Assembly: GCF_000243075.1 (NCBI RefSeq)
Contig: NC_016745.1
Coordinates: 2,931,001-2,995,000 of the forward strand
Direction of reading: 5' to 3'
DNA from: Oceanimonas sp. GK1
Lineage (GTDB): Bacteria > Pseudomonadota > Gammaproteobacteria > Enterobacterales > Aeromonadaceae
Length of the DNA: 64,000 bases
Shown here: in pieces, positions 1 to 64,000 of the stretch
Layout of the letters: each line of letters begins with the position of its first letter
Position numbering within the stretch: the first letter of the stretch is position 1
Program-made: the position numbers and the translations under genes
The notes under the pieces: generated by a model
Database searches by the model: none
Seen by the model: the letters and a program-made list of their open reading frames with translations, nothing else
What the model was told of the DNA's origin: nothing

Positions 1-1813
<1,813 letters not shown>

Positions 1814-1837
1814 TCAGATTTCACTTAAAAAATTAAA

Positions 1838-1962
1838 GGCCTGCTGCGCAGGCCCTGCCAGCTAAAGCGGCAGCTACAAAATCCCTGCCGGCCATAGCCG
1901 TCGTTACAAGATCCTTGCCGGCAGAAGAGGCAGTTGCAAAGGGCCCGGTATGCCGGGCCCTT
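1838..1962. repeat. 30-bp tandem repeat between two hairpins, zipA-ligA gap
   Basis: Three imperfect copies start at 1867, 1897 and 1927, a period of exactly 30 bases. They share a core resembling GGCAGCTACAAAATCCCTGCC. They are bracketed by a perfect 7-bp hairpin (GGCCTGC-TGC-GCAGGCC, 1838-1854) and an 8-bp GC hairpin (1941-1960). The latter is followed on the minus strand by TTTGC, so it could be a weak terminator for zipA. The 30-base spacing is not a CRISPR, because there are no unique spacers between the copies. Confidence 0.6.
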
Positions 1963-1973
1963 GTTGAAAGAAG

Positions 1974-2942
1974 TTACCGGGCCTGGCTGTCGTAGTCGCG
2001 CAACTGCTCGCGGCAGTGGGCCAGGTAGTCGGGGCTGATGGGCGAACGCTCGGCATCAAACAGCAGGGCGTCCAGCTCCTCGGCCAGGTTCTCGGCGGTC
2101 TGCACCATCAGGTTGAACTGGTTCTTGGCCATGCCCGGGCGCGGCAACTGCATAAAGATGGACACGCCCGGGGTATGGAAGTCGCTCATGGCCTCGGGGT
2201 TGAAGGTGCCGGGCTTGACCATGTTGATCAGGCTGAACAGCACACTGCCCTGCCCCGCCGGGGTCTGGTGATGATGGAAAATATCCATCTCGCCAAAGTG
2301 AAAACCATTGGTTGTAAGGGCGCGCATCAGGGCAACACCGTCCATCTGCTGGTTGGGGCGGGCCATCAGGTTGATCACATACACGTCCTGCCAGGTGCGC
2401 GGCACCTCGCGCAGGGCCGGCTCGGGCTTTACCGGTTGCGGCGCGGGCGCCACTTCCTCGGCAGGAAGCTCGGGCTCAACGGCTGGCTCGGGCACCGGCT
2501 CCGGTTGAACCGCCGCCTTGGGGGCCGGCTCGGGCTGTGTCGGAGCGGCGGCCGGACGCAAGGGCTCGTCAAACAGGGGGTCGAACTCGTCTTCCGGCTC
2601 TTCTGCGGTGGCTTGGGGTGCCGGCTTCACGGGCGGCGGCTTGAGCCCGGACACCACGGGCTGTACCTCGTCGTCGTCATCCAGGGCGGAAAAATGGGGC
2701 TCTTCGCGCCGGCCGGGTTCGGCCACCGGCTCGGCCGCCTTACGGCCACTCACCACCCGCACTCGGCCGATGCCGTCCTGATCGAAGTTGTTATTCACGG
2801 CCGGCTCCGACGCCACCTTGCCCATGGGTTTGTTACGCATGGAAGGCTGGCGCTCCTTCTTGCTGGTCCACAGTCCATGGATCAGCAGGGCGGCAATGGC
2901 CATGGCGCCCAGAATAATCAAGATAATTCGCAAATCCTGCAT
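1974..2942 (-). CDS. zipA: cell division protein ZipA
   Basis: Essential divisome protein that tethers FtsZ to the inner membrane. The 322-residue product starts at MQDLRIILIILG, with one N-terminal membrane helix (about residues 4-25). It then has a basic stretch (SKKERQ), a long Pro/Ala/Glu-rich linker (about residues 75-185) and a C-terminal FtsZ-binding domain that begins near the DVYVINLMARP motif. The open frame extends 44 codons further upstream, but the internal ATG at 2942 puts the membrane helix at the N terminus as in all ZipA proteins, so it is preferred. The next gene on the strand is ligA, as in E. coli, and cysZ is divergent. Confidence 0.95.
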   Translation of the reverse strand: MQDLRIILIILGAMAIAALLIHGLWTSKKERQPSMRNKPMGKVASEPAVNNNFDQDGIGRVRVVSGRKAAEPVAEPGRREEPHFSALDDDDEVQPVVSGLKPPPVKPAPQATAEEPEDEFDPLFDEPLRPAAAPTQPEPAPKAAVQPEPVPEPAVEPELPAEEVAPAPQPVKPEPALREVPRTWQDVYVINLMARPNQQMDGVALMRALTTNGFHFGEMDIFHHHQTPAGQGSVLFSLINMVKPGTFNPEAMSDFHTPGVSIFMQLPRPGMAKNQFNLMVQTAENLAEELDALLFDAERSPISPDYLAHCREQLRDYDSQAR

Positions 2943-3204
2943 TATCGTTTCTCTGTTTTTGTTGCCGGCCGAGCCGCTGGCACCGGCGCAATCCATAGGG
3001 GTTATCCCGAATACTGCGACAAGGGTATGTTTACCATTCGGGTTTGACAAGAGTCTGGCGGGCACTGGTGACACAAAATCATGGGCTTTACCCGCCTGAG
3101 CCCGCCTTTAACGGGAAAATACACTGCGACAGGCGCTTTCGCGCGGCGGTGGCGGCCGGGCAGCCGCATCTTTAGAATATGCGCTTCGTTTAAGGAGAGG
3201 TGTT

Positions 3205-3966
3205 ATGTCTGCCAGTTATCACAGTGCCAGTGGGCCGCAATATCTGATGAAAGGGTTACAGCTTATCGGCGAACAGGATCTGCGCCCCTTTGTGCTGGTA
3301 CCGCTACTGATCAACCTGCTGCTGTTTGGCGGGGCCTTCTATTACCTGTTCACCCAGCTGGAAGCCCTGTTCGCCTGGCTGGCCCAGCAAACCCCCGATT
3401 ACCTGCACTGGCTGGGCTATGTGCTGTGGCCGCTGGCGCTGGTGAGCATAGTGGTGGTGTTCTCGTTTGTGTTTACCGGTTTTGCCAATATGCTGGCGGC
3501 GCCCTTCAACGGCCTGCTGGCGGAGCGGGTGGAGCTCAAGCTCACCGGTCATCCGGTGCCCGACAGCGGCTGGCTGGACTTGCTCAAAGACACGCCGCGC
3601 ATGCTGGGGCGGGAATGGCGCAAACTGGCCTATTACCTGCCCCGGGCCCTGGGCTGCCTGCTGTTGTTTCTGGTGCCGGTGGTGGGCCAGACCCTGGCGC
3701 CGCTGATCTGGTTTGCCTTCAGTGCCTGGATGATGGCCATTCAGTATTGCGATTACCCCTTCGACAACCACAAAATCGATTTTACCCTGATGCAGCGGGA
3801 GCTCGGCACCAAACGCCGCCTGACCTGGGGCTTTGGTGCCAGCGTCACCCTGTGCTCCAGCCTACCCTTTATCAACCTGCTGGTGATGCCGGTGGCGGTG
3901 TGCGGTGCCACGGCCCTGTGGGTGGATCACTTTTACCAGCTGCGTACCGGGCCGGTGTCCAGGTGA
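3205..3966 (+). CDS. cysZ: sulfate transporter CysZ
   Basis: Inner-membrane sulfate uptake protein that feeds cysteine synthesis. The 253-residue product follows a good ribosome site (AAGGAGAGGTGTT before ATG). It carries hydrophobic helices around residues 30-55, 70-100 and 150-180 and the family's early FVLVPLLINLLLF stretch. Length matches E. coli CysZ (253). Unusually, cysK is not the next gene: mepK and ldtD on the opposite strand lie between them. The last 34 bases overlap the 3' end of mepK tail to tail. Confidence 0.93.
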   Translation: MSASYHSASGPQYLMKGLQLIGEQDLRPFVLVPLLINLLLFGGAFYYLFTQLEALFAWLAQQTPDYLHWLGYVLWPLALVSIVVVFSFVFTGFANMLAAPFNGLLAERVELKLTGHPVPDSGWLDLLKDTPRMLGREWRKLAYYLPRALGCLLLFLVPVVGQTLAPLIWFAFSAWMMAIQYCDYPFDNHKIDFTLMQRELGTKRRLTWGFGASVTLCSSLPFINLLVMPVAVCGATALWVDHFYQLRTGPVSR

Positions 3967-4478
3967 ACAAAGTTGGAGCTGGGGTAGTAGCCCACTCCCC
4001 CCACCGCCAGCTGGCGGGCGGCCTGGCGCAGGTGGGTCAGCTCAACCCCGGGCAGGCGCAAGTCGATGGCCTGGCCCTTCATGTGGTAGCTCTTTTTGGC
4101 CACCCCCGAGCTGGTGCGGCGCAACATGGCATTGGTGGACGGTGAGCGGTAGCCGGAGATGATCTGAATTTCGCCCTGCTTGCCCAGACGATGCTGCAGC
4201 AAAAACAGCTGGTCAAACAGTTTCGGATCGATGCGGTGCACCTCGTTGCTGCGAAAGTCCCGCATCACCTCGTTAAAGGACGCCAAGCCCTCGTCAAGAT
4301 ACTGGCCTTCTTCCCAGAAGCTGGCACTGACCTTTTCACCGGTATGCAGGTTGTGCAGACTGAGCGTGCGCACCGGCGCCGACAAACTGGCCTCGGCGGG
4401 CTTTGGCAGCAGGGCGGCGGCACCCAGTCCTCCCAGCCCCAGCAGAAAACGACGACGACCCAGCTGGCGTTTCAGCAT
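3933..4478 (-). CDS. mepK: DUF882/YcbK-family murein endopeptidase (MepK-like)
   Basis: A likely periplasmic metallo-endopeptidase; E. coli MepK (YcbK) cleaves the 3-3 diaminopimelate crosslinks of peptidoglycan. The start at 4478 follows a strong AGAGGAGGTGAT site; an in-frame start 14 codons upstream lacks one. The N terminus is a twin-arginine-type signal (GRRRFLLGLGGLGAAALL). The peptidase core carries SGYRSP, then the zinc ligands H132 and D139 in HMKGQAIDLRL and H172 in VHLDTG. Length is 181 residues, normal for the family. It is followed upstream on the same strand by ldtD, which makes the bonds this enzyme cuts. Its last 34 bases overlap the end of cysZ. Confidence 0.9.
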   Translation of the reverse strand: MLKRQLGRRRFLLGLGGLGAAALLPKPAEASLSAPVRTLSLHNLHTGEKVSASFWEEGQYLDEGLASFNEVMRDFRSNEVHRIDPKLFDQLFLLQHRLGKQGEIQIISGYRSPSTNAMLRRTSSGVAKKSYHMKGQAIDLRLPGVELTHLRQAARQLAVGGVGYYPSSNFVHLDTGPVRSW

Positions 4479-4635
4479 ATCACCTCCTCTTAACGACAAA
4501 CCAACGAAAAGCCGGGTCACGATAAGGTGATCCGGCCTTGTTTAAACATCAAAGTGAGTGAAAGCTAACCCGGAACAAACCAGTGGATCAACAACCATTG
4601 GTTATAAGGACCCGTTTGAAAATTAACCAGGCCGG

Positions 4636-6087
4636 TCAGCTTTGCCGCTGCGACGGCAGGAAGGGATCCGCCAGGTTTTTGTCGAAGTCGTAGATGTCGT
4701 CCCGAAAGCGGGGCAGGCCGTCGGCCCCCAGCCAGCCCCGCCAGTACACCATAAATACCGGCAGCGGCTCGCTCACCGGCAGCCAGCGGGTGCGCTGGCT
4801 GGCCTTGAGCTCGGCCAGCCGCTCAGGACTCCAGTTGGCACTCAGTAACCACAGCGCCAGTTGCTCGGCGTTGGCCACCCGCACACAGCCGGAGCTGAGC
4901 GCCCGGCTGTCGCGGGCAAACAGCCCCCGGGCCGGGGTGTCGTGCAGGTAAATGGCGTCGTTGTTGGGCAGGTGAAACTTCCAGGCGCCCAGGGCATTGC
5001 TGCTGCCGGGCTTTTGCCGCAGCCGGAACGGAAAGCGGTTTTCCATATAGAGCACATATTGCCATTCCTCGGCAGGCACCACCCGGCCGGCACTGTCGAT
5101 CACCTCAAAGCCCTGACGGGCGATATACCCCGGATCCCGGTACAGCTGGGGCACGATGTCTTTATTGATAATGGAGCGGGGCACGTTCCAGGGCGGGTTG
5201 ACCACCACATTGGTAATGGCACTGTGCATAATGGGGGTGCGGCGGCTGTCGCGGCCCACGATCACATCGCTTTCCAGCACCGACACCCGGTTCTGGTAAA
5301 GCCGCAGCCGGTATTCGGGAATGTTCACCAGCAGGTAGGACGCCGGCAGGCTGTCGCCAATCAAAGTGCGCAACATGCTGCGCATCAGCAGCTGGGCCCG
5401 GCGCCGGGGCGGCAGATCCAGCCAGCCATAGGTGTGGGGGCCGACCACGCCGTCCACGGTCAGCCCGTGGCGATGCTGAAAGGCCGCCACCGCCGCCGCC
5501 AGGGTCTGGTCGAACAGGCCGGGATCCTCTGGCTCGGGCCCGGGGGGCAAGTCCCCCAGCCGTTGCAGCCGCCGGCGCAACTGTAGCACCGCGTCACCAC
5601 GCTCCCCCGGTCTTAGGGTGGCGCCGGCAATGGCCGGCCAGGGCTCGTCGGCCAGGGCCAGCAGCCGGGCCAGCTGCGCCTTGAGGGCCTCGTAATCACC
5701 GTAACCGGGCACCAGCTCGCGCACCAGTGCCAGCCGGTGTTCGCCGGCGGCACCCAGCCGGGCCACTTCCTCTTCGCTGGCGGTGAGCACCAGCTTGTGG
5801 GTTCGCAGGTACTGGCGCTGTTCAAAGTCCAGGGTGGCCCACTGGCGCCAGAAGGCGGCCAGCCCCAGCCAGAGGCGGTCGTCCGCCGCCTCAGAGGCGG
5901 TGTCGGCAGATACCGCCTGTTGCCAGCGCCGGGTCAGCTCCGGGTGCACGTCGGCCAGGGCCAGCTCCAGCCCCAGCTGGTGCAGTTGCAGCCGGGCCTG
6001 GGGTGCTTCCTGCCAGGTCGAGGCCAGGGCGGTGAAACTCAGCAGGCACAGGCCGCACAACCAGCTGGTAACAAGGGTTCTTTTCAT
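4636..6087 (-). CDS. ldtD: L,D-transpeptidase (YcbB/LdtD family)
   Basis: Forms 3-3 crosslinks between diaminopimelate residues in the periplasm. The 483-residue protein has a signal peptide (MKRTLVTSWLCGLCLLSFTALA), a scaffold region, a peptidoglycan-binding domain (about 160-225, ending DGVVGPHTYGWL) and a YkuD catalytic domain. The catalytic motif is HDTP near residue 382 and SSGCVRV with the nucleophile C401. The start was set at the ATG at 6087 because the signal peptide begins there; the open frame continues 45 codons upstream without one. It is shorter than E. coli YcbB (615). mepK lies downstream on the same strand after a 157-base gap. Confidence 0.9.
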   Translation of the reverse strand: MKRTLVTSWLCGLCLLSFTALASTWQEAPQARLQLHQLGLELALADVHPELTRRWQQAVSADTASEAADDRLWLGLAAFWRQWATLDFEQRQYLRTHKLVLTASEEEVARLGAAGEHRLALVRELVPGYGDYEALKAQLARLLALADEPWPAIAGATLRPGERGDAVLQLRRRLQRLGDLPPGPEPEDPGLFDQTLAAAVAAFQHRHGLTVDGVVGPHTYGWLDLPPRRRAQLLMRSMLRTLIGDSLPASYLLVNIPEYRLRLYQNRVSVLESDVIVGRDSRRTPIMHSAITNVVVNPPWNVPRSIINKDIVPQLYRDPGYIARQGFEVIDSAGRVVPAEEWQYVLYMENRFPFRLRQKPGSSNALGAWKFHLPNNDAIYLHDTPARGLFARDSRALSSGCVRVANAEQLALWLLSANWSPERLAELKASQRTRWLPVSEPLPVFMVYWRGWLGADGLPRFRDDIYDFDKNLADPFLPSQRQS

Positions 6088-6382
6088 CAGTGCGGTTCCG
6101 CTACTCCGTGATTTATCATGGCCGGCAGCCTTTGCCGTCCGGCCAGGTTTTTTATGACTGTACGGCAAGGGCGCCGTCAAAAACACCGGTGGTGTTGAAA
6201 AACAGACAGGGATCCCGATCACAGGCTTTCATTCAGAGAGAAACAAACAGGCCATAAGGAATATGATTTTATCATTTAATAACATATTGTTATAACAAAT
6301 CGTCACTTCTCATTCCCGCAGGAAGGATTAAGCTGACACTGTATTCCTTTATTCGTGTTTATTTACATCAGGGACAGCCACC
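6088..6382 (+). promoter_or_regulatory. cysK upstream region with AT-rich inverted repeat
   Basis: The 295 bases between the divergent ldtD and cysK genes contain no credible gene. An AT-rich segment at about 6255-6305 stands out from the GC-rich surroundings. It contains the perfect inverted repeat TAACA-TAT-TGTTA at 6280-6292. Such T-N11-A dyads are typical LysR-family sites, and cysK is CysB-controlled in enterobacteria, so this is a candidate CysB operator. The assignment is inference. Confidence 0.4.
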
Positions 6383-7351
6383 ATGAGCAAGATTTTTGAA
6401 GACAATTCTCTCACCATTGGCCGCACACCTCTGGTCAAGCTGAACCGGGTCAGCCAGGGCCGCGTGTTTGCCAAGGTGGAAAGCCGCAACCCCAGCTTCA
6501 GCGTAAAATGCCGCATTGGCGCCAACATGATCTGGGACGCGGAAAAACGTGGTGAGCTGGTGGCCGGCAAGGAACTGATTGAGCCCACCAGCGGCAATAC
6601 CGGCATCGCCCTGGCCTTTGTGGCGGCGTCCCGGGGTTACGCCATTACCCTGACCATGCCCAACACCATGAGCCTGGAGCGCCGCCAGCTGCTCAAGGCC
6701 CTGGGTGCCAACCTGGTGCTGACCGACGGCGCCAAGGGCATGAAGGGCGCCATTGAAAAGGCGATGGAGCTGAAAGAAGCCGAGCCGGAAAAATACGTGC
6801 TGCTGCAGCAGTTCAACAACCCCGCCAACCCGGAAATCCACGAAAAGACCACCGGCCCCGAGATCTGGGAAGACACCGACGGTGAAGTGGACGTCTTCGT
6901 GGCCGGCGTGGGCACCGGCGGCACCCTCACCGGTGTGTCCCGCTACATCAAACACACTCAGGGCAAGGCCATCACCACCGTCGCCGTAGAGCCGGTGGAA
7001 TCCCCGGTGATCACCCAGGCCCTGGCCGGTGAAGAGATCAAGCCCGGCCCCCACAAGATTCAGGGCATTGGCGCCGGCTTTATTCCCGGCAACCTGGATC
7101 TGTCCCTGATCGATCGGGTTGAACAGATCAGCAGCGAAGACGCCATCGACATGGCCCGCCGCCTGATGAAGGACGAAGGCATTCTGGCCGGCATCAGCTC
7201 CGGCGCCGCCGTGGTGGCCGCCAACCGCATTGCCGCCCTGCCCGAGTTCGCCGACAAGAACATCGTGGTGATCCTGCCGAGCTCCGGTGAGCGTTACCTG
7301 AGCACCGCCCTGTTCCAGGGTATCTTTACCAAGCAGGAACTGCAGCAGTAA
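6383..7351 (+). CDS. cysK: cysteine synthase A (O-acetylserine sulfhydrylase)
   Basis: PLP enzyme that makes cysteine from O-acetylserine and sulfide in the cytoplasm. The 322-residue protein carries the PLP lysine K42 in SVKCRIG, the substrate-binding TSGNTG loop at residues 69-74, and the [14 protein letters not shown] phosphate-binding segment. Length equals that of E. coli CysK (323). A strong terminator (7365-7389) follows immediately, so crr downstream is transcribed separately. The usual ptsH-ptsI pair between cysK and crr is absent. Confidence 0.97.
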
Positions 7352-7364
7352 TCTGCCGTTACCG

Positions 7365-7389
7365 AAAGGCGCCGCCAGGCGCCTTTTTT
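7365..7389 (+). terminator. cysK terminator
   Basis: A perfect 9-bp stem, AAAGGCGCC, a GCCA loop and GGCGCCTTT, is followed by further T residues 14 bases after the cysK stop codon. Confidence 0.9.
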
Positions 7390-7476
7390 GATGCCGCTTT
7401 TCCCCTTGGCAGCAACTGTTTATCTGCTTTCAGGCCGTGCTATCATCATCAGCTGAATCCTTAAGGAGCTGAGACA

Positions 7477-7986
7477 ATGGGTCTGTTCGATAAACTGAAA
7501 AAAATGGTGTCTGACGATACCGGCGAAACCAATGCTATCGAGGTGTTTGCGCCCCTTTCCGGTGAAATCGTTCCCCTTGAGGAAGTGCCGGACGTGGTGT
7601 TTGCCGAAAAGATCGTGGGCGACGGCATCGCCATCAGGCCCAGCGGCAATAAAATGGTGGCCCCCTGCGACGGTACCATTGGCAAGATTTTTGAAACCAA
7701 CCATGCCTTTTCCATTGAATCCGACTCCGGCCTGGAGCTGTTTGTGCATTTCGGCATCGACACCGTCGAGCTCAAAGGCGAGGGCTTTACCCGGGTGGCC
7801 CAGGAAGGCCAGCAGGTGAAAAAGGGCGATACCGTGCTGGAATTCGACCTGGTGCTGCTGGAGCAAAAGGCCAAGTCCACCCTCACCCCAGTGGTGATTT
7901 CCAATATGGACGAGGTCAAGGAGCTCGGCCGGCAAAGCGGCATTGTCACCGCCGCCGAGGATGTGATCCTGCGGGTGAAAAAGTAA
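7477..7986 (+). CDS. crr: PTS glucose-type enzyme IIA component (Crr)
   Basis: Cytoplasmic EIIA-Glc phosphocarrier and regulator of adenylate cyclase and non-PTS transporters. The 169-residue protein matches the family length. It carries the two active-site histidines H76 (ETNHAFSIES) and H91 (ELFVHFGIDTVELKG) and the usual N-terminal MGLFDKLKKMVSDD amphipathic helix. The ribosome site is TAAGGAGCTGAGACA. In most gammaproteobacteria crr follows ptsH and ptsI; here it stands alone between the cysK terminator and the HlyU-family gene. Confidence 0.95.
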   Translation: MGLFDKLKKMVSDDTGETNAIEVFAPLSGEIVPLEEVPDVVFAEKIVGDGIAIRPSGNKMVAPCDGTIGKIFETNHAFSIESDSGLELFVHFGIDTVELKGEGFTRVAQEGQQVKKGDTVLEFDLVLLEQKAKSTLTPVVISNMDEVKELGRQSGIVTAAEDVILRVKK

Positions 7987-7991
7987 CCCTT

Positions 7992-8270
7992 ATGTTCACC
8001 TGGCTTAAAAACCTGTTTGCCGCCTCTGCCCCGGCCGGCCCCCGCTTCGAGCCGGAGGAATACAAGGGTTTTACCATCATCCCCGAGCCGGGGGCCGAGG
8101 GCGGCCAGTACCGGCTGCAGGGGCGCATCCTGCAGGAGCGGGACGGTGAGCCGCGGGAATACCGGCTGATCCGCGCCGATCTGCTGCCCACCGCCGAGCA
8201 GGCCGCCGAACTGATGGTCAGCAAGGCCAAACGGCTGATTGACGAAAACGGTGAGCGCCTGTTTGACTGA
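7992..8270 (+). CDS. HlyU-family protein
   Basis: A 92-residue protein that starts 5 bases after crr, so probably cotranscribed with it. The C-terminal half, with GQYRLQGRI and the LIRADLLPTAEQAAELMVSKAKRLIDE stretch, fits the small HlyU family (named for a Vibrio haemolysin regulator, but mostly uncharacterised). No helix-turn-helix or membrane segment is evident. Its end overlaps the probable tmcA start by up to 32 bases, which suggests translational coupling. Function here is unknown. Confidence 0.7.
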   Translation: MFTWLKNLFAASAPAGPRFEPEEYKGFTIIPEPGAEGGQYRLQGRILQERDGEPREYRLIRADLLPTAEQAAELMVSKAKRLIDENGERLFD

Positions 8271-10257
8271 CTGGCCCGGCTTTCGCCGGCACCTGCGTTA
8301 CCTTGGTGAGCGCCGCCTGCTGGTGATCAGCGGCGCCGCAGCCTGGACGCAAGCGCAAGCGCAGCAACTGCTGGCCGGTGAGCCGCCTTCAACCACCCTC
8401 TGGCTGGGCGATGCCCCCGCCGAATTTCCCCATTGCCCCATGGGCAAATACCACACCGCCCTGGGGCGGGAATATCGCAACCTGGTCTTCAATGCGTACA
8501 GCGGCCTGCACCCCGACGCCCTGGGCGCCGCCGGCGGCGCCTTGGCCGCCGGGGGTGTACTGCTGCTGCTGTGCCCTCCCCTAAGTGAGTGGCCCGCTTT
8601 TGCGGATCCGGATCTGCGCCGCTACGTGGCCCTGCCCGAGCAGGCCCACGGCCGGACCAGCCGCTTTATTGAACGGATATCATCGCTGCTGAAAGCAGAC
8701 TCAGACGTGCTGATCTGGCGGCAGGGGCAGGACTTTCCGCCGTTGCCGGCCCGGAGCGGCCCTGAGTGGCACGTGCGTCCCGATGCCAGGGGTTGTCTCA
8801 ACGACCAGCAGCGCCATGCCCTGGCCCTGCTGCTGCACAGCGCCCGCACTCACCGCCCTCTGGTGCTGACCGCAGATCGGGGCCGGGGCAAGTCCAGCCT
8901 GCTGGGACTGGCGGCGGCCCGGCTGCTGCGCGCCGGCAAGCGGGTGCTGCTCACCGCGCCCAGCCCGGGGGCCGCCGCCCAGGCGCTGGCGCACTGCGAC
9001 CGGCCCCTTGCCTTTATCGCCCCCGACGCCCTGCTGGCGGAGCGGCCCGAGGCCGATGTGGTGCTGGTGGACGAAGCCGCCGCCCTGCCGGTGCCCATGC
9101 TGCTGCAGCTGGCCCGCCGTTACTGCTGCCTGTTCGCCAGCACCGAGCACGGCTACGAGGGCACCGGCCTGGGCTTTGCCCTCAAGTTTCAGCCGGCACT
9201 GGCGGCCCTTCATCCCGGCTTTCGCCGAGTGCACATTCACACGCCGGCCCGCTGGAGCCACACCGACCCGCTGGAAGCCCTGCTGTTTCGGCTGCTGGCG
9301 CTCAATGCGGATCCCCCCGCACCGCCGGCTACCGGCGAGCCCCGCATGGCATGGATAAGCCGCTCCCGGCTACTGGCCGACGAGACCTTGCTGCAACAGA
9401 TCTTCGGGCTGCTCACCCTGGCCCATTACCAGACTCGGCCGAGCGATCTGCGCCAGTTGCTGGACGCCCCGGGGGTCTCGCTGGCGGTGATGTTCCGGCA
9501 CACCGTGCCGGTGGCGGCGGCCCTCTTGCTGCGGGAGGGGGGGCTGGACCCGCGCCTGGCAGAGCAAGTCTGGCGGGGCCAGCGCCGGCCCCGGGGGCAT
9601 TTGCTGCCCCAGTCGCTGTGCTTTCACGGCGGCCTGGCCGAAGCGGGGGAGCTCCGTTATGAACGCATTATGCGCATTGTGGTGCACCCGGCCTGCCAGC
9701 AGGCGGGCCTGGGCTCGCGGCTGCTGGGCTGGATCAAGAGCGAGATTAACACCGACTTTCTCGGCACCAGCTTTGGCGCCAGCCCCGAGCTGCTGGCGTT
9801 CTGGCAGGGCAATGGCTTTCGGCTGGTGCGCCTGGGCCAGGCCGCCGACGGTGTCAGCGGCCTGCCGGCGGCCATGATGTTGTGGCCGGCCAGCGAGCGG
9901 GCTCAGGCCTTGCTGCCGGAATGGCAGCGGCTGTTCAGCGCCGATCTGCATGGAGAGCAGCGCCAGGGACCGGCAGCGCTGTTGCTGCCCCCGGCGCACC
10001 CCGATGCGCAGCGGGATCTGCGGCGCGCTTATGACTTTGCCTTTCACCACAGAGACCTGTACTCGGACCGCCCGGCCCTGCGCCGGGTGGTGGAACGCAG
10101 GTCACCGGCAGTGGCGCTGAGCCCGCAACAACAGCGGCTGTTGCAGGCGGCGCTGGCACCGGGCGCAGATCCGGCCCGGCTGGCAAAGGAGCTGGGCTAC
10201 CCCGGACAGAAAAGTGTGATCGCAGCACTGCGCCAGACCGTGGCCTGCTACTTTTAG
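8239..10257 (+). CDS. tmcA: tRNA(Met) cytidine acetyltransferase TmcA
   Basis: ATP/GTP-dependent enzyme that acetylates C34 of elongator tRNA-Met. The 672-residue frame contains an N-terminal Rossmann-like part with GREYRNLVF, a Walker A segment ADRGRGKSS near residue 214, a DEAA box (VVLVDEAAALP) near 275, and a GNAT acetyltransferase core with RIVVHPACQQAGLGSRLL. A C-terminal helical domain follows. No ATG is near the expected start. TTG at 8239, GTG at 8251 and TTG at 8263 are all possible, so the first eight residues are uncertain. Confidence 0.92.
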   Translation: MTKTVSACLTDWPGFRRHLRYLGERRLLVISGAAAWTQAQAQQLLAGEPPSTTLWLGDAPAEFPHCPMGKYHTALGREYRNLVFNAYSGLHPDALGAAGGALAAGGVLLLLCPPLSEWPAFADPDLRRYVALPEQAHGRTSRFIERISSLLKADSDVLIWRQGQDFPPLPARSGPEWHVRPDARGCLNDQQRHALALLLHSARTHRPLVLTADRGRGKSSLLGLAAARLLRAGKRVLLTAPSPGAAAQALAHCDRPLAFIAPDALLAERPEADVVLVDEAAALPVPMLLQLARRYCCLFASTEHGYEGTGLGFALKFQPALAALHPGFRRVHIHTPARWSHTDPLEALLFRLLALNADPPAPPATGEPRMAWISRSRLLADETLLQQIFGLLTLAHYQTRPSDLRQLLDAPGVSLAVMFRHTVPVAAALLLREGGLDPRLAEQVWRGQRRPRGHLLPQSLCFHGGLAEAGELRYERIMRIVVHPACQQAGLGSRLLGWIKSEINTDFLGTSFGASPELLAFWQGNGFRLVRLGQAADGVSGLPAAMMLWPASERAQALLPEWQRLFSADLHGEQRQGPAALLLPPAHPDAQRDLRRAYDFAFHHRDLYSDRPALRRVVERRSPAVALSPQQQRLLQAALAPGADPARLAKELGYPGQKSVIAALRQTVACYF

Positions 10258-10359
10258 TTCCAGTTGAAACATGAAGTCATTATGCTATTGACCTGAATGG
10301 GGCTAATCTTCAACTGACGGTTTTCACCCACCTGCTTTTTTTCTTCAGGAGCGGCATAG

Positions 10360-11694
10360 ATGGAACTACTTACCTCACTGTTAACTTCGATCAACGGCGT
10401 CGTCTGGGGCGTGCCCATGCTGGTGGGCATTCTCGGCCTGGGCCTGTACCTGCAACTGGGGCTGGGCCTGATGCCCATTCGCAAGCTGGGCACCGGTTTT
10501 AAGCTGCTGTTTACCCGTACCGAAGCCGGCGCCGGGGAAATTTCCCCCTTTAACGCCCTGATGACGGCCCTGTCGGCCACCATTGGTACCGGTAACATTG
10601 CCGGTGTGGCCACCGCCATCTTTTTTGGTGGCCCCGGCGCGCTGTTCTGGATGTGGATGACCGCCCTGGTGGGCATGGCCACCAAGTATGCCGAGGCGGT
10701 GTGCGCGGTGAAATACCGGGAAACCGACAAGCTGGGCAACCATGTGGGCGGCCCCATGTATTACATTCGCAACGGGCTTGGTGCCAAGTGGGCCTGGCTG
10801 GGTGTAGCCTTTGCCATTTTTGGCGGCTTTGCCGGCTTTGGCATCGGCAACACGGTGCAGGCCAACTCGGTGGCCGACGCCCTGGATGCGTCCTTTGGCA
10901 TTTCCCACATCATGACCGGCGTGGTGCTGATGGTACTGGTGGGCCTGGTGCTGATCGGCGGCATTCGTTGGATTTCGGAAGTGGCAGGCAAGCTGGTACC
11001 GCTGATGACGGTGTCCTACTTTGCCGCCGGCATGGTGGTGCTGGCCATGAACCTGAATGCCATTCCCGCCGCTTTTGGCCTGATCATTGAGCACGCCTTT
11101 AGCCCCATCGCCGCCCAGGGTGGCTTTGCCGGCGCCGCCGTGTGGGCCGCCATTCGCTTTGGCGTGGCCCGGGGGGTGTTTTCCAACGAGGCCGGCCTGG
11201 GCAGTGCCCCCATCGCCCACGCCGCCGCCAAAACCGACAACCCGGTGCGTCAGGGGCTGATTGCCATGCTGGGCACCTTTATCGACACCATCATCGTCTG
11301 CTCCATTACCGGCCTGGCCATTATCGTCACCGGCAGCTGGACCAGCGGTGAGGCCGGTGCCTCGCTCACTACCCTGGCCTTCTCTCTGGCCATTCCCGGT
11401 GGTGAATACATCGTGTCGGTGGCGCTGGCGATCTTTGCCTTTACCACCATTCTGGGCTGGAGCTTTTACGGTGAAAAATGCGTGCAGTTCCTGTTCGGGG
11501 TCAAGGCGATAGTGCCCTTCCGCATCGCCTGGGTGCTGGCCCTGCCCATTGGTGCCACCCAGTCGCTGGAGTTTATCTGGTTGCTGGCCGATACCCTCAA
11601 CGCCATGATGGCCATTCCCAACCTGATCGCCCTGGCGCTGCTGAGCCCGGTAGTATTCCGCCTGACCCGGGAATACTTCGCTCGGCAGCAATAA
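10360..11694 (+). CDS. alanine/glycine:sodium symporter (AGCS family)
   Basis: Inner-membrane secondary transporter that takes up alanine or glycine with Na+. The 444-residue protein has about eleven hydrophobic helices and family motifs such as LSATIGTGNIAGVATAI and GGPMYYIRNGLG near residues 70 and 130. SNEAGLGSAPIAHAAAKT follows at about 270. The start is supported by CAGGAGCGGCATAG. It is monocistronic, with a strong terminator at 11727-11752. A Na+-coupled carrier fits a marine lifestyle. Confidence 0.93.
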   Translation: MELLTSLLTSINGVVWGVPMLVGILGLGLYLQLGLGLMPIRKLGTGFKLLFTRTEAGAGEISPFNALMTALSATIGTGNIAGVATAIFFGGPGALFWMWMTALVGMATKYAEAVCAVKYRETDKLGNHVGGPMYYIRNGLGAKWAWLGVAFAIFGGFAGFGIGNTVQANSVADALDASFGISHIMTGVVLMVLVGLVLIGGIRWISEVAGKLVPLMTVSYFAAGMVVLAMNLNAIPAAFGLIIEHAFSPIAAQGGFAGAAVWAAIRFGVARGVFSNEAGLGSAPIAHAAAKTDNPVRQGLIAMLGTFIDTIIVCSITGLAIIVTGSWTSGEAGASLTTLAFSLAIPGGEYIVSVALAIFAFTTILGWSFYGEKCVQFLFGVKAIVPFRIAWVLALPIGATQSLEFIWLLADTLNAMMAIPNLIALALLSPVVFRLTREYFARQQ

Positions 11695-11726
11695 CACCCG
11701 GAATGAAAAACCGGGAATGAAGATTC

Positions 11727-11760
11727 AGACGCCGCGATAAACCGCGGCGTCTGTTTTGTT
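11727..11760 (+). terminator. terminator after the alanine symporter gene
   Basis: A perfect 10-bp stem, AGACGCCGCG (11727-11736) and CGCGGCGTCT (11743-11752), with a 6-base loop is followed by GTTTTGTT. Confidence 0.88.
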
Positions 11761-11794
11761 ATACTGCTGGCAGCCTATATTCAGGACATTGTTA

Positions 11795-13153
11795 ATGCAT
11801 TCACATCCCCATTATTCCCAGAGTGCCATCCATGAACTGGTTCGCGCTTATCCGCTGCTGAAGCCGCTGATGGCACTGAAACCGGTCACCTGGTTCAACC
11901 CCGAGCGCCAGCCCCTGGAGCGGGCGCTGGCGGGCGTGAACCTGACCGCCGACGACGTGGCCGACGCCGCCGAACGGCTGGGACGTTTCGCCCCCTACTT
12001 TCGTGCCGTATTTCCCGACACCCGGGCGCTTAACGGCCTGCTGGAGTCGCCGCTGCAGGCCATTCCCGCCATGCAGCGGGCCATGGATGTGCGCCATGAG
12101 CAGCCCCTGGCCGGCACCTTGCTGCTGAAGCGGGACGATCTGCTGCCGGTGTCCGGCTCCATCAAGGCCCGGGGCGGCATTTACGAGGTGCTGCAGCACG
12201 CCGAAAAGCTGGCGCTCAAGGCCGGTCTGCTGCATCTGGACGACGATTACGCCAAGCTCGACAGCGACGAATTCCGCGCCTTTTTCGGCCGTTATTCGGT
12301 GGCGGTGGGCTCCACCGGCAACCTGGGGCTGTCCATCGGCATGATCAGCGCCCGGCTTGGCTTCAAGGTCAGCGTGCACATGTCGGCGGATGCCCGGGAA
12401 TGGAAAAAGGCGCTGTTGCGCCACCACGGCGTCAAGGTGGTGGAATACAGGAGCGATTATTCGGTGGCGGTGGCCGAAGGCCGGGCCCAGGCCCAGAACG
12501 ACCCTTATTGTCATTTTGTGGATGACGAAAACTCGGTGCAGCTGTTTCTCGGCTACGCCGTGGCCGGCCAGCGGCTCAAGGCCCAGCTGGAGCAGCAGGA
12601 CATTAAAGTGGACCGCGAGCATCCGCTGTTTGTCTACCTGCCCTGTGGCGTGGGCGGCGGCCCCGGCGGTGTGGCCTTTGGCCTGAAACTGGCTTTTGGC
12701 GATGCGGTACACTGCGTGTTCGCCGAGCCCACCCACTCTCCCTGCATGTTGCTGGGAGCCTATACCGGCCTGCATGACGCCATTTCGGTGCAGGATCTGG
12801 GCATCGACAACATTACCGCCGCCGACGGCCTGGCCGTGGGCCGGCCATCCGGGTTTGTGGGCCGGGTGATGACGCCGATGCTGGACGGGTTTTATACCCT
12901 GCCCGACGAGCAGCTGTTCAGCCTGTTGGCTCTGCTGGCGCGGCAGGAAAATATTTATCTCGAGCCTTCGGCCCTGGCCGGCATGCCCGGCCCCTGGCGG
13001 GTGGAAGGCGAAGAGCAGGGTTACCGGGAGCGCATGGGGCTGACCCAGGCGCGCCTTTCCCGGGCTCATCACCTGGTGTGGGCCACCGGCGGCGGCATGG
13101 TACCGAAGGAAGAAATGGCCCACTATCTGGCGGCGGGGGCTGCCGCAGAATAA
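11795..13153 (+). CDS. dsdA: D-serine ammonia-lyase (D-serine dehydratase)
   Basis: PLP-dependent enzyme that converts D-serine to pyruvate and ammonia, giving D-serine tolerance. The 452-residue protein is close to E. coli DsdA (442). It carries the PLP lysine in [12 protein letters not shown] (about K124), the [11 protein letters not shown] phosphate loop and the [14 protein letters not shown] segment. The ATG at 11795 is used because family similarity begins at [16 protein letters not shown]; the open frame extends 13 codons upstream into the preceding terminator. No DsdC-type regulator or DsdX transporter is adjacent, though the AGCS symporter is the upstream neighbour. Confidence 0.94.
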
Positions 13154-13163
13154 GTGTTCCGTC

Positions 13164-13191
13164 ATACCGGCCTTCAAGCCGGTATTTTTTT
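13164..13191 (+). terminator. dsdA terminator
   Basis: An 8-bp stem, ATACCGGC and GCCGGTAT, with a CTTCAA loop is followed by seven T residues. Confidence 0.88.
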
Positions 13192-13218
13192 ACCTGTCAC
13201 CGAGCCACCGGCTTCGGA

Positions 13219-13242
13219 CTCCGGGTCAAGCCCGGAGTGACA
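13219..13242. repeat. intergenic hairpin repeat (CCGGGTCAAGCCCGG type)
   Basis: A stem CTCCGGG-TCAAG-CCCGGAG is followed by TGACAA. A close relative with the same TCAAG loop is at 55665-55690. The two belong to the widespread short intergenic hairpin elements of proteobacteria. Confidence 0.6.
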
Positions 13243-13254
13243 ACCTCCTCGGGA

Positions 13255-13854
13255 TTAAAACCAGCCGCTGTTCAGCTCATCCTTGCAGCGCCAGTACTGC
13301 TCGGCATAGCGTTTGGCCCGGTTTTCCACCTTGCGTGACACCCCCAGCAGCCAGCGCTTTTTCAGGTGGCTGCCGCGGCGGTAGCCGGTCCAGCCTTCGT
13401 GGTAGTTGAGGTACTGGCCGTAGGCGTCCCATTTCGACACGCCATTCAGCCGGCTGGATTTGCTCATGTACCAACCCATAAAGTCGATGGCGTCGTCAAA
13501 GTCGTCCCGGTCGGCCCAGCCGCTGCCGGTTTCCCGCTGGTAATCGGCCCAGGTTTCGTCCTTGGCCTGGGCGTAGCCATAGGCACTGGACGCCCGGCCA
13601 TAGGGAATAAACAGAAACCAGCGCATGGGCGGCCGGGCATCGTGGCGGAAGCTGCTCTCCTGAAACATCATGGCCATGGTCACGTGCACCGGCGCGCCCC
13701 ATTTTTCCCGTGTTTCCTCCGCCGCCTCGTGCCAGTCGGGGTATTGCTCAAAAATGGCGCAAAGATTGGCGGGGTTGTTGGGTGGTGCCGTGGCACAGCC
13801 GGCCAGTACCGACACCACCAGGGTAAGAAAAAGACATTGCCGGGCTCTGAACAT
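13255..13854 (-). CDS. transglycosylase SLT-domain lipoprotein
   Basis: A 199-residue predicted lipoprotein: the signal peptide MFRARQCLFLTLVVSVLAGC ends in a lipobox (LAGC, Cys20). The mature part contains the putative catalytic glutamate in MAMMFQESSFRHDARPP and the YGYAQAKDETWADYQ and YHEGWTGYRRG segments, which fit the lysozyme-like SLT fold of periplasmic lytic transglycosylases. It probably acts on peptidoglycan at the outer membrane. It is monocistronic, converging with dsdA and diverging from the decarboxylase gene. The family is recognised by pattern only; the substrate is not known. Confidence 0.78.
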   Translation of the reverse strand: MFRARQCLFLTLVVSVLAGCATAPPNNPANLCAIFEQYPDWHEAAEETREKWGAPVHVTMAMMFQESSFRHDARPPMRWFLFIPYGRASSAYGYAQAKDETWADYQRETGSGWADRDDFDDAIDFMGWYMSKSSRLNGVSKWDAYGQYLNYHEGWTGYRRGSHLKKRWLLGVSRKVENRAKRYAEQYWRCKDELNSGWF

Positions 13855-13940
13855 GATGGGGTCCTATTATAAGTCAGTCTCAAATAGTGCCTTCCGTGCC
13901 GGTATTTTTCCACATTCTCCAGACGACATTATTTAATCAC

Positions 13941-13989
13941 TGAAAATGCATAATCATACTTTGTCACTGCCCAGGCCAGGCAGTAGAAT
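13941..13989 (+). promoter_or_regulatory. sigma-70-type promoter of the decarboxylase gene with ArgR-like box
   Basis: TTGTCA (13961-13966), a 17-base spacer and TAGAAT (13984-13989) make a good housekeeping promoter, about 75 bases before the decarboxylase start. Just upstream, AAAATGCATAATCATAC (about 13944-13960) resembles half of an ArgR box. The ATGCATAA word also occurs before lysO at 51013. The operator call is inference. Confidence 0.55.
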
Positions 13990-14072
13990 GCGGGTCGGCT
14001 ATCATAGTCACGAATGATCACGCTTTCGGCACTCGGCTTTTGGCACCGGCTTTTAGCAACAAGGGACACCTG

Positions 14073-16334
14073 ATGCGCTTTTACTTTCCCATCGTCATCA
14101 TCGACGAAGACTTTCGCTCCGAGAACACCAGCGGCTCCGGCATTCGCGAGCTGGCCTCGGCCATTGAAAAGGCCGGCATGGACGTGGTGGGCTACACCAG
14201 TTATGGCGACCTGACGTCCTTCGCCCAGCAGCAAAGCCGGGCCGCGGGCTTTGTGTTGTCCATCGACGACGAGGAGCTGGCCGGCAGCCGGGAAGAAGCC
14301 CATTCGGTGCTGGAGCAACTGCGCCGTTTTGTGGAGCAGATCCGCCACCGCAACCCGGACATCCCCATTTACCTCTATGGCGAAACCCGCACCGCCCGCC
14401 ATATTCCCAACGCCATACTGCGGGAGCTGCACGGCTTTATTCACATGCACGAAGACACCCCCGACTTCGTGGCCCGGCATATCATTCGCGAGGCCAAAAG
14501 CTACCTCGACTCCCTGGCACCGCCGTTTTTCCGCGCCCTGACCCACTACGCCCAGGACGGATCCTATTCCTGGCACTGCCCCGGTCACTCCGGCGGCGTG
14601 GCCTTTCTGAAGTCGCCGGTGGGGCAGATGTTCCATCAGTTCTTTGGTGAAAACATGCTGCGCGCCGACGTGTGCAACTCGGTGGACGAGCTGGGCCAAT
14701 TGCTGGATCACACCGGTCCGGTGGCCGCCTCGGAGCGCAATGCCGCCCGTATTTTCAACGCCGATCACCTGTTTTTCGTGACCAACGGCACCTCCACCTC
14801 CAACAAAATCGTGTGGAATTCCACGGTGGCCCCCGGTGACATCGTGGTGGTGGATCGCAACTGCCACAAGTCGATTCTGCACGCAATCATGATGACCGGC
14901 GCCGTGCCGGTGTTCCTGATGCCCACCCGCAACCACTACGGCATTATCGGCCCCATTCCCCGCAGCGAGTTTGAACCGGCGCGCATTCGCCAGAAAATGG
15001 AAGCCAACCCCTTCTGCCGGGAAATTCTGGCGAACAACCCGGACATCAAGCCCCGGGTGCTGACCATTACCCAGTCCACCTACGACGGCATTCTCTACAA
15101 CGTGGAAGAGATCAAGGGCCTGCTCGACGGCGAGATTGAAACCCTGCATTTCGACGAGGCCTGGCTGCCCCATGCCGCCTTTCACGACTTTTACGGCGAT
15201 TACCATGCCATTGGCGAGGGCCGGCCGCGCTGCGAGGACTCCATGGTGTTTGCCACCCAGTCCACCCACAAGCTGCTGGCGGGCCTGTCCCAGGCCTCAC
15301 AAATTCTTATTCAGGACGGTGAAAAAACCCGGCTGGATCGCCATGTGTTCAACGAAGCCTACCTGATGCACACCTCCACCAGCCCGCAGTATGCCATTAT
15401 CGCCTCCTGCGACGTGGCGGCGGCCATGATGGAAGAGCCGGGCGGTACCGCCCTGGTGGAAGAATCCCTGGCGGAGGCCCTGGAGTTCCGCCGGGCCATG
15501 CGCAAGGTGGGTGACGAGTACGGCATAGACTGGTGGTTCAGGGTGTGGGGCCCGGACGATCTCACCGATCACGGCCTGGATGAACGGGATGCCTGGATGC
15601 TACGCTCGGAAGACGGCTGGCACGGCTTTGGCGACATCGAGCCCGGCTTTAACCTGCTGGATCCGATCAAGGCCACCATTCTGACCCCGGGACTCAACAT
15701 GAAGGGCCAGTTTGCCGACTCGGGCATTCCGGCTGTGGTGGTCACCAAGTACCTGGCCGAGCACGGCATCGTCATCGAAAAAACCGGGCTCTACTCCTTC
15801 TTTATCATGTTTACCATCGGCATCACCAAGGGCCGCTGGAACACCATGGTCACCGAGTTACAGCAGTTCAAGGACGACTACGACAACAACGTGCCGCTGT
15901 GGAAGATTCTGCCCCAGTTTGTACAGAGCCAGCCCCATTACGAGCGGGTGGGGCTGCGGGATCTGTGCGATCAAATTCACGCCGTGTACAAGGAAAACGA
16001 CGTGGCCAGGCTGACCACGGAAATGTATCTGTCGGATCTGGTGCCGGCCATGAAACCGGCGGACGCCTTTGCCCGAATGGCACACAAGCAGATTGAGCGA
16101 GTGCCGCTCGACGCGCTGGCCGGCCGCACCACGGCGGTGATGGTGGCCCCCTACCCGCCCGGCATTCCGCTGCTTATTCCGGGTGAGGTGTTCAACGACA
16201 CCATCATCAGCTACCTGCGTTTTGCCCGGGAGTTCAACCAGCGCTTCCCCGGTTTTGAAACCTATATTCACGGCCTGGTGGCGGAAGAGCAGCAGGGTGA
16301 AACCCGCTACTTTGTGGATTGCGTGGCGGAGTAA
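14073..16334 (+). CDS. Orn/Lys/Arg decarboxylase, closest in pattern to LdcA-type lysine decarboxylase
   Basis: Fold-type-I PLP decarboxylase that turns a basic amino acid into its polyamine, with roles in acid stress and polyamine supply. The 753-residue protein has an N-terminal wing domain (1-135) and a PLP core with WHCPGHSGG (168-175), DHTGP and the PLP lysine K400 in STHKLLAGLSQAS. The C-terminal domain includes YPPGIPLLIPGE. The start at 14073 follows AAGGGACACCTG. SPVGQMFHQFFGEN and TNGTSTSNKIVW resemble Pseudomonas LdcA more than E. coli AdiA, so lysine is the better guess, though arginine is possible. No cadB/adiC-type antiporter is adjacent. Confidence 0.85.
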   Translation: MRFYFPIVIIDEDFRSENTSGSGIRELASAIEKAGMDVVGYTSYGDLTSFAQQQSRAAGFVLSIDDEELAGSREEAHSVLEQLRRFVEQIRHRNPDIPIYLYGETRTARHIPNAILRELHGFIHMHEDTPDFVARHIIREAKSYLDSLAPPFFRALTHYAQDGSYSWHCPGHSGGVAFLKSPVGQMFHQFFGENMLRADVCNSVDELGQLLDHTGPVAASERNAARIFNADHLFFVTNGTSTSNKIVWNSTVAPGDIVVVDRNCHKSILHAIMMTGAVPVFLMPTRNHYGIIGPIPRSEFEPARIRQKMEANPFCREILANNPDIKPRVLTITQSTYDGILYNVEEIKGLLDGEIETLHFDEAWLPHAAFHDFYGDYHAIGEGRPRCEDSMVFATQSTHKLLAGLSQASQILIQDGEKTRLDRHVFNEAYLMHTSTSPQYAIIASCDVAAAMMEEPGGTALVEESLAEALEFRRAMRKVGDEYGIDWWFRVWGPDDLTDHGLDERDAWMLRSEDGWHGFGDIEPGFNLLDPIKATILTPGLNMKGQFADSGIPAVVVTKYLAEHGIVIEKTGLYSFFIMFTIGITKGRWNTMVTELQQFKDDYDNNVPLWKILPQFVQSQPHYERVGLRDLCDQIHAVYKENDVARLTTEMYLSDLVPAMKPADAFARMAHKQIERVPLDALAGRTTAVMVAPYPPGIPLLIPGEVFNDTIISYLRFAREFNQRFPGFETYIHGLVAEEQQGETRYFVDCVAE

Positions 16335-16351
16335 AAAGCAGAGTGAAGTAA

Positions 16352-16386
16352 AAAACAGGGCCGGCAAATGCCGGCCCTGTTTTATT
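16352..16386. terminator. bidirectional terminator between the decarboxylase gene and flgL
   Basis: A perfect 14-bp stem (16352-16365 with 16370-16383) begins with AAAA and ends with TTTT, with an AAAT loop, between convergent genes. Confidence 0.92.
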
Positions 16387-16406
16387 TCAGTCGCTGCAGA
16401 TAGTTA

Positions 16407-17639
16407 TTAAATGTAATTAAACAGGCTCATGTTCTGCACCTTGCCGAACATACTCTGGGTGGCCTGCAGCGCCACCATGGTCTGGCTGAACTCCCCGGTG
16501 GCCTTGGCATAATCCAGATCCTCCATACCGCTGCGCAGCTTGTTCAGAGTCAGGCCCATGTCTTCGTGGGTCAGCTGCTGGTTTTCAATACGCTGCATGC
16601 GGTTGCCGGTGTCGGCCCGTACTCGGGTGAGGTGATTCGCCACGGCATCCAGTTCAGCTAGAACATCAGCCATCTCACTCTGTCCGGCAGAATTATGACC
16701 GTCTTTTTCCAGCCAGTCCTTGGCCCGATTCAGCACATCAAAAACATTGAGCTGGTCTTCACCAGTGCCATCTGTAACGCCGGAAGACAAAGTAATATTA
16801 TCACCCGACTTGGCTTCCCCTTTGACAACGATTTCCACACCATCCACCTTGATTGGCTGACCGGGCACATAGGCTTGTGCTGGCGTCACCTGAGGATCAC
16901 CATTTTCATCCTTGTAGCTGACACTGACTTCCATGGTGCCGGCGTTATCGGTAAACGTCAGTCCATAGGGGTGACCGTCATGAAAGCTGCCTTTATCTTT
17001 GATCTTGGCTTGTTCAACATTGAGAGAGCCTTGATTATCCTTGTCGTATTCAACAGTGAAATCCCCTTTGGGATTAGGCACACTGCCAAACACCAGCTCA
17101 CCGCTGTGGTTAATGCCGACCCTTACCTTATCGCCCACCACCATGTTGCGTTCACCACCGTCGCCACTATAAGTCACGGAGCCATCGGGCTGGCGCACAA
17201 AAGGTGAGCTGTCGGTCTGAAAACCACCGAAAATATACTGGCCAAATTCGTCCTGGGTATTGGCCAGGTCCAGCATTTCATCGATACGGCTTTGCAATTC
17301 TTCCTTGTAAGCATCCCGCTCCAGCTGAGTAATGGAGCCATTGTTTGCTCCCAGCATGATCTCCTTTACCTGCTGGGTAAGCGTTTCGGCGGAGCTCAGT
17401 GCCCATTCTTCCCGGCGCAGGCGGTTTTCCGCCAGGTTGATGTTGTTCTGATACTGATCAAGCTTACGCAGCTCCTGCTTATAGTTGAGGATGCCGTTGG
17501 CCGCAACCGGATCGTCGCTGGCGTGCTCCACCCGCTTGCCGGAAGACATCTGCCCCAGTTGCTGGTTGGCTTCCGAGGTGCGGCCACTGATGTTGTTCAG
17601 GTTGCGCTGAATAAACTGAAAACTGGCAATGCGCATCAT
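16407..17639 (-). CDS. flgL: flagellar hook-associated protein FlgL (HAP3)
   Basis: Junction protein between hook and filament. The 410-residue product has the flagellin-like N-terminal helix (RIASFQFIQRNLNNISGR, then SGKRVEHASDDPVAA) and a C-terminal helix ending in a FlgL-type amphipathic stretch. It is the last gene of the flgB operon, 6 bases after flgK. The central, probably surface-exposed part (about residues 145-330) has clearly lower GC than the ends: 25 G or C in the 60 bases at 16741-16800. This suggests a recombining variable domain. Confidence 0.95.
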   Translation of the reverse strand: MMRIASFQFIQRNLNNISGRTSEANQQLGQMSSGKRVEHASDDPVAANGILNYKQELRKLDQYQNNINLAENRLRREEWALSSAETLTQQVKEIMLGANNGSITQLERDAYKEELQSRIDEMLDLANTQDEFGQYIFGGFQTDSSPFVRQPDGSVTYSGDGGERNMVVGDKVRVGINHSGELVFGSVPNPKGDFTVEYDKDNQGSLNVEQAKIKDKGSFHDGHPYGLTFTDNAGTMEVSVSYKDENGDPQVTPAQAYVPGQPIKVDGVEIVVKGEAKSGDNITLSSGVTDGTGEDQLNVFDVLNRAKDWLEKDGHNSAGQSEMADVLAELDAVANHLTRVRADTGNRMQRIENQQLTHEDMGLTLNKLRSGMEDLDYAKATGEFSQTMVALQATQSMFGKVQNMSLFNYI

Positions 17640-17645
17640 GGCTCC

Positions 17646-19607
17646 TTAGCGGATCTGCAACAGGGTGTTCATGGTTTCGCTGGCGGTGGACACCACCCGG
17701 GCCGCCGCCATGTAGGACTGCTGAAAACGCAGCAGGTTGGCGGCTTCCTCGTCGAGGTTGACCCCCGAGGTGGACAGCATGCGATCGTAGGACTGATCGT
17801 ACGCCGCGCCTGCCGCTTCCGCCTTGACCCCCTGGTTGCGGGTCATGCTACCAATGCCCACGGCGGTCTGGTTCAGGCTGTCGGTGACGGTGGACTTGCC
17901 GTTATTGAGCCACTTTTTATTCTGCAGCTCGGCAAAGGCCAGGGCGTTCTGGTTATTACCCGAACCACTGGCCTGGCGGATTTCAAACTGGTCAAATAGT
18001 TTGGGATCACCTTCCAGAGTCAGCTCAATATCGCCAAAGGTAATCTTATCGTTTGCATCTGGTGTACCACTGAACAGTGAGGCCCCGTTGCCATCGAGCA
18101 CGTTATAAACCAAACCACCAGAACCGTCATCTTCGACTTTCAACATAACCGGATAAACAGGTGGACTAGCTGGCGGCGTATTTACCAGGCTCACAGAGAC
18201 TTTGGCGGTGCCGGTATTATCCCCATCGGGGCTGACCATCAGGGAGCCGGAAGCGGCAATCTGATCACCGGTATTGAGCTTCAGCTCCAGATCAATGGCG
18301 CCCTGGCGGGTGGGCTGCACCAGCATTTCGTCATTGGTTGCCGGCTCGTCGGTCAGCGTCAGGCTGAAGCCCAGTTTATCGCTCATATCCAGCACCTTGG
18401 CGTTGGGATGCGCCGGATCGACCGGATTGGCTGCCACCGCTGATATGGTGTACTGCTCTCCCGTGGTCACATCGGTCAGCAGGTATTGATCACTACCCTG
18501 GTATTTCAGGCTGTACTCCCCGCCGGTGAGCTTGCCGGTATCGGTAATTTCCACCTCGCCGGTGACATTGGGATTATTGCCCACAAAGCGCTTGGCCATG
18601 TCTTCCGGGGCATTAATGTCGTTAAACATATTGAGGCCGGCATTACCGTTGAGATCAACGCCTTGTGTCTGAATCTTGTTAAAGGCGTCGGCAATGGCGA
18701 TGGCGGTTTTGCCCATGTCGCTGAGGTTGGGGCCCAGCACCTGATCGCGGTAATGAAACAGGGCGCCCATTTCACCGCCCAGGGCCTGGCTGCCCTTGAT
18801 ACGGGTGCCCTGGCCGTTACTGTTGGGGGCTACCAGATACAGTTCGGTTTGCTTGTGATCCGGCGAGCCGGGCCGCACCTCCATTTGATAGGCCTGGTTG
18901 CCGGACACTAGCGGCTCGCGCCCGCCCAGCATCACCGAAATCATGCCGTTATTATCCTTCAGGGTGGTGATGTGCACCTGCTGGCCCAGCTCCTGAATAA
19001 GACGGTCCCGCTGATCCAGCAGATCGTTGGGGGTGCCGTTCTGGCCCGCATTAAGAATTTGCTGGTTAAGATCGGCAATGCCGGCGGTGATCGAGCTGAT
19101 GTGATCGGCCCGGGATTCGATATCCCGGTTCTTGATCATTTGCTCCTGCTCCAGCGAGCTGTAGAACTCGTTGAAGTGATCAACAATGTCCTGGGCATTG
19201 GCCAGCATCAGTTCCCGGTTGCCCAGGTTGCCCGGGTTGTCGGCCACGGCGTTAATGGCACCGTAGAGATCATCCAGGCTGCTGGCCAAGCCGGCATTGA
19301 CGCTGGTCATGGTCTTGTCGAGATAGCTGAGGTGATTATAGAGCGCCTCGGCCCCGGCCTTTTCGGTGTTGTTGACCAGCACATCCCGAAAGGCGTATTC
19401 CTGATACATGCGGGTGACGTCGGTCACTCGGGTGCCGGTGCCGTAAAAATTGCCCCCCGAGAACATGTGCAGGGTGGTGGCCTGCTCGGCCCGCTGCCGG
19501 CTGTAGCCTTCGGTGTTCACGTTGGCAATGTTGTGACCAGTGGTGGCCAGCTGGGCCTGGGCCGCCAGCAGCCCGCTCACCCCGGTTTGGTACATATCAA
19601 CAGCCAT
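17646..19607 (-). CDS. flgK: flagellar hook-associated protein FlgK (HAP1)
   Basis: First junction protein on the hook tip. The 653-residue protein starts with the rod/hook-type motif GVSGLLAAQAQLATTGHNIANVNTEGYSRQ and ends with GVNLDEEAANLLRFQQSYMAAARVV, the paired terminal helices of this family. The middle (about residues 350-540, 17990-18560) is AT-richer and threonine/aspartate-rich, consistent with a variable exposed domain. It lies 9 bases after flgJ, so it has no promoter of its own. Confidence 0.96.
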   Translation of the reverse strand: MAVDMYQTGVSGLLAAQAQLATTGHNIANVNTEGYSRQRAEQATTLHMFSGGNFYGTGTRVTDVTRMYQEYAFRDVLVNNTEKAGAEALYNHLSYLDKTMTSVNAGLASSLDDLYGAINAVADNPGNLGNRELMLANAQDIVDHFNEFYSSLEQEQMIKNRDIESRADHISSITAGIADLNQQILNAGQNGTPNDLLDQRDRLIQELGQQVHITTLKDNNGMISVMLGGREPLVSGNQAYQMEVRPGSPDHKQTELYLVAPNSNGQGTRIKGSQALGGEMGALFHYRDQVLGPNLSDMGKTAIAIADAFNKIQTQGVDLNGNAGLNMFNDINAPEDMAKRFVGNNPNVTGEVEITDTGKLTGGEYSLKYQGSDQYLLTDVTTGEQYTISAVAANPVDPAHPNAKVLDMSDKLGFSLTLTDEPATNDEMLVQPTRQGAIDLELKLNTGDQIAASGSLMVSPDGDNTGTAKVSVSLVNTPPASPPVYPVMLKVEDDGSGGLVYNVLDGNGASLFSGTPDANDKITFGDIELTLEGDPKLFDQFEIRQASGSGNNQNALAFAELQNKKWLNNGKSTVTDSLNQTAVGIGSMTRNQGVKAEAAGAAYDQSYDRMLSTSGVNLDEEAANLLRFQQSYMAAARVVSTASETMNTLLQIR

Positions 19608-19616
19608 GGTGTGTCC

Positions 19617-20588
19617 TTATGCTTGTGAGGCCAGCCGGTTGACGGTATCGAGCACCGCCGCAAGCTTGCTGGCATAGTTCGGATCGGTGGCGTAACCCGC
19701 CTGCTGCAGGGCCTGAAAATATTGCCGGGGGGAGCCGGTTTGCTGCAGTGCCTGGTTGTAGCGGGGGTTCTCGTTCAGAAACTGCACATAGTCGTCAAAG
19801 CTGTCGTTAAAGGAGGCATAGGATCTGAACGGCGCCTTCACCTGCACGGCAATGCCCTGCTCGTATTCCAGAGTGCTGACCCAGGTTTTCTGTGCTTTCC
19901 AGCTGTTATCGGCCTTGATGCCAAAAAGATTATGGCTGGACTCGCCATTTTTTCTGCCGATGATTTTCTTGCCCCAGCCGGTTTCCAGCGCCGCCTGGGC
20001 CAGCATGGCCTTGGGATCCAGCCCCAGCCGCTCCCCCGCCGCCGTGGCCGCCGGCAACAGCCGGCGCACGAAGTCTTCCGGCGAGTCAAATTTTTGTCCG
20101 GCCGCCAGGACCACGGCGTCTTCAGATGGGTTTTGCGCCGTCTTCAGCGGCGGTTTGGGCTTGTCGCTCTCGCCTGCGCTTTCTTCCGGCGGACGCACCA
20201 CCTTGCCATGAATGCGGCGCACATTATCCAGGCTGAAATGGCGCGCTTCGGGAGCCGCCTTGGCCTCTTCACCGCCGCCGAGCTGGCGCACGATAAGATC
20301 CGACAATCCCAGGCTGCCCTGACGGCTGAGCTCGCTGCTCATCTGCTGATCGTGCATGTCCTGGTAGAACTGGGTGTAGCGGCTGTTCATGGGGCTGTCG
20401 GCTTCAAACACCTTGTTGGCATCCCGCATCGACTTGAACAGCTGCTGGGTGAACAGGCTCTCGAACTGACGTGCGGCCTCATCCAGCGCCTTGCCCCTGT
20501 CCTTGGCAAAGCCCTGCTGCCGCAGCCGGTCCAGCCCCTGAATGTCGTTGGCCAGCAGGCTGTTCTGCACGCTGTCGATGTTTTTCAT
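19617..20588 (-). CDS. flgJ: flagellar rod-capping protein / peptidoglycan hydrolase FlgJ
   Basis: Assembles the rod and opens the peptidoglycan for it. The 323-residue protein has the N-terminal rod-cap domain (FESLFTQQLFKSMRDANK at about 42-60) and a Pro/Lys-rich linker. The C-terminal glucosaminidase-type domain has MLAQAALETGWGKK with its catalytic Glu and the HNLFGIKA motif. Having both domains is the beta/gammaproteobacterial form. Confidence 0.95.
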   Translation of the reverse strand: MKNIDSVQNSLLANDIQGLDRLRQQGFAKDRGKALDEAARQFESLFTQQLFKSMRDANKVFEADSPMNSRYTQFYQDMHDQQMSSELSRQGSLGLSDLIVRQLGGGEEAKAAPEARHFSLDNVRRIHGKVVRPPEESAGESDKPKPPLKTAQNPSEDAVVLAAGQKFDSPEDFVRRLLPAATAAGERLGLDPKAMLAQAALETGWGKKIIGRKNGESSHNLFGIKADNSWKAQKTWVSTLEYEQGIAVQVKAPFRSYASFNDSFDDYVQFLNENPRYNQALQQTGSPRQYFQALQQAGYATDPNYASKLAAVLDTVNRLASQA

Positions 20589-20615
20589 GCCTTGCCTCCG
20601 CTCACCCTGTGCCTG

Positions 20616-21707
20616 TTAAATAATCACCAGTTCACCCTGAATGGCGCCCGCCTGACGCAGGGCCTCCAGTATGGCCACCAGATCCCCGGGGGCCACGCCC
20701 ACCTGGTTCACCGCCCGCACCAGATCGTCCAGGGTGGTGCCGGTATCCAGCTTGAACATGCGGCCGTCCTGCTGCTCCACATTGATGGTGGAGTTGGGCA
20801 CCACCACCGTCTCGCCGCCGGCCAGGGCATTGGGCTGGGACACCTGGGGATTTTCATTGATGGTAATAATGAGCCCGCCATGGGTGATGGCCGCCGGCTT
20901 GAGCTGCACCTGCTGGCCAATCACCACGGTGCCGGTACGGGAGTTGACGATGATCTTCGCCGCTTCGTCGGCCACATCCACGGTCAGGTTTTCCAGGGTC
21001 GACAGAAAACTGACGCGCTGACCGGTGTCCCGGGGGGCATAAACGGTGACCGAGGTGGCATCCAGGGCCTGGGCGCTGGCGGGACCGAGCAGGTCGTTGA
21101 TCACCTCCGCCATGCGTTTGGCGGTGGTAAAGTCGGGCCGGTGCAGGTTAAAGGTAATGGTGTCGCCCCGGCCAAAGGAGCTGGGCACTTCCCGCTCCAC
21201 CATGGCGCCGCCGGGAATGCGCCCCACGGTCGGCGTGTTGATCATGATGGAGGAGCCGTCGGCCCCTTCGGCGCCGAGGCCCCCCACCACTAGGCTGCCC
21301 TGGGCCAGGGCATACACCCGGCCGTCCACCCCTTTCAGAAAGGTTTGCAGCAGGGTGCCGCCGCGCAGGCTCTTGGCCTCGCCGATGGCCGACACCGTAA
21401 TGTCGATGGTCTGGCCCGGCTTGGCAAAGGGCGGCAGCTCGGCATGCACCGCCACCGGCGCCACGTCGTTCATCTTGGGCCGCAGGTTGTCGGGCACGGT
21501 AATGCCGAAATTGGTCAGCATGGTGCGAAAGGTCTGCTGGGCAAAGGCGTTGTTGCGCTCGCCGGTGCCGGGCAGGCCCACCACCAGGCCGTAGCCCACC
21601 AGCTGGTTGGCGCGCACCCCGGCCACCGAGCTGATGTCCTTGATCCGCGCTGCCTGGGCCGGCAGCGCCAGCAGACACGCCAGCAACAGGCCGCTCAAGA
21701 ATTTCAT
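20616..21707 (-). CDS. flgI: flagellar P-ring protein FlgI
   Basis: Forms the periplasmic P ring around the rod. The 363-residue protein has a cleavable signal ([19 protein letters not shown]) and the family motifs [21 protein letters not shown] and [13 protein letters not shown]. The ATG at 21707 has the site TAGGAGTAAC and begins the signal peptide; the open frame reaches 36 codons further upstream into flgH. It lies 10 bases after flgH. Confidence 0.96.
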
Positions 21708-21717
21708 GCCGTTACTC

Positions 21718-22392
21718 CTAGAAGGGGAACCAGGGGCTGTTAAAGAACTTCGCCAGCCAGCCTCGGGACTGGGTATTGGCAAAGTCTCCGGTGCCGCCGT
21801 AGTAAATGCGGGCATTGGCCACCCGGGTAGACTCCACCCGGTTGTCGGAGCTGATGTCCTGGGGCCGGATCATGCCGCTGATGCGCACATATTCCTCGCC
21901 GGTGTTGAGCATCAGCCACTTCTCGCCCTGCACCATCAGGTTGCCGTTGGGCAGCACCTGCGCCACGCTCACGGTAATGCTGCCCTGCAGGCTGTTGCTC
22001 TGATTGGTGTTGGCCTGACCGTCGAAGTCGTTATTGCTCGACATGCTGGCGGTCACCGGGTAGCCGGCCACATTAATGGCCTGACCACCGATGTTGAGGG
22101 GGTTGATGTTCAGGCTGCTGTCCTTGGCCTGCTGGGTCGTGGCCCGTTTCTGGGCCCGGGTCGACTCGGCCAGATCCACGGTAATGATGTCCCCTACCCG
22201 ATGCGCCTTGATGTCGGAATACAGGCTGTTGGCGTAGTTGTCCTGAAAAATGGCGCCGTTGGGTTCCAGCTGCTCGTGGCCGGGGCCCGGCATCACGGGA
22301 GCATAGTCCGGATCGTCCGGCTTGGGGGTATAGGGCGTGGAGCTGCAGGCCGCCAGCAGCGTGGCCGAGCTCAGGATCAGGACAAGTCGCAT
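21718..22392 (-). CDS. flgH: flagellar L-ring lipoprotein FlgH
   Basis: Forms the outer-membrane L ring. The 224-residue lipoprotein has a lipobox at LLAACSS (Cys16), followed by family segments [27 protein letters not shown] and [28 protein letters not shown]. Length and position between flgG and flgI are standard. Confidence 0.96.
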
Positions 22393-22404
22393 GGCGGCCT
22401 CCGG

Positions 22405-23193
22405 TTACAGCTGCTGGTTCACGTAGGCCAGCATGTCGTCCACGGCGGAGATCACCTTGGAGTTCATTTCATACACCCGCTGGGCCTGGATCAGGTTGAC
22501 CAGCTCCTCGGTGACGTTGACGTTGGAGGTTTCCAGCATACCCTGCTTGAGGGTGCCAAACCCGTCGGCGCCGGCAATGCCCTGCAAGGGCGCGCCGCTC
22601 GACTGGGTGGCCAGATAGAGGTTTTCCCCCTTGGGCTGCAGGCCGGCGGGGTTTGCAAAGTCGGTGACGATGATCTGTCCGATCACCTGCCCTTCGGCCT
22701 GCCCGGCCAGCTGCACCGAGACCTCGCCGTTGGTACCCACGCTGATGCTCTGGGCGTTTTCGGGGATCTGCATTTCCGGCAGCAGCGGATAGCCGTTGCC
22801 GGGCGTCACGATAATGCCTTCTTCGTTGAGGGCAAACTGGCCGTTACGGGTGTAACCGGTGGTGCCGTCGGGCAGCAGTACTTCAAAAAAGCCGCGGCCG
22901 TCGATCATCACGTCGAGAGCATTATCGGTAGTCTGCACACTGCCCTGAGTAAAGGTTTTCTGGGTGGCCACCACCTTGCTGCCCGCCCCCAGCATCAGGC
23001 CCGACGGCAGGTTGCTGTCGGCAGTGGCCCGGCCCCCAGGCTGGTGCACGTTCTGGTAGAGCAGATCTTCAAAAATAGCCCGGCCCTTCTTAAAGCCCAC
23101 GGTACTGGCGTTGGCCAGGTTGTTGGAGGTCACGGAAATGTTGGTCTGCTGGGCATCGAGCCCGGTTTTGCTAATCCACAATGCGGGGTTCAT
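22405..23193 (-). CDS. flgG: flagellar distal rod protein FlgG
   Basis: Builds the distal rod. The 262-residue protein matches the conserved length of about 260. It starts MNPALWISKTGLDAQQTNISVTSNNLANASTVGFK and ends with TSNVNVTEELVNLIQAQRVYEMNSK, the rod/hook terminal motifs. The gap to flgF is only 11 bases. Confidence 0.97.
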   Translation of the reverse strand: MNPALWISKTGLDAQQTNISVTSNNLANASTVGFKKGRAIFEDLLYQNVHQPGGRATADSNLPSGLMLGAGSKVVATQKTFTQGSVQTTDNALDVMIDGRGFFEVLLPDGTTGYTRNGQFALNEEGIIVTPGNGYPLLPEMQIPENAQSISVGTNGEVSVQLAGQAEGQVIGQIIVTDFANPAGLQPKGENLYLATQSSGAPLQGIAGADGFGTLKQGMLETSNVNVTEELVNLIQAQRVYEMNSKVISAVDDMLAYVNQQL

Positions 23194-23204
23194 TCTGCTC
23201 TCCT

Positions 23205-23951
23205 TTAGCCAATGCGCAGCAACTGGGCATGGGCCTTGTCGTTCTCTTCGGCGTGACTCATCATTTTCAGCTGGGTTTCAAAGCGCCGTTGCAAATCGAT
23301 AAGGTGGGTCATCTCGGCAATGGGGTTGACGTTGCTGCCTTCCAGGGCGCCGGCAATCAGCTGTACCTGGGCCGAGGCGGGCTCGGCTTCACCGTCCTTG
23401 CGACGGAACAGGCCGTCATTGCCTTTTTCAATCTGCTCAAGGGCGGGCAGCACGGTTTTAATGCGCTGCAGCTCGGCGCCGCCATCGGCGGGCTCGCCTT
23501 CCAGCCGGGCAAAGATGGTACCATCCTTGTTGATCTCCAGCTTTTCCAGGGGCAGCGGCAACACGATGGGGTTACCGCCGTCATCCAGCACGTTCTGGCC
23601 GGTGCTGGTCTGCAGCAACCCTTCCACCGACACCTGCAGGTTGCCGAAACGGGTGTAGGCCTCGGTGCCATCCGCCGCTTCTACCGCCAACCAGCCGTCA
23701 CCGGCCACCGCCACGTCAAGTTCCCGACCTGTGGTCTGAATGGGGCCGGCGGCAAAGTTTTGCCCCGGCCGCTCGGTCATGGCAAACACCCGGCTGGGCA
23801 AGCCTTCACCAAAGGCCTGCATGGCCCGGGCCTGCTCCAGATCGGCACGAAAGCCGGTGGTATTGGCGTTGGCCAGGTTGTTGGCGCGCAGGGCCACGCT
23901 GTGCATGTTTTCCTTGGCGCCCGACATGGCGATATAAAGCAGGTGATCCAT
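23205..23951 (-). CDS. flgF: flagellar proximal rod protein FlgF
   Basis: Part of the proximal rod. The 248-residue protein has the N-terminal rod motif (MDHLLYIAMSGAKENMHSVALRANNLANANTTGFR) and the C-terminal EGSNVNPIAEMTHLIDLQRRFE motif. It is separated from flgE by a 128-base gap with a hairpin and a -24/-12 element, so it may head a second transcript, flgFGHIJKL. Confidence 0.95.
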   Translation of the reverse strand: MDHLLYIAMSGAKENMHSVALRANNLANANTTGFRADLEQARAMQAFGEGLPSRVFAMTERPGQNFAAGPIQTTGRELDVAVAGDGWLAVEAADGTEAYTRFGNLQVSVEGLLQTSTGQNVLDDGGNPIVLPLPLEKLEINKDGTIFARLEGEPADGGAELQRIKTVLPALEQIEKGNDGLFRRKDGEAEPASAQVQLIAGALEGSNVNPIAEMTHLIDLQRRFETQLKMMSHAEENDKAHAQLLRIG

Positions 23952-23992
23952 TTCAGCTCCGCTGTTGGCCGATGGGGTAATGGCGGGATTAA

Positions 23993-24008
23993 TGCAAAAT
24001 TGGTGCCA
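23993..24008 (-). promoter_or_regulatory. sigma-54 (-24/-12) promoter before flgF
   Basis: The minus strand reads TGGCACCAATTTTGCA, matching the TGGCACG-N4-TTGCW consensus at every fixed position except the seventh, with correct GG-to-GC spacing. It lies about 43 bases before the flgF start. Confidence 0.75.
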
Positions 24009-24017
24009 TTGAAATGC

Positions 24018-24079
24018 GGTGAGGGGTGAGGAGAGAAGCGTGAGTGAGTAGCCTCACGCCTTATCCCTCACGGTTTGTA
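24018..24079 (-). terminator. nested hairpin after flgE
   Basis: Just after the flgE stop, the minus strand can fold GCGTGAG with CTCACGC. An outer GTGAGGG/CCCCTCAC pair encloses this, and pyrimidines (TTCTCTCC) follow the inner stem. It may partially terminate the flgBCDE transcript or protect its 3' end. Confidence 0.5.
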
Positions 24080-25333
24080 TTAGCGGATTTGCAGTATGGT
24101 CTGCTGCAGGGTGCTGTTTACTTCCAGTGCCCGGGAGTTGGCCTGGAAGTTGCGCTGGGCAGTGATGAGATCCACCAGTTCGCTGGTCAGGTTGGTGTTG
24201 GACTGCTCCAGCGAGGCCACGCTCACCTTGCCGAAAATACCGGTATTGGGCTGGCCGGTTACCGCATCCCCCGACAGCAGGGATTCGCGCCACTGGGTAT
24301 CGCCAATCTGGGTCAGGCCCTGCTCGTTGGGAAAACGGGCCATGGCCACGATCCCTAAGTTCTCGGTGCTGCCGTTGCTGTAGGTGGCCTGCACCAGACC
24401 ATCGGCGCCCACGTCCACCTTGGTCAGCCGGCCCACGGTATTGCCATCCTGGCTGTTGGAAGTTACTTCAAAGGGGCCGGAGTTAAGGGTCGCTGAAGTG
24501 ATATTAACATCTATGGTCTGGGTGGGATCCGAGCCATTGGTAAAGCCCAGCGCATTAGTGGTGAGGCTGCTAGGGATCGGAGCCGTCAGCACACCACTGT
24601 TGTCAAATTCCAGCTGGGTAGGTGCCCCAACTGCATCGGCGCCATCCACATACACATACATCTGCCACTGGTTAGTGCCCGCCGGTGCGGTGCTATCCTT
24701 GACAAAATACTGAGTCAAGGTATGGGTGTCACCCAGAGAGTCGTATATTGTCATCGAGGTCGACGAGGTATAGGTCGCCGAGTTGGTCGGATCAAAACTG
24801 GCCGGATCTACCGCTCCCGCCTTAACCGGCAAATTAAGGCCGGTATTGACTTCGCTGGTCGCCTGGGGCTCGCCCGCCTTGTCGGGAATGCGCAGCGGCT
24901 GAGTGCTGTTCAGGCCCAGACCCGCCGGCGTACCGTCCTGGTTGGCCCGGTAGGTCTGCAGGTAATGCCCCTGGGAGTTGGTCACATAACCTTCGTCGTT
25001 CAGACGAAAGGCGCCGGCCCGGGTAAAGGTGCGATCCAGCGAGCCCACTTCGTTGGACATCACAAAAAAGCCGCTGCCGTTAATGGCCATGTCCAGGGAG
25101 TTGTTGGTGAACTGCATCGCGCCCTGGTGGAACTGCTGGGACACGGCGGCGGTCTGCACGCCGCTGCCGGACTGGGTTTTGGCGTTGGCAAAAATGGAGT
25201 TGGCATACACATCGGCAAACTCGGCGCGGGATTCCTTGAAGCCGATGGTGTTGACGTTGGCAATGTTGTTGGCGGTCACGTCCAGATCTTTCTGGGAAGC
25301 GTTGACGCCGCTGAGCGCAATATTAAAAGACAT
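24080..25333 (-). CDS. flgE: flagellar hook protein FlgE
   Basis: Main subunit of the hook. The 417-residue protein starts MSFNIALSGVNASQKDLDVTANNIANVNTIGFKESR and ends QSNTNLTSELVDLITAQRNFQANSRALE, the conserved D0 helices. The middle (24440-24860) is visibly AT-richer and rich in Thr, Asn and Ser, as expected for exposed D2 domains that diverge between strains. Confidence 0.96.
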   Translation of the reverse strand: MSFNIALSGVNASQKDLDVTANNIANVNTIGFKESRAEFADVYANSIFANAKTQSGSGVQTAAVSQQFHQGAMQFTNNSLDMAINGSGFFVMSNEVGSLDRTFTRAGAFRLNDEGYVTNSQGHYLQTYRANQDGTPAGLGLNSTQPLRIPDKAGEPQATSEVNTGLNLPVKAGAVDPASFDPTNSATYTSSTSMTIYDSLGDTHTLTQYFVKDSTAPAGTNQWQMYVYVDGADAVGAPTQLEFDNSGVLTAPIPSSLTTNALGFTNGSDPTQTIDVNITSATLNSGPFEVTSNSQDGNTVGRLTKVDVGADGLVQATYSNGSTENLGIVAMARFPNEQGLTQIGDTQWRESLLSGDAVTGQPNTGIFGKVSVASLEQSNTNLTSELVDLITAQRNFQANSRALEVNSTLQQTILQIR

Positions 25334-25342
25334 CGGTTCTCC

Positions 25343-26041
25343 TTACGCCGCCTTGCGGCTGGCTATTTCCAGAATTTGATTAAGGGGCAGGCCGCCCAGG
25401 CCCGCCAGGTTGACCAGAGTCGGGCTGTCGGCACTGCCCAGGGTCACGCTGTTGACCCGGGCAAAGGCCAGGGCGCTGAGCTCTTCCCGCTGGCCGTCGA
25501 TCAGCCCACTGACCTTGATCTTGTACTTGCCGGTGGCCGCCGGCTCGCCGGCATCGTTCAGGCCATCCCAGGTGAAATTGACGTTGCCACGCTGATCCCC
25601 TTCCAGCGGAATGGTGCGTACCAGCTCGCCTTTTTCGTTCTCGATGCGGATCATGACGTTGGAGGCCCCCGAACCGGCCACCACCACCCCATCCACCGGC
25701 TCATTGTTGTCCCAGTAGGTCATGGCGCTCGGCACCAATACCTTTTGCCCCACCAGGCTGGAGGCCTGCAGCGCCTGGCTTGAAGTCATTACTTCGCTCA
25801 GTCCGCCCAGCTGCTGGCTCATGTTGTTGATGCCGTCGGCGGTGGTAAAGGACGTCATCTGGGCGATCATCTGGGAGTTGTCCGCCGGCTTGAACGGATC
25901 CTGATAGGCCAGCTGCTGGGTCAGCAGGGCAAAAAAGTCTTCCTGCTCCAGCTGGGCCCGGCTGTTATCGGCGGCCTTGTCCGCCGGGCTCTGCTCTCCC
26001 GGCCACTTGAGGCCGTTAAGGTAGTCGTTATTCACCTGCAT
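25343..26041 (-). CDS. flgD: flagellar hook-cap protein FlgD
   Basis: Scaffold that caps the growing hook. The 232-residue protein has the N-terminal motif FFALLTQQLAYQDPFKPADNSQMIAQMTSF and a C-terminal FLG-like/Ig-like region with GNVNFTWDGLNDAGEPAATGKY. It lies 9 bases before flgE. Confidence 0.95.
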   Translation of the reverse strand: MQVNNDYLNGLKWPGEQSPADKAADNSRAQLEQEDFFALLTQQLAYQDPFKPADNSQMIAQMTSFTTADGINNMSQQLGGLSEVMTSSQALQASSLVGQKVLVPSAMTYWDNNEPVDGVVVAGSGASNVMIRIENEKGELVRTIPLEGDQRGNVNFTWDGLNDAGEPAATGKYKIKVSGLIDGQREELSALAFARVNSVTLGSADSPTLVNLAGLGGLPLNQILEIASRKAA

Positions 26042-26047
26042 GGCTTA

Positions 26048-26467
26048 TCACCCCTTGCCCAGCCGCAGGGTCTGCTGCAGCATCTGCTTGGCGGCGTCGG
26101 CCACCTGCACATTGGTCTGGTAATTGCGCGAGGCGCTCAGCATGTCGGTCATTTCTTCCACCACGTTGACGTTGGGCTTGTAGATAAAGCCCTCGGCGTC
26201 GGCCAGGGGATGATCCGGGTTAAATTCCTTTTGCAGGGGTTTGTCGGTTTCGACAATGCCCATGATTTTGACGCCGACGCTTTCCTGACGATCCGACAAG
26301 GCCCGATCCAGATCGGCGGCAAACACCGGCTTGCGGGCCCGGTAGGTCTGATCGATGCTGGAGCTCACGCTGTCGGCGTTGGCCAGGTTACTGGCGGTGG
26401 TATTCAGGCGGACCGACTGGGCGCTCATGGCACTGCCGGAAATATCAAAGACCTTAAAAAGGCTCAC
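26048..26467 (-). CDS. flgC: flagellar rod protein FlgC
   Basis: Proximal rod subunit. The 139-residue protein has the motif [25 protein letters not shown] at its start and [25 protein letters not shown] near its end. The start codon overlaps the end of flgB by 4 bases (26464-26467), which implies translational coupling. Confidence 0.96.
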
Positions 26468-26871
26468 ATCGAGTCTCCTTTTATCGCTTTCAGCAGGCCG
26501 GAGATCTTGCTGTTGAGAAACTCCAGCGAAGCCTGGTACTGCAGGGCGTTTTCCATGTAGCTGGTGCGTTCGGCCTGGACGTCCACGGTATTGCCGTCGC
26601 CGGTATCGGGCTGGGTAGGCACCCGGTACTGCACCGTGCCGGGGGGCGCCAGTTCAACGGCGAAATGGCGTTCGCTGGTACGGCTGAGGGAAAAGCCCTG
26701 GGCGTCCTGGGCACGGCTGAGGGCGGCCTGAAAGTCCATGTCTTTCGCCTTGTAGCCCGGCGTGTCGGCATTGGCCAGGTTGCCGGCCAGCAGCTCGGCG
26801 CGCTCCGAGCGCGCCAGCAGTGCCTGCTGGTGAATACCGAAGGCCTTGTCGAAAGAAATCGTCACCGCCAC
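26464..26871 (-). CDS. flgB: flagellar rod protein FlgB
   Basis: Proximal rod subunit and first gene of the large flagellar operon. The 135-residue protein carries [21 protein letters not shown] and ends in the [19 protein letters not shown] helix. The ribosome site is GCAGGAGGTGGCG. A near-consensus sigma-54 promoter lies about 40 bases upstream. Confidence 0.96.
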
Positions 26872-26910
26872 CTCCTGCGTTGTCGTGACCCAACCATTGG
26901 GCCATAACGA

Positions 26911-26926
26911 AGCAAAAGGTGTGCCA
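26911..26926 (-). promoter_or_regulatory. sigma-54 (-24/-12) promoter of the flgB operon
   Basis: The minus strand reads TGGCACACCTTTTGCT. It matches TGGCACG-N4-TTGCW at all fixed positions but one and sits between cheR and flgB. In Vibrio-type hierarchies this operon is switched on by RpoN with the class II regulator. Confidence 0.85.
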
Positions 26927-26929
26927 GAT

Positions 26930-27751
26930 TTACTTGAGTCGGTAAATGATCCCCGGGGTACAGCGGATCATTTCAAACCGGTCAGACAGGCCGGTGAGGG
27001 ACTCGGACGCGCCGAGCAGCAGGTAGCCACCGGGATTAAGGGCACCGGCAAACTGGTTAAGAATTTTGGATTTGTTCTCGGGAGAGAAATAAATCAACAC
27101 GTTACGACAGAAAATAATGTCGAACTTGCCCAGTGAGGCATAGCTGTCGAGCAGGTTATAGGAGCGAAAGCTGACCATGTTTCTGATCCCCGCCTGCAAC
27201 TGCATGCGACCCTCGCTCAGGGGAGTAAAAAAACGGCTGCGCCGCTCCGGCGACAGCCCCCGGGCCAGCGACAGGCTGTCGTAAATGCCGGTTTTGCAGT
27301 GCTCGAGCATGGTGGCGGAAATATCGGTGGCAAGAATTTGCAGCCCCGGCAAGGCCCCCGGCCGCCGGGCCGAATATTCCTGGGCGGTCATGGCAATGGA
27401 GTAGGGCTCCTGGCCCGACGAGCAGGCCGCGGACCAGATACGTAACGATTTGCCGGGCTTGGCCAGCTCCGGAAACAACCGCTCGCTGAGCTGAACAAAC
27501 GGATAGACATCCCGAAACCAGAGGGTTTCGTTGGTGGTCATGGCGTCGATCACCGCCGTTTTGAGCTCCCGCTCCCGCAACTGCATGGAGCGCTCCAGCA
27601 GCTCGCCCATGGACGCAATGCCAAAACGCGCCAGCAACGGTGCCAGCCGGCTCTTGACCAGGTACTGCTTGCTGTTGCCCAGCACAATGCCGGTGTTGCT
27701 TTCCAGAAACCGGCAAAACGCCAAGTACTGCTCATCGGTGAAAGTTTTCAT
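26930..27751 (-). CDS. cheR: chemotaxis protein methyltransferase CheR
   Basis: S-adenosylmethionine-dependent enzyme that methylates glutamates on chemoreceptors. The 273-residue protein has the N-terminal all-alpha domain, the SAM-binding segment [18 protein letters not shown] at about residue 105, and [18 protein letters not shown] near 212. It follows cheV by 20 bases on the same strand; the cheV-cheR-flgB arrangement is typical of Vibrio, Shewanella and Aeromonas. Confidence 0.95.
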
Positions 27752-27771
27752 CCGTGTTCGTTACACCTTGT

Positions 27772-28683
27772 TCAGAGCGCGTTATTAACGGCCGTGGCCA
27801 GCTCATCGGGCTGAAACTTGGCAATAAAATTGTCGGCCCCGACCTTTTCGACCAGGGCCTTGTTGAAGACGCCGCTGAGGGAGGTATGCAGGATCACGTG
27901 CAAATCTTTAAGTGCCGGATGATTGCGGATTTCGGCGGTGAGGGTGTAACCGTCCATTTCCGGCATTTCCACGTCGGAGATCACCAGTGACAGTTGCTCG
28001 TGAATGGGGCCCTGCCCGGCCAGCTCCAGCAGCTTGTTCAGCGCCTGTTTGCCGTTTTCGGTGACGATGCATTCCAGCCCCAGGGATTCCACCGCCTTTT
28101 GCACCTGACGGCGGGCCACGGACGAGTCGTCGGCGATCAGCACCGGCTTGTGCTGTACCGCCTGTCGGTGGGACTGCTCAATGATGGACGCGTTCACCTC
28201 GGTGCTGGCCGGGGAAATTTCATCAAGGATCTTTTCCACGTCGAGAATTTCCACCAGCTCACCGTCGATTTCGGTCACTGCGGTCATGTAGTTGAAACGA
28301 CCGGCCCCCTTGGGCGGCGGCAGTATCGACTCCCAGTTGACATTCACAATGCGCTCTACCGAGTTCACCAGAAAGCCCTGCACCGAACGGTTGTATTCGG
28401 AGATGATGGCAAAGCTGGTATCGGTCTGCTCAATGGGGCGGCCGCCCATGGCCTTGCTCAGATCGATAATGGAAATGGTCTGGCCGCGAATATTGGCCAC
28501 CCCTCGAATCACCGGATGACGCTGGGGCAGGCTGCTGAGCCGGGGACACTGCAACACTTCCTTGACCTTGAAGACATTGATGCCAAATCTTTGGCGGCCA
28601 TTGAGCCGGAACAACAATAATTCCAGCCGGTTCTGGCCCACCAGCTGGGTTCTCTGGTTTACCGAGTCAAGTACTCCCGCCAT
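27772..28683 (-). CDS. cheV: chemotaxis coupling protein CheV
   Basis: Links receptors to the CheA kinase and carries its own phosphorylatable receiver domain. The 303-residue protein has a CheW domain (about residues 15-160, with VIRGVANIRGQTISIIDLSKAMGG) and a C-terminal receiver with LIADDSSVARRQ and the phosphoacceptor in SLVISDVEMPEMDGYTL. The start at 28683 has the site TGGAGGCGGAATA; an upstream in-frame start would add 15 residues without one. Confidence 0.95.
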   Translation of the reverse strand: MAGVLDSVNQRTQLVGQNRLELLLFRLNGRQRFGINVFKVKEVLQCPRLSSLPQRHPVIRGVANIRGQTISIIDLSKAMGGRPIEQTDTSFAIISEYNRSVQGFLVNSVERIVNVNWESILPPPKGAGRFNYMTAVTEIDGELVEILDVEKILDEISPASTEVNASIIEQSHRQAVQHKPVLIADDSSVARRQVQKAVESLGLECIVTENGKQALNKLLELAGQGPIHEQLSLVISDVEMPEMDGYTLTAEIRNHPALKDLHVILHTSLSGVFNKALVEKVGADNFIAKFQPDELATAVNNAL

Positions 28684-28727
28684 TATTCCGCCTCCAGAAC
28701 GATTCGTGATGCCAAGCTTAAGGCGCA

Positions 28728-28743
28728 TGGCATGTTTTATGCA
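28728..28743 (+). promoter_or_regulatory. probable sigma-54 promoter of flgA
   Basis: The plus strand reads TGGCATGTTTTATGCA, with GG and GC correctly spaced and two differences from the consensus. It is about 110 bases before flgA, in the cheV-flgA divergent gap. Confidence 0.5.
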
Positions 28744-28853
28744 TTATTTGTCATCTGCTGTCACCTAGCTTAACACCGGCAATGTGCCAGCGCTACTTGA
28801 GCCCGGCAAAGAACGGGACCGGCGACAAGGGCGTTATCGGCGATGGAGTGAAG

Positions 28854-29573
28854 ATGCTTAATGGTTTTTTTCCCCGGCGGCACGGCCGCCCGCCGGCCGC
28901 AACCCGGTTGGGCCTGGCGCTGCTGGCGTTCATGCCGCTGCTGGCCCAGGCGAACGTGCACGAACAGATTGGCCGCTACGCCGAGGACTATGTGCGCGAT
29001 TTCGTGGTCGCCGGCCCCCGGGACAAAGTGGAAATCGAGGCCGCCGGCATTGATACCCGGCTGCAGCTGACCGAGTGCCCGGGCATGCTGACCGCCGAGC
29101 TGCGCGGCAGCGGCGAGGTCCGGCGCAACACCCATGTGCATCTGCAATGCCATGAAGAGCCGGGCTGGAGCCTGTTTGTGCCGGTACGGGTGCGCATTCT
29201 CAAGCCGGTGGTCACCGCCGCCTCCCCCATCGCCCGCAATACCCTGTTGCAGCCGGAGCAACTGCAGCTGAGCTACCAGGACGAGGTGCTGCTGCGCGGT
29301 GACGTCTTTGACGATATTCAGTCGCTGCTGGGGACCCGCAGCAAGCGGGATCTGCGCCCGGGCCGCCCGGTGCTTGCCAGCCAGTTGTGCGTGGTGTGCA
29401 AGGGCGACAAGGTCACCATAGTGGCCGAAACCGGCGGGCTGTCGATTCGCACCGAGGGTACCGCCGAGGAAGACGGCACCTTCAACGAGCATATTCGTAT
29501 TCGCAACAGCCGCTCCGGGCGCCAGATTCAAGGGCGGATCAGCGAAGCCGGGGTGGTGAAGGTCGCCCTGTAA
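28854..29573 (+). CDS. flgA: flagellar P-ring assembly chaperone FlgA
   Basis: Periplasmic chaperone for FlgI. The 239-residue protein has an N-terminal signal (TRLGLALLAFMPLLAQA) and a C-terminal SAF domain containing NTLLQPEQLQLSYQDE and LRPGRPVLASQL. The ATG at 28854 follows GGAGTGAAG. The open frame begins 24 codons earlier but has no site there. It is divergent from cheV and followed by flgMN. Confidence 0.92.
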   Translation: MLNGFFPRRHGRPPAATRLGLALLAFMPLLAQANVHEQIGRYAEDYVRDFVVAGPRDKVEIEAAGIDTRLQLTECPGMLTAELRGSGEVRRNTHVHLQCHEEPGWSLFVPVRVRILKPVVTAASPIARNTLLQPEQLQLSYQDEVLLRGDVFDDIQSLLGTRSKRDLRPGRPVLASQLCVVCKGDKVTIVAETGGLSIRTEGTAEEDGTFNEHIRIRNSRSGRQIQGRISEAGVVKVAL

Positions 29574-29580
29574 ATTCTGC

Positions 29581-29607
29581 TAAAGTTGCCAGTAGATCGG
29601 TCGATAA
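29581..29607 (+). promoter_or_regulatory. sigma-28 (FliA) promoter of flgMN
   Basis: TAAAGTTG, an 11-base spacer and GTCGATAA differ from the TAAAGTTT-N11-GCCGATAA consensus at only two positions, about 33 bases before flgM. FlgM inhibits FliA, so this gives the usual autoregulatory loop. Confidence 0.85.
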
Positions 29608-29640
29608 CCGAATGACAGCAGCAAATCAGGATTGAATCTT

Positions 29641-29964
29641 ATGGCCATCGACAAGCTTCCTCCCGGCATTCATAACAGCCCGTCGGTCAGCGGCAACAAG
29701 TACCCGCAGAAAAACGACGCAACCCAGACCCAGCCCGGCTCTTCGCCTTCGGTCAGTGCCGGCCGGGATGAAGTGACCCTGACCCCGGAAGCCAAACAGC
29801 TCAGCCGTATGCAGCAAAGCCTGCAGGCCGGCGGCGACACCGACAACAGCGCCCGGCTGGACGCCATTAAAAAGGCGGTCAATGAAGGCAGCTATCAGGT
29901 GAATGCCGACCGGCTGGCGGGCAACATCCTCAATCTGGAACAAGACATAGAGTCCCTGTATTAA
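29641..29964 (+). CDS. flgM: anti-sigma-28 factor FlgM
   Basis: Binds and inhibits FliA until the hook is complete, then is exported. The 107-residue protein has a disordered, Gly/Ser/Gln-rich N-terminal half and the helical FliA-binding C-terminal half, with TPEAKQLSRMQQ and ARLDAIKKAVNEGSYQVNADRLAGNIL. The ATG at 29641 is preferred over a TTG three codons upstream. The stop overlaps the flgN start by one base. Confidence 0.93.
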   Translation: MAIDKLPPGIHNSPSVSGNKYPQKNDATQTQPGSSPSVSAGRDEVTLTPEAKQLSRMQQSLQAGGDTDNSARLDAIKKAVNEGSYQVNADRLAGNILNLEQDIESLY

Positions 29965-30377
29965 TGAGTCTTGATACGCTGCTGCAACAACAACAGGAAC
30001 AACTTCAGCGCCTGCTCGATCTGACCGAGCAGGAGCTTGCGCTTATCGTCAAGCGCAAGGCGCTGGAACTGCCGCCCCTTACCGAGCAAAAGCAACAGCT
30101 GCTGCTCGCCATTCAGGCCACCGATGCCAGCCTGTGCGCCCATCCCGAGGTGACCGAACTGACCACCACGTACCGCCCCCGGGTCGATGCCCTGCGTGAC
30201 CTGATGGCCCGCTGCCAGGACCGTAACCAGGTGGCGGAGCAGGTGCTGGAGCAGTCCCTGGCCGGCACCCGCCAGCTGGCCAATATTCTGAGCCGGCTGC
30301 ACGAGCGCCAGAGCATGACTTACGATCAGAAAGGCCACACCAAAGGCATCAACAAGGGCGCCGGCTTCAAGGTGTAA
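29964..30377 (+). CDS. flgN: flagellar export chaperone FlgN
   Basis: Cytoplasmic chaperone for FlgK and FlgL. The 137-residue protein is almost entirely helical and Gln/Leu-rich at the N terminus (LLQQQQEQLQRLLDLTEQE), with the family's C-terminal NQVAEQVLEQSLAGTRQLANILSRL stretch. It is coupled to flgM by a one-base stop/start overlap and converges with flgP 16 bases later. Confidence 0.9.
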   Translation: MSLDTLLQQQQEQLQRLLDLTEQELALIVKRKALELPPLTEQKQQLLLAIQATDASLCAHPEVTELTTTYRPRVDALRDLMARCQDRNQVAEQVLEQSLAGTRQLANILSRLHERQSMTYDQKGHTKGINKGAGFKV

Positions 30378-30393
30378 GCCGCCCCTTCGCCCG

Positions 30394-30795
30394 TTACAGC
30401 TCGCCCCGCCGCAATCTCTGATAGAGCGCCAGATCCAGCTCCAGCTCGGTGACGTACATGTCGCCGTCGGGGTAGCTGTTGACCACCCGCGCGCCCCGCA
30501 CCACGCCCCGGCTGGAGCTGCTGACGGTGCCGTCCTGCAGAATATGACTATCGAGCTGGCTGGAACTCGATACCCTCACTCCGCTCAGCTGTTCGCTCAG
30601 CTCCCGGTAGGCATCCAGGCGCGAGGCGCGCATGGCGTGCAGCAGTTTCTGCTGATAGTCCCCGGGCCGCTGCAGGCTGATGGGCGCATAACCCACCGCA
30701 TAAAGATGGCCCCTGGCGGGGGCGTCGGCCGAGCCCTGGCCGGCACAACCGGCAAGGCCGACCAGCGCCAGCAGGGCCAACAGCTTATTTGTCAT
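30394..30795 (-). CDS. flgP: flagellar H-ring-associated lipoprotein FlgP
   Basis: Outer-membrane lipoprotein needed for the basal disk or H ring of polar flagella in Vibrio and Campylobacter. The 133-residue protein has the lipobox LVGLAGC (Cys17) and an LPP20-type fold region, ASRLDAYRELSEQLSGVRVSSSSQL, followed by GVVRGARVVNSYPDGDMYVTELEL. Its start overlaps the end of flgO by 11 bases, so the two form one flgOP operon. Confidence 0.9.
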   Translation of the reverse strand: MTNKLLALLALVGLAGCAGQGSADAPARGHLYAVGYAPISLQRPGDYQQKLLHAMRASRLDAYRELSEQLSGVRVSSSSQLDSHILQDGTVSSSSRGVVRGARVVNSYPDGDMYVTELELDLALYQRLRRGEL

Positions 30796-31513
30796 AACGT
30801 CTCCTGATGTGCTCGGGGATCTCGGGACCTCGCGTGTTCAGCATGGCCGCCACCAGGTAGTCGGGCACAAACTGCTGGGCACTGCTGACCATGCCGTGAT
30901 CCGCCATGGAGATCAGCCGGGCATTAATCAGTTTGCCCCCCAGGGTGTCGCTGATGGTGCCGTGCAGCAGATACTGGGCATTGATGCGCCCGCTCAGCTG
31001 ACGGTAATCCCGGCTGGTGCTGACATCTCCCTCGGGGGTGATGCGAATAAAGGGCAGCGCCTTGAAGTCCACCACCTTGAGGCCGTACTGATTAAGCTGA
31101 AACATCATGGTTTCCGATAACAAGCGGCCGAATTCGTCCTGGCGGGTGTAATCTTCCTGACTGACAAAGCCACTGACGGCAATGCCCGCCTGCCGGTTCA
31201 TGTTATGGGCCGACGACACCAGCCGGTAGGCCAGCGCCGACATGTGCTGCTGCAGCTGGGTCTGGCCGCCCACCAGTGAAGGGCCGGCCTCGGGCAGGTA
31301 GGCGCTGCGGGTGCCGGCACTCATGCGCATGGGCACCCCGTCCTGGCTGTGGCGAGGGGAACGAGCGGGCGCCGGTGGCTCTCCCAGGGCCTGGTGACTG
31401 ACATAATGAGCCGCATGATCGTGAGGCAGATAGTGGTTTTGGCCGTCAAACCGGGGCTGCCCGGTACAGGCGGACAACCCCAGCACGGCGGCCAGAATAA
31501 GGGCTCTGGTCAT
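30785..31513 (-). CDS. flgO: flagellar H-ring lipoprotein FlgO
   Basis: Outer-membrane lipoprotein of the Vibrio H ring. The 242-residue product has the lipobox VLGLSACTG (Cys16), then the FlgO domain with MSALAYRLVSSAHNMNRQAGIAVSGFVSQED and MMFQLNQYGLKVVDF. It is followed by flgP with an overlap and diverges from flgT. Confidence 0.9.
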   Translation of the reverse strand: MTRALILAAVLGLSACTGQPRFDGQNHYLPHDHAAHYVSHQALGEPPAPARSPRHSQDGVPMRMSAGTRSAYLPEAGPSLVGGQTQLQQHMSALAYRLVSSAHNMNRQAGIAVSGFVSQEDYTRQDEFGRLLSETMMFQLNQYGLKVVDFKALPFIRITPEGDVSTSRDYRQLSGRINAQYLLHGTISDTLGGKLINARLISMADHGMVSSAQQFVPDYLVAAMLNTRGPEIPEHIRRRYDK

Positions 31514-31616
31514 TCACAGGCTCCCGTTGTTAAAGAAACTGATGATATATCGGCCGCCGGAGCATGAACTTTACTCAGACAGCCGGTGATGGCGGCAAAC
31601 CGCCCGGCAAGAATTT

Positions 31617-31632
31617 TGCATAAACCTTGCCA
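31617..31632 (-). promoter_or_regulatory. probable sigma-54 promoter of flgOP
   Basis: The minus strand reads TGGCAAGGTTTATGCA: GG and GC are correctly spaced and two consensus positions differ. It lies about 100 bases before flgO in the gap shared with flgT. Confidence 0.5.
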
Positions 31633-31691
31633 TATTCTCACTGGAACCGCGATTTTTTCAAAAGCGGCTCACCGTTTGACAGGATGCGTCC

Positions 31692-32825
31692 GTGATCAAA
31701 AACCCCCTTGCCGTGCTGTTGCTGTTGTTTCCGCTGCTGGCCCGGGCCGACTGGTATCAGGCCGAAGGCTCGGCCCCCCTGAGCCTCGGCGCCGACACCG
31801 CCCGCCAACAGGCGCTGGAGCAGGCCCTGAGCGATGCTCTGCTGCAGTCGGGCGCCTCCCTGAACACGGTGCAGTCGGTCACCAACGGCGCCTTTGCCGG
31901 CCAGCAGCTGGATATTTCCGCCCAGGGCGAGCTGATGGACTATCTGATCCTCAGCGAGCGCCGGGAGCAGGGCCGGCTGTGGCTGACGGTGCGGGCCGAC
32001 ATCTGGCCCGGCGAGCGCCGCCAGGAACAGTGCGCCGGTCGCTACCGCCCGGGCATGAGCCTGACGCCCATCACGCTGCAGCACCCTCAGCAGGGCGCCA
32101 CCGGACAGATCTATGAACTGGGCACGGCGCTCACTCGGCGGCTGGCGAGCCGGCTGGAACCCAGCGTCAATATTACGTCTACCCTTGCCCACGGTCTGGA
32201 CACCGACCCCGCCCTGCCCCGGGAAGCGGGGCTGCGCCGGGGCGGCGACCTGCTCGCCGGCAAACAGCGGTCCCGGCTGCTGCTGAGCGGGGTGATCGAA
32301 GACATCAGCATTGAGGATGGCCACTGGACCAAGTGGACCTTTTCCGAGATTCCCCGGGCCTTTCGCATGCGCATCACCCTGGAAGACAGCCTCACCGGCG
32401 ATGTGCTGCTGCAGCGCCAGTACCAGACCCGCTCAAGCTGGGACTACCGCCGGCACGACAAGGTCAATGTGCATGAACAGGGCTTCTGGCAGTCCGGCTA
32501 CGGCCAGGCGGTGGAGCAGGTCCTGGCGAACATCGGCCAGGACGTGATCAAGGCCCAGGCCTGCCTGAAGGCGGTGGGCAACATAGTGCAGCAGTCGGAA
32601 GAAGGCATACTGATGGATCTGGGCCGGCGGGAAGGCATTCAGGTGGGCGACCGGTTTACCCTCACTCACCGTCGCCAGCTTACCCCGGGCTATTACAGCG
32701 AGACCTCGTCAAAGGCCGCCTTTGTGGTGCAGCAAAGCCATGGCGACTACAGCCTGCTGGCCCCGGCCGACGCCGAAGCCAGGGCCATGACGGTGATGCC
32801 CGGCGACCGCCTCACCCAGCTGTAG
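31692..32825 (+). CDS. flgT: flagellar H-ring protein FlgT
   Basis: Periplasmic protein that builds the H ring and helps recruit MotX/MotY in Na+-driven polar flagella of Vibrio. The 377-residue protein has a signal peptide (NPLAVLLLLFPLLARA), a middle domain with RSRLLLSGVIEDISIEDGHW, and a C-terminal SH3-like part with LMDLGRREGIQVGDRFTLTHRR. It starts with GTG at 31692. Finding it with flgO and flgP suggests a polar flagellum. Confidence 0.9.
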   Translation: MIKNPLAVLLLLFPLLARADWYQAEGSAPLSLGADTARQQALEQALSDALLQSGASLNTVQSVTNGAFAGQQLDISAQGELMDYLILSERREQGRLWLTVRADIWPGERRQEQCAGRYRPGMSLTPITLQHPQQGATGQIYELGTALTRRLASRLEPSVNITSTLAHGLDTDPALPREAGLRRGGDLLAGKQRSRLLLSGVIEDISIEDGHWTKWTFSEIPRAFRMRITLEDSLTGDVLLQRQYQTRSSWDYRRHDKVNVHEQGFWQSGYGQAVEQVLANIGQDVIKAQACLKAVGNIVQQSEEGILMDLGRREGIQVGDRFTLTHRRQLTPGYYSETSSKAAFVVQQSHGDYSLLAPADAEARAMTVMPGDRLTQL

Positions 32826-32901
32826 CCCTGCTCGAATAACCGCCAAACGCTCGGCACAACGTTGCGCCACCGGAAGAAATTTGCAATATTGTGCCCGCCT
32901 T

Positions 32902-32976
32902 GTCCCCGTAGTTTAATGGATAAAACAAGCCCCTCCTAAGGGTTAGATGCAGGTTCGATTCCTGCCGGGGACGCCA
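32902..32976 (+). tRNA. tRNA-Arg (anticodon CCT)
   Basis: The 75-base gene has acceptor GTCCCCG pairing with CGGGGAC, the T-arm GGTTCGATTCC, anticodon loop CTCCTAA and an encoded CCA. It reads the rare codon AGG. TATTGT followed by a GC-rich discriminator (about 32888-32900) may be its -10 region. Confidence 0.95.
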
Positions 32977-33039
32977 GGCCTTCGCTGTTTCCCCGCCTTT
33001 TCTGTTACATTGGCCCCATCTTGATAACGGGAGCCATTC

Positions 33040-33870
33040 ATGACCAGATCCGTGCTTATTACCGGTTGCGCTACCGGCATTGGCCACGCCGCCGCCCATT
33101 ACCTGCACCAGCAGGGATTCAACGTCATCGCCTCGGCCCGCAATGAGCAGGACGTGGCGCAACTGCGCCAGCAAGGGCTCAAGGCGGTGCACTTGGATCT
33201 GGCCGATGAGGCCAGCATCGAGCGGGGGCTGGAGCAGGCCCTGACGCTGACGGACGGCCAGCTGTATGGTCTGTTCAACAACGGCGCCTACGGCCAGCCC
33301 GGCGCCCTGGAAGACGTGCCCACCGCCGCCCTGCGCGAGCAGTTCAACACCAACCTGTTCGGCACCCATCACCTCACCCGGCTGGTACTGCCGCTCATGC
33401 TCGGTGCCGGAGCAGGCCGCATTATTCAGAACAGCTCGGTGCTGGGGCTGGTGGCCATGCAATACCGCGGCGCCTACAATGCCAGCAAGTTCGCCCTGGA
33501 AGGCTACACCGACACCCTGCGTCTGGAGCTGACCGACACCAATGTGCATGTCAGCCTGCTGGAGCCCGGCCCCATCGAAACCCGCTTTCGTGCCAACGCC
33601 AAGGCCGCCTTTCTGCGCCATGTCGATATGGCGCACAGCCGGCACAAGGCGGGCTATCAACAGACCCTGGCCCGGCTGGACAAACCCGGGCCCAGCTCCC
33701 GCTACAGCCTGCCGGCGGACGCCTGCCTGCCGCCGCTGCTCCATGCCCTGACCAGTCAAAGGCCCAAAACCCGCTATCCGGTCACCCGTCCCGCCGTGAT
33801 GCTGGGCTGGCTGCGCCGGCTGCTGAGCGACCGGGCCCTGGATCGGCTGATGCAAAAAGCCGGCGGCTGA
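33040..33870 (+). CDS. short-chain dehydrogenase/reductase
   Basis: A 276-residue SDR with the classical cofactor motif TGCATGIG (residues 9-16), NNGAYG at about 86, a catalytic Ser in QNSSVLG and YNASK with Tyr and Lys near 149-153. The R residues after the second strand (ASARN) suggest NADP(H). A C-terminal extension with SRYSLPADACLPPLLHAL fits the SDR group often annotated as putative oxidoreductases. The substrate is not predictable from sequence. It is the first gene after tRNA-Arg. Confidence 0.88.
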   Translation: MTRSVLITGCATGIGHAAAHYLHQQGFNVIASARNEQDVAQLRQQGLKAVHLDLADEASIERGLEQALTLTDGQLYGLFNNGAYGQPGALEDVPTAALREQFNTNLFGTHHLTRLVLPLMLGAGAGRIIQNSSVLGLVAMQYRGAYNASKFALEGYTDTLRLELTDTNVHVSLLEPGPIETRFRANAKAAFLRHVDMAHSRHKAGYQQTLARLDKPGPSSRYSLPADACLPPLLHALTSQRPKTRYPVTRPAVMLGWLRRLLSDRALDRLMQKAGG

Positions 33871-33929
33871 CACACGACCGCAGCCCAGACACCCTACTCT
33901 GAACGGACAGACCCAAAGGGCGGAAGATC

Positions 33930-34781
33930 ATGAAACGGATATTGTCTCTTTTATTGTGGCTCTGGTGCGGCCAGGCGCTGGCGGCCCCCGCCCTGTGGCA
34001 GGCCAGCCGGGGCGAGCAGCAGCTGTGGCTGTTTGGCTCAATCCACCTTGGCGACGAACGCCTTGCCTCCCTGCCACCTCCCTTGCTTCGGGCCCTGGAG
34101 CACAGTGACCTGCTGCTGCTGGAGGTGGATCCCCTTGCCATTCGTCCCGACAGTTTTGCCAGTCTTATCGAGCGTAATACCGACTGGCGGGAAAGGCTGG
34201 GCCGCCGCCTTGCCGGCAAGCTGGCACAGGCCGTGGAGCACAGCGAGCACCCGGCCCTGCAGCAGTTGCCGCCCTGGCTGGCGGCCCTGCAATTGCCCCA
34301 GCTCAGGGCCGCCGAGCTGGGCTTTCACCCTGGCCAGGGGGTGGACATGCAGCTGCGGTTGCTGGCCCGGGACCGCAAGCTGCCGGTTACCGGGCTGGAA
34401 CAACCGGCACTGGTGATGGAGCTGCTGGCCTCCCTGCACCAGCGCGGCCTTGAAGACGACTTTGTCGAGCACAGCCTGGCCGAGCTGAAACAGATGCAGG
34501 AACACCTCGACCGGCTGCTCACCACCTGGCTGAGCGGCGACGAACAGGCCCTGCTTGCGCTGTTGCAGCAAGCGCAAAGCCCGGCGCTGACTCGCTTTAT
34601 CGAGGAAGAGCTGCTGATCCGGCGCAATCACCTGTGGCTGGAGCGCCTGGAGCAACTGGCGCCGGCCCGGGCGCTGATGGTGGTGGGCGCCCTGCACCTT
34701 TATGGTGATCAGGGTCTCATTTCCCTGCTGAAGCAGGCGGGCTATACCCTTAACAAAGTTGAGGATACGCCGCTTTATTGA
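33930..34781 (+). CDS. TraB/GumN family protein
   Basis: A 283-residue secreted protein: signal peptide MKRILSLLLWLWCGQALA, then LWLFGSIHLGDERLASLP with the GxxH motif typical of the TraB/GumN (EreA/ChaN-like) superfamily. A C-terminal MVVGALHLYGDQGLISLLKQAGY carries the second conserved GxxH. Members are thought to be metal-dependent hydrolases or proteases, but the activity is mostly unproven. It is a single gene, 59 bases after the SDR. Confidence 0.85.
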   Translation: MKRILSLLLWLWCGQALAAPALWQASRGEQQLWLFGSIHLGDERLASLPPPLLRALEHSDLLLLEVDPLAIRPDSFASLIERNTDWRERLGRRLAGKLAQAVEHSEHPALQQLPPWLAALQLPQLRAAELGFHPGQGVDMQLRLLARDRKLPVTGLEQPALVMELLASLHQRGLEDDFVEHSLAELKQMQEHLDRLLTTWLSGDEQALLALLQQAQSPALTRFIEEELLIRRNHLWLERLEQLAPARALMVVGALHLYGDQGLISLLKQAGYTLNKVEDTPLY

Positions 34782-34851
34782 TCAGGATCAGCATGGGCCG
34801 GGGTGGTCCCGTTAGGATGGGTTCAACGGAGAGCGCGAAAGGAGACAACCC

Positions 34852-35004
34852 ATGGCATTCTGGCTCGATTTAATGTTTGGCAGCGACGTGGGCTTTATGT
34901 CCATGATGGTTATCATTGCCACCACCTTGCTGATCAGTTTTTACGCCGGCTATTTCGTCTACAAGGTGATGAAGTCCGATCCCGGTCAAGAAGCCGGTAA
35001 ATAA
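34852..35004 (+). CDS. small membrane protein (DUF3149-like), 50 aa
   Basis: A 50-codon gene with the ribosome site AAGGAGACAACCC before ATG at 34852. The product begins MAFWLDLMFGSDVGFMSMM, has one hydrophobic helix (about residues 15-38), and ends with a charged tail KVMKSDPGQEAGK. Length and layout fit the DUF3149 family of single-pass proteins. A terminator follows (35020-35064), so it is a discrete unit. Function is unknown. Confidence 0.75.
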   Translation: MAFWLDLMFGSDVGFMSMMVIIATTLLISFYAGYFVYKVMKSDPGQEAGK

Positions 35005-35019
35005 TCCCACAGGTTAAAC

Positions 35020-35064
35020 AACGGCGGAGCCCGACCTCCTCCTCCCCCGGGTTCCGTCGTTTCC
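35020..35064 (+). terminator. terminator after the 50-aa membrane protein gene
   Basis: A 14-bp stem, AACGGCGGAGCCCG with CGGGTTCCGTCGTT (two G-U pairs), is followed by TTT and lies 15 bases after the stop codon. Confidence 0.75.
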
Positions 35065-35119
35065 CCCTTCTCTGCATTTGCTTATACTGCGGCTAATCCC
35101 TGATACAAGGAGCCGCGCC

Positions 35120-35713
35120 ATGAGCCATTCCGACCGGTCGCCCGACTGGTCGTCCTTTCTTGATGAACTGGACGGCCTCATCCCCATTGAGCAGGACACC
35201 CTGGCCACCGGGCAGCGCAACGGGCGGGACGCCGACGCCCTGGCCGAACGCCGTCGCGCCGCCGAATCCGAGGCCGAAGCCGCCGAGCCCGGCCTGTCTC
35301 TGGACAGCGTGGTGCTGCTGCGCCCCGACGACATCGTCAGCTACAAAAAGCCCGGTGTGCAGGACGGCGTGTTCAAAAAGCTGCGCCTGGGCAAATACCC
35401 CTGCGAGGCCCGCCTCGATCTGCATCACCACAGCGTGGAGCGGGCCCGGGATGCCCTGCTGAACTTTATTCGCGCCTGCCTGCGCCAGGATATCCGCTCC
35501 ATGATAGTGGTGCATGGCAAGGGCGAACGCAGCCAGCCGCCGGCCCTGCTCAAGAGCTATGTTTCCGGCTGGCTGCCCCAGTTGCCGGAGGTACTGGCCT
35601 GCCACAGCGCCCAGCGTCAGCACGGCGGCAGCGGCTGCCTTTATGTGCTGCTGCGCAAGAGCGAACAGGCCAAACAACACACCCGCGAGCGGCTGCAAAG
35701 CCGCCAGGGCTGA
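35120..35713 (+). CDS. smrA: Smr-domain DNA endonuclease SmrA
   Basis: A 197-residue protein with an acidic N-terminal part and a C-terminal Smr domain: EARLDLHHHSVERARDALLNFI (about 105-125) and the glycine motif IVVHGKGERS, then YVLLRK. Smr proteins nick branched or structured nucleic acids. The ATG at 35120 follows AAGGAGCCGCG. It is 22 bases before the carboxypeptidase gene, in the same direction. Confidence 0.88.
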   Translation: MSHSDRSPDWSSFLDELDGLIPIEQDTLATGQRNGRDADALAERRRAAESEAEAAEPGLSLDSVVLLRPDDIVSYKKPGVQDGVFKKLRLGKYPCEARLDLHHHSVERARDALLNFIRACLRQDIRSMIVVHGKGERSQPPALLKSYVSGWLPQLPEVLACHSAQRQHGGSGCLYVLLRKSEQAKQHTRERLQSRQG

Positions 35714-35735
35714 CTTTTTTCGCAAGGATCACGCC

Positions 35736-37211
35736 ATGTCTTATTCCTCACTGGAACAGCATTTTGAACGGCTGCACCACCTGCAGCACCTGGGCGCCAT
35801 CTGTGGCTGGGATCAGGCCACCATGATGCCCGCCGGCGGCAGTGAAGCTCGAGCCGAAGCTCTGGGCACCCTGGCGGTGCTGTGCCACCAGCAGTTGCAG
35901 GACGAACGCCTGGCAGACTGGTTTGAACGGGCCGGGGGCGAACCGCTGGCACCCGAACAACAACAGAGCCTGGCCGAAATGCGCCGGGCCTGGCGCGATG
36001 CCACCCTGCTGCCGGCAGATCTGGTGCGCGCCCGCTCCCTGGCCGGCTCCCGCTGTGAGCATGCCTGGCGCAGCCTGCGTCCGGCCAACGACTGGGCCGG
36101 CTTTCTGCCACTGTTCGAGGAGGTGCTGGCGCTGTCCCGGGAAGCCGCCGCCGCCCGGTCCGACGCCCTCGGGCTGTCCCGTTATGACAGCCTGCTGGAG
36201 CAGTATGAGCCGGGCATGCGCAGCCAGCGCCTTGATGAGCTGTTTGGCGAGCTGGACGGCTGGCTGCCGGGGTTGATCGCCGAGGTGCAGGAGAAGCAGC
36301 GGGGGGAAACCGTGCTGCCGTTGCAGGGCCCCTTTGCCACCGACCGGCAAAAGGCGCTGGGGCTGGCGGTCATGGGCTGGCTCGGCTTTGACTTCAACCA
36401 CGGCCGGCTGGATGTGAGCGTCCATCCCTTTTGCGGTGGCGTCAGTGAAGACGTGCGCCTGACCACCCGCTACGACGAGGCCGACGTGGCCCAGGCGCTG
36501 ATGGGCATTATTCACGAAACCGGCCATGCCCGTTACGAGCAGGGGCTGCCCGCCGCCTGGCGCCGGCTGCCGGTGGGCCAGGCCAGATCCATGGGGGTGC
36601 ATGAGTCGCAGAGCCTGTTTTTTGAAATGCAGCTGGCCCGCCATCCGGCTTTTCTCGCCCGCCTGTCACCGCTGCTGGCGCAGCACTTTGGCGACCAGCC
36701 GGCCTTTGCGCCCGGCAACCTGGCCCGGCTTTACACTCGGGTACAGCCAGGGCTGATCCGGGTGGATGCGGACGAAGTCAGCTACCCCGCCCATGTGATG
36801 CTGCGCTACCACATCGAGCGGGATTTGATCGAGGGCAAACTGGAGGCCCGCCACCTGCCCGAGCGCTGGGATCAACTGATGCAACACTACCTGGGGCTCA
36901 GTACCAAGGGGGATGACCGGAACGGCTGTCTGCAGGACATTCACTGGACCGACGGCAGCTTTGGCTATTTTCCCAGCTACACCCTGGGCGCCCTCTACGC
37001 CGCTCAGCAGGCGGAAGCCATGCAGCAACAGCTCGGCCCCTTTGAGCGCGTGCTCGAGGCGGATCTTCCCGCCGTGTTTGACTGGCTGGAGCACCATATC
37101 TGGCGCCATGCCAGCCTGTTGTCCACCGAGGCGCTGATGACCAAGGCCACTGGCCAGGCACTCAGCGCCACGCCCTTTCGCCGCCATCTGGAGCAACGCT
37201 ACCTCGGCTGA
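35736..37211 (+). CDS. M32 family carboxypeptidase
   Basis: Zinc metallocarboxypeptidase (Taq carboxypeptidase type) that trims peptide C termini in the cytoplasm. The 491-residue protein has the HETGH metal motif at residues 260-264 (GIIHETGHARYEQ), the downstream ESQSLFFE segment with the third zinc ligand, and the family's GYFPSYTLGALYAAQ stretch. The ATG at 35736 is chosen because family similarity starts at MSYSSLEQHFERLH; the open frame extends 74 codons back into smrA. Confidence 0.93.
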   Translation: MSYSSLEQHFERLHHLQHLGAICGWDQATMMPAGGSEARAEALGTLAVLCHQQLQDERLADWFERAGGEPLAPEQQQSLAEMRRAWRDATLLPADLVRARSLAGSRCEHAWRSLRPANDWAGFLPLFEEVLALSREAAAARSDALGLSRYDSLLEQYEPGMRSQRLDELFGELDGWLPGLIAEVQEKQRGETVLPLQGPFATDRQKALGLAVMGWLGFDFNHGRLDVSVHPFCGGVSEDVRLTTRYDEADVAQALMGIIHETGHARYEQGLPAAWRRLPVGQARSMGVHESQSLFFEMQLARHPAFLARLSPLLAQHFGDQPAFAPGNLARLYTRVQPGLIRVDADEVSYPAHVMLRYHIERDLIEGKLEARHLPERWDQLMQHYLGLSTKGDDRNGCLQDIHWTDGSFGYFPSYTLGALYAAQQAEAMQQQLGPFERVLEADLPAVFDWLEHHIWRHASLLSTEALMTKATGQALSATPFRRHLEQRYLG

Positions 37212-37265
37212 TTCAGGCTATGCTGAAATACGGGCCGCAGGGAAGCAGGCCAGGGAGGGCGAACA

Positions 37266-37643
37266 GTGGATGAAACCAAGCCGCGCCACCAGCTGGTGGT
37301 ATTTTACGACGGCTCCTGCGAGAGCTGTATTAAAGACCGGGCCCGCTACGAACGCTGGGCCGGCGACAAGGGCAGAGACATCTGCTGGTTTGACATTACC
37401 GACCGGGAAGAGGTGCTGCTGAGCCTGGGGATCAGCCCCCAGCAGGCGCTGCAGGAGCTGCATGTGCAAACCGCCGGAGGTGAAATCTACTCTGAGCTGG
37501 ACGCCTATATTCTGCTGATGAAACGGGTTCCCCGGCTCAGGCCCCTGGCGCTGCTGATTGGCCTGCCGCTGATCCGCCCGGCGCTGTCCCGGCTTTATCG
37601 CCACTGGGTGCGCAACCGGCTGGAGCGGGAAGGCCGGCTCTGA
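37266..37643 (+). CDS. thiol-disulfide DCC (DUF393) family protein
   Basis: A 125-residue protein with the diagnostic motif YDGSCESCIKDR (D-x-x-C-x-x-C, about residues 14-25) and the later WFDITDREEVL and DAYILLMKRVP segments of the DUF393/DCC family. It is probably thioredoxin-like. It starts with GTG after AGGGAGGGCG. It is a single gene between the M32 peptidase and the ketosynthase; the role is unknown. Confidence 0.85.
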   Translation: MDETKPRHQLVVFYDGSCESCIKDRARYERWAGDKGRDICWFDITDREEVLLSLGISPQQALQELHVQTAGGEIYSELDAYILLMKRVPRLRPLALLIGLPLIRPALSRLYRHWVRNRLEREGRL

Positions 37644-37711
37644 CGCCACAGTGACAGCCCAGCCGGCCTTGGGCATAATCGATTAACCACACCTCAATCC
37701 GCGGGAGTGCC

Positions 37712-38797
37712 ATGCGTTACGCCCATATCACCGGCTGGGGCAAATGCCTGCCACCGGCCGTGCTGAGCAATGACGGTCTCAGCACCATACTCGATACCTC
37801 CGACGACTGGATTCAAAGCCGCACCGGCATTCGCAACCGGCGCATCGCCCACGTCAATACTTCCCACATGGCCACGGTGGCGGCCCGCCACGCCCTGGCC
37901 GCCGCCGGCCTTGAGCCGTCACAGATTGACGGCATCATTCTGGCCACCGCCAGCCCCGACAGCCTGGTGCCCAGCGCCGCCTCGGCGGTGCAGCGCAACC
38001 TGGGCATTCAAGCCGCCGCCGTGTTTGATCTCAACGCCGCCTGCACCGGTTTTCTCTATGCCCTGAGCGTGGGCTCGGCGCTGATCAAGGCGGGCAGCAT
38101 GAAGCGGCTGCTGGTGATCGGCGCCGAGCGGCTGACCCACTACCTGGACTGGACCCGGCGGGACACCGCCGTGCTGTTTGGCGATGGTGCCGGTGCCGTG
38201 GTGCTGGAAGCCAGCGAGCTGCCTGCCGGGCTGCTGGCCGACAAGCTGGGCTGCGACGCCGAAGCCCGGGACATTCTGGCGGTCCCCGACTCGGGCACCA
38301 GCCGCACGCGTTTTGCCCATGTGGACGGCCTGTTCGAGGTGAATTTCGAGGGCCAGGAGATCTTCAAACGGGCGGTGCGGGGCATGGCCGAGGCCGCCAC
38401 CCAGGTGCTGGAGCAGGCCGGCGTCAGCCCGGAGCAGATCGATCTGCTGCTGCCCCATCAGGCCAACCTGCGCATTATCGAGACCCTGGCCAAAAAAATG
38501 GCGGTACCACCGGAAAAAGTGATGATCAATATTGCCGACTACGGCAATACCTCGGCGGCCACCCTGCCCATTGCCCTGTGCGAGGCCCTGGAGCAGGGCC
38601 GGGTGCGCCCCGGCGCCCTGCTGCTGACCGCCGCCTTTGGCGCCGGCCTGACCTGGGGCGCCGGGGTGATCCGCTGGGGCGAGCGGGTCACTCCCCTTGG
38701 TCACAGCGATGCCGCCCTCCCCTCCTGTGAGCACAGCGCGCTGGAGCTGCTGGCGCCGGCCATTGAAGGCTGCCGGCGAGCCCATGGAAAAACGTAA
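37712..38797 (+). CDS. beta-ketoacyl-ACP synthase III (FabH-like)
   Basis: Condenses acyl-CoA with malonyl-ACP to start fatty acid synthesis, or a related condensation. The 361-residue protein carries the Cys-His-Asn triad: C111 ([12 protein letters not shown]), H249 ([11 protein letters not shown]) and N279 (ADYGNTSAA). It stands outside any fab cluster and is longer than E. coli FabH (317), with an extra 25-residue tail. It may therefore be a second, specialised enzyme. A 7-bp tandem repeat begins at its stop codon, and an IS3 element is inserted 36 bases later. Confidence 0.88.
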
Positions 38798-38825
38798 GAC
38801 GGGAGACGGGAGACGGGAGACGGGA
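38798..38825. repeat. four tandem copies of GACGGGA
   Basis: Four exact head-to-tail copies of a 7-bp unit start one base after the ketosynthase stop codon and end 8 bases before the IS element. On the far side of the IS (40093-40125) a cluster of ACGT-containing words may be the other half of the interrupted region. Confidence 0.85.
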
Positions 38826-38864
38826 TATCTTACTGGAGTGGCCCCGATAAAGTAGACACTTAAG

Positions 38865-39674
38865 TTAAGCGGCAGCTGCGTAGGCATTGGGAGTTATTCC
38901 TCCCAGCGCCATGTGGCGCCGCACTTTCGGGTAATACTCGTCCGTATAATACCGGACTTCATCTGCCATTTCGTCTCTTCCGAGCATTCCTAATGGATGT
39001 GTCCATTCCTTCTTGAGCAGCGCGAAGAAGCTTTCCGAACAGGCGTTATCCCAGCAGTTACCTCGCCGAGACATGCTGATGGTGATTCCCCGTGTAGTGA
39101 GCCATCTCATCACCTCTTCGCTGCGATACTGACTCCCCTGGTCAGAGTGGAACAACAACTGTGTCCCATCTGGCCGCTGATGTTGCCATGCCTGCTCAAG
39201 GGCCTCCAGCACCAGCTGGGCGCTATTGATGGCACCCATGGCTCGGCTCACCACGCGACGTGTACCCAGGTCCAGGACTACTGCGATGTAGAGCCAGCCT
39301 TCGTGGCACCGGATTTGAGTAATATCTGATACCCAGACTCGATTTGCCGCACCAACCGAGAAGCGGCGATTCAGCAAGTTCGGTAGCACAGGCAAGAATG
39401 ATGTCGGCTTTTGATACCCTGTTTTAAGAGCCGTGCATGAATGGTAACCAGCGTCTCTCAGCAAGCGCTGAACCTGGTTCTTGCCGCAGCAGAACCCGGC
39501 ATCCCGTGCTTCCAGCCACAGCTTGCGATAACCCGGCACATTCTTCTGTTGCCTGGCTCGCTCGAGCAGGAAGGTTTTCAGAGTTTGTCGCTTGATGACA
39601 CGTTCTCCCGGAGCATGCTGACGTGCTCGCCAACGATAATATCCCGCTCGTGACACATTGAGTACTTCACACAT
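38865..39674 (-). CDS. IS3-family transposase OrfB (integrase catalytic part)
   Basis: A 269-residue frame with the HTH_21 region (SRAGYYRWRAR), then the DDE catalytic core: WVSDITQI, LFHSDQGSQYRS and the Glu in NACSESFFALLKKE. It is open upstream of its ATG back to the A-rich slippery site, reading RFAFIEAHRSQRWRVSIM, a typical OrfAB junction. It is therefore probably made as a 392-residue OrfAB fusion by a -1 frameshift. Confidence 0.93.
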   Translation of the reverse strand: MCEVLNVSRAGYYRWRARQHAPGERVIKRQTLKTFLLERARQQKNVPGYRKLWLEARDAGFCCGKNQVQRLLRDAGYHSCTALKTGYQKPTSFLPVLPNLLNRRFSVGAANRVWVSDITQIRCHEGWLYIAVVLDLGTRRVVSRAMGAINSAQLVLEALEQAWQHQRPDGTQLLFHSDQGSQYRSEEVMRWLTTRGITISMSRRGNCWDNACSESFFALLKKEWTHPLGMLGRDEMADEVRYYTDEYYPKVRRHMALGGITPNAYAAAA

Positions 39675-39724
39675 TATCGAGACCCGCCAGCGTTGACTTC
39701 GGTGAGCCTCGATAAAGGCAAACC

Positions 39725-40042
39725 TTACTTGCTGTGCTTGGCGAAGTACTCTTGCGCCTTTTTTAGGATTTCGTTCTCCAGCTCTTTTCGTTCAAGCAGC
39801 TTCTTCAGTCGAGCATTTTCACGCTCCAGATCCTGCAAACTTTTTTCTGGTCCGATGTTTTCAACTGCTTTGTCAGATGATTTCTTGGTCATGATCCACT
39901 CTCTGCGCCAGCGACTCAATTGGTTAGGATGGATCCCGAGTCTGCCAGCAAGCTGAGCTTGTGTCTCTGTGGTGGATAGCGAGGCCTCGACGGCCTCACG
40001 TTTGAATGCATCGCTAAAGTGACGGTGGGGTTTGTACTTCAT
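39725..40042 (-). CDS. IS3-family transposase OrfA (DNA-binding part)
   Basis: A 105-residue protein with an N-terminal helix-turn-helix (FSDAFKREAVEASL, then QLAGRLGIHPNQLSRWRREW) and a C-terminal leucine-zipper-like coiled coil (LERENARLKKLLERKELENEILKKA). It binds the element ends. The slippery heptamer lies near its 3' end. Confidence 0.92.
   Translation of the reverse strand: MKYKPHRHFSDAFKREAVEASLSTTETQAQLAGRLGIHPNQLSRWRREWIMTKKSSDKAVENIGPEKSLQDLERENARLKKLLERKELENEILKKAQEYFAKHSK
39758..39764 (-). other. programmed -1 frameshift site of the IS element
   Basis: The minus strand reads A-AAA-AAG in the OrfA frame, the classical slippery heptamer of IS3 elements. A -1 shift there enters the OrfB frame, which stays open through to 38865. 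Confidence 0.8.
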
Positions 40043-40138
40043 AACACCTTCTCATTAAATGAAGGTGTCTACTTTTTTCGGGCCAGTCCATACGTCAAAC
40101 GTTTTACGTCCAACGTCTGACGTATTACCTTGAGCACC

Positions 40139-40618
40139 TCAGGCGGTGGCGTGTACCGCTTCCAGCACCTCGAGCATGCGCTCGGGCTGCTGGGGCAAAT
40201 AGGCATTCAGCTGACCCTGCATCCGTGCCAGGGTGCGGGGATGCAGGTTGGAGGTGACTTCCGCCGGCAGCTTGTGGCGGGAGGGTTTGAGCGGCTCGCC
40301 ACGCATCGCCAGCAGCAGGCGCAGGCTGTCCTGTTGCAGCTCCCCCGCCAGCCGGCTCAGGCCCGCAGCCCGGTTTTGGTCAATTTCCTCGGCAAACAGC
40401 GGCGGCGTGGGTTCGGGCAGTGCAAAATGCCCCCGCCAGTCGGGCTGACCCGCGACGGTGACCGGCTCATCAATGCGCGGCAGATCCCGCGCATCCTCCG
40501 ACAGCATGGCCAGCAACAGGCCAAAATCGCCGCGACGGCCCTGGTGGACCGCCTGATTAAGGCTGTCTCCCAGTTGGCTGTCGTTTATCAGCAGATTGGC
40601 GTGAACGGGTGCTGGCAT
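40139..40618 (-). CDS. conserved protein, VC2046/SO_2500 family
   Basis: A 159-residue cytoplasmic protein with no signal or membrane segment. The arrangement INDSQLGDSLNQAVHQGRRGDFGLLLAMLSEDARD, then FAEEIDQNRAAGLSRLAGELQQDSLRLLLAMRGEPLKP, fits a small family restricted to gammaproteobacteria (named for VC2046 and SO_2500). No function has been established. It sits between the IS element and the tRNA-Tyr pair and reads away from both. Confidence 0.65.
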   Translation of the reverse strand: MPAPVHANLLINDSQLGDSLNQAVHQGRRGDFGLLLAMLSEDARDLPRIDEPVTVAGQPDWRGHFALPEPTPPLFAEEIDQNRAAGLSRLAGELQQDSLRLLLAMRGEPLKPSRHKLPAEVTSNLHPRTLARMQGQLNAYLPQQPERMLEVLEAVHATA

Positions 40619-40705
40619 CAGTGGGTAAAAGTTTAAAAGTTAGGCGTTTAAACCCTTATCGGCCGGAAACCCCCGAATTTTAGTAAATTAATTGCCATCA
40701 AGGGG

Positions 40706-40733
40706 TTCACATCGCCGTGTGTTTTGGTAGTAT
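40706..40733 (+). promoter_or_regulatory. promoter of the tRNA-Tyr pair
   Basis: TTCACA, a 16-base spacer and TAGTAT are followed by the GC-rich discriminator TCGCCCC, as in stringently controlled stable-RNA promoters. It ends 15 bases before the first tRNA. Confidence 0.75.
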
Positions 40734-40748
40734 TCGCCCCACTGATGT

Positions 40749-40833
40749 GGAGGGGTTCCCGAGTGGCCAAAGGGATCAGACTGTAAATCTGACGGCTCAG
40801 CCTTCGCTGGTTCGAATCCAGCTCCCTCCACCA
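40749..40833 (+). tRNA. tRNA-Tyr (anticodon GTA), copy 1
   Basis: An 85-base class II tRNA with a long variable arm: acceptor GGAGGGG with TCCCTCC, anticodon loop ACTGTAAAT containing GTA, T-arm GGTTCGAATCC and encoded CCA. Confidence 0.97.
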
Positions 40834-40888
40834 CCATTTCGAGTTTGTCGCCGCGGCGCTGAACCACACAATTTGCAAGTTTACTCGT

Positions 40889-40973
40889 GGAGGGGTTCCC
40901 GAGTGGCCAAAGGGATCAGACTGTAAATCTGACGGCTCAGCCTTCGCTGGTTCGAATCCAGCTCCCTCCACCA
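40889..40973 (+). tRNA. tRNA-Tyr (anticodon GTA), copy 2
   Basis: Identical in sequence to the copy 140 bases upstream, with a 55-base spacer. The two are probably one transcript ending at 40981-41010. Confidence 0.97.
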
Positions 40974-40980
40974 CCATTGA

Positions 40981-41010
40981 AAAGCCGGTGCATGATGCAC
41001 CGGCTTTTTT
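40981..41010 (+). terminator. terminator of the tRNA-Tyr operon
   Basis: A perfect 12-bp stem, AAAGCCGGTGCA and TGCACCGGCTTT, with a TGA loop is followed by more T residues. Confidence 0.92.
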
Positions 41011-41161
41011 GTGTGCCGTCACCTCATGGTACCCGCCGCGGACAGAAGCTGACGCACGTCAGGGTAATCCGGCACTGGTCATGGCCGTTCATCACCCATA
41101 CTCAGGTTATCTCCAGGCGCCACAACAGCGGGTTGTGGCCAAGCGGTAAAGGAGATAGCAC

Positions 41162-41653
41162 ATGAGCTCTTCACTGACGCACACCGAACTCCGGCTGCTG
41201 CCCCTGCTAGCGGCACTGTTGCTGCCCCCACCGGCCCTGGCCGACCGGGCCCACTACCGGGATCACCATCGCCTGCAACAGTATGGCCAGCAACAATATG
41301 GCCAGCCTTACGGGAAATATCGCCCCCATCATGGTTTTCGCCATCCGGCTGAACGCCGCCACAAGGTGCTTCGCCCACACCGGCATGACCGGTATGAGCG
41401 CCATCAGCATCGCCGGCTGCGGGTCGTGGAGCCGCATTACTACTCCCCACCCCGGGTGCTGTACCGGGGCCGCTCTTCACCGGGCGCCGGCATTTCGGTG
41501 ATCCTGCCCCTGGGCAGCCTGATCCAGACGCTTCCCGGCGGCTACATCAGCCTGCACATCAACGGTCATCCCTACTATTACCAGGGCGGCAATTACTATC
41601 GTCCTCACCGGCATGGCTACCGGGTGGTGGCGCCCCCCGGCCACCGCTGGTAA
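41162..41653 (+). CDS. secreted His/Arg/Tyr-rich protein (DUF6515-like C terminus)
   Basis: A 163-residue protein of unknown function. An N-terminal signal (LLPLLAALLLPPPALA) is followed by a very basic, low-complexity segment rich in His, Arg, Tyr and Gln (about residues 28-100). A C-terminal module ILPLGSLIQTLPGGY, HPYYYQGGNYYRP and GYRVVAPPGH follows, the pattern seen in DUF6515-type periplasmic proteins. The ribosome site is AAGGAGATAGCAC. It converges on the RND gene, with 3 bases between the stop codons. Confidence 0.65.
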   Translation: MSSSLTHTELRLLPLLAALLLPPPALADRAHYRDHHRLQQYGQQQYGQPYGKYRPHHGFRHPAERRHKVLRPHRHDRYERHQHRRLRVVEPHYYSPPRVLYRGRSSPGAGISVILPLGSLIQTLPGGYISLHINGHPYYYQGGNYYRPHRHGYRVVAPPGHRW

Positions 41654-41656
41654 GGC

Positions 41657-44600
41657 TTAGTCGGGCTCCCGCAACTCGGCCTCCAGCCGGCGCTGGTGAT
41701 GTTCCGGCGAGGTAGTACGCCGGGCCAGCATGCGGTACATGGCGGGCACAATAAACAGGGTCAGCAGGGTCGCAAGCGCCACACCGCCAAACACCACCAT
41801 GCCCACCGACTGACGACTTTCCGCGCCGGCGCCCCCGGCGAGGATCAGTGGCACGGCACCGGCCACCGTGGTAAAGGCGGTCATCAGAATGGGCCTGAGC
41901 CGGCGCACCGCGGCCTCGGTCAGGGCCTCGTCAAAGGCCAGCCCCTTGTCCCGCAGCTGGTTGGCAAACTCCACGATCAAAATGCCGTTCTTGGTGACCA
42001 GGCCAATCAGCATCACCATGGCGATCTGGCTGTAGGCATTGAGGGTAATGCCGGACAGGTACAGCCCGAGCAGGCCGCCCACCAGCCCCAGCGGCACCGT
42101 CAGCAGCACGATAAAGGGATGCACAAAGCTCTCGAACTGGGCCGCCAGGATCAAAAACACCACCACCAGCGCCAAACCGAACACAAAGGCCACGTCGCCC
42201 TGATTGGAGCGGTACTCCAGTGACTCGCCCTTGTAGTCCACGGTGGCGGCATCCGGCAGGTTGTCGCGCACCAGGTCATCCAGGTATTCCAGCGCCTCGC
42301 CCAGGCTGTAGCTGCCCACCAGGTTGGCGCTCAGGGTGATGGCCTTTTTGCGGTTGTAGTGATTGAGCGAGCCCGGTGCCCCTTGTTCGCTGAGGCTGAC
42401 CAGGTTGTCGAGGGAGACCAGCTCGCCGCCGCCGGTGCGCAGGTAAAGCGAGGCCAGATCATCCTGGCGGCTGAAATCCGCCTCCCGTCCCTTGAGAAAG
42501 ACATCGTATTCTTCCCCCTCGCGAGAATAGGTGGTAATGGCCTGGCCGCCCAGCATCACGTTGAGGCTGTCGGCCACCTCGGTGACCGAAATGCCGAGGC
42601 TCGCGGCCCGGCGCTGGTCCACCTGCACCAGCAACTCGGGTTTGGTACGGTCGAAGTCAAGCTCCAGATCGCTCAGCCCCGGGTTGTTCCGGGCCAGGCC
42701 ACGCAGTTGTTCGGCCCAGTCCAGCAGTTGATCGTAATCGGATCCGCCCAGCACGAATTCCACCGGGGTGCTGGAGCCGCTGCGAATCGACGACGGCAGT
42801 ATGGGGATCACCAGCACATCGGCCACGTCCCGGGTCAGCTGACGAATGCGTCCGGCCACCGCCGCCGCCGGCATGTCCCGCTCGTCCCAGCCGGAGAGAC
42901 TGGCGAACATAATGCCGCTGTTCACCCCGTCGCCAAAGCCAGGGGAGCGTACCGTCAGGCTGCTGATAATGCCCTCCTCACGCAGTGGCATCAGCCGCTC
43001 TTCCACCTCGCCCATGGCCCGGCTCATGCGCTCAAAGCTGGCTCCTTCGGCCCCCTTGACCATCACAAACACCACCCCCCGGTCTTCCTGCGGGGTCAGG
43101 CTCTGGGGAATTTCCCGAAACAGCAGCACAATGACGCCCACCGCGGCCACCATTACCACCGGCGCCCACCAGCCATGCCGGAGCTCCCGCTCCAGCAGCC
43201 GGCGATAGCCCCCCTCAAGACGGGCAAACAGGGCGTCGAAGTGGCGCGCCAGCCAGCCCGGTGACGACTGCACCCGCAGCAGCTTGCTGCCCATCACCGG
43301 ACTCAGGGTCAGGGCCACCAGGGAAGAAAAGCCCACCGCCGCCGCCAGCAGCACCGCAAACTCGGTAAAGATACGGCCGATCACGCCGCCCATAAACACA
43401 ATGGGCAGGAACACCGAAATCAGGGTGAGGGTGGTGGCGATGACCGCAAACCCCACTTCCCGGGTGCCATGCCAGGCCGCCACCAGCGGCGAGCGGCCCC
43501 GCTCCAGATGGTGGTGAATATTTTCCAGCACCACGATGGCATCATCCACCACCAGGCCGATGGCCATGATCAGCGCCATCAGGGTAATGAGGTTGACCGA
43601 AAAGCCCATGACCAGCGCCACGATAAAGGCACTGATCAGCGACACCGGCACCGTGACCGCCGGGATCAGGGTGGCGCGCACCTGGCCAAGAAAGATGTAA
43701 ATCACCAGCACCACCAGTGCCATGGTGATCAGCAGGGTCTGGTAGACCTCGTTAATGGCGCTTTCAATAAACACCGAGCTGTCGTAGGTCCAGGTCAGCT
43801 CGGTGTTGCCGGGCAGAAAGGGCTGCTGGGCCAGTACCGCCCGCTTGACCCCCTCAATAACATCCAGGGTATTGGCCTGGGTTTGCTTGACGATGCCAAG
43901 GCCCACCACGTTCTGGCCATTGGAGCGGAACAGGGTGTCTTCGGGTTTTTCCCCTTCCTCAATGTCGGCCACATCCCGCAGATACACCCGCTCGGTGGCG
44001 TCCAGGCGGCGGATCACCAGGTTGCCGAAGTCGGCGGCACTGTTGTAACCGCGCGCGATGCGGGTGGCGAAGTTCTGCTGCTCGTTTTCCAGGGTGCCCG
44101 CCGGCAGCTCCACGTTCTGACTGCGCAGGGCGGCGGCAATGTCGGCCACGGTTACGCCCCGCACCGCCATGGCCGCGGTGTTGAGGCGCACGTTCATCAC
44201 CCGCTCCTTGCGGCCGCCCACCCACACCGAGCTGACCCCGTCGAGCAGGCTGAACCTGTCGGCAAGCACGTTTTCGGCGTAATCCCCCAGCTCCAGGGCC
44301 GACAGGCCGGTGGATCTCAGGGTCACCCACAGGATCACGTCGTTCCGGCCGGTGTCCTTGGTGACTATCGGTGCATCGGCGTCGTCAGGGAGCCGCCGGG
44401 AAGCCCGGGATACCGCCTCACGCACGTCGCTGGCGGCATTGTCCAGATCCCGCTCGGGGTTGAACTCCACCGTGATACGGGAACTGCCGTCGCTGGTACT
44501 GGAGCTGATGAACTTGACCCCACTGATGCCCGACAGCTCGTCTTCCAGCCGCTTGGTCACCTGGCTTTCCATCACGCTGGCACTGGCACCGGTGTAATCG

Positions 44601-44746
44601 GTGCGCACGGTCACGATGGGCGAGGTGGTGTCGGGCATTTCCCGAAGCGGCAGCTCGAAAAAGGCAATCAGCCCAAATACGCACAACATCAGGCTCAGTA
44701 CCGTGGCCAGCACCGGCCGGGCAATGGCCAGTTCAGAGAGCCGCAT
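41657..44746 (-). CDS. RND efflux transporter, HAE-1 type inner-membrane pump
   Basis: Proton-driven drug or solute exporter. The 1029-residue protein has the usual 12-helix layout with two large periplasmic loops. Family features include the N-terminal SELAIARPVLATVLSLML helix, the QVTKRLEDELSGISGVKFISSSTSDG porter segment, and helix-4 residues in NLITLMALIMAIGLVVDDAIVVLENIHHHLE with the two relay aspartates. It overlaps the upstream adaptor gene by 14 bases. No outer-membrane TolC-type gene is adjacent. The substrate cannot be told. Confidence 0.93.
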   Translation of the reverse strand: MRLSELAIARPVLATVLSLMLCVFGLIAFFELPLREMPDTTSPIVTVRTDYTGASASVMESQVTKRLEDELSGISGVKFISSSTSDGSSRITVEFNPERDLDNAASDVREAVSRASRRLPDDADAPIVTKDTGRNDVILWVTLRSTGLSALELGDYAENVLADRFSLLDGVSSVWVGGRKERVMNVRLNTAAMAVRGVTVADIAAALRSQNVELPAGTLENEQQNFATRIARGYNSAADFGNLVIRRLDATERVYLRDVADIEEGEKPEDTLFRSNGQNVVGLGIVKQTQANTLDVIEGVKRAVLAQQPFLPGNTELTWTYDSSVFIESAINEVYQTLLITMALVVLVIYIFLGQVRATLIPAVTVPVSLISAFIVALVMGFSVNLITLMALIMAIGLVVDDAIVVLENIHHHLERGRSPLVAAWHGTREVGFAVIATTLTLISVFLPIVFMGGVIGRIFTEFAVLLAAAVGFSSLVALTLSPVMGSKLLRVQSSPGWLARHFDALFARLEGGYRRLLERELRHGWWAPVVMVAAVGVIVLLFREIPQSLTPQEDRGVVFVMVKGAEGASFERMSRAMGEVEERLMPLREEGIISSLTVRSPGFGDGVNSGIMFASLSGWDERDMPAAAVAGRIRQLTRDVADVLVIPILPSSIRSGSSTPVEFVLGGSDYDQLLDWAEQLRGLARNNPGLSDLELDFDRTKPELLVQVDQRRAASLGISVTEVADSLNVMLGGQAITTYSREGEEYDVFLKGREADFSRQDDLASLYLRTGGGELVSLDNLVSLSEQGAPGSLNHYNRKKAITLSANLVGSYSLGEALEYLDDLVRDNLPDAATVDYKGESLEYRSNQGDVAFVFGLALVVVFLILAAQFESFVHPFIVLLTVPLGLVGGLLGLYLSGITLNAYSQIAMVMLIGLVTKNGILIVEFANQLRDKGLAFDEALTEAAVRRLRPILMTAFTTVAGAVPLILAGGAGAESRQSVGMVVFGGVALATLLTLFIVPAMYRMLARRTTSPEHHQRRLEAELREPD

Positions 44747-45755
44747 CGGTCACCTCCACCTGGATTCCGTCACGCAGCTTGACCACGCCTTCATTCACCA
44801 CCCGCTCGCCGGCGGCCAGCCCCTCGCGGACCTGGATCCAGTCACCCAGGTTGCGGCCCACCACCACGCTGCGCCGGCTAACCTTGCCGGCGTCATCCAC
44901 CACGAACACATAACGCTGGTTGCCCGCATAGAGCAGGCTGCTGGCCGGTACCGCCAGGCTGGCGCCGTTATCCAGGGTCAGCTGCACCCGCATCAGCATG
45001 CCCGGCACCAGGGCGCCGTCGCTGTTGTCAAACTCCAGCCGCACCTGGGCATTGAGGGTATCGGGGTTCACCGCCGGCGCCACCACCGCCAGCCGGCCGG
45101 TAAAGATTCGCTCCTCGCCGTAAGCCTCGGTAGTGGCCTGCAGCAGATCCCCCACCTGCAGTTTGAGAAAATGCTTCTCCGGCACCGCCAGATCCAGTTT
45201 GAGCCGGCTCAAATCGTAGAGCTCGGCCACCTCATCATTGGCCCCCAGCAAACTGCCCGCCGCCACATCGGTGAGCCCCATCACACCGGCAAAGGGCGCC
45301 TTCAGGCTGAGGTAGTCCGCCTGTACTTCGGCCGCCTGCAGGCGGGCCTCGGCGACCGCCACCGCCGCCTGCTGGCCTTCCAGTTCGGTCTGGGTGACCG
45401 CCTTGCGCCGGAACAGCGCCTGGTAGTTGGCCAGAATACGCCGGGCATCCTGCAGGGCGGCCCGGGCCTCGTTAACGTCAGCTCTGGCCGCCCGGTCGTC
45501 CAGGCTCAGCAGCAGCTGGCCCTGCTCTACTTGTTGTCCCGGCACAAAGTGCACATCGGTAACCCGGGCACCGACCTGAGGGGCGATGGCCACCCGCTGG
45601 TTGGCCTTGAGGGTGCCCACCAACTGTAACCGGGCCGGCAGTTGCTGCTCGGTCACGGTAATGGTGCTGACCACGGGCCCCTGCTGAGCCGGCGCCAGGG
45701 CAGAAAACAGCAGCAGGCCGAGGGCGAGCGCCATGGAATAATGATTTTTTTTCAT
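44733..45755 (-). CDS. RND efflux periplasmic adaptor (membrane fusion protein)
   Basis: A 340-residue adaptor with a signal peptide (SMALALGLLLFSALAPAQ). It has a split lipoyl domain (VAIAPQVGARVTDVHFVPGQQVEQGQLLLSLD and LKAPFAGVMGLTDVAAGSLL), an alpha-hairpin between them (about 80-125), and a C-terminal beta-barrel. The ATG at 45755 begins the signal; a GTG six codons upstream is possible. The lack of a lipobox suggests it is not a lipoprotein. It is cotranscribed with the pump gene. Confidence 0.92.
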   Translation of the reverse strand: MKKNHYSMALALGLLLFSALAPAQQGPVVSTITVTEQQLPARLQLVGTLKANQRVAIAPQVGARVTDVHFVPGQQVEQGQLLLSLDDRAARADVNEARAALQDARRILANYQALFRRKAVTQTELEGQQAAVAVAEARLQAAEVQADYLSLKAPFAGVMGLTDVAAGSLLGANDEVAELYDLSRLKLDLAVPEKHFLKLQVGDLLQATTEAYGEERIFTGRLAVVAPAVNPDTLNAQVRLEFDNSDGALVPGMLMRVQLTLDNGASLAVPASSLLYAGNQRYVFVVDDAGKVSRRSVVVGRNLGDWIQVREGLAAGERVVNEGVVKLRDGIQVEVTDAAL

Positions 45756-45923
45756 GCACTTGATTCCAAACACAAACTGCTCCCAGTGTACCTGTTTGGC
45801 ACGGCCAGACTATGTCAATGTCGGCCAAAGTTGTCACAAAGTGTGGCAAGGGCAGCAGACCGGCGGCGGCGGACAAAAATCCCGCTACGCTTATTGAGAA
45901 GCGGCGGTACGCAGGGAGGCGGC

Positions 45924-46682
45924 ATGAACAGCGGCAATATCGTGATTACCGGGGCGGCCCGGGGTTTGGGGTTGGGCATGACCCGTTACTTTCTGGGGCA
46001 CGATTACCAGGTGCTGGGGGTGGACATCGACAAGGACGCCCTCGCCCGACTGGATCAGGCTCAGGTGCCCGGGCTGCAACTGGTGCACCTGGACGTAACC
46101 GAAGAGACCTCGGTGCAGAACCTGGCCCGGCTGGTGGAAAGCCGCTTTGGCCGGCTGTGCGGCATTATCAACAACGCCGCCATCAGCCAGCCCTGGCATG
46201 AACCCATCGACAAACTCTCCCTCAGCCACTGGCAACGGGTGCTGGCGGTCAACCTTACCGGCCCCATGCTGATCTGCAAGCATTTGTCGCCGCTGCTCGA
46301 GCAGGGCGGCGCCATCGTCAACATCGGCTCCACCCGGGCTCACCAGTCGGAAGCCGACTGCGAAGCCTATGCCGCCTCCAAGGGCGGTCTGGTGGCACTG
46401 ACCCATGCCCTGGCCATCAGCCTGGGGCCAAGGGTGCGGGTGAATGCCATCAGCCCGGGCTGGATCGACGCCTCGGCCCTGCAGCCGGGGCAGACTCCGG
46501 CTCCGGGACCGGCGGATCACGCCCAGCACCCGGCGGGCCGCGTGGGGCAAGCCAACGACGTTGCCGCCCTGGTGCGTTTTCTGCTGTCGGCGGAGAGCGG
46601 CTTTATCACCGGACAGGAGTTTATTGTGGACGGCGGCATGAGCAAACGCATGATCTACCATGATGAGCCGGCTGCCGACTGA
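45924..46682 (+). CDS. SDR family oxidoreductase
   Basis: A 252-residue SDR with [10 protein letters not shown] (residues 9-18), an acidic residue at the end of strand 2 (GVDIDKD) favouring NAD(H), NNAAIS at about 83, a catalytic Ser in [13 protein letters not shown] and YAASKGG with Tyr and Lys near 152-156. The C terminus ([19 protein letters not shown]) is classical. The start follows AGGGAGGCGGC. The substrate is unknown. It is divergent from the RND adaptor and 47 bases before xthA. Confidence 0.88.
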
Positions 46683-46729
46683 GGCGCTTTCTGCTAGCAT
46701 GGGGCCAAATTTTTCAACTCCATCGCTTC

Positions 46730-47539
46730 ATGAAAGTCATTTCCTTCAATATCAACGGCCTGCGTGCCCGCCTGCACCAGTTGCAGGCCCTTATCGACAA
46801 GCACAATCCCGACATTATCGGCCTGCAGGAAACCAAGGTGCACGACGAGGCCTTTCCCCTCGACGCCGTCCAGGCCATGGGCTACCACGTTTACTTTCAC
46901 GGCCAGAAAGGCCATTACGGCGTGGCCCTGCTGAGCCGGGAGCCGGCTCAGGCCATTGTGAAAGGCTTTCCCACCGATGCCGACGACGCCCAGCGGCGCA
47001 TGATCATCGGCCGTTTTATCCGCCCCGACGGCAGCCCCCTGACCGTGCTCAACGGCTACTTCCCCCAGGGGGAAAACCGCAAGCATGAAACCAAGTTTCC
47101 GGCCAAGGAACGCTTTTATCAGGATCTGCAGCACTACCTGAACGAATATCACCGTCCCGACGAGGCGCTGGTGGTGATCGGCGACATGAATATTTCCCAC
47201 ACCGATTTGGACATCGGCATCGGCGAGCCCAACCGCAAGCGCTGGCTGCGGGAAGGAAAATGTTCCTTTCTGCCGGAAGAGCGGGAGTGGATGGAGCGCC
47301 TGCTGGGCTGGGGCCTGCACGACACCTGGCGCCGGCAAAACCCGGACAACGCCGAGACCTACTCCTGGTTCGACTATCGCAGCAAAGGCTTTAACGACAA
47401 CCGCGGCCTGCGCATCGACCTGATCCTGGCGACCCAGCCTTTGCTTGAGCAGCTGGCCGACACCGGCATCGACTATGAGCTGCGCGGCATCGAAAAACCC
47501 TCGGATCACGCCCCCATCTGGGCCAGCTTCAAGGATTAA
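46730..47539 (+). CDS. xthA: exodeoxyribonuclease III
   Basis: AP endonuclease and 3'-5' exonuclease of base excision repair. The 269-residue protein (E. coli XthA: 268) carries [10 protein letters not shown], the metal-binding Glu in [14 protein letters not shown], the catalytic [13 protein letters not shown] motif and the C-terminal SDHAPIWA. It is followed by a 12-bp hairpin at 47573-47600. Confidence 0.95.
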
Positions 47540-47572
47540 GCTCGTCTGGTTGCACGCGGAGTGCGAAGCAGC

Positions 47573-47600
47573 AGCAGGTTGGGACTCGTCCCAACCTGCT
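47573..47600. repeat. perfect 12-bp intergenic hairpin after xthA
   Basis: AGCAGGTTGGGA and TCCCAACCTGCT flank a CTCG loop between the convergent xthA and hisM-like genes. There is no T tract, so it is more likely a repeat or mRNA-end element than a standard terminator. It is preceded by GCGAAGCAGCAGC (47563-47575), a word that recurs at 53460-53472. Confidence 0.7.
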
Positions 47601-47618
47601 ATTCCCCAGTCCCCGCAG

Positions 47619-48311
47619 TTACACCTTGCGCGGCCGCAAATGGCGGAACCAGCGGTTCTCCAGCCGGCGAAAACCCCATACCAGCAGAAAGGTCAGGCAC
47701 ATGTACAGCAGCCCTGCCGCCAGAAACGCCTCGAACGGCGAATAGTAACGGGAATTGACGATACGCGCCGCCCCGGTGAGATCCACTATGGTGATCACCC
47801 CCGCCACGGCCGAGCCGTGCAGCATGAAGATCACTTCGTTGCTGTAGGCCGGCAATGCCCGGCGAAAGGAATTGGGCAGGATCACCCGGCGCAGGGTGGT
47901 GAGCCGGCTCATGCCAAAGGCGTAGGCGGCTTCTATCTCTCCTTTGGGCATGGCATTGATGGCGCCCCGGATGATCTCGGCGGTATAAGCCCCGGTGTTG
48001 AGGGTGAAGGCCAGCACGGCGCAGAACCAGGCCTGGCTGAACCACACCCAGGCGGCGGAGTCCTTCAGCCACTGCCACTGGCCGGCACCGTAATAGATAA
48101 GAAACAACTGCACCAGCAGCGGCGTGCCGCGAAAGAAGTAAATATAGGCCCAGGCCGGCCCTTTCAGCAGCCAGTTGGCACTGTTGCGCATAATACCCAT
48201 TGGGATGGCGATCAGCAGACCCAGCAGCAATGCCAGGGCCACCAGCCAGACGGTGGTGTACAGCCCCTGCCAGTACACCGGCCACTCATTGAGAATGATG
48301 TCAAAGTTCAT
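47619..48311 (-). CDS. basic amino acid ABC transporter permease (HisM-like)
   Basis: Inner-membrane permease of a polar amino acid importer. The 230-residue protein has about five helices and the HisM-type segments TYIF-like YIYFFRGTPLLVQLFLIYYG and FTLNTGAYTAEIIRGAINAMPKGEIEAA, the latter carrying the EAA loop. LPAYSNEVIFMLHGSAVAG is characteristic of HisM/AotM. It is the last gene of the operon, 3 bases after the hisQ-like gene. Lysine, arginine, ornithine or histidine are the likely substrates. Confidence 0.88.
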   Translation of the reverse strand: MNFDIILNEWPVYWQGLYTTVWLVALALLLGLLIAIPMGIMRNSANWLLKGPAWAYIYFFRGTPLLVQLFLIYYGAGQWQWLKDSAAWVWFSQAWFCAVLAFTLNTGAYTAEIIRGAINAMPKGEIEAAYAFGMSRLTTLRRVILPNSFRRALPAYSNEVIFMLHGSAVAGVITIVDLTGAARIVNSRYYSPFEAFLAAGLLYMCLTFLLVWGFRRLENRWFRHLRPRKV

Positions 48312-48314
48312 GGC

Positions 48315-49058
48315 TTACCTCCCCGGAATGGCGTAGTGGCGCTCGGCCCAGCGCAGCATGGAGGTAGACAGGGTGGTGAACAGCAAAAAGATCAGCGCCA
48401 CCGCCATGTAAAAGGTAAAGGGCAGTTGGGTCGCCCCCGCCGCCAGTGACGCCTTGCGTACCATATCGTCCAGGCCGATGATCGACACCAGCGCCGTGGT
48501 CTTGAGCAGCACCAGCCAGTTATTGCCCAGCCCCGGCAGGGCGTGGCGCATCATTTGCGGAAACAGCACCCGGCGAAACACCAGTAACGGGCTCATGCCA
48601 TAGGCCCGGGCCGCTTCCAGCTCGCCCTTGTCCACCGCCAGAATGGCGCCGCGAAAGGTTTCCGCCATGTAGGCGCCAAAGATAAACCCGATGGTCACAA
48701 TGCCGGCGATAAAGGGGCTGATCTCGAGGTAGTCCGGCACATAGCTGGTCCACTCGTGGTTGGGATCGCCGCCCCCCAGCCAGTTGTTGAGGGTTTCATT
48801 CAGGGAATAGAGGGAGTTGTTGAGCAACACCTGACCGCCAAAAAAGATCAGCATCATCAACACCAGATCGGGAATGCCCCGAATGACGGTGGTGTACAGG
48901 GTGGCCAGCCAGCGGGCCGGACGCACCGAAGACAGCTTGGCCAGCGCCCCCAGCAACCCCAGGGTAACCGCCAGCAGCAATGACAGCAGTGCCACCTGCA
49001 AGGTCACCCAGGCCCCCTCAAGCAGGGCGCCTTCATAGCCTTTTAAATCGAACATCAC
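48315..49058 (-). CDS. basic amino acid ABC transporter permease (HisQ-like)
   Basis: The second permease subunit, 247 residues, with TVIRGIPDLVLMMLIFFGGQ and the EAA loop in AYMAETFRGAILAVDKGELEAARAYGMS, close in pattern to HisQ/AotQ. It is followed by the hisM-like gene with a 3-base gap. A 194-base gap holding a large inverted repeat separates it from the binding-protein gene, which may keep permease levels lower than those of the binding protein. Confidence 0.88.
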   Translation of the reverse strand: MMFDLKGYEGALLEGAWVTLQVALLSLLLAVTLGLLGALAKLSSVRPARWLATLYTTVIRGIPDLVLMMLIFFGGQVLLNNSLYSLNETLNNWLGGGDPNHEWTSYVPDYLEISPFIAGIVTIGFIFGAYMAETFRGAILAVDKGELEAARAYGMSPLLVFRRVLFPQMMRHALPGLGNNWLVLLKTTALVSIIGLDDMVRKASLAAGATQLPFTFYMAVALIFLLFTTLSTSMLRWAERHYAIPGR

Positions 49059-49102
49059 GACTTCCTGTTATGCCGGCTATCCATTCTCGACTCAGTGCAT
49101 CA

Positions 49103-49206
49103 GCGAAAATCAGATTCGAACGCAGACTCGGCGTAACCCCCTCCCTGGGGGCTCCGCTGCGCCCTCCCTGGCGCAGAGGGTCTGCTTATCGAAACCTGAT
49201 TTTCGC
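49103..49206. repeat. 104-bp nested inverted repeat between hisJ-like and hisQ-like genes
   Basis: The outer arms GCGAAAATCAG (49103-49113) and CTGATTTTCGC (49196-49206) match perfectly. Inside lie GCAGAC/GTCTGC (49122-49127, 49180-49185) and CTGCGCC/GGCGCAG (49157-49163, 49170-49176). The segment 49140-49180 recurs in reverse orientation at 53661-53701 with 36 of 41 bases identical, so it belongs to a dispersed family. Its place matches the REP element in the Salmonella hisJ-hisQ gap. Confidence 0.8.
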
Positions 49207-49252
49207 CCCGTTAATGCTGCAATACCAAGAAGCAGGGCCGGCTACCGCTGAA

Positions 49253-50029
49253 TTACTCGCCGTAAACGTCGTAATCAAAGTACTTGTTGTTCACTTCCTG
49301 ATACTTACCGTTGGCACGCAGATCCAGAATGGCCTGATTCAGCTTTTCTTTCAGATCCTGGTCCTGCTTGCGCACGGCAATACCAAAACCTTCGCCGAAC
49401 CATTGTTCATCGGTCACCGAGGGGCCCACAAATTCAAAGGCATCGCCCCCTTCCTTGTTCAGCAACCCTTCTTCAATGGCGGTGGCGTCGAGGAAGACGT
49501 AATCCACCCGACCGGCCTTGAGATCCAGGTAGGCGTCATCGGCGTTGCCGTAGCGCACCAGGGAGACATCGCCACCAAAGTTGTCGGTCAGGTACTTGTC
49601 GTGGGTGGTGGCAATCTGCACGCCCACTTTCTTGCCGGCCAGACCTTTCTTGGACAGTTCAAATTCAGTGCCCTTGCGGGCCACGAACTTGTTGGGGACC
49701 AGGGCGTATTTGCCGGTAAAGTCCACGGTGCGCTTGCGCTCTTCGGTAATCGACATCGCGGCGATAATGGCGTCGTACTTGCGCGCCAGCAGGGCCGGAA
49801 TGATACCGTCCCAGTCCTGAGCCACCAGCTGGCATTGCACCTGCATCTGCTCGCACAGGGCATTAGCCATGTCCACGTCAAAGCCCTGCAGCTCGCCGTT
49901 TTCATCGGTCCAGGAAAACGGCGGATAAGCGCCTTCTATACCAAAACGTACGGTTTTCCATTCCTTTGCCTGCACGGCGCCTGCCGCCAGGGCCGCCATG
50001 ATGGCGCCCGCAACCCACAGTTTTTTCAT
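49253..50029 (-). CDS. basic amino acid ABC transporter substrate-binding protein (HisJ/ArgT/AotJ-like)
   Basis: Periplasmic binding protein, 258 residues, with a signal peptide (MKKLWVAGAIMAALAAGAVQA). The family core includes VRFGIEGAYPPFSWTDENGELQGFDVDMANALCEQMQ and the ligand-binding AAMSITEERKRTVDFTGKYA. The conserved Asp residues (FDVD, VDFT) fit a cationic amino acid ligand. The start at 50029 has the site AAGGAGCAAGGCC. It follows the ATPase gene by 32 bases. Confidence 0.9.
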   Translation of the reverse strand: MKKLWVAGAIMAALAAGAVQAKEWKTVRFGIEGAYPPFSWTDENGELQGFDVDMANALCEQMQVQCQLVAQDWDGIIPALLARKYDAIIAAMSITEERKRTVDFTGKYALVPNKFVARKGTEFELSKKGLAGKKVGVQIATTHDKYLTDNFGGDVSLVRYGNADDAYLDLKAGRVDYVFLDATAIEEGLLNKEGGDAFEFVGPSVTDEQWFGEGFGIAVRKQDQDLKEKLNQAILDLRANGKYQEVNNKYFDYDVYGE

Positions 50030-50061
50030 GGCCTTGCTCCTTGTGTTAATCAATATTGGCT

Positions 50062-50829
50062 TTAGTAAACCGAAGAAATAAATTGCCGGAACCGCTCGGA
50101 AGAAGGATGGGCAAACACTTCCCTGGGATCCCCCTGCTCTTCCACCAGCCCCTGGTGCAGAAACATCAGCTTGCTCGACACATCCCGGGCAAAACTCATC
50201 TCGTGGGTTACCACCAGCATGGTGCGCCCCTCTTCCGCCAGGGCGCGCATCACGCCCAGCACCTCGCCCACCAGCTCGGGGTCGAGTGCCGAGGTGGGCT
50301 CGTCAAACAGCATGACTTCCGGCTCCACCGCCAGCGCCCGGGCAATGGCGGCGCGCTGCTGCTGGCCGCCGGACAGGTGCCCCGGATAGTACTCCCGCCG
50401 TTCATACAACCCCACCCGCTGGAGCAGGGCTTCCCCCTTTTCAATGGCTTCCTTTCTGGGCACGCCCAGCACGTGCACCGGCACTTCAATGATGTTCTGC
50501 AAAATGGTCATGTGGGACCAGAGGTTGAAGCTCTGAAACACCATCGCCAGCCGGGAGCGAATACGCTCCACCTGGCGCATGCTGACCGGCTCTCGCTCGC
50601 CGGCCCGGTTGGTGCGCATTTCAATCAGTTCACCGTGCAGCCGCACTTCGCCTGCTGACGGGGTTTCCAGCAGGTTGATGCAGCGCAGAAAGGTGGATTT
50701 GCCAGAGCCGGAAGAGCCGATAATGGAAATCACGTCTCCCTTTTCGGCGGTAAGATCGATGCCTTTGAGTACTTCCAGCGAGCCATAATGCTTGTGCAGG
50801 CCCGTGACTTCGAGGGCGGGTTTGCTCAT
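50062..50829 (-). CDS. basic amino acid ABC transporter ATP-binding protein (HisP-like)
   Basis: A 255-residue ATPase with Walker A GSSGSGKST (about 36-44), the Q loop, the signature LSGGQQQRAAIARAL, Walker B VMLFDEPTSALD and the switch His in VVTHEMSFARD. A histidine-transport-type insertion (LIEMRTNRAGEREPVSMRQVERIRSR) is typical of HisP. It is the first gene of the operon; a candidate promoter is at 50913-50941. Confidence 0.92.
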   Translation of the reverse strand: MSKPALEVTGLHKHYGSLEVLKGIDLTAEKGDVISIIGSSGSGKSTFLRCINLLETPSAGEVRLHGELIEMRTNRAGEREPVSMRQVERIRSRLAMVFQSFNLWSHMTILQNIIEVPVHVLGVPRKEAIEKGEALLQRVGLYERREYYPGHLSGGQQQRAAIARALAVEPEVMLFDEPTSALDPELVGEVLGVMRALAEEGRTMLVVTHEMSFARDVSSKLMFLHQGLVEEQGDPREVFAHPSSERFRQFISSVY

Positions 50830-51241
50830 CCGTTAGACCTTCTGTTGCCGGGCCAGTCGATTGACCCGGTTCTTAACCCCAAGCGTTAACAAGCCGTTAA
50901 CCTTTACCACAAAATTTACCACTTGCCTTGCTCAATAACAACACAATCGGCCACAAAGGACGAATTTCGTCGGTTTTTTATACTAAATTTACCGCTGTCA
51001 CAGTATAAAGTTATGCATAAAACAAGAATAAAATATCACTCACCGTGCTTTCCCGCCTCCCGGGCGATAAGGCACTCAGGACGCCCGGCTGCCCTTTCCT
51101 GATATTTACTGGCAAATCAAACCGTTACTGGCCAACGCCAAGGCCGGCGGCTTTTTTTTAACGAATGGCTCACGTATGCTGTCGGCATTAACATTAACGG
51201 TCAAAAATTGCGCCTGAACCCTCAACTGGAAAATTATTCTC
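50830..51241. promoter_or_regulatory. divergent control region hisP-like/lysO with leader-like elements
   Basis: This 412-base gap is AT-rich in its centre. For the minus strand, TTGTTA, a 17-base spacer and TAAATT (50913-50941) make a candidate promoter for the importer. For the plus strand, a palindrome TTATGCATAA (51011-51020), a hairpin CCGGGCG/CGCCCGG (51060-51088) and a short GC stem (51136-51149) followed by eight T residues (51152-51159) lie before lysO. A 29-codon frame starts at 51013. Since no plus-strand gene lies upstream, the T-tract stem looks like an attenuator for a leader RNA. Confidence 0.45.
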
Positions 51242-52153
51242 ATGTACTCCGGCATGCTCATCGTATTACTGCCTCTGGCCCTTGGCTATTGCATACCCTG
51301 TCGCTCCCAGTCGCTGGTGCATTTTATCAATGTGGCGGTGGCACGCATGGTGTACCTGATCCTGTTTCTGATGGGGATCAGTCTGGCCTTTGTCGATAAT
51401 CTTAGTACTCATCTGGGCACAATTTTCACCCTGTGTGGCGTTTTTCTGGCCTGCATCACGGTGTGCAACCTGGCCGGGCTCTGGCTGCTGGACCGGGGCC
51501 GGGGCCGGGTACAGGGCGAACGCGGTGCCCCTGCCATCAGTAAATGGGCGCTGCTGCTCGACTCGGTCAAGCTCTGCCTGGTGATCCTCGGCGGCCTGGG
51601 GCTGGGCCAGTGGCTGGATCCCGAGTGGTTCGCGGTAGACACCCTGAGCGAATGGGCACTGATGCTGTTGCTGCTGCTCATCGGCATTCAGCTGCGCAAC
51701 TCGGGCATGAAGCTGCGCCAGATTTTGCTCAACCGCTGGGGCCTGGCCATTGCCCTGATGGTGGTGGTCAGCTCCTGGCTGGGCGGCCTGGCGGGCGCCT
51801 GGCTGCTTGATATGCCCCTGAGTCAGGGGCTGGCCTTTGCCTCGGGCAACGGCTGGTATTCGCTGTCGGGCATTCTGATCGGCGACCAGCTCGGTCCGGT
51901 GATGGGCAGTGCCGCCTTTCTCAATGATCTGGCCCGGGAGCTGATCGCCATTCTGATCATTCCGGCGCTGATGCGCCGCCATCCAAGCTGTGCCATCGGC
52001 TATGGCGGCGCCACCGCCATGGACTTTACCCTGCCGGTGCTGCAGCGCTCCGGCGGCGTCACCATAGTGCCCGTGGCCATTGTGTCCGGTTTTGTGCTGA
52101 GCCTGGCGGGCCCGGTGCTGATCCTGGGATTTTTGTCGCTGAGCGTGGGCTGA
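51242..52153 (+). CDS. lysO: lysine exporter LysO family protein
   Basis: Inner-membrane exporter; E. coli LysO (YbjE) secretes lysine. The 303-residue protein has about eight helices. It matches LysO at the start (MYSGMLIVLLPLALGYCIP) and in FLMGISLAFVDNL, LLIGIQLRNSGMKLRQILLNR, GNGWYSLSGILIGDQLGPV, FLNDLARELIAI and GGATAMDFTLPVLQRSGG. It contains both the LysO core and the N-terminal domain in one polypeptide, as in E. coli. It lies between a basic amino acid importer and asd, in a lysine-centred neighbourhood. No clear Shine-Dalgarno site is visible. Confidence 0.9.
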   Translation: MYSGMLIVLLPLALGYCIPCRSQSLVHFINVAVARMVYLILFLMGISLAFVDNLSTHLGTIFTLCGVFLACITVCNLAGLWLLDRGRGRVQGERGAPAISKWALLLDSVKLCLVILGGLGLGQWLDPEWFAVDTLSEWALMLLLLLIGIQLRNSGMKLRQILLNRWGLAIALMVVVSSWLGGLAGAWLLDMPLSQGLAFASGNGWYSLSGILIGDQLGPVMGSAAFLNDLARELIAILIIPALMRRHPSCAIGYGGATAMDFTLPVLQRSGGVTIVPVAIVSGFVLSLAGPVLILGFLSLSVG

Positions 52154-52212
52154 TACGGGGTTTATGAGGCGATAAATCGTACAAAAAAGCACCACTCCTT
52201 TATGCTTTCCCC

Positions 52213-52240
52213 TTGCACCTTTGGCTGCAATCAGTATTGT
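52213..52240 (+). promoter_or_regulatory. promoter of asd
   Basis: TTGCAC, a 16-base spacer and TATTGT lie about 45 bases before the asd start codon. Confidence 0.6.
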
Positions 52241-52283
52241 GGTGGGCAGGTTTTTTGATTCTCTTTCAAAGCAAGGACACTGA

Positions 52284-53390
52284 ATGATGAAAAAAGTAGG
52301 TCTGGTCGGCTGGCGCGGTATGGTCGGCTCCGTTCTGATGAGCCGCATGGTGGAAGAAGGTGATTTCGCCCGTATCGATCCGGTTTTCTTCACCACTTCC
52401 CAGGCCGGTCAGCCTGCCCCCGATTTCGGTAAAGACGCCGGCACCCTGCAGGATGCCTACGACATCGAGGCCCTCAAGGCCCTCGACGTGGTACTTACCT
52501 GCCAGGGCGGCGACTACACCAAGGACGTGTATCCCAAACTGCGCGCCGCCGGCTGGAACGGCTACTGGATCGACGCCGCCTCCGCCCTGCGTATGGACGA
52601 CGACGCCCTGATCGTGCTGGATCCGGTGAACGGCAAGCAAATTCAGGACGCGCTGGCCAACGGCGCCAAAACCTTTGTGGGCGGCAACTGCACCGTGAGC
52701 CTGATGCTGATGGCCCTGGGCGGCCTGTTTGAGCAGGATCTGGTGGAGTGGGTATCCGTGGCCACCTACCAGGCCGCGTCCGGTGGCGGCGCCCGCCACA
52801 TGCGCGAGCTGGTTACCCAGATGGGCATACTGCGCGACGAAGTGGCCGCCGAGCTGGCCGACCCGGGCTCCGCCATTCTGGAGCTGGAGCGCAAGGTTAC
52901 CGAGAAAACCCGCAGCGGCGCCCTGCCGGTAGACAACTTCGGCGTCCCCCTGGCCGGCAGCCTGATCCCCTGGATCGACACTCAGCTGGACAACGGCCAG
53001 AGCCGGGAAGAATGGAAAGGCCAGGCCGAAACCAACAAGATACTGCAGACCGGCGCCGCCATTCCGGTGGATGGCCTGTGCGTGCGTATCGGTGCCCTGC
53101 GCTGCCACAGCCAGGCCTTTACCATCAAGCTGAAGAAAGACATCTCTATTCCCGAGATTGAAAAGCTGCTGGCCAGCCATAACGACTGGGTCAAGGTGAT
53201 CCCCAACGACCGCCAGCAGTCCATGGAAGAGCTGACCCCGGCCGCCGTGACCGGCACCCTGTCCGTGCCGGTGGGCCGCCTGCGCAAGCTGAACATGGGT
53301 CCCGAGTACCTGTCCGCCTTTACCGTGGGCGACCAGCTGCTGTGGGGCGCCGCCGAGCCCCTGCGCCGCATGCTGCACCTGCTGCCGTAA
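52284..53390 (+). CDS. asd: aspartate-semialdehyde dehydrogenase
   Basis: NADPH-dependent step that commits aspartyl phosphate to lysine, diaminopimelate, threonine and methionine synthesis. The 368-residue protein carries the nucleotide loop [15 protein letters not shown] (5-19), the catalytic cysteine C136 in [10 protein letters not shown], and the downstream [11 protein letters not shown] segment, and matches E. coli Asd (367). A second ATG one codon later is also possible. A strong terminator follows at 53410. Confidence 0.97.
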
Positions 53391-53409
53391 GCAGCTCCCA
53401 CTGTTGCTG

Positions 53410-53436
53410 AAAACGCCCGCCCCGTGCGGGCGTTTT
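53410..53436 (+). terminator. asd terminator
   Basis: An 11-bp stem, AAAACGCCCGC and GCGGGCGTTTT, with a CCCGT loop is followed by further T residues. Confidence 0.92.
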
Positions 53437-53841
53437 TGTTGATGGCAATTCACCCCAGAGCGAAGCAGCAGCGCGGTTGCGCTTCGCCGACACGCTTCAA
53501 GCACCTCCCTGTGTCGCTCGGCAAATGTCATCCTTGACATTTGACGGTCGGCTACGGCAATCCCCACTGCCGCTTCGTGAGGCTGCTGTGTTGGCTGCTA
53601 AATACTGACAGGCAGCTTCGTGCCCAACCAAGGAGGGCAAAGGGTGTCTGCTTCGCCGTGCCCTCTGCGCCAGGGATGGCGCAGTGGAGCCTACATGGAG
53701 GTATTCACGGCGTGCCGGAGAAGCAATGCGCTTTGCCCGACGAATGCACGGCTTCGGCCTGCCACTTGGTTTCCCCTTGTTCAAATTATCGCCTCGGGTT
53801 AGGATCAGCGCCCTTTTTTGCCGATCGTGCCCGAGGTACTC
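53437..53841. repeat. gene-free 405-bp gap filled with hairpin repeats
   Basis: No credible gene. Hairpins include GCGAAGC/GCTTCGC (53460-53487), a 9-bp CAAATGTCA/TGACATTTG stem with a TCCT loop (about 53522-53543) and CTGCGCC/GGCGCAG (53665-53684). The segment 53661-53701 is a copy of part of the hisJ-hisQ inverted repeat. The region looks like a compound of short mobile or REP-type elements upstream of ycaO. Confidence 0.7.
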
Positions 53842-55596
53842 ATGAAAACCTTTATTCCCAGCAAGGACGCCGCGCTGGAAGACTCCATCAGCCGCTTTCA
53901 GGACAAACTGCAGGCCCTGGGCTTCAACATTGAAGAAGCGTCCTGGCTGAACCCGGTACCTCACGTCTGGTCGGTGCACATTCGCGACAAAGACTGCCCG
54001 CTGTGCTTTACCAACGGCAAGGGCGCCACCAAGAAGGCGGCGCTGGCCTCGGCCCTGGGTGAATACTTCGAGCGTCTGGCCACCAACTACTTTTTTGCCG
54101 ACTTCTACCTGGGCCGCGACATCGCCGAGGGCGACTTCGTGCACTACCCCAACGAGCAGTGGTTCCCCATTCCGGCCGACAATCAGCTACCCGCCGGCCT
54201 GCTCGACGACTACACGCGGGGCTTTTACGATCCCGACGGTGAACTGACCGCCGACATGCTGGTCGATCTGCAATCGGGCAACGAAGAGCGCGGCATCTGC
54301 GCCCTGCCCTTTGAACGCCAGGGCGACAACCAGACCGTCTACATTCCCATGAACATCGTCGGCAACCTCTATGTGTCCAACGGCATGAGCGCCGGCAACA
54401 CCAAGACCGAGGCCCGCACTCAGGGCCTGTCGGAGGTGTTTGAGCGTTCCATCAAGAACCGCATCATTGCTGAGCGCATCAGCCTGCCGGCCATTCCCGA
54501 CGAGGTGATGGCCCGCTACCCGCACATTCAGGAGTCCATCGCCGCATTGGAGGCGGAAGGCTTCCCGATTTTCGCCTATGATGCCTCTCTCGGCGGCCGC
54601 TTCCCGGTGATCTGCGTGGTACTGTTCAACCCCGCCAACAGCACCTGTTTCGCTTCCTTCGGTGCCCACCCGCGCTTTGCGGTGGCGCTGGAGCGCACCG
54701 TGACCGAGCTGCTGCAGGGCCGCAGCCTGAAGGATCTGGACGTGTTCGTACCGCCCTCCTTCGAAGACGACGAAGTGGCCGATCACCACAACCTGGAAAC
54801 CCACTTTATCGACTCGTCGGGCCTGATCAGCTGGGATCTGTTCCAGGAACAGGCCGATTATGAGTTTGCCGACTGGGACTTCAGCGGCAGCTCCGAGGAA
54901 GAGTTCAACCACCTGATGGCCATCTTCAACCAGCTGGAGCAGCCGGTGTACATCGCCGACTACGAGCACCTGGGTGTGTATGCCTGCCGTATTCTGGTGC
55001 CCGGCATGTCCGACATCTACCCGGTGGAAGATCTGGAACTGGCCAACAACAACATGGGCGCCGGTCTGCGCGCCACCCTGCTGAGCCTGCCCGGCAGCGA
55101 TGCCGACGGCGAACAGCTGATGGGCCTCTATGACCGGCTGGAAGAGGAAGGTCTGGACGACTTTACCCGCGTGCGCGAGCTGATTGGCATCGCCCCCAAC
55201 AAGGGCACCGCCTGGCACACCCTGCGGGTGGGCGAGCTCAAATGCATGCTGGCCCTGGCCGCCGGCGAGCTGGAAACCGCCCTCGACTACGCCGACTGGA
55301 CCCTGAGCTTCAACGCTTCTGTGTTCACCGAAGCACGCGCCCGCTACTACCGCTGCCTGAAGGCCTCGCTGGAGCTGCACCTGTCCGACGACCGCGAGCC
55401 GGAGCAGTATCGTGCCGCCTTTGGCCGCATGTTCGGCGAGGACGTGGTGGCCGAGGCCTGGGCCCAGATTGACGGCAGCGCCCGTTTCCACGGCCTGACC
55501 GCCGCCGACGAAAGCCTGCAGGACTTCGCCGCCCATCAGGCGCTGCTGGCCACCTACGAAAAGCTGCAACAGGCCAAGCGCGCCGCCAGCTGGTGA
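53842..55596 (+). CDS. ycaO: YcaO-domain protein (E. coli YcaO orthologue)
   Basis: ATP-binding YcaO-fold protein; in E. coli it is linked to beta-methylthiolation of ribosomal protein S12 (with RimO), by an unsettled mechanism. The 584-residue product is near-collinear with E. coli YcaO: FIPSKDAALEDSISRFQDKL at the start, then CFTNGKGATKKAALASALGEYFERL with ATP-site residues, YIPMNIVGNLYVSNGMSAGNT, and a TPR-like C-terminal part. The ATG at 53842 is preferred (GAGGT upstream) over one eight codons earlier. No peptide-natural-product partners are nearby. Confidence 0.93.
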   Translation: MKTFIPSKDAALEDSISRFQDKLQALGFNIEEASWLNPVPHVWSVHIRDKDCPLCFTNGKGATKKAALASALGEYFERLATNYFFADFYLGRDIAEGDFVHYPNEQWFPIPADNQLPAGLLDDYTRGFYDPDGELTADMLVDLQSGNEERGICALPFERQGDNQTVYIPMNIVGNLYVSNGMSAGNTKTEARTQGLSEVFERSIKNRIIAERISLPAIPDEVMARYPHIQESIAALEAEGFPIFAYDASLGGRFPVICVVLFNPANSTCFASFGAHPRFAVALERTVTELLQGRSLKDLDVFVPPSFEDDEVADHHNLETHFIDSSGLISWDLFQEQADYEFADWDFSGSSEEEFNHLMAIFNQLEQPVYIADYEHLGVYACRILVPGMSDIYPVEDLELANNNMGAGLRATLLSLPGSDADGEQLMGLYDRLEEEGLDDFTRVRELIGIAPNKGTAWHTLRVGELKCMLALAAGELETALDYADWTLSFNASVFTEARARYYRCLKASLELHLSDDREPEQYRAAFGRMFGEDVVAEAWAQIDGSARFHGLTAADESLQDFAAHQALLATYEKLQQAKRAASW

Positions 55597-55627
55597 TGTG
55601 CAAACAGGTTTCGGCATGGTTCAACCC

Positions 55628-55690
55628 GTCATCCTGACGAAAGTCAGGATCCAGCCGCAGGAAGATACCGGGTCAAGCCCGGTATGACGA
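55628..55690. repeat. 63-bp double-hairpin intergenic element
   Basis: Hairpin 1 is ATCCTGAC-GAAA-GTCAGGAT (55631-55650), with a GNRA-type loop. Hairpin 2 is ATACCGGG-TCAAG-CCCGGTAT (55665-55685). The outer ends GTCAT and ATGAC also pair. The second hairpin resembles the one at 13219-13242. Confidence 0.7.
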
Positions 55691-55771
55691 ACCTTTAAAC
55701 GCGGTGCAATGTTTACCCGTTGGGTTTGGATCACGTCTTTAAGGCGATTGATATAAGTCGGAACCTGCAAC

Positions 55772-55804
55772 AAAAAGACCCAGGCCTTGGCCCGGGTCTT
55801 TTAC
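55772..55804. terminator. bidirectional terminator between ycaO and the DsbA-like gene
   Basis: An AAAAGACCC-A-GGCC arm pairs with GGCC-C-GGGTCTTTT, with one mismatch, between convergent genes. Confidence 0.8.
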
Positions 55805-55860
55805 TATGAAAGATGGGAAAACCGGAACGATTCCAGTTCCTGGTCCCCATTCCCTATTGC

Positions 55861-56589
55861 TTACGATTTCTGCTTTTTCAAAATATCCTTCAGCCCGGCT
55901 TCGTCGATGGCGCCGGGCACCAAGGTGCCGTCGGGGAACACCAGTGCCGGGGTGCCGTTCAGCCCCAGGGCGCGGAACAGGGTGAGGTTCTGGTTCAGCT
56001 TGTCGGCGATCTCGTCGCTGTCGGCCCTGGCCTGCAGCTCCTTGGCGTTCAGGCCGGCCTTGCCGGCGATGGTGGCCAGGGCCGCCGCCTGCACCCGCTT
56101 CTGGCTCATCAGTGCCTGGTGCAGTTCTTCATATTGTTTGGGCGCTTCCTGGGCCGCCGCCAGCGCCAGCCGCGCCGCCTTGACCGAATCCGGGCCCAGA
56201 ATGCCGATGTCCTTGACGATGACTTTCAGCTCCGGCTCGCTCTTCAGCACCTCCAGCAGGGTCTGGTTCAGCCGGTGGCAATAGGGGCAGTTGTAATCGG
56301 TGAAATACACCATCTCCACCTTGCCATTGGGATTCCCCATAATGCCGTCGGTCTTGTTGGCAAACAGCTGGGCCGACTGCTCCTTGAGCTGTTTGGCGAA
56401 CTCGGCCTGCTGGGCCAGACGATCGTTTTCTTCCAGCTTGACGATGGCATCCCGCAGCATTTCAGGCTCGGCCAGCAGGGCTTCCCGCACCCGCTGCTGA
56501 AACTCTTCCCGGCTCAGGTCGGCCTGGGCCATGGCCGGCAGGCCGAGGGCCATCAGGGGAACCAGCATTTTCAGTACACCATGTTTCAT
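55861..56589 (-). CDS. DsbA-family thiol-disulfide oxidoreductase/isomerase, periplasmic
   Basis: A 242-residue protein with a signal peptide (MKHGVLKMLVPLMALGLPAMAQA) and an N-terminal charged helical extension (about 25-75) of the kind used for dimerisation in ScsC/Com1-like proteins. It also has a thioredoxin fold with C101-P-Y-C104 (YFTDYNCPYCHR) and the cis-proline loop LNGTPALVFPDG. These features suggest disulfide isomerase or oxidase activity on secreted proteins. An upstream in-frame start would add seven residues before the signal. It is monocistronic. Confidence 0.88.
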   Translation of the reverse strand: MKHGVLKMLVPLMALGLPAMAQADLSREEFQQRVREALLAEPEMLRDAIVKLEENDRLAQQAEFAKQLKEQSAQLFANKTDGIMGNPNGKVEMVYFTDYNCPYCHRLNQTLLEVLKSEPELKVIVKDIGILGPDSVKAARLALAAAQEAPKQYEELHQALMSQKRVQAAALATIAGKAGLNAKELQARADSDEIADKLNQNLTLFRALGLNGTPALVFPDGTLVPGAIDEAGLKDILKKQKS

Positions 56590-56638
56590 ATTGTTCTCGC
56601 TTGTAAGCAATGAGTGGACACAGCCTACCAGAGCCGGC

Positions 56639-56704
56639 CGGCCACCAGAAGCCGGGTTACTTGTTGATCAGGTAATCCCTGTCATAAAAAATACACACCC
56701 ACCG
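56639..56704 (-). pseudogene. fossil copy of the 3' end of the CbiM-like permease gene
   Basis: On the minus strand 56657-56704 reads RWVCIFYDRDYLINK followed by a stop codon, almost the same as the last residues of the intact gene (QWVCTFYDRDYLINK, stop at 56733). The repeat unit is 76 bases from stop to stop, and similarity continues past the stop (GGCCACCAGA). No upstream coding part remains. It is the scar of a tandem duplication or recombination. Confidence 0.85.
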
Positions 56705-56732
56705 GAAACGGCAGGCCACCAGAGGCCCCCCG

Positions 56733-57362
56733 TTATTTGTTGATCAGGTAATCCCTGTCATAAAAGGTGCACACCCACTGGGGCCGGAACACCACCAGCA
56801 GAGTAATGGCCATGCCGTTGAGCAGGGCTTCGGGAAACAACAGCAGCGGCAGTATGCTGAGATAGTCGTTCTGCACCATGGGCCAGCCGTATTGTCCCGA
56901 CCATACCATGTAGCCGGCCATGGCCAGACTTTTGGCGGCCATGGTCAGGGCGGCGTTGAAAAAACCGGCCACGAAGATATACACAAACAGGTGCCGGTAC
57001 AGGTAACTGTAGGTCAACAGGAACACAAAATAGCTGACCGCAATGGGCAGCATCACTCCCAGCACCAGGTTAACGCCGAATTCGGACCAGGGCTCAACAC
57101 CAAAGGCGGTCACCAGCGCCAGCGCCAGCAGGGCCATCAGCTGACTCAAGCGCCAGCCCAGCATCAGCGCCAGGGTGGTCAGCCCCAAAAAGTGCACCTC
57201 TAGGCCGTCGCGAATGCCCGCCTGCAGCATCCACAAGGGCACCAGCGCAATGGCCGCGCCAAAACACAGGTGCTGGCGCCTTTTGTCCGCCAGCAGGGCG
57301 CGCCAGTCCACTTGCCAGGCGATAAGCACCATTGCTACCGCCCCCAACAGCCACATCATCAT
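56733..57362 (-). CDS. orphan energy-coupling-factor permease (CbiM-like)
   Basis: A 209-residue membrane protein with about six helices. GLEVHFLGLTTLALMLGWRLSQL and the later FFNAALTMAAKSLA and FPEALLNGMAITLLVVFRP fit the CbiM/ECF S-component-like permease family annotated in Vibrio relatives. No ECF ATPase or T component is adjacent and the usual CbiM N-terminal metal motif (MHI) is not seen, so the substrate is unknown. The start at 57362 is preferred over one 13 codons upstream with a hydrophilic extension. Confidence 0.68.
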   Translation of the reverse strand: MMMWLLGAVAMVLIAWQVDWRALLADKRRQHLCFGAAIALVPLWMLQAGIRDGLEVHFLGLTTLALMLGWRLSQLMALLALALVTAFGVEPWSEFGVNLVLGVMLPIAVSYFVFLLTYSYLYRHLFVYIFVAGFFNAALTMAAKSLAMAGYMVWSGQYGWPMVQNDYLSILPLLLFPEALLNGMAITLLVVFRPQWVCTFYDRDYLINK

Positions 57363-57565
57363 TGCCCGTTCCCGTTTATTCGCTTGTTGCCAGATTATCA
57401 CAGCAGCAAACGGGGGCCGAATACCACCGATACCGGCAGAGGCGATTCTGAATCACCGGAACATATCCCCACCCACATTCTGAAAACCCGGAAAAAGACC
57501 AACATCACCGCCGCATGACCCATTAATAATCAAACACTTACAAAATAAAACAGTCATGCAACCTT

Positions 57566-57581
57566 TGGCATCAAACCTGCA
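57566..57581 (+). promoter_or_regulatory. sigma-54-type promoter of the TAXI-TRAP operon
   Basis: TGGCATCAAACCTGCA has GG and GC at the required spacing and three differences from the consensus. It lies 41 bases before the TAXI gene. The operon encodes a sigma-54 activator, which supports the call. Confidence 0.6.
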
Positions 57582-57621
57582 ACACTGACAGCGCAAACCC
57601 ATAACCAAGGACTGTGAATCA

Positions 57622-58569
57622 ATGAAGATAATCAAACACTGCCTGCTCGGTGCCTCCCTGGCCCTGTCCGCCACCACCACCCAGGCCGCCGAGTTCATCA
57701 ACGTGCTCACTGGCGGCACCAGCGGCGTCTACTACCCGCTCGGCGTGGCCATCTCCCAGCTTTACGGCGAACACATTCCCGACGCCAAGGTACAGGTGCA
57801 GGCCACCCGGGCCTCGGTGGAAAACCTGACCCTGCTCGACCGGGGACGGGGCGAGGTAGGTTTCGCCCTGGCCGACAGCGTGGCCGACGCCTGGAACGGC
57901 GAAGCGGAAGCCGGCTTCAAGACGCCGCTGAAAAAGCTGCGGGCGGTGGGGGCCACCTACTCCAACTACATTCAGATCGTGGCCCGGGCCGACAGCGGCA
58001 TTACCAGCCTGGAGGATCTGAAAGGCAAGCGCATCTCGGTCGGCGCTCCCCGCTCCGGTACCGAGCTCAACGCCCGCGCCATCTTCAAGGCCGCCGGCCT
58101 CGGCTACGACGACTTCTCCCGTACCGAATACCTGCCCTTTGGCGAGTCGGTGGAGCTGATGAAAAACCGCCAGCTGGACGCCACCCTGCAGTCCGCCGGC
58201 CTCGGCATGGCCGCGTTCCGCGATCTCGCCTCCCACGCTCCGGTGGTGTTCATCCCCATTCCCGAAACGCTGGTGGCCAGCATCGGCAACGACGCCTACC
58301 GCCCCGGGGTGATCCCCGCCGGCACCTACACCGGCCAGGACGAGGACGTGCCCACCGTGGCCATCAGCAACCTGCTGATCACCCATAACAAAGTCTCGGA
58401 CGATACCGCCTATCAGATGGCAAAGCAGGTTTATGAAAACCTGCCGGCCCTGCGCAATGCCCACAACGCCGCCCATGGCATTGATCCGGAGCTGGCGGTG
58501 GATGGTCTGCCCCTGCCGCTGCATTCAGGGGCCGAGCGTTACTTCAGGGAAAAAGGCTTGATGGAGTAA
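57622..58569 (+). CDS. TAXI-type TRAP transporter solute-binding protein
   Basis: Periplasmic receptor of a tripartite transporter, 315 residues. It has a signal peptide (HCLLGASLALSATTTQA) and TAXI-family features: FINVLTGGTSGVYYPLGVAISQLY at the start, the sequence RASVENLTLLDRGRGEVGFALAD, and LKGKRISVGAPRSGTELNAR. TAXI proteins bind small organic acids such as glutamate or 2-oxoglutarate in the known cases. It begins the TRAP-DUF1850-kinase-regulator operon, with 96 bases to the permease gene. Confidence 0.93.
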   Translation: MKIIKHCLLGASLALSATTTQAAEFINVLTGGTSGVYYPLGVAISQLYGEHIPDAKVQVQATRASVENLTLLDRGRGEVGFALADSVADAWNGEAEAGFKTPLKKLRAVGATYSNYIQIVARADSGITSLEDLKGKRISVGAPRSGTELNARAIFKAAGLGYDDFSRTEYLPFGESVELMKNRQLDATLQSAGLGMAAFRDLASHAPVVFIPIPETLVASIGNDAYRPGVIPAGTYTGQDEDVPTVAISNLLITHNKVSDDTAYQMAKQVYENLPALRNAHNAAHGIDPELAVDGLPLPLHSGAERYFREKGLME

Positions 58570-58665
58570 CCCGACAACGCCGTCTTCGCGGCGGCGTTCC
58601 CCTCGACCCCTATGACGATAACAACAGCCTGGCCGTCCGGCGGACGGCACAGGCGGAGAGAAAAA

Positions 58666-60681
58666 ATGAGCAGTCATCAGACCCGGCATCACGCGCTGAT
58701 TTTTTATGGCGCCCTGTGTTTTTCCATCTTTCAAATCATCACCGCCGCCTTCAGCCCGTTGTCCACCACCGTGGTGCGGGCCGTGCACGTCGGCTTCCTG
58801 CTGTTCCTGGTGTACCAGTTGTACGGTGCCCGGGGCCAGCCCCTGTCCCGCCCCTCGGTGTGGGGCATGCTGCTGGGCGCCCTCGCCCTGTTGTTCGCCT
58901 TCTACCACTGGTGGTTCGAGGCGGATCTCATTTATCGCGCCGGCGACATGAACCAGGCCGACTGGGTCATCGGCAGCGTGACCCTGCTGATGGTGTTCGA
59001 CGCCGCCCGCCGGCTGATGGGCTGGGCGCTGCCACTGATCTGCCTGGCCTTCGTGGGCTACGCTCTGTTCGGCCAGCACCTGCCCGAGGCGCTGATGCAC
59101 CGAGGCTACGGCCTGGATCAGGTGGTGTCCCAGCTGGCCTTCAGCACCGAGGGCATCTACGGCACCCCCACCTATGTGTCGTCCAGCTACATCTTCCTGT
59201 TTATTTTGTTCGGCGCCTTCCTGGAACAGGCGGGCATGCTCAAGCTGTTCAACGACGTGGCCATCGGCTCGGTGGGCCACACCCGCGGCGGCCCGGCCAA
59301 GGTGTCGGTGCTGTCCTCCGGCATGATGGGCACCATCAACGGCTCCGGCGTGGCCAACGTAGTCAGCACCGGCCAGTTCACCATACCGCTGATGAAGAAG
59401 TTCGGTTACAAGGCCGACTTCGCCGGGGCGGTGGAAGCCACCAGCTCCATGGGCGGCCAGATCATGCCGCCGGTGATGGGCGCCGTGGCCTTTATCATGG
59501 CCGAAACCATCAACGTGCCCTACGTGGAAATCACCAAAGCCGCGCTGATCCCCGCCGTGCTCTACTTCTTCACCGTGTTCCTGATGGTGCACCTGGAAGC
59601 GGGCCGCGCCGGCCTCAACGGCCTGCCCAAGGCCGAGTGCCCCAACCCGGTGAAGGCCCTGAAGGAGCGCTGGTACCTGCTGCTGCCGCTGGTGGCGCTG
59701 GTGGTAATGCTGTTCTCCGGCTTCACCCCGCTGTTCGCCGGCATGATGGGCCTGACGCTCACCGTGGTGCTGATCATGGGCAACGGCATTGCCCGGCATC
59801 TGGGCGCCAGGGGGCTACGCTACGCCTTCTGGATTGGCCTGGGCCTGGCCTGCGCTAGCTTTAACCACTTCGGCATCACCGCCATCTTCGTGGTGGTGGC
59901 GGTGCTCGCCGTGCTGTTGCTGGTCAAACGCGAGCAGGGCATTCTGTCCACCGTGGTCAACGCCCTTTACCAGGGCTCCCTGCACGCCCTGCCGGTGGGC
60001 GTGGCCTGCGCCCTGGTGGGGGTGATCATCGGGGTCATCTCGCTCACCGGCGCCGCCACCATTGTCGCCGGCTACATCATTCAGCTGGGCGAGCACAGCC
60101 TGCTGCTGTCCCTGGCGCTGACCATGCTCACCTGCCTGGTGCTGGGCATGGGCATTCCCACCATTCCCAACTACATCATTACCAGCTCCATCGCCGCCCC
60201 GGCGCTGCTGGAGCTAGGGGTGCCGCTGATCGTGTCGCACATGTTCGTGTTCTACTTCGGCATCATGGCGGATCTGACCCCGCCGGTGGCCTTGGCCGCC
60301 TTCGCCGCCTCGCCCATCGCCAAGGCCTCGGGGCTGCGCATCGGCCTTCGCTCGCTGCAGATCGCCATCGCCGGCTTCGTGGTGCCCTACATGGCGGTAT
60401 ACGCCCCCGAGCTGATGCTGCAGGGCGACGCCGATCTTGCCGCCACCGTCTTCGTGGTGTTCAAGGCGCTGCTGGCGGTGTCGCTGTGGGGCATGGGCGC
60501 CATCGGCTACTGGCTGAGCCCCTTCGCCTGGTGGGAGCGGCTGAGTGCCGTGGTGGCCGCCGCCCTGCTGGTGTTCTCGCTGCCGATGACCGATGAGCTG
60601 GGGCTGGGCCTGGCCGCCCTGCTGCTGGGACGCCACTGGTGGCAAAGCCGACGCCGCGCCCCCGTGGCGGTCACCGGGTGA
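58666..60681 (+). CDS. TRAP transporter fused permease (4TM/12TM, TAXI type)
   Basis: Na+- or H+-coupled membrane component with small and large subunits fused, 671 residues and about sixteen helices. The DctM-like domain includes GMMGTINGSGVANVVSTGQFTIPLMKK, SSMGGQIMPPVMGAVAFIMAE and GMGIPTIPNYIITSS. The start at 58666 (GGAGAGAAAAA upstream) is preferred over one 18 codons earlier. Its stop codon overlaps the GTG start of the DUF1850 gene. Confidence 0.94.
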   Translation: MSSHQTRHHALIFYGALCFSIFQIITAAFSPLSTTVVRAVHVGFLLFLVYQLYGARGQPLSRPSVWGMLLGALALLFAFYHWWFEADLIYRAGDMNQADWVIGSVTLLMVFDAARRLMGWALPLICLAFVGYALFGQHLPEALMHRGYGLDQVVSQLAFSTEGIYGTPTYVSSSYIFLFILFGAFLEQAGMLKLFNDVAIGSVGHTRGGPAKVSVLSSGMMGTINGSGVANVVSTGQFTIPLMKKFGYKADFAGAVEATSSMGGQIMPPVMGAVAFIMAETINVPYVEITKAALIPAVLYFFTVFLMVHLEAGRAGLNGLPKAECPNPVKALKERWYLLLPLVALVVMLFSGFTPLFAGMMGLTLTVVLIMGNGIARHLGARGLRYAFWIGLGLACASFNHFGITAIFVVVAVLAVLLLVKREQGILSTVVNALYQGSLHALPVGVACALVGVIIGVISLTGAATIVAGYIIQLGEHSLLLSLALTMLTCLVLGMGIPTIPNYIITSSIAAPALLELGVPLIVSHMFVFYFGIMADLTPPVALAAFAASPIAKASGLRIGLRSLQIAIAGFVVPYMAVYAPELMLQGDADLAATVFVVFKALLAVSLWGMGAIGYWLSPFAWWERLSAVVAAALLVFSLPMTDELGLGLAALLLGRHWWQSRRRAPVAVTG

Positions 60682-61061
60682 TCTGCCTGTTTTCCGCTGC
60701 CACCACCGTGATGCTGCTGACCGGCAGCATCACCCTGAGCTGGCAGCACTCGGTGGAAAAGACGCGCTGGGAAGAGCAATATCGGGCCGAAGGGCCATCG
60801 CTGCGCCTGGTCCGGGCCAGTGTGCAGGGATCGGGCGCGGGCATGGAGCCCCCGCCCGAGGCCAGGCTTCTCCACGGCCGCTGGCACTGGCAGCCGAACC
60901 TGCGGTTGCCGCAGGTTACCCTTGCGGGCTCGGGGTTTACTGGCGAATATACCCTCTGCTTTTCATCGGGTCGGTGCCATCCGCTCAGCCACTGGCTGCC
61001 AGCCGGCCATGCCGTCACCCTCGCCAGCTGTGAATCGGAGGCCAACTGGAGCCATTATTGA
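60678..61061 (+). CDS. DUF1850 protein
   Basis: A 127-residue protein with an N-terminal signal or anchor helix (FSAATTVMLLTGSITLSW) and the conserved C-terminal YTLCFSSGRCHPLSHWLP motif with two cysteines. DUF1850 genes regularly sit next to TAXI-TRAP permeases, suggesting an accessory role in transport. The GTG at 60678 overlaps the permease stop (GTGA), and its own stop overlaps the kinase start (TTGA), so the three are translationally coupled. Confidence 0.8.
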   Translation: MICLFSAATTVMLLTGSITLSWQHSVEKTRWEEQYRAEGPSLRLVRASVQGSGAGMEPPPEARLLHGRWHWQPNLRLPQVTLAGSGFTGEYTLCFSSGRCHPLSHWLPAGHAVTLASCESEANWSHY

Positions 61062-62815
61062 AAAAACGCCTGCTCAAGCTGTGTTTATTACTGCTGTTTG
61101 CCCTGTTGCTGTTGCTGGTGTGGCGCGGCAGCTGGCAGCATCAGGCCCGGGAGCAGGAAATACGCGCCCAGCAGCAGTTGCAAATCTACCGGGCCGCGCT
61201 GGAGTCGGAAATTGCCCGCTTTGAGAACATTCCCCGCGCGCTGCAATCCCACCCGCTGCTGACCCGCGCCCTGCAACAGCCGGCGCTTGCCACCACCATC
61301 GACGGCGCCAACCGGCTGCTGCAGCAGCTGGCCGAGGATACCGGGGTGGAAGCGCTCTACCTGATCGATGCCAACGGCGACACCCTGGCCGCCAGCAACT
61401 GGCATCTTCCCCACAGCTTCGTGGGGCAGAACTATCGCTTTCGTCCCTATGTGACCGATGCCCTCAAGGGCAGTTTCGGCGAATTTTATGCCGTGGGAGC
61501 GACCACCCGCATTCCCGGCTATTTTTTCGGGCTGCACATGACAGCGCCGGACGGCACCAAAGGCGTGCTGGCGGCAAAAATCACCCTGCTGGAGCTGGAG
61601 CGAAGCTGGCAACCGTCCCGGGATCTGGTGCTGGTGGTGGATCCGGATCAGGTGATTGCCCTCGCCTCCCGGGCCGGGCTCAAGTTCAAAACCCTGACGC
61701 CGCTGAGTGCGGCGGCACGCCAGCGCCTGGACAATGCCCGCCAGTACACCCCCATGCCGCTGGCCCCCCTGGCGACCGCCCCCGATGAACAACACATTGA
61801 ATGGCAGGGGGAGCCCTACGGCATCAGCGAGCTGGCGCTGCCCCGGCTGCAATGGCGCATGCAGTTATGGTGGCCCAGCCGGCAACTGGCGATCAATGCC
61901 AGCCTGCTGACCGCCCTCACCGGTGTTGGTGTGATTGCGCTGTTGCTGCTGCTGCTGTACTGGCGCCAGCGCCGGCGCTACCATCGCATGCAACGCCGGG
62001 CCCGCAGCGAGCTGGAACAGCAGGTGATGTCGCGCACCGCCGCCCTGGCGGCGGCCAACCACCAGCTGGAGCAACAGATCCAGGAACGCATTCAGGCCGA
62101 GGCCAGGCTCAGATCCATGCAGCACGAGCTGATCCAGACCAACCGGCTGGCGGCCCTCGGGCAGATGGCCGCCGGCGTGGCCCACGAAGTGAACCAGCCC
62201 CTGACCGCCCTGCGCAACCAGTCGGTCAACACCCTGCTGCTGACCCAGCGAGGTCGATTCGACGAGGTGCAGACCAGCCTGCAGACCATGGGGCGGCTGA
62301 TTGATCGCATTGCCAGGCTGACCTCCCAGCTCAAGTTGTTTGCCGCCACCCGCCGCAGTACCAAGGGTCACGCCCGCCTGGAGGAAGCATTGGCCAATGT
62401 GCTGAGCTGGCTGGCTCCACGCCTGGCCGAGCAGCATATTCACCTGGAGGTGCCGGCGGACAAGACCCTGTCACTGCCCATGGCGCTGCACGCCCTGGAG
62501 CAGGTGCTGGCCAACCTGCTGACCAACAGCATCGACGCCCTGGCCGGCACCACTCCCGCCTGCATCACCCTGACCGCCGGGCCGGACTGGCTGCAATGGC
62601 AGGACAATGGCCCCGGCATCGCCCCCGAGCTGGTCGACAAGCTCACCGAGCCGTTTTTTTCCACCAAGCAGGCCGGCCAGGGCCTGGGCCTTGGCCTGTC
62701 TATCGTCCGGGATCTGGTGGAAGCCAGCGATGGCCGGCTGGACATTCAGTGCCCGCTCACCGGCGGGATCCGATTCCGAATTGACTGGAGCCCTCATGAA
62801 CCCGACCCCCATTGA
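61058..62815 (+). CDS. sensor histidine kinase, DctB-like
   Basis: A 585-residue membrane kinase. TM1 is about 5-22. A periplasmic double PDC/dCache sensor (about 35-275) carries GQNYRFRPYVTDALKGSFGEFYAVGATTRIPGYFFG, closely resembling the carboxylate-binding part of DctB. TM2 is about 282-302, then a coiled coil. The H-box AAGVAHEVNQPL has H376, and ATPase boxes NLLTNSIDAL, DNGPGI and GQGLGLGLSIV follow. It starts with TTG overlapping the DUF1850 stop. It probably senses the transporter's substrate or a related carboxylate. Confidence 0.92.
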   Translation: MKKRLLKLCLLLLFALLLLLVWRGSWQHQAREQEIRAQQQLQIYRAALESEIARFENIPRALQSHPLLTRALQQPALATTIDGANRLLQQLAEDTGVEALYLIDANGDTLAASNWHLPHSFVGQNYRFRPYVTDALKGSFGEFYAVGATTRIPGYFFGLHMTAPDGTKGVLAAKITLLELERSWQPSRDLVLVVDPDQVIALASRAGLKFKTLTPLSAAARQRLDNARQYTPMPLAPLATAPDEQHIEWQGEPYGISELALPRLQWRMQLWWPSRQLAINASLLTALTGVGVIALLLLLLYWRQRRRYHRMQRRARSELEQQVMSRTAALAAANHQLEQQIQERIQAEARLRSMQHELIQTNRLAALGQMAAGVAHEVNQPLTALRNQSVNTLLLTQRGRFDEVQTSLQTMGRLIDRIARLTSQLKLFAATRRSTKGHARLEEALANVLSWLAPRLAEQHIHLEVPADKTLSLPMALHALEQVLANLLTNSIDALAGTTPACITLTAGPDWLQWQDNGPGIAPELVDKLTEPFFSTKQAGQGLGLGLSIVRDLVEASDGRLDIQCPLTGGIRFRIDWSPHEPDPH

Positions 62816-64000
62816 AGTCTGGCTGGTAGAAGACGACGAGGATGTCCGCCAGACCCTGCTGCAAACCCTGCAACTGTCCGATATTTCTGCCCGGGGCTTT
62901 GCCCGGGCCGAGCAGGCGCTGCAGGCCCTGCCGGCAGAGGCCCCGGTGGTGATCCTGTCCGACGTGCGCATGCCGGGCATGGACGGCCTGGCCCTGCTGC
63001 AACAACTGCAGGGTCGCGATGCCGAGCTGCCGGTGCTGCTGCTGACCGGCCATGGCGACATTCCCATGGCGGTGGAAGCCATGCGCCTGGGCGCCCAGGA
63101 TTTCTTTGAAAAGCCCTATCAGCCCGAGCAGTTGCTGCACAGCCTGCGCCGAGCCATGGACAGGCGCGCCCTGGTGCTGGAAAACCGCCGCCTGCGCGAA
63201 CAACTGGCGGCGCGCCGGGATCCCGGCCTGCTGCTCGGCCACAGCCCGCAAATCGAGCTGCTGCGCCGGCAGATCGACAACGTCGCCGACACCAGCGCCA
63301 GTGTGCTGATCCTGGGAGAAACCGGCACCGGCAAGGAGCTGGTGGCGCGCAGTCTGCATCAGGGCAGCGGTCGCAAGGGCCACTTTGTGGCGATCAACTG
63401 CACCGCCCTGCCCGAGTCTATCTTTGAAAGCGAAATGTTCGGCGCCGAGCCCGGCGCCTTTACCGGGGTCACCAAACGCCGTATCGGCAAGATAGAGCAC
63501 GCCGACAACGGCACCCTGTTTCTCGACGAAATAGAAGGCATGCCCCTCAACCTGCAGGCCAAGCTGCTGAGGGTCTTGCAGGAGTCGGTGCTGGAGCGCC
63601 TGGGCGGCAACAAACTCATCGAGGTGGATGCCCGGGTGGTGGCCGCCACCAAGATCGATCTGCAGAGCGCCGGCGAGGCCGGACTGTTTCGCCCGGATCT
63701 CTATTTCCGGCTGAACGTGGTCACCCTCAGCCTGCCCCCGTTACGGGAGCGGCGGGCGGATATTCCGCTGCTGTTTCTGCACTTCGTGGAGCAGGCCCGC
63801 GCCCAGTACAACCGGGACGCCGCGCCGCCGTCCGACGCATTGCTGCAACAACTGCTCCGCCGGGACTGGCCGGGCAATGTACGTGAACTGCGCCACGCCG
63901 CCGAACAGTATGTGCTGGGGGTGCTGGCGGTGGCGACTCAGGCGGCGCCGTTGTCCCTGCCCGGCCAGCTCGCCGCTCTTGAGCAACAGTTGATCCTGGA
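62796..64000 (+). CDS. sigma-54-dependent response regulator, DctD-like (3' end outside window)
   Basis: An NtrC-family activator whose first 401 codons are present. The receiver domain has the phosphoacceptor D56 (LSDVRMPGMDG), T84 and K106. The AAA+ domain has Walker A GETGTGKE (174-181), the sigma-54-contact loop and Walker B TLFLDEIE (240-247), then RRDWPGNVRELRHAAEQ. The contact loop reads GAFTGV (220-225) rather than the usual GAFTGA. The missing 40-50 residues would hold the Fis-type DNA-binding helix. It overlaps the kinase gene by 20 bases. Confidence 0.93.
   Translation, partial: MNPTPIEVWLVEDDEDVRQTLLQTLQLSDISARGFARAEQALQALPAEAPVVILSDVRMPGMDGLALLQQLQGRDAELPVLLLTGHGDIPMAVEAMRLGAQDFFEKPYQPEQLLHSLRRAMDRRALVLENRRLREQLAARRDPGLLLGHSPQIELLRRQIDNVADTSASVLILGETGTGKELVARSLHQGSGRKGHFVAINCTALPESIFESEMFGAEPGAFTGVTKRRIGKIEHADNGTLFLDEIEGMPLNLQAKLLRVLQESVLERLGGNKLIEVDARVVAATKIDLQSAGEAGLFRPDLYFRLNVVTLSLPPLRERRADIPLLFLHFVEQARAQYNRDAAPPSDALLQQLLRRDWPGNVRELRHAAEQYVLGVLAVATQAAPLSLPGQLAALEQQLIL

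Follow-up and report, generated by a model that had tools for sequence, protein, structure and literature searches.

A TAXI-type TRAP transporter linked to a DctB/DctD-like pair: a putative self-regulated operon for uptake of a C5-dicarboxylate

Background

TAXI transporters are widespread, and the ligand is known for only a few of them. DctB-DctD pairs place the dicarboxylate carrier DctA or DctPQM under sigma54 control. Three characterized TAXI systems, VcGluP, BP0403 and Rsp_1412-1413, use glutamate according to the respective papers (PMC11574862, PMC12344293, PMC12632250); the first also cites an alpha-ketoglutarate TAXI system from Proteus mirabilis (Roden 2023), and reports that genome context and phylogeny yielded no ligand for the TAXI studied there. 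In Pseudomonas, MifSR is reported to be specific for alpha-ketoglutarate and to act through PA5530, a member of the KgtP family (PMC4482717).

The locus analyzed here lies in a stretch of 64,000 nucleotides from Oceanimonas sp. GK1, hereafter called the window. It shares with MifS-MifR/KgtP an NtrC-type regulator and a DctB-type kinase whose sensor loop has V or A, as do the KgtP-linked kinases examined, and the RpoN-dependent control of an alpha-ketoglutarate importer described in PMC4482717 is what we propose, from sequence, for the window; however, KgtP is a single MFS permease whereas the window encodes a TAXI TRAP transporter, and in our tree the window regulator falls outside the MifR (KgtP-linked) clade. 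The architecture of kinase and regulator is also that of DctB-DctD, but DctPQM has a DctP receptor in place of TAXI, and the sensor loop and the regulator clade differ. VcGluPQM likewise consists of a TAXI receptor and a fused permease, but the window system has DUF1850 instead of the claw and two amino-group contacts are replaced; neither "two-component" nor "histidine kinase" occurs in PMC11574862. AauS-AauR is another DctB/D-type pair over a carboxylate importer, AatJQMP, which differs in being an ABC transporter for acidic amino acids (PMC8694187, PMC7962211); the one AauS-type kinase we examined has a polar loop residue.

Gene identities and linkage

Five genes follow one another on the plus strand from 57622 to 64118. 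The TAXI-family solute receptor (57622..58569, 315 aa) scores 361.6 bits with TIGR02122 (family cut-off 84.35 bits) and 313.8 bits with PF16868, and the adjoining fused permease (58666..60681) scores 725.5 bits with TIGR02123 (cut-off 320.65 bits). They are followed by a DUF1850 protein (60678..61061, 127 aa, GTG start; PF08905 81.2 bits, curated cut-off 27 bits) and by a DctB-type periplasmic-sensing histidine kinase (61058..62815, 585 aa, TTG start), in which HATPase_c (69.2, cut-off 26.4) and HisKA (27.5, cut-off 26.9) exceed the Pfam cut-offs and dCache (35.8 bits) stays under its cut-off of 45. The last gene encodes an NtrC-type sigma54 response regulator (62796..64000, continuing beyond the window end to 64118; 440 aa at full length), the part of which inside the window contains Response_reg (97.7, cut-off 30.2) and Sigma54_activat (213, cut-off 20.2); beside these receiver and AAA+ domains found by Pfam, a helix-turn-helix was recognized on visual inspection of the sequence. 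These profile scores bear out the gene identities of the original prediction. The overlaps it described from the permease onward were also found, namely GTGA at the permease/DUF1850 junction (stop 60679-60681, GTG at 60678), TTGA at the DUF1850/kinase junction (stop 61059-61061, TTG at 61058) and 20 bases common to kinase and regulator (ATG 62796, kinase stop ending at 62815), with two amendments: the regulator extends to 64118, and the permease perhaps starts at 58666. A single transcript of the five genes is presumed.

Among 80 relatives, a DUF1850 homolog adjoins the permease in 75, and the kinase-regulator pair lies downstream of the transporter in 12 and upstream in 15. The downstream arrangement is that of the window and of beta-proteobacteria, the upstream one that of Pseudomonas, and the regulators come from different branches. 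Search of related genomes for the five-gene order, as had been suggested, showed that the five genes and the promoter site described below are kept in all seven loci retrieved from the genus. Six of 14 sampled genomes of the genus have no DUF1850 match, thus the system is dispensable.

Promoter and upstream boxes

A sigma54 -24/-12 promoter element, TGGCATCAAACCTGCA, is located on the plus strand at 57566..57581 (score 13.1, shuffle p 0.015). Taken alone, it is weak and near chance: 13 sites scoring at least 13, this one counted, occur on both strands of the 64-kb window, i.e. about 0.035 per 340 bp of single strand, and we rejected it as stand-alone evidence. What raises it above chance is its conservation in relatives. 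In a comparison that took in 81 loci (eight of which were unscored), all 28 loci in which the pair adjoins the transporter, the window included, have a site scoring at least 12 ahead of the receptor (13/13 of the downstream type, the window among them, and 15/15 of the upstream type), vs. seven of 45 loci without a pair in the examined stretch. For five of these seven, the genome encodes a regulator of the Pseudomonas TAXI-regulator clade away from the locus. In one Azoarcus genome with two loci, the five-gene locus scores 17.2 and the pairless one 5.9. The seven loci of the genus have the site at about the same place. Thus, the element which the original prediction had placed before the first gene is conserved, and its proposal of self-regulation through a sigma54 promoter gains support from comparison of linked and pairless loci.

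Two semi-palindromes upstream of this site are candidate regulator boxes, with similar boxes in relatives: TTCTGAATCACCGGAA at 57446..57461 and TTCTGAAAACCCGGAA at 57478..57493, both found by pattern match on the plus strand. They are 32 bp apart, and the second stands 72 bases 5' of the -24/-12 site. On the plus strand of the window the pattern matches at these two places only, and its strict form is matched in six of the seven loci of the genus.

Regulator phylogeny and the KgtP contrast

In the tree, the window regulator belongs to a clade separate from the DctD-type regulators (support 100/99), the latter being named by their neighbors (three of the four have a DctM-like gene nearby) and not via reference sequences. 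Regulators of the Pseudomonas TAXI loci are sisters (100/100) of those adjoining KgtP. A single origin of the TAXI-linked pairs (the window's main clade plus Pseudomonas TAXI, with the KgtP-linked ones left out) was rejected (p ~1e-44), as was one group of all TAXI-linked and KgtP-linked regulators (p 0.003), in topology tests with long branches present and with groups named after the tree was seen. The main clade, Pseudomonas TAXI and KgtP-linked regulators as one group gave p 0.138 in the same tests, i.e. no rejection, so one old TAXI linkage, with KgtP later taking the regulator, would be compatible with the tree.

A close KgtP is present in nine of nine Pseudomonas TAXI genomes without the site, always adjoining a MifR-type regulator, and in one of 17 tested Pseudomonas TAXI genomes with the site, where a second MifR-type regulator adjoins the KgtP. 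It occurs in none of ten tested downstream-type genomes; the survey left out three of the 15 upstream-type and three of the 13 downstream-type genomes, as well as L025 and L074. One regulator-adjoining KgtP passes the model PRK10406 (568 bits, cut-off 550), and the Oceanimonas genome itself contains no match to the permease at 1e-60. The contrast comprises only one or two independent pairs and was dropped as a statistical test. Pseudomonas genomes without the site hold both KgtP and this TAXI, which therefore may have another role there.

The position of the sensor loop that we compared is the one which we take to be equivalent to Thr171 of Sinorhizobium DctB. The window kinase has the MifS-like loop YAVGATTRIPG. 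All five MifS-type kinases have V or A at this position, and so do all 40 kinases that are linked to TAXI or belong to the TAXI clade, a count that probably includes two of them twice. N, T or S is found in four DctB-type kinases, one AauS-type kinase and the paralog from the same genome (locus L010). N also stands there in L112, the closest pair that the genome with the site-bearing locus L074 yielded. The pair is of DctB/D type in the wide sense, as originally predicted, but the separate regulator clade and the MifS-like loop indicate that this is not DctBD proper.

Proposed function and alternatives

Based on these comparisons, we predict that the five genes probably form an operon that controls its own expression and imports a C5-dicarboxylate, most likely alpha-ketoglutarate. 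With its double-Cache domain, the kinase would detect the periplasmic acid and phosphorylate the regulator. The latter would dock on the boxes at 57446 and 57478, and together with sigma54 RNA polymerase it would open the promoter at 57566. All five genes would then be transcribed, which would supply receptor, permease and DUF1850 protein, the last presumed to be a subunit of the transporter, and would also raise the amounts of kinase and regulator. By this positive feedback, high-affinity import could be built up when the acid is present. The sense-and-import cassette for an unidentified carboxylate that had been proposed originally is supported by the comparison, and the regulator clade, the KgtP contrast, the sensor loop and the receptor together suggest that its ligand is alpha-ketoglutarate or another C5-dicarboxylate.

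The same cassette could instead serve C4-dicarboxylates (succinate, fumarate, malate), as in classical DctBD. The sensor region matches the DctB structures 3by9 (E 4e-28) and 3e4o (E 2e-25), no solved structures other than DctB sensors are related to it in sequence (E up to 0.001), and it retains the FRPY Arg and the "AK" strand Lys; yet loop and regulator clade are unlike those of the DctB/DctD-type pairs examined, and a further pair of this genome, in L010, is DctB-like, so we regard C4 acids as unlikely. Glutamate or another acidic amino acid, as in VcGluPQM or the Cereibacter TAXI, seems rather improbable to us: the three characterized glutamate systems (PMC11574862, PMC12344293, PMC12632250) speak for it, as does the best-scoring solved relative of the receptor, 1us4, a glutamate/glutamine protein according to PMC11574862, but the residues equivalent to Gln93 and Glu125, given in the same paper as amino-group contacts in VcGluP, are Leu and Asn in the window receptor, as in 74 of 77 receptors (three not parsed). 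Moreover, the genome holds a separate VcGluP-like system with a DUF3394 claw, L011.

Pair and transporter might also be mere neighbors; the regulator would then act mainly on promoters elsewhere and would not target the site at 57566. The near-chance score of the site within the window favors this reading, autoregulation being a prediction from comparison, but it is hard to reconcile with the 28/28 vs. 7/45 distribution, with the unlinked clade members in five of those seven genomes, and with the site in 7/7 and the strict-pattern box in 6/7 loci of the genus; we consider it very improbable. Finally, the regulator has GAFTGV where GAFTGA is usual, with V at the last position in four of four parsed regulators of its group and in seven of seven loci of the genus. 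A similar change at GAFTGA in NtrC uncouples ATP use from opening. A regulator unable to open sigma54 complexes, acting as a repressor or in some other mode, is nevertheless hardly credible, as the genomes with this V have kept the sigma54 site and the nearest beta-proteobacterial relatives have GAYTGA.

For the predicted C5-dicarboxylate operon, what appears to be new is that the regulator suggests the ligand of an orphan TAXI pump, offering a short list of acids for two separate proteins, the receptor and the kinase sensor. If true, it would represent a binding-protein-dependent route for alpha-ketoglutarate sensing and uptake, give a context to DUF1850, and offer a naturally occurring variant on which to test the GAFTGA loop. 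Our literature search, with subscription journals mostly outside its coverage, returned no paper that names DUF1850, that joins TAXI and TRAP transporter with DUF1850 or with DctB, or that mentions GAFTGA together with NtrC and A220V. A wider scheme is conceivable, if doubtful: TAXI systems of the DUF1850 clade would be binding-protein-dependent alpha-ketoglutarate importers of many proteobacteria, and on several occasions they would have acquired their DctB/D-type pairs or swapped them with KgtP; in many Pseudomonas these TAXI systems would take the place of KgtP, under a MifR-family branch of their own; DUF1850, which lacks a signal, would be a third subunit and face the cytoplasm; and the window lineage would have a natural GAFTGV sigma54 activator.

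DUF1850 and the receptor-permease gap

The permease of the window has no match to the DUF3394 claw at 0.001, and DUF3394 was found in this genome only in L011, plus L010 under the cut-off. We rejected the idea that DUF1850 is a detached DUF3394 claw (profile comparison probability 0.4%). DUF1850 is predicted with confidence to be an all-beta protein (pLDDT 89.4), and the model has no match at 0.001 among PDB folds (best E 0.09). DUF1850 and DUF3394 never occur on a common permease in a class sample of 114 genomes, but only two of these have DUF1850, so this separation tells little.

The permease may start at ATG 58666, which is preceded by a ribosome-binding-like sequence, rather than at the alternative upstream ATG 58612; this would leave 96 bases 3' of the receptor. 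The receptor-permease gap as a whole folds at -39.2 kcal/mol (z -2.38; five of 200 shuffles are equally stable), and the fold contains an RNA hairpin directly 3' of the receptor stop (58576..58598, plus strand), which could set the level of the receptor above that of the permease.

Gene cluster and putative promoter

The original prediction of a TAXI-type TRAP operon with its own DctB/DctD-like pair and a sigma54 promoter describes a real finding and reads it mostly correctly. Profile matches and the sequence identify all five genes as named there: the TAXI receptor (57622-58569), the fused TRAP permease (start at 58666 or 58612, end at 60681), the DUF1850 protein (60678-61061), the histidine kinase (61058-62815) and a 440-aa sigma54-type response regulator, which starts at 62796 and runs past the window's end to a stop at 64118. 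The reported overlaps (GTGA, TTGA and 20 bases) are exact, and a candidate regulator start lies no more than 20 bases from the kinase stop in 12 of 13 downstream-type loci (pair downstream of the transporter; window included), L075 having none. DctB/D-type control is known for DctA, DctPQM, KgtP and Aat systems, whereas here it is joined to a TAXI TRAP transporter. Among the matches listed, the nearest named relatives of the permease are from Oceanisphaera, Oceanimonas and Zobellella. The divergent upstream neighbour is a gene for a CbiM-like membrane protein (56733-57401, minus strand), a homologue of which lies upstream on the opposite strand in L012-L015 and in 7/7 genus loci. Two RNA hairpins (58567-58665; -39.2 kcal/mol, z -2.38) occupy the receptor-permease gap and perhaps set the receptor level above that of the permease.

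The candidate -24/-12 site TGGCATCAAACCTGCA (57566-57581), whose GG and GC stand at a distance of ten bases, has a score of 13.1 on a hand-written weight matrix (shuffle p 0.015). The top sigma54-like score in the window, 17.8, belongs to TGGCACCAATTTTGCA (about 24008, minus strand), away from the operon. For comparison we used 80 permease relatives, the closest among the matches listed, together with as much as 7 kb of flanking sequence per side (in some cases cut by contig ends); of the 81 loci including the window's own, 73 were scored for the site, the other eight (L021, L023, L032, L051, L054, L060, L077, L087) having a cut or missing receptor or an unparsed motif or frame. Among these matches, a best score of at least 12 was found in 13/13 downstream-type loci (window included), in 15/15 upstream-type loci (pair upstream; Pseudomonas) and in 7/45 loci without a pair in the fetched stretch; since the loci are related, these counts are not independent trials. 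By comparison the promoter claim is supported, a site accompanying the pair in all scored linked loci (28/28 vs 7/45), but TGGCATCAAACCTGCA taken alone proves little, being near chance, with 13 sites, itself among them, scoring at least 13 on both window strands. The site-pair rule is common to two gene arrangements and many genera. Five of the seven exceptions (L037, L045, L058, L063, L070) have elsewhere in the genome an unlinked regulator of the upstream-type TAXI clade, and the L074 genome yields more distant regulators only, one of which (L112) is included in the regulator tree; this search covered six of the seven genomes, all but that of L025. In Azoarcus sp. L1K30, one locus (L056) has no pair, no detected DUF1850 and no site (5.9), whereas in a second (L107) all five genes are present and the site scores 17.2.

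Two 16-base semi-palindromes, TTCTGAATCACCGGAA at 57446 and, 32 bp from it, TTCTGAAAACCCGGAA at 57478, precede the site, the second ending 72 bases before it. Judged by eye, L012-L015 carry similar boxes upstream of the site, and several beta-proteobacterial loci have palindromes of different sequence there; the two boxes would be the binding sites of the regulator. The search for the five-gene order in related genomes, proposed with the prediction, found order and site kept in 7/7 other genus loci (L149 and L151 are probably L012 and L014 again, hence partly repeats); by a strict pattern, six of these seven have at least one box and three have two.

Kinase sensor and regulator phylogeny

The kinase does match DctB sensor structures, as had been proposed, and the pocket loop itself is visible in the alignments, including the position equivalent to Thr171 of Sinorhizobium DctB. 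This residue is V or A in the window kinase, in 13/13 other downstream-type kinases (L107 included), 14/14 upstream-type kinases, 5/5 unlinked TAXI-clade kinases, 7/7 genus loci (of which two probably repeat L012 and L014) and 5/5 MifS-type kinases; it is N or T in four DctB-type kinases, S in the single AauS-type kinase, and N in L112 and in the paralogue from the same genome (L010). According to two papers, DctB, AauS and MifS are classed together as carboxylic-acid dCache sensors (PMC8694187), and KguS, whose periplasmic part is 25% identical to DctB, responds to alpha-ketoglutarate (PMC3694859); a C4 ligand therefore does not follow from a DctB-like sensor. The loop favours a MifS-like ligand without fixing its identity.

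Our tree covers a selected subset of 39 regulators, in which MifR-, DctD- and AauR-type are our labels from gene neighbours, with no reference sequences among the rows. The window's group forms one clade with regulators from Vogesella, Accumulibacter, Azoarcus and Thauera (100/99), and the Pseudomonas TAXI regulators form a separate one (95/93), with regulators adjoining a KgtP-type permease as its sister (100/100). The DctD-type rows, 3/4 of which have a DctM-like gene in their neighbourhood, stand apart, as does the AauR-type row, whose nearby GltK-like permease gene scores below the GltK model cut-off. The window's clade does not contain every downstream-type regulator, three (L064, L075, L083) being placed elsewhere. 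Such separate branches suggest either that TAXI pairs were gained or exchanged more than once, or that a TAXI regulator was later taken over by KgtP; the window clade may be a sister of the MifR group, a topology test of grouping the two having given p 0.138.

The window regulator reads GAFTGV (63453-63470) where sigma54 activators have GAFTGA, and that of L012 reads GAYTGV. The final V is found in 4/4 parsed window-group regulators and 7/7 genus loci (L012, L014, L015, L148-L154); all remaining 23 parsed TAXI-linked regulators have A at this place (L013 unparsed). A like change in NtrC blocks open-complex formation.

KgtP, the receptor and the ligand

In Pseudomonas, alpha-ketoglutarate use is reported to need MifSR and RpoN and to proceed via PA5530, a permease with the PRK10406 domain (PMC4482717). 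At L157, the gene following the MifR-type regulator exceeds the PRK10406 cut-off (568 vs 550), and a close homologue of this permease is present at 5/5 fetched MifR-type regulator loci (L155-L159). We searched 36 genomes for close KgtP (830 bits or more). It was present in 9/9 Pseudomonas genomes with a site-less TAXI system, where by coordinates a MifR-type regulator adjoins it in all nine, and in 1/17 site-bearing genomes (12 of 15 upstream-type and 5 with unlinked regulators; L027, L043, L044, L025 and L074 left out); it was found in 0/10 downstream-type genomes, the window's own included (L013, L016 and L017 left out). The sole exception, the L088 genome, has two MifR-type regulators, one TAXI-like (81%) and the other (65%) directly beside KgtP. 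The pattern is one regulator branch per transporter. On the permease tree the site label changes twice and KgtP three times, giving one or two independent pairs, so the KgtP-site contrast rests on few events.

Work on VcGluP, a glutamate-specific TAXI receptor, names Tyr45, Gln93 and Glu125 as residues whose side chains contact the amino end of the ligand, reports no response to alpha-ketoglutarate, and cites an alpha-ketoglutarate TAXI system in Proteus mirabilis (PMC11574862). In alignments to 8s4j (taken as VcGluP) and 1us4, the window receptor keeps the tyrosine, but its residues at the Gln93 and Glu125 positions are Leu and Asn, as in 74/77 family receptors among the matches listed (three unparsed), which argues against an amino acid ligand. 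What is added to the original prediction is a testable ligand.

The window occupies G000:C1:2931001-2995000, and the same genome (G000) has two further TAXI systems. L010 (G000:C1:42000-58000) has the order kinase-regulator-permease-receptor, a DctB-like loop in the kinase and GAFTDA in the regulator. L011 (G000:C1:2416000-2432000) is VcGluPQM-like, with an 865-residue frame containing DUF3394, and the 16 kb fetched there gave no match to a kinase-regulator pair of the window's kind.

DUF1850

A DUF1850 homologue accompanies the permease in 75 of the 80 relatives among the matches listed; in this set none was found at L050 (which ends at a contig end), L056, L061, L064 and L090. Among 41 family genomes searched, DUF1850 is present in 8/14 of the window's genus, its own included, and was found in 0/27 of other genera. 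By profile comparison it is not related to the DUF3394 "claw" found in the permease of VcGluPQM-like systems. Three cysteines are invariant across 58 aligned members (the window's and 57 of the 75), and the window protein is predicted with good confidence to be all-beta, the N-terminal helix being absent. Five distant members (L120, L131, L132, L134, L135), encoded between receptor and permease, carry by eye a membrane anchor or signal peptide, so that there the domain lies outside the cytoplasm; these are the profile-matched members, six further unmatched ones being left out. Window-type proteins start where the mature domain of the distant members begins. DUF1850 of the window's clade seems to have no export signal; it could be a subunit on the cytoplasmic side or leave the cell by an unusual export route.
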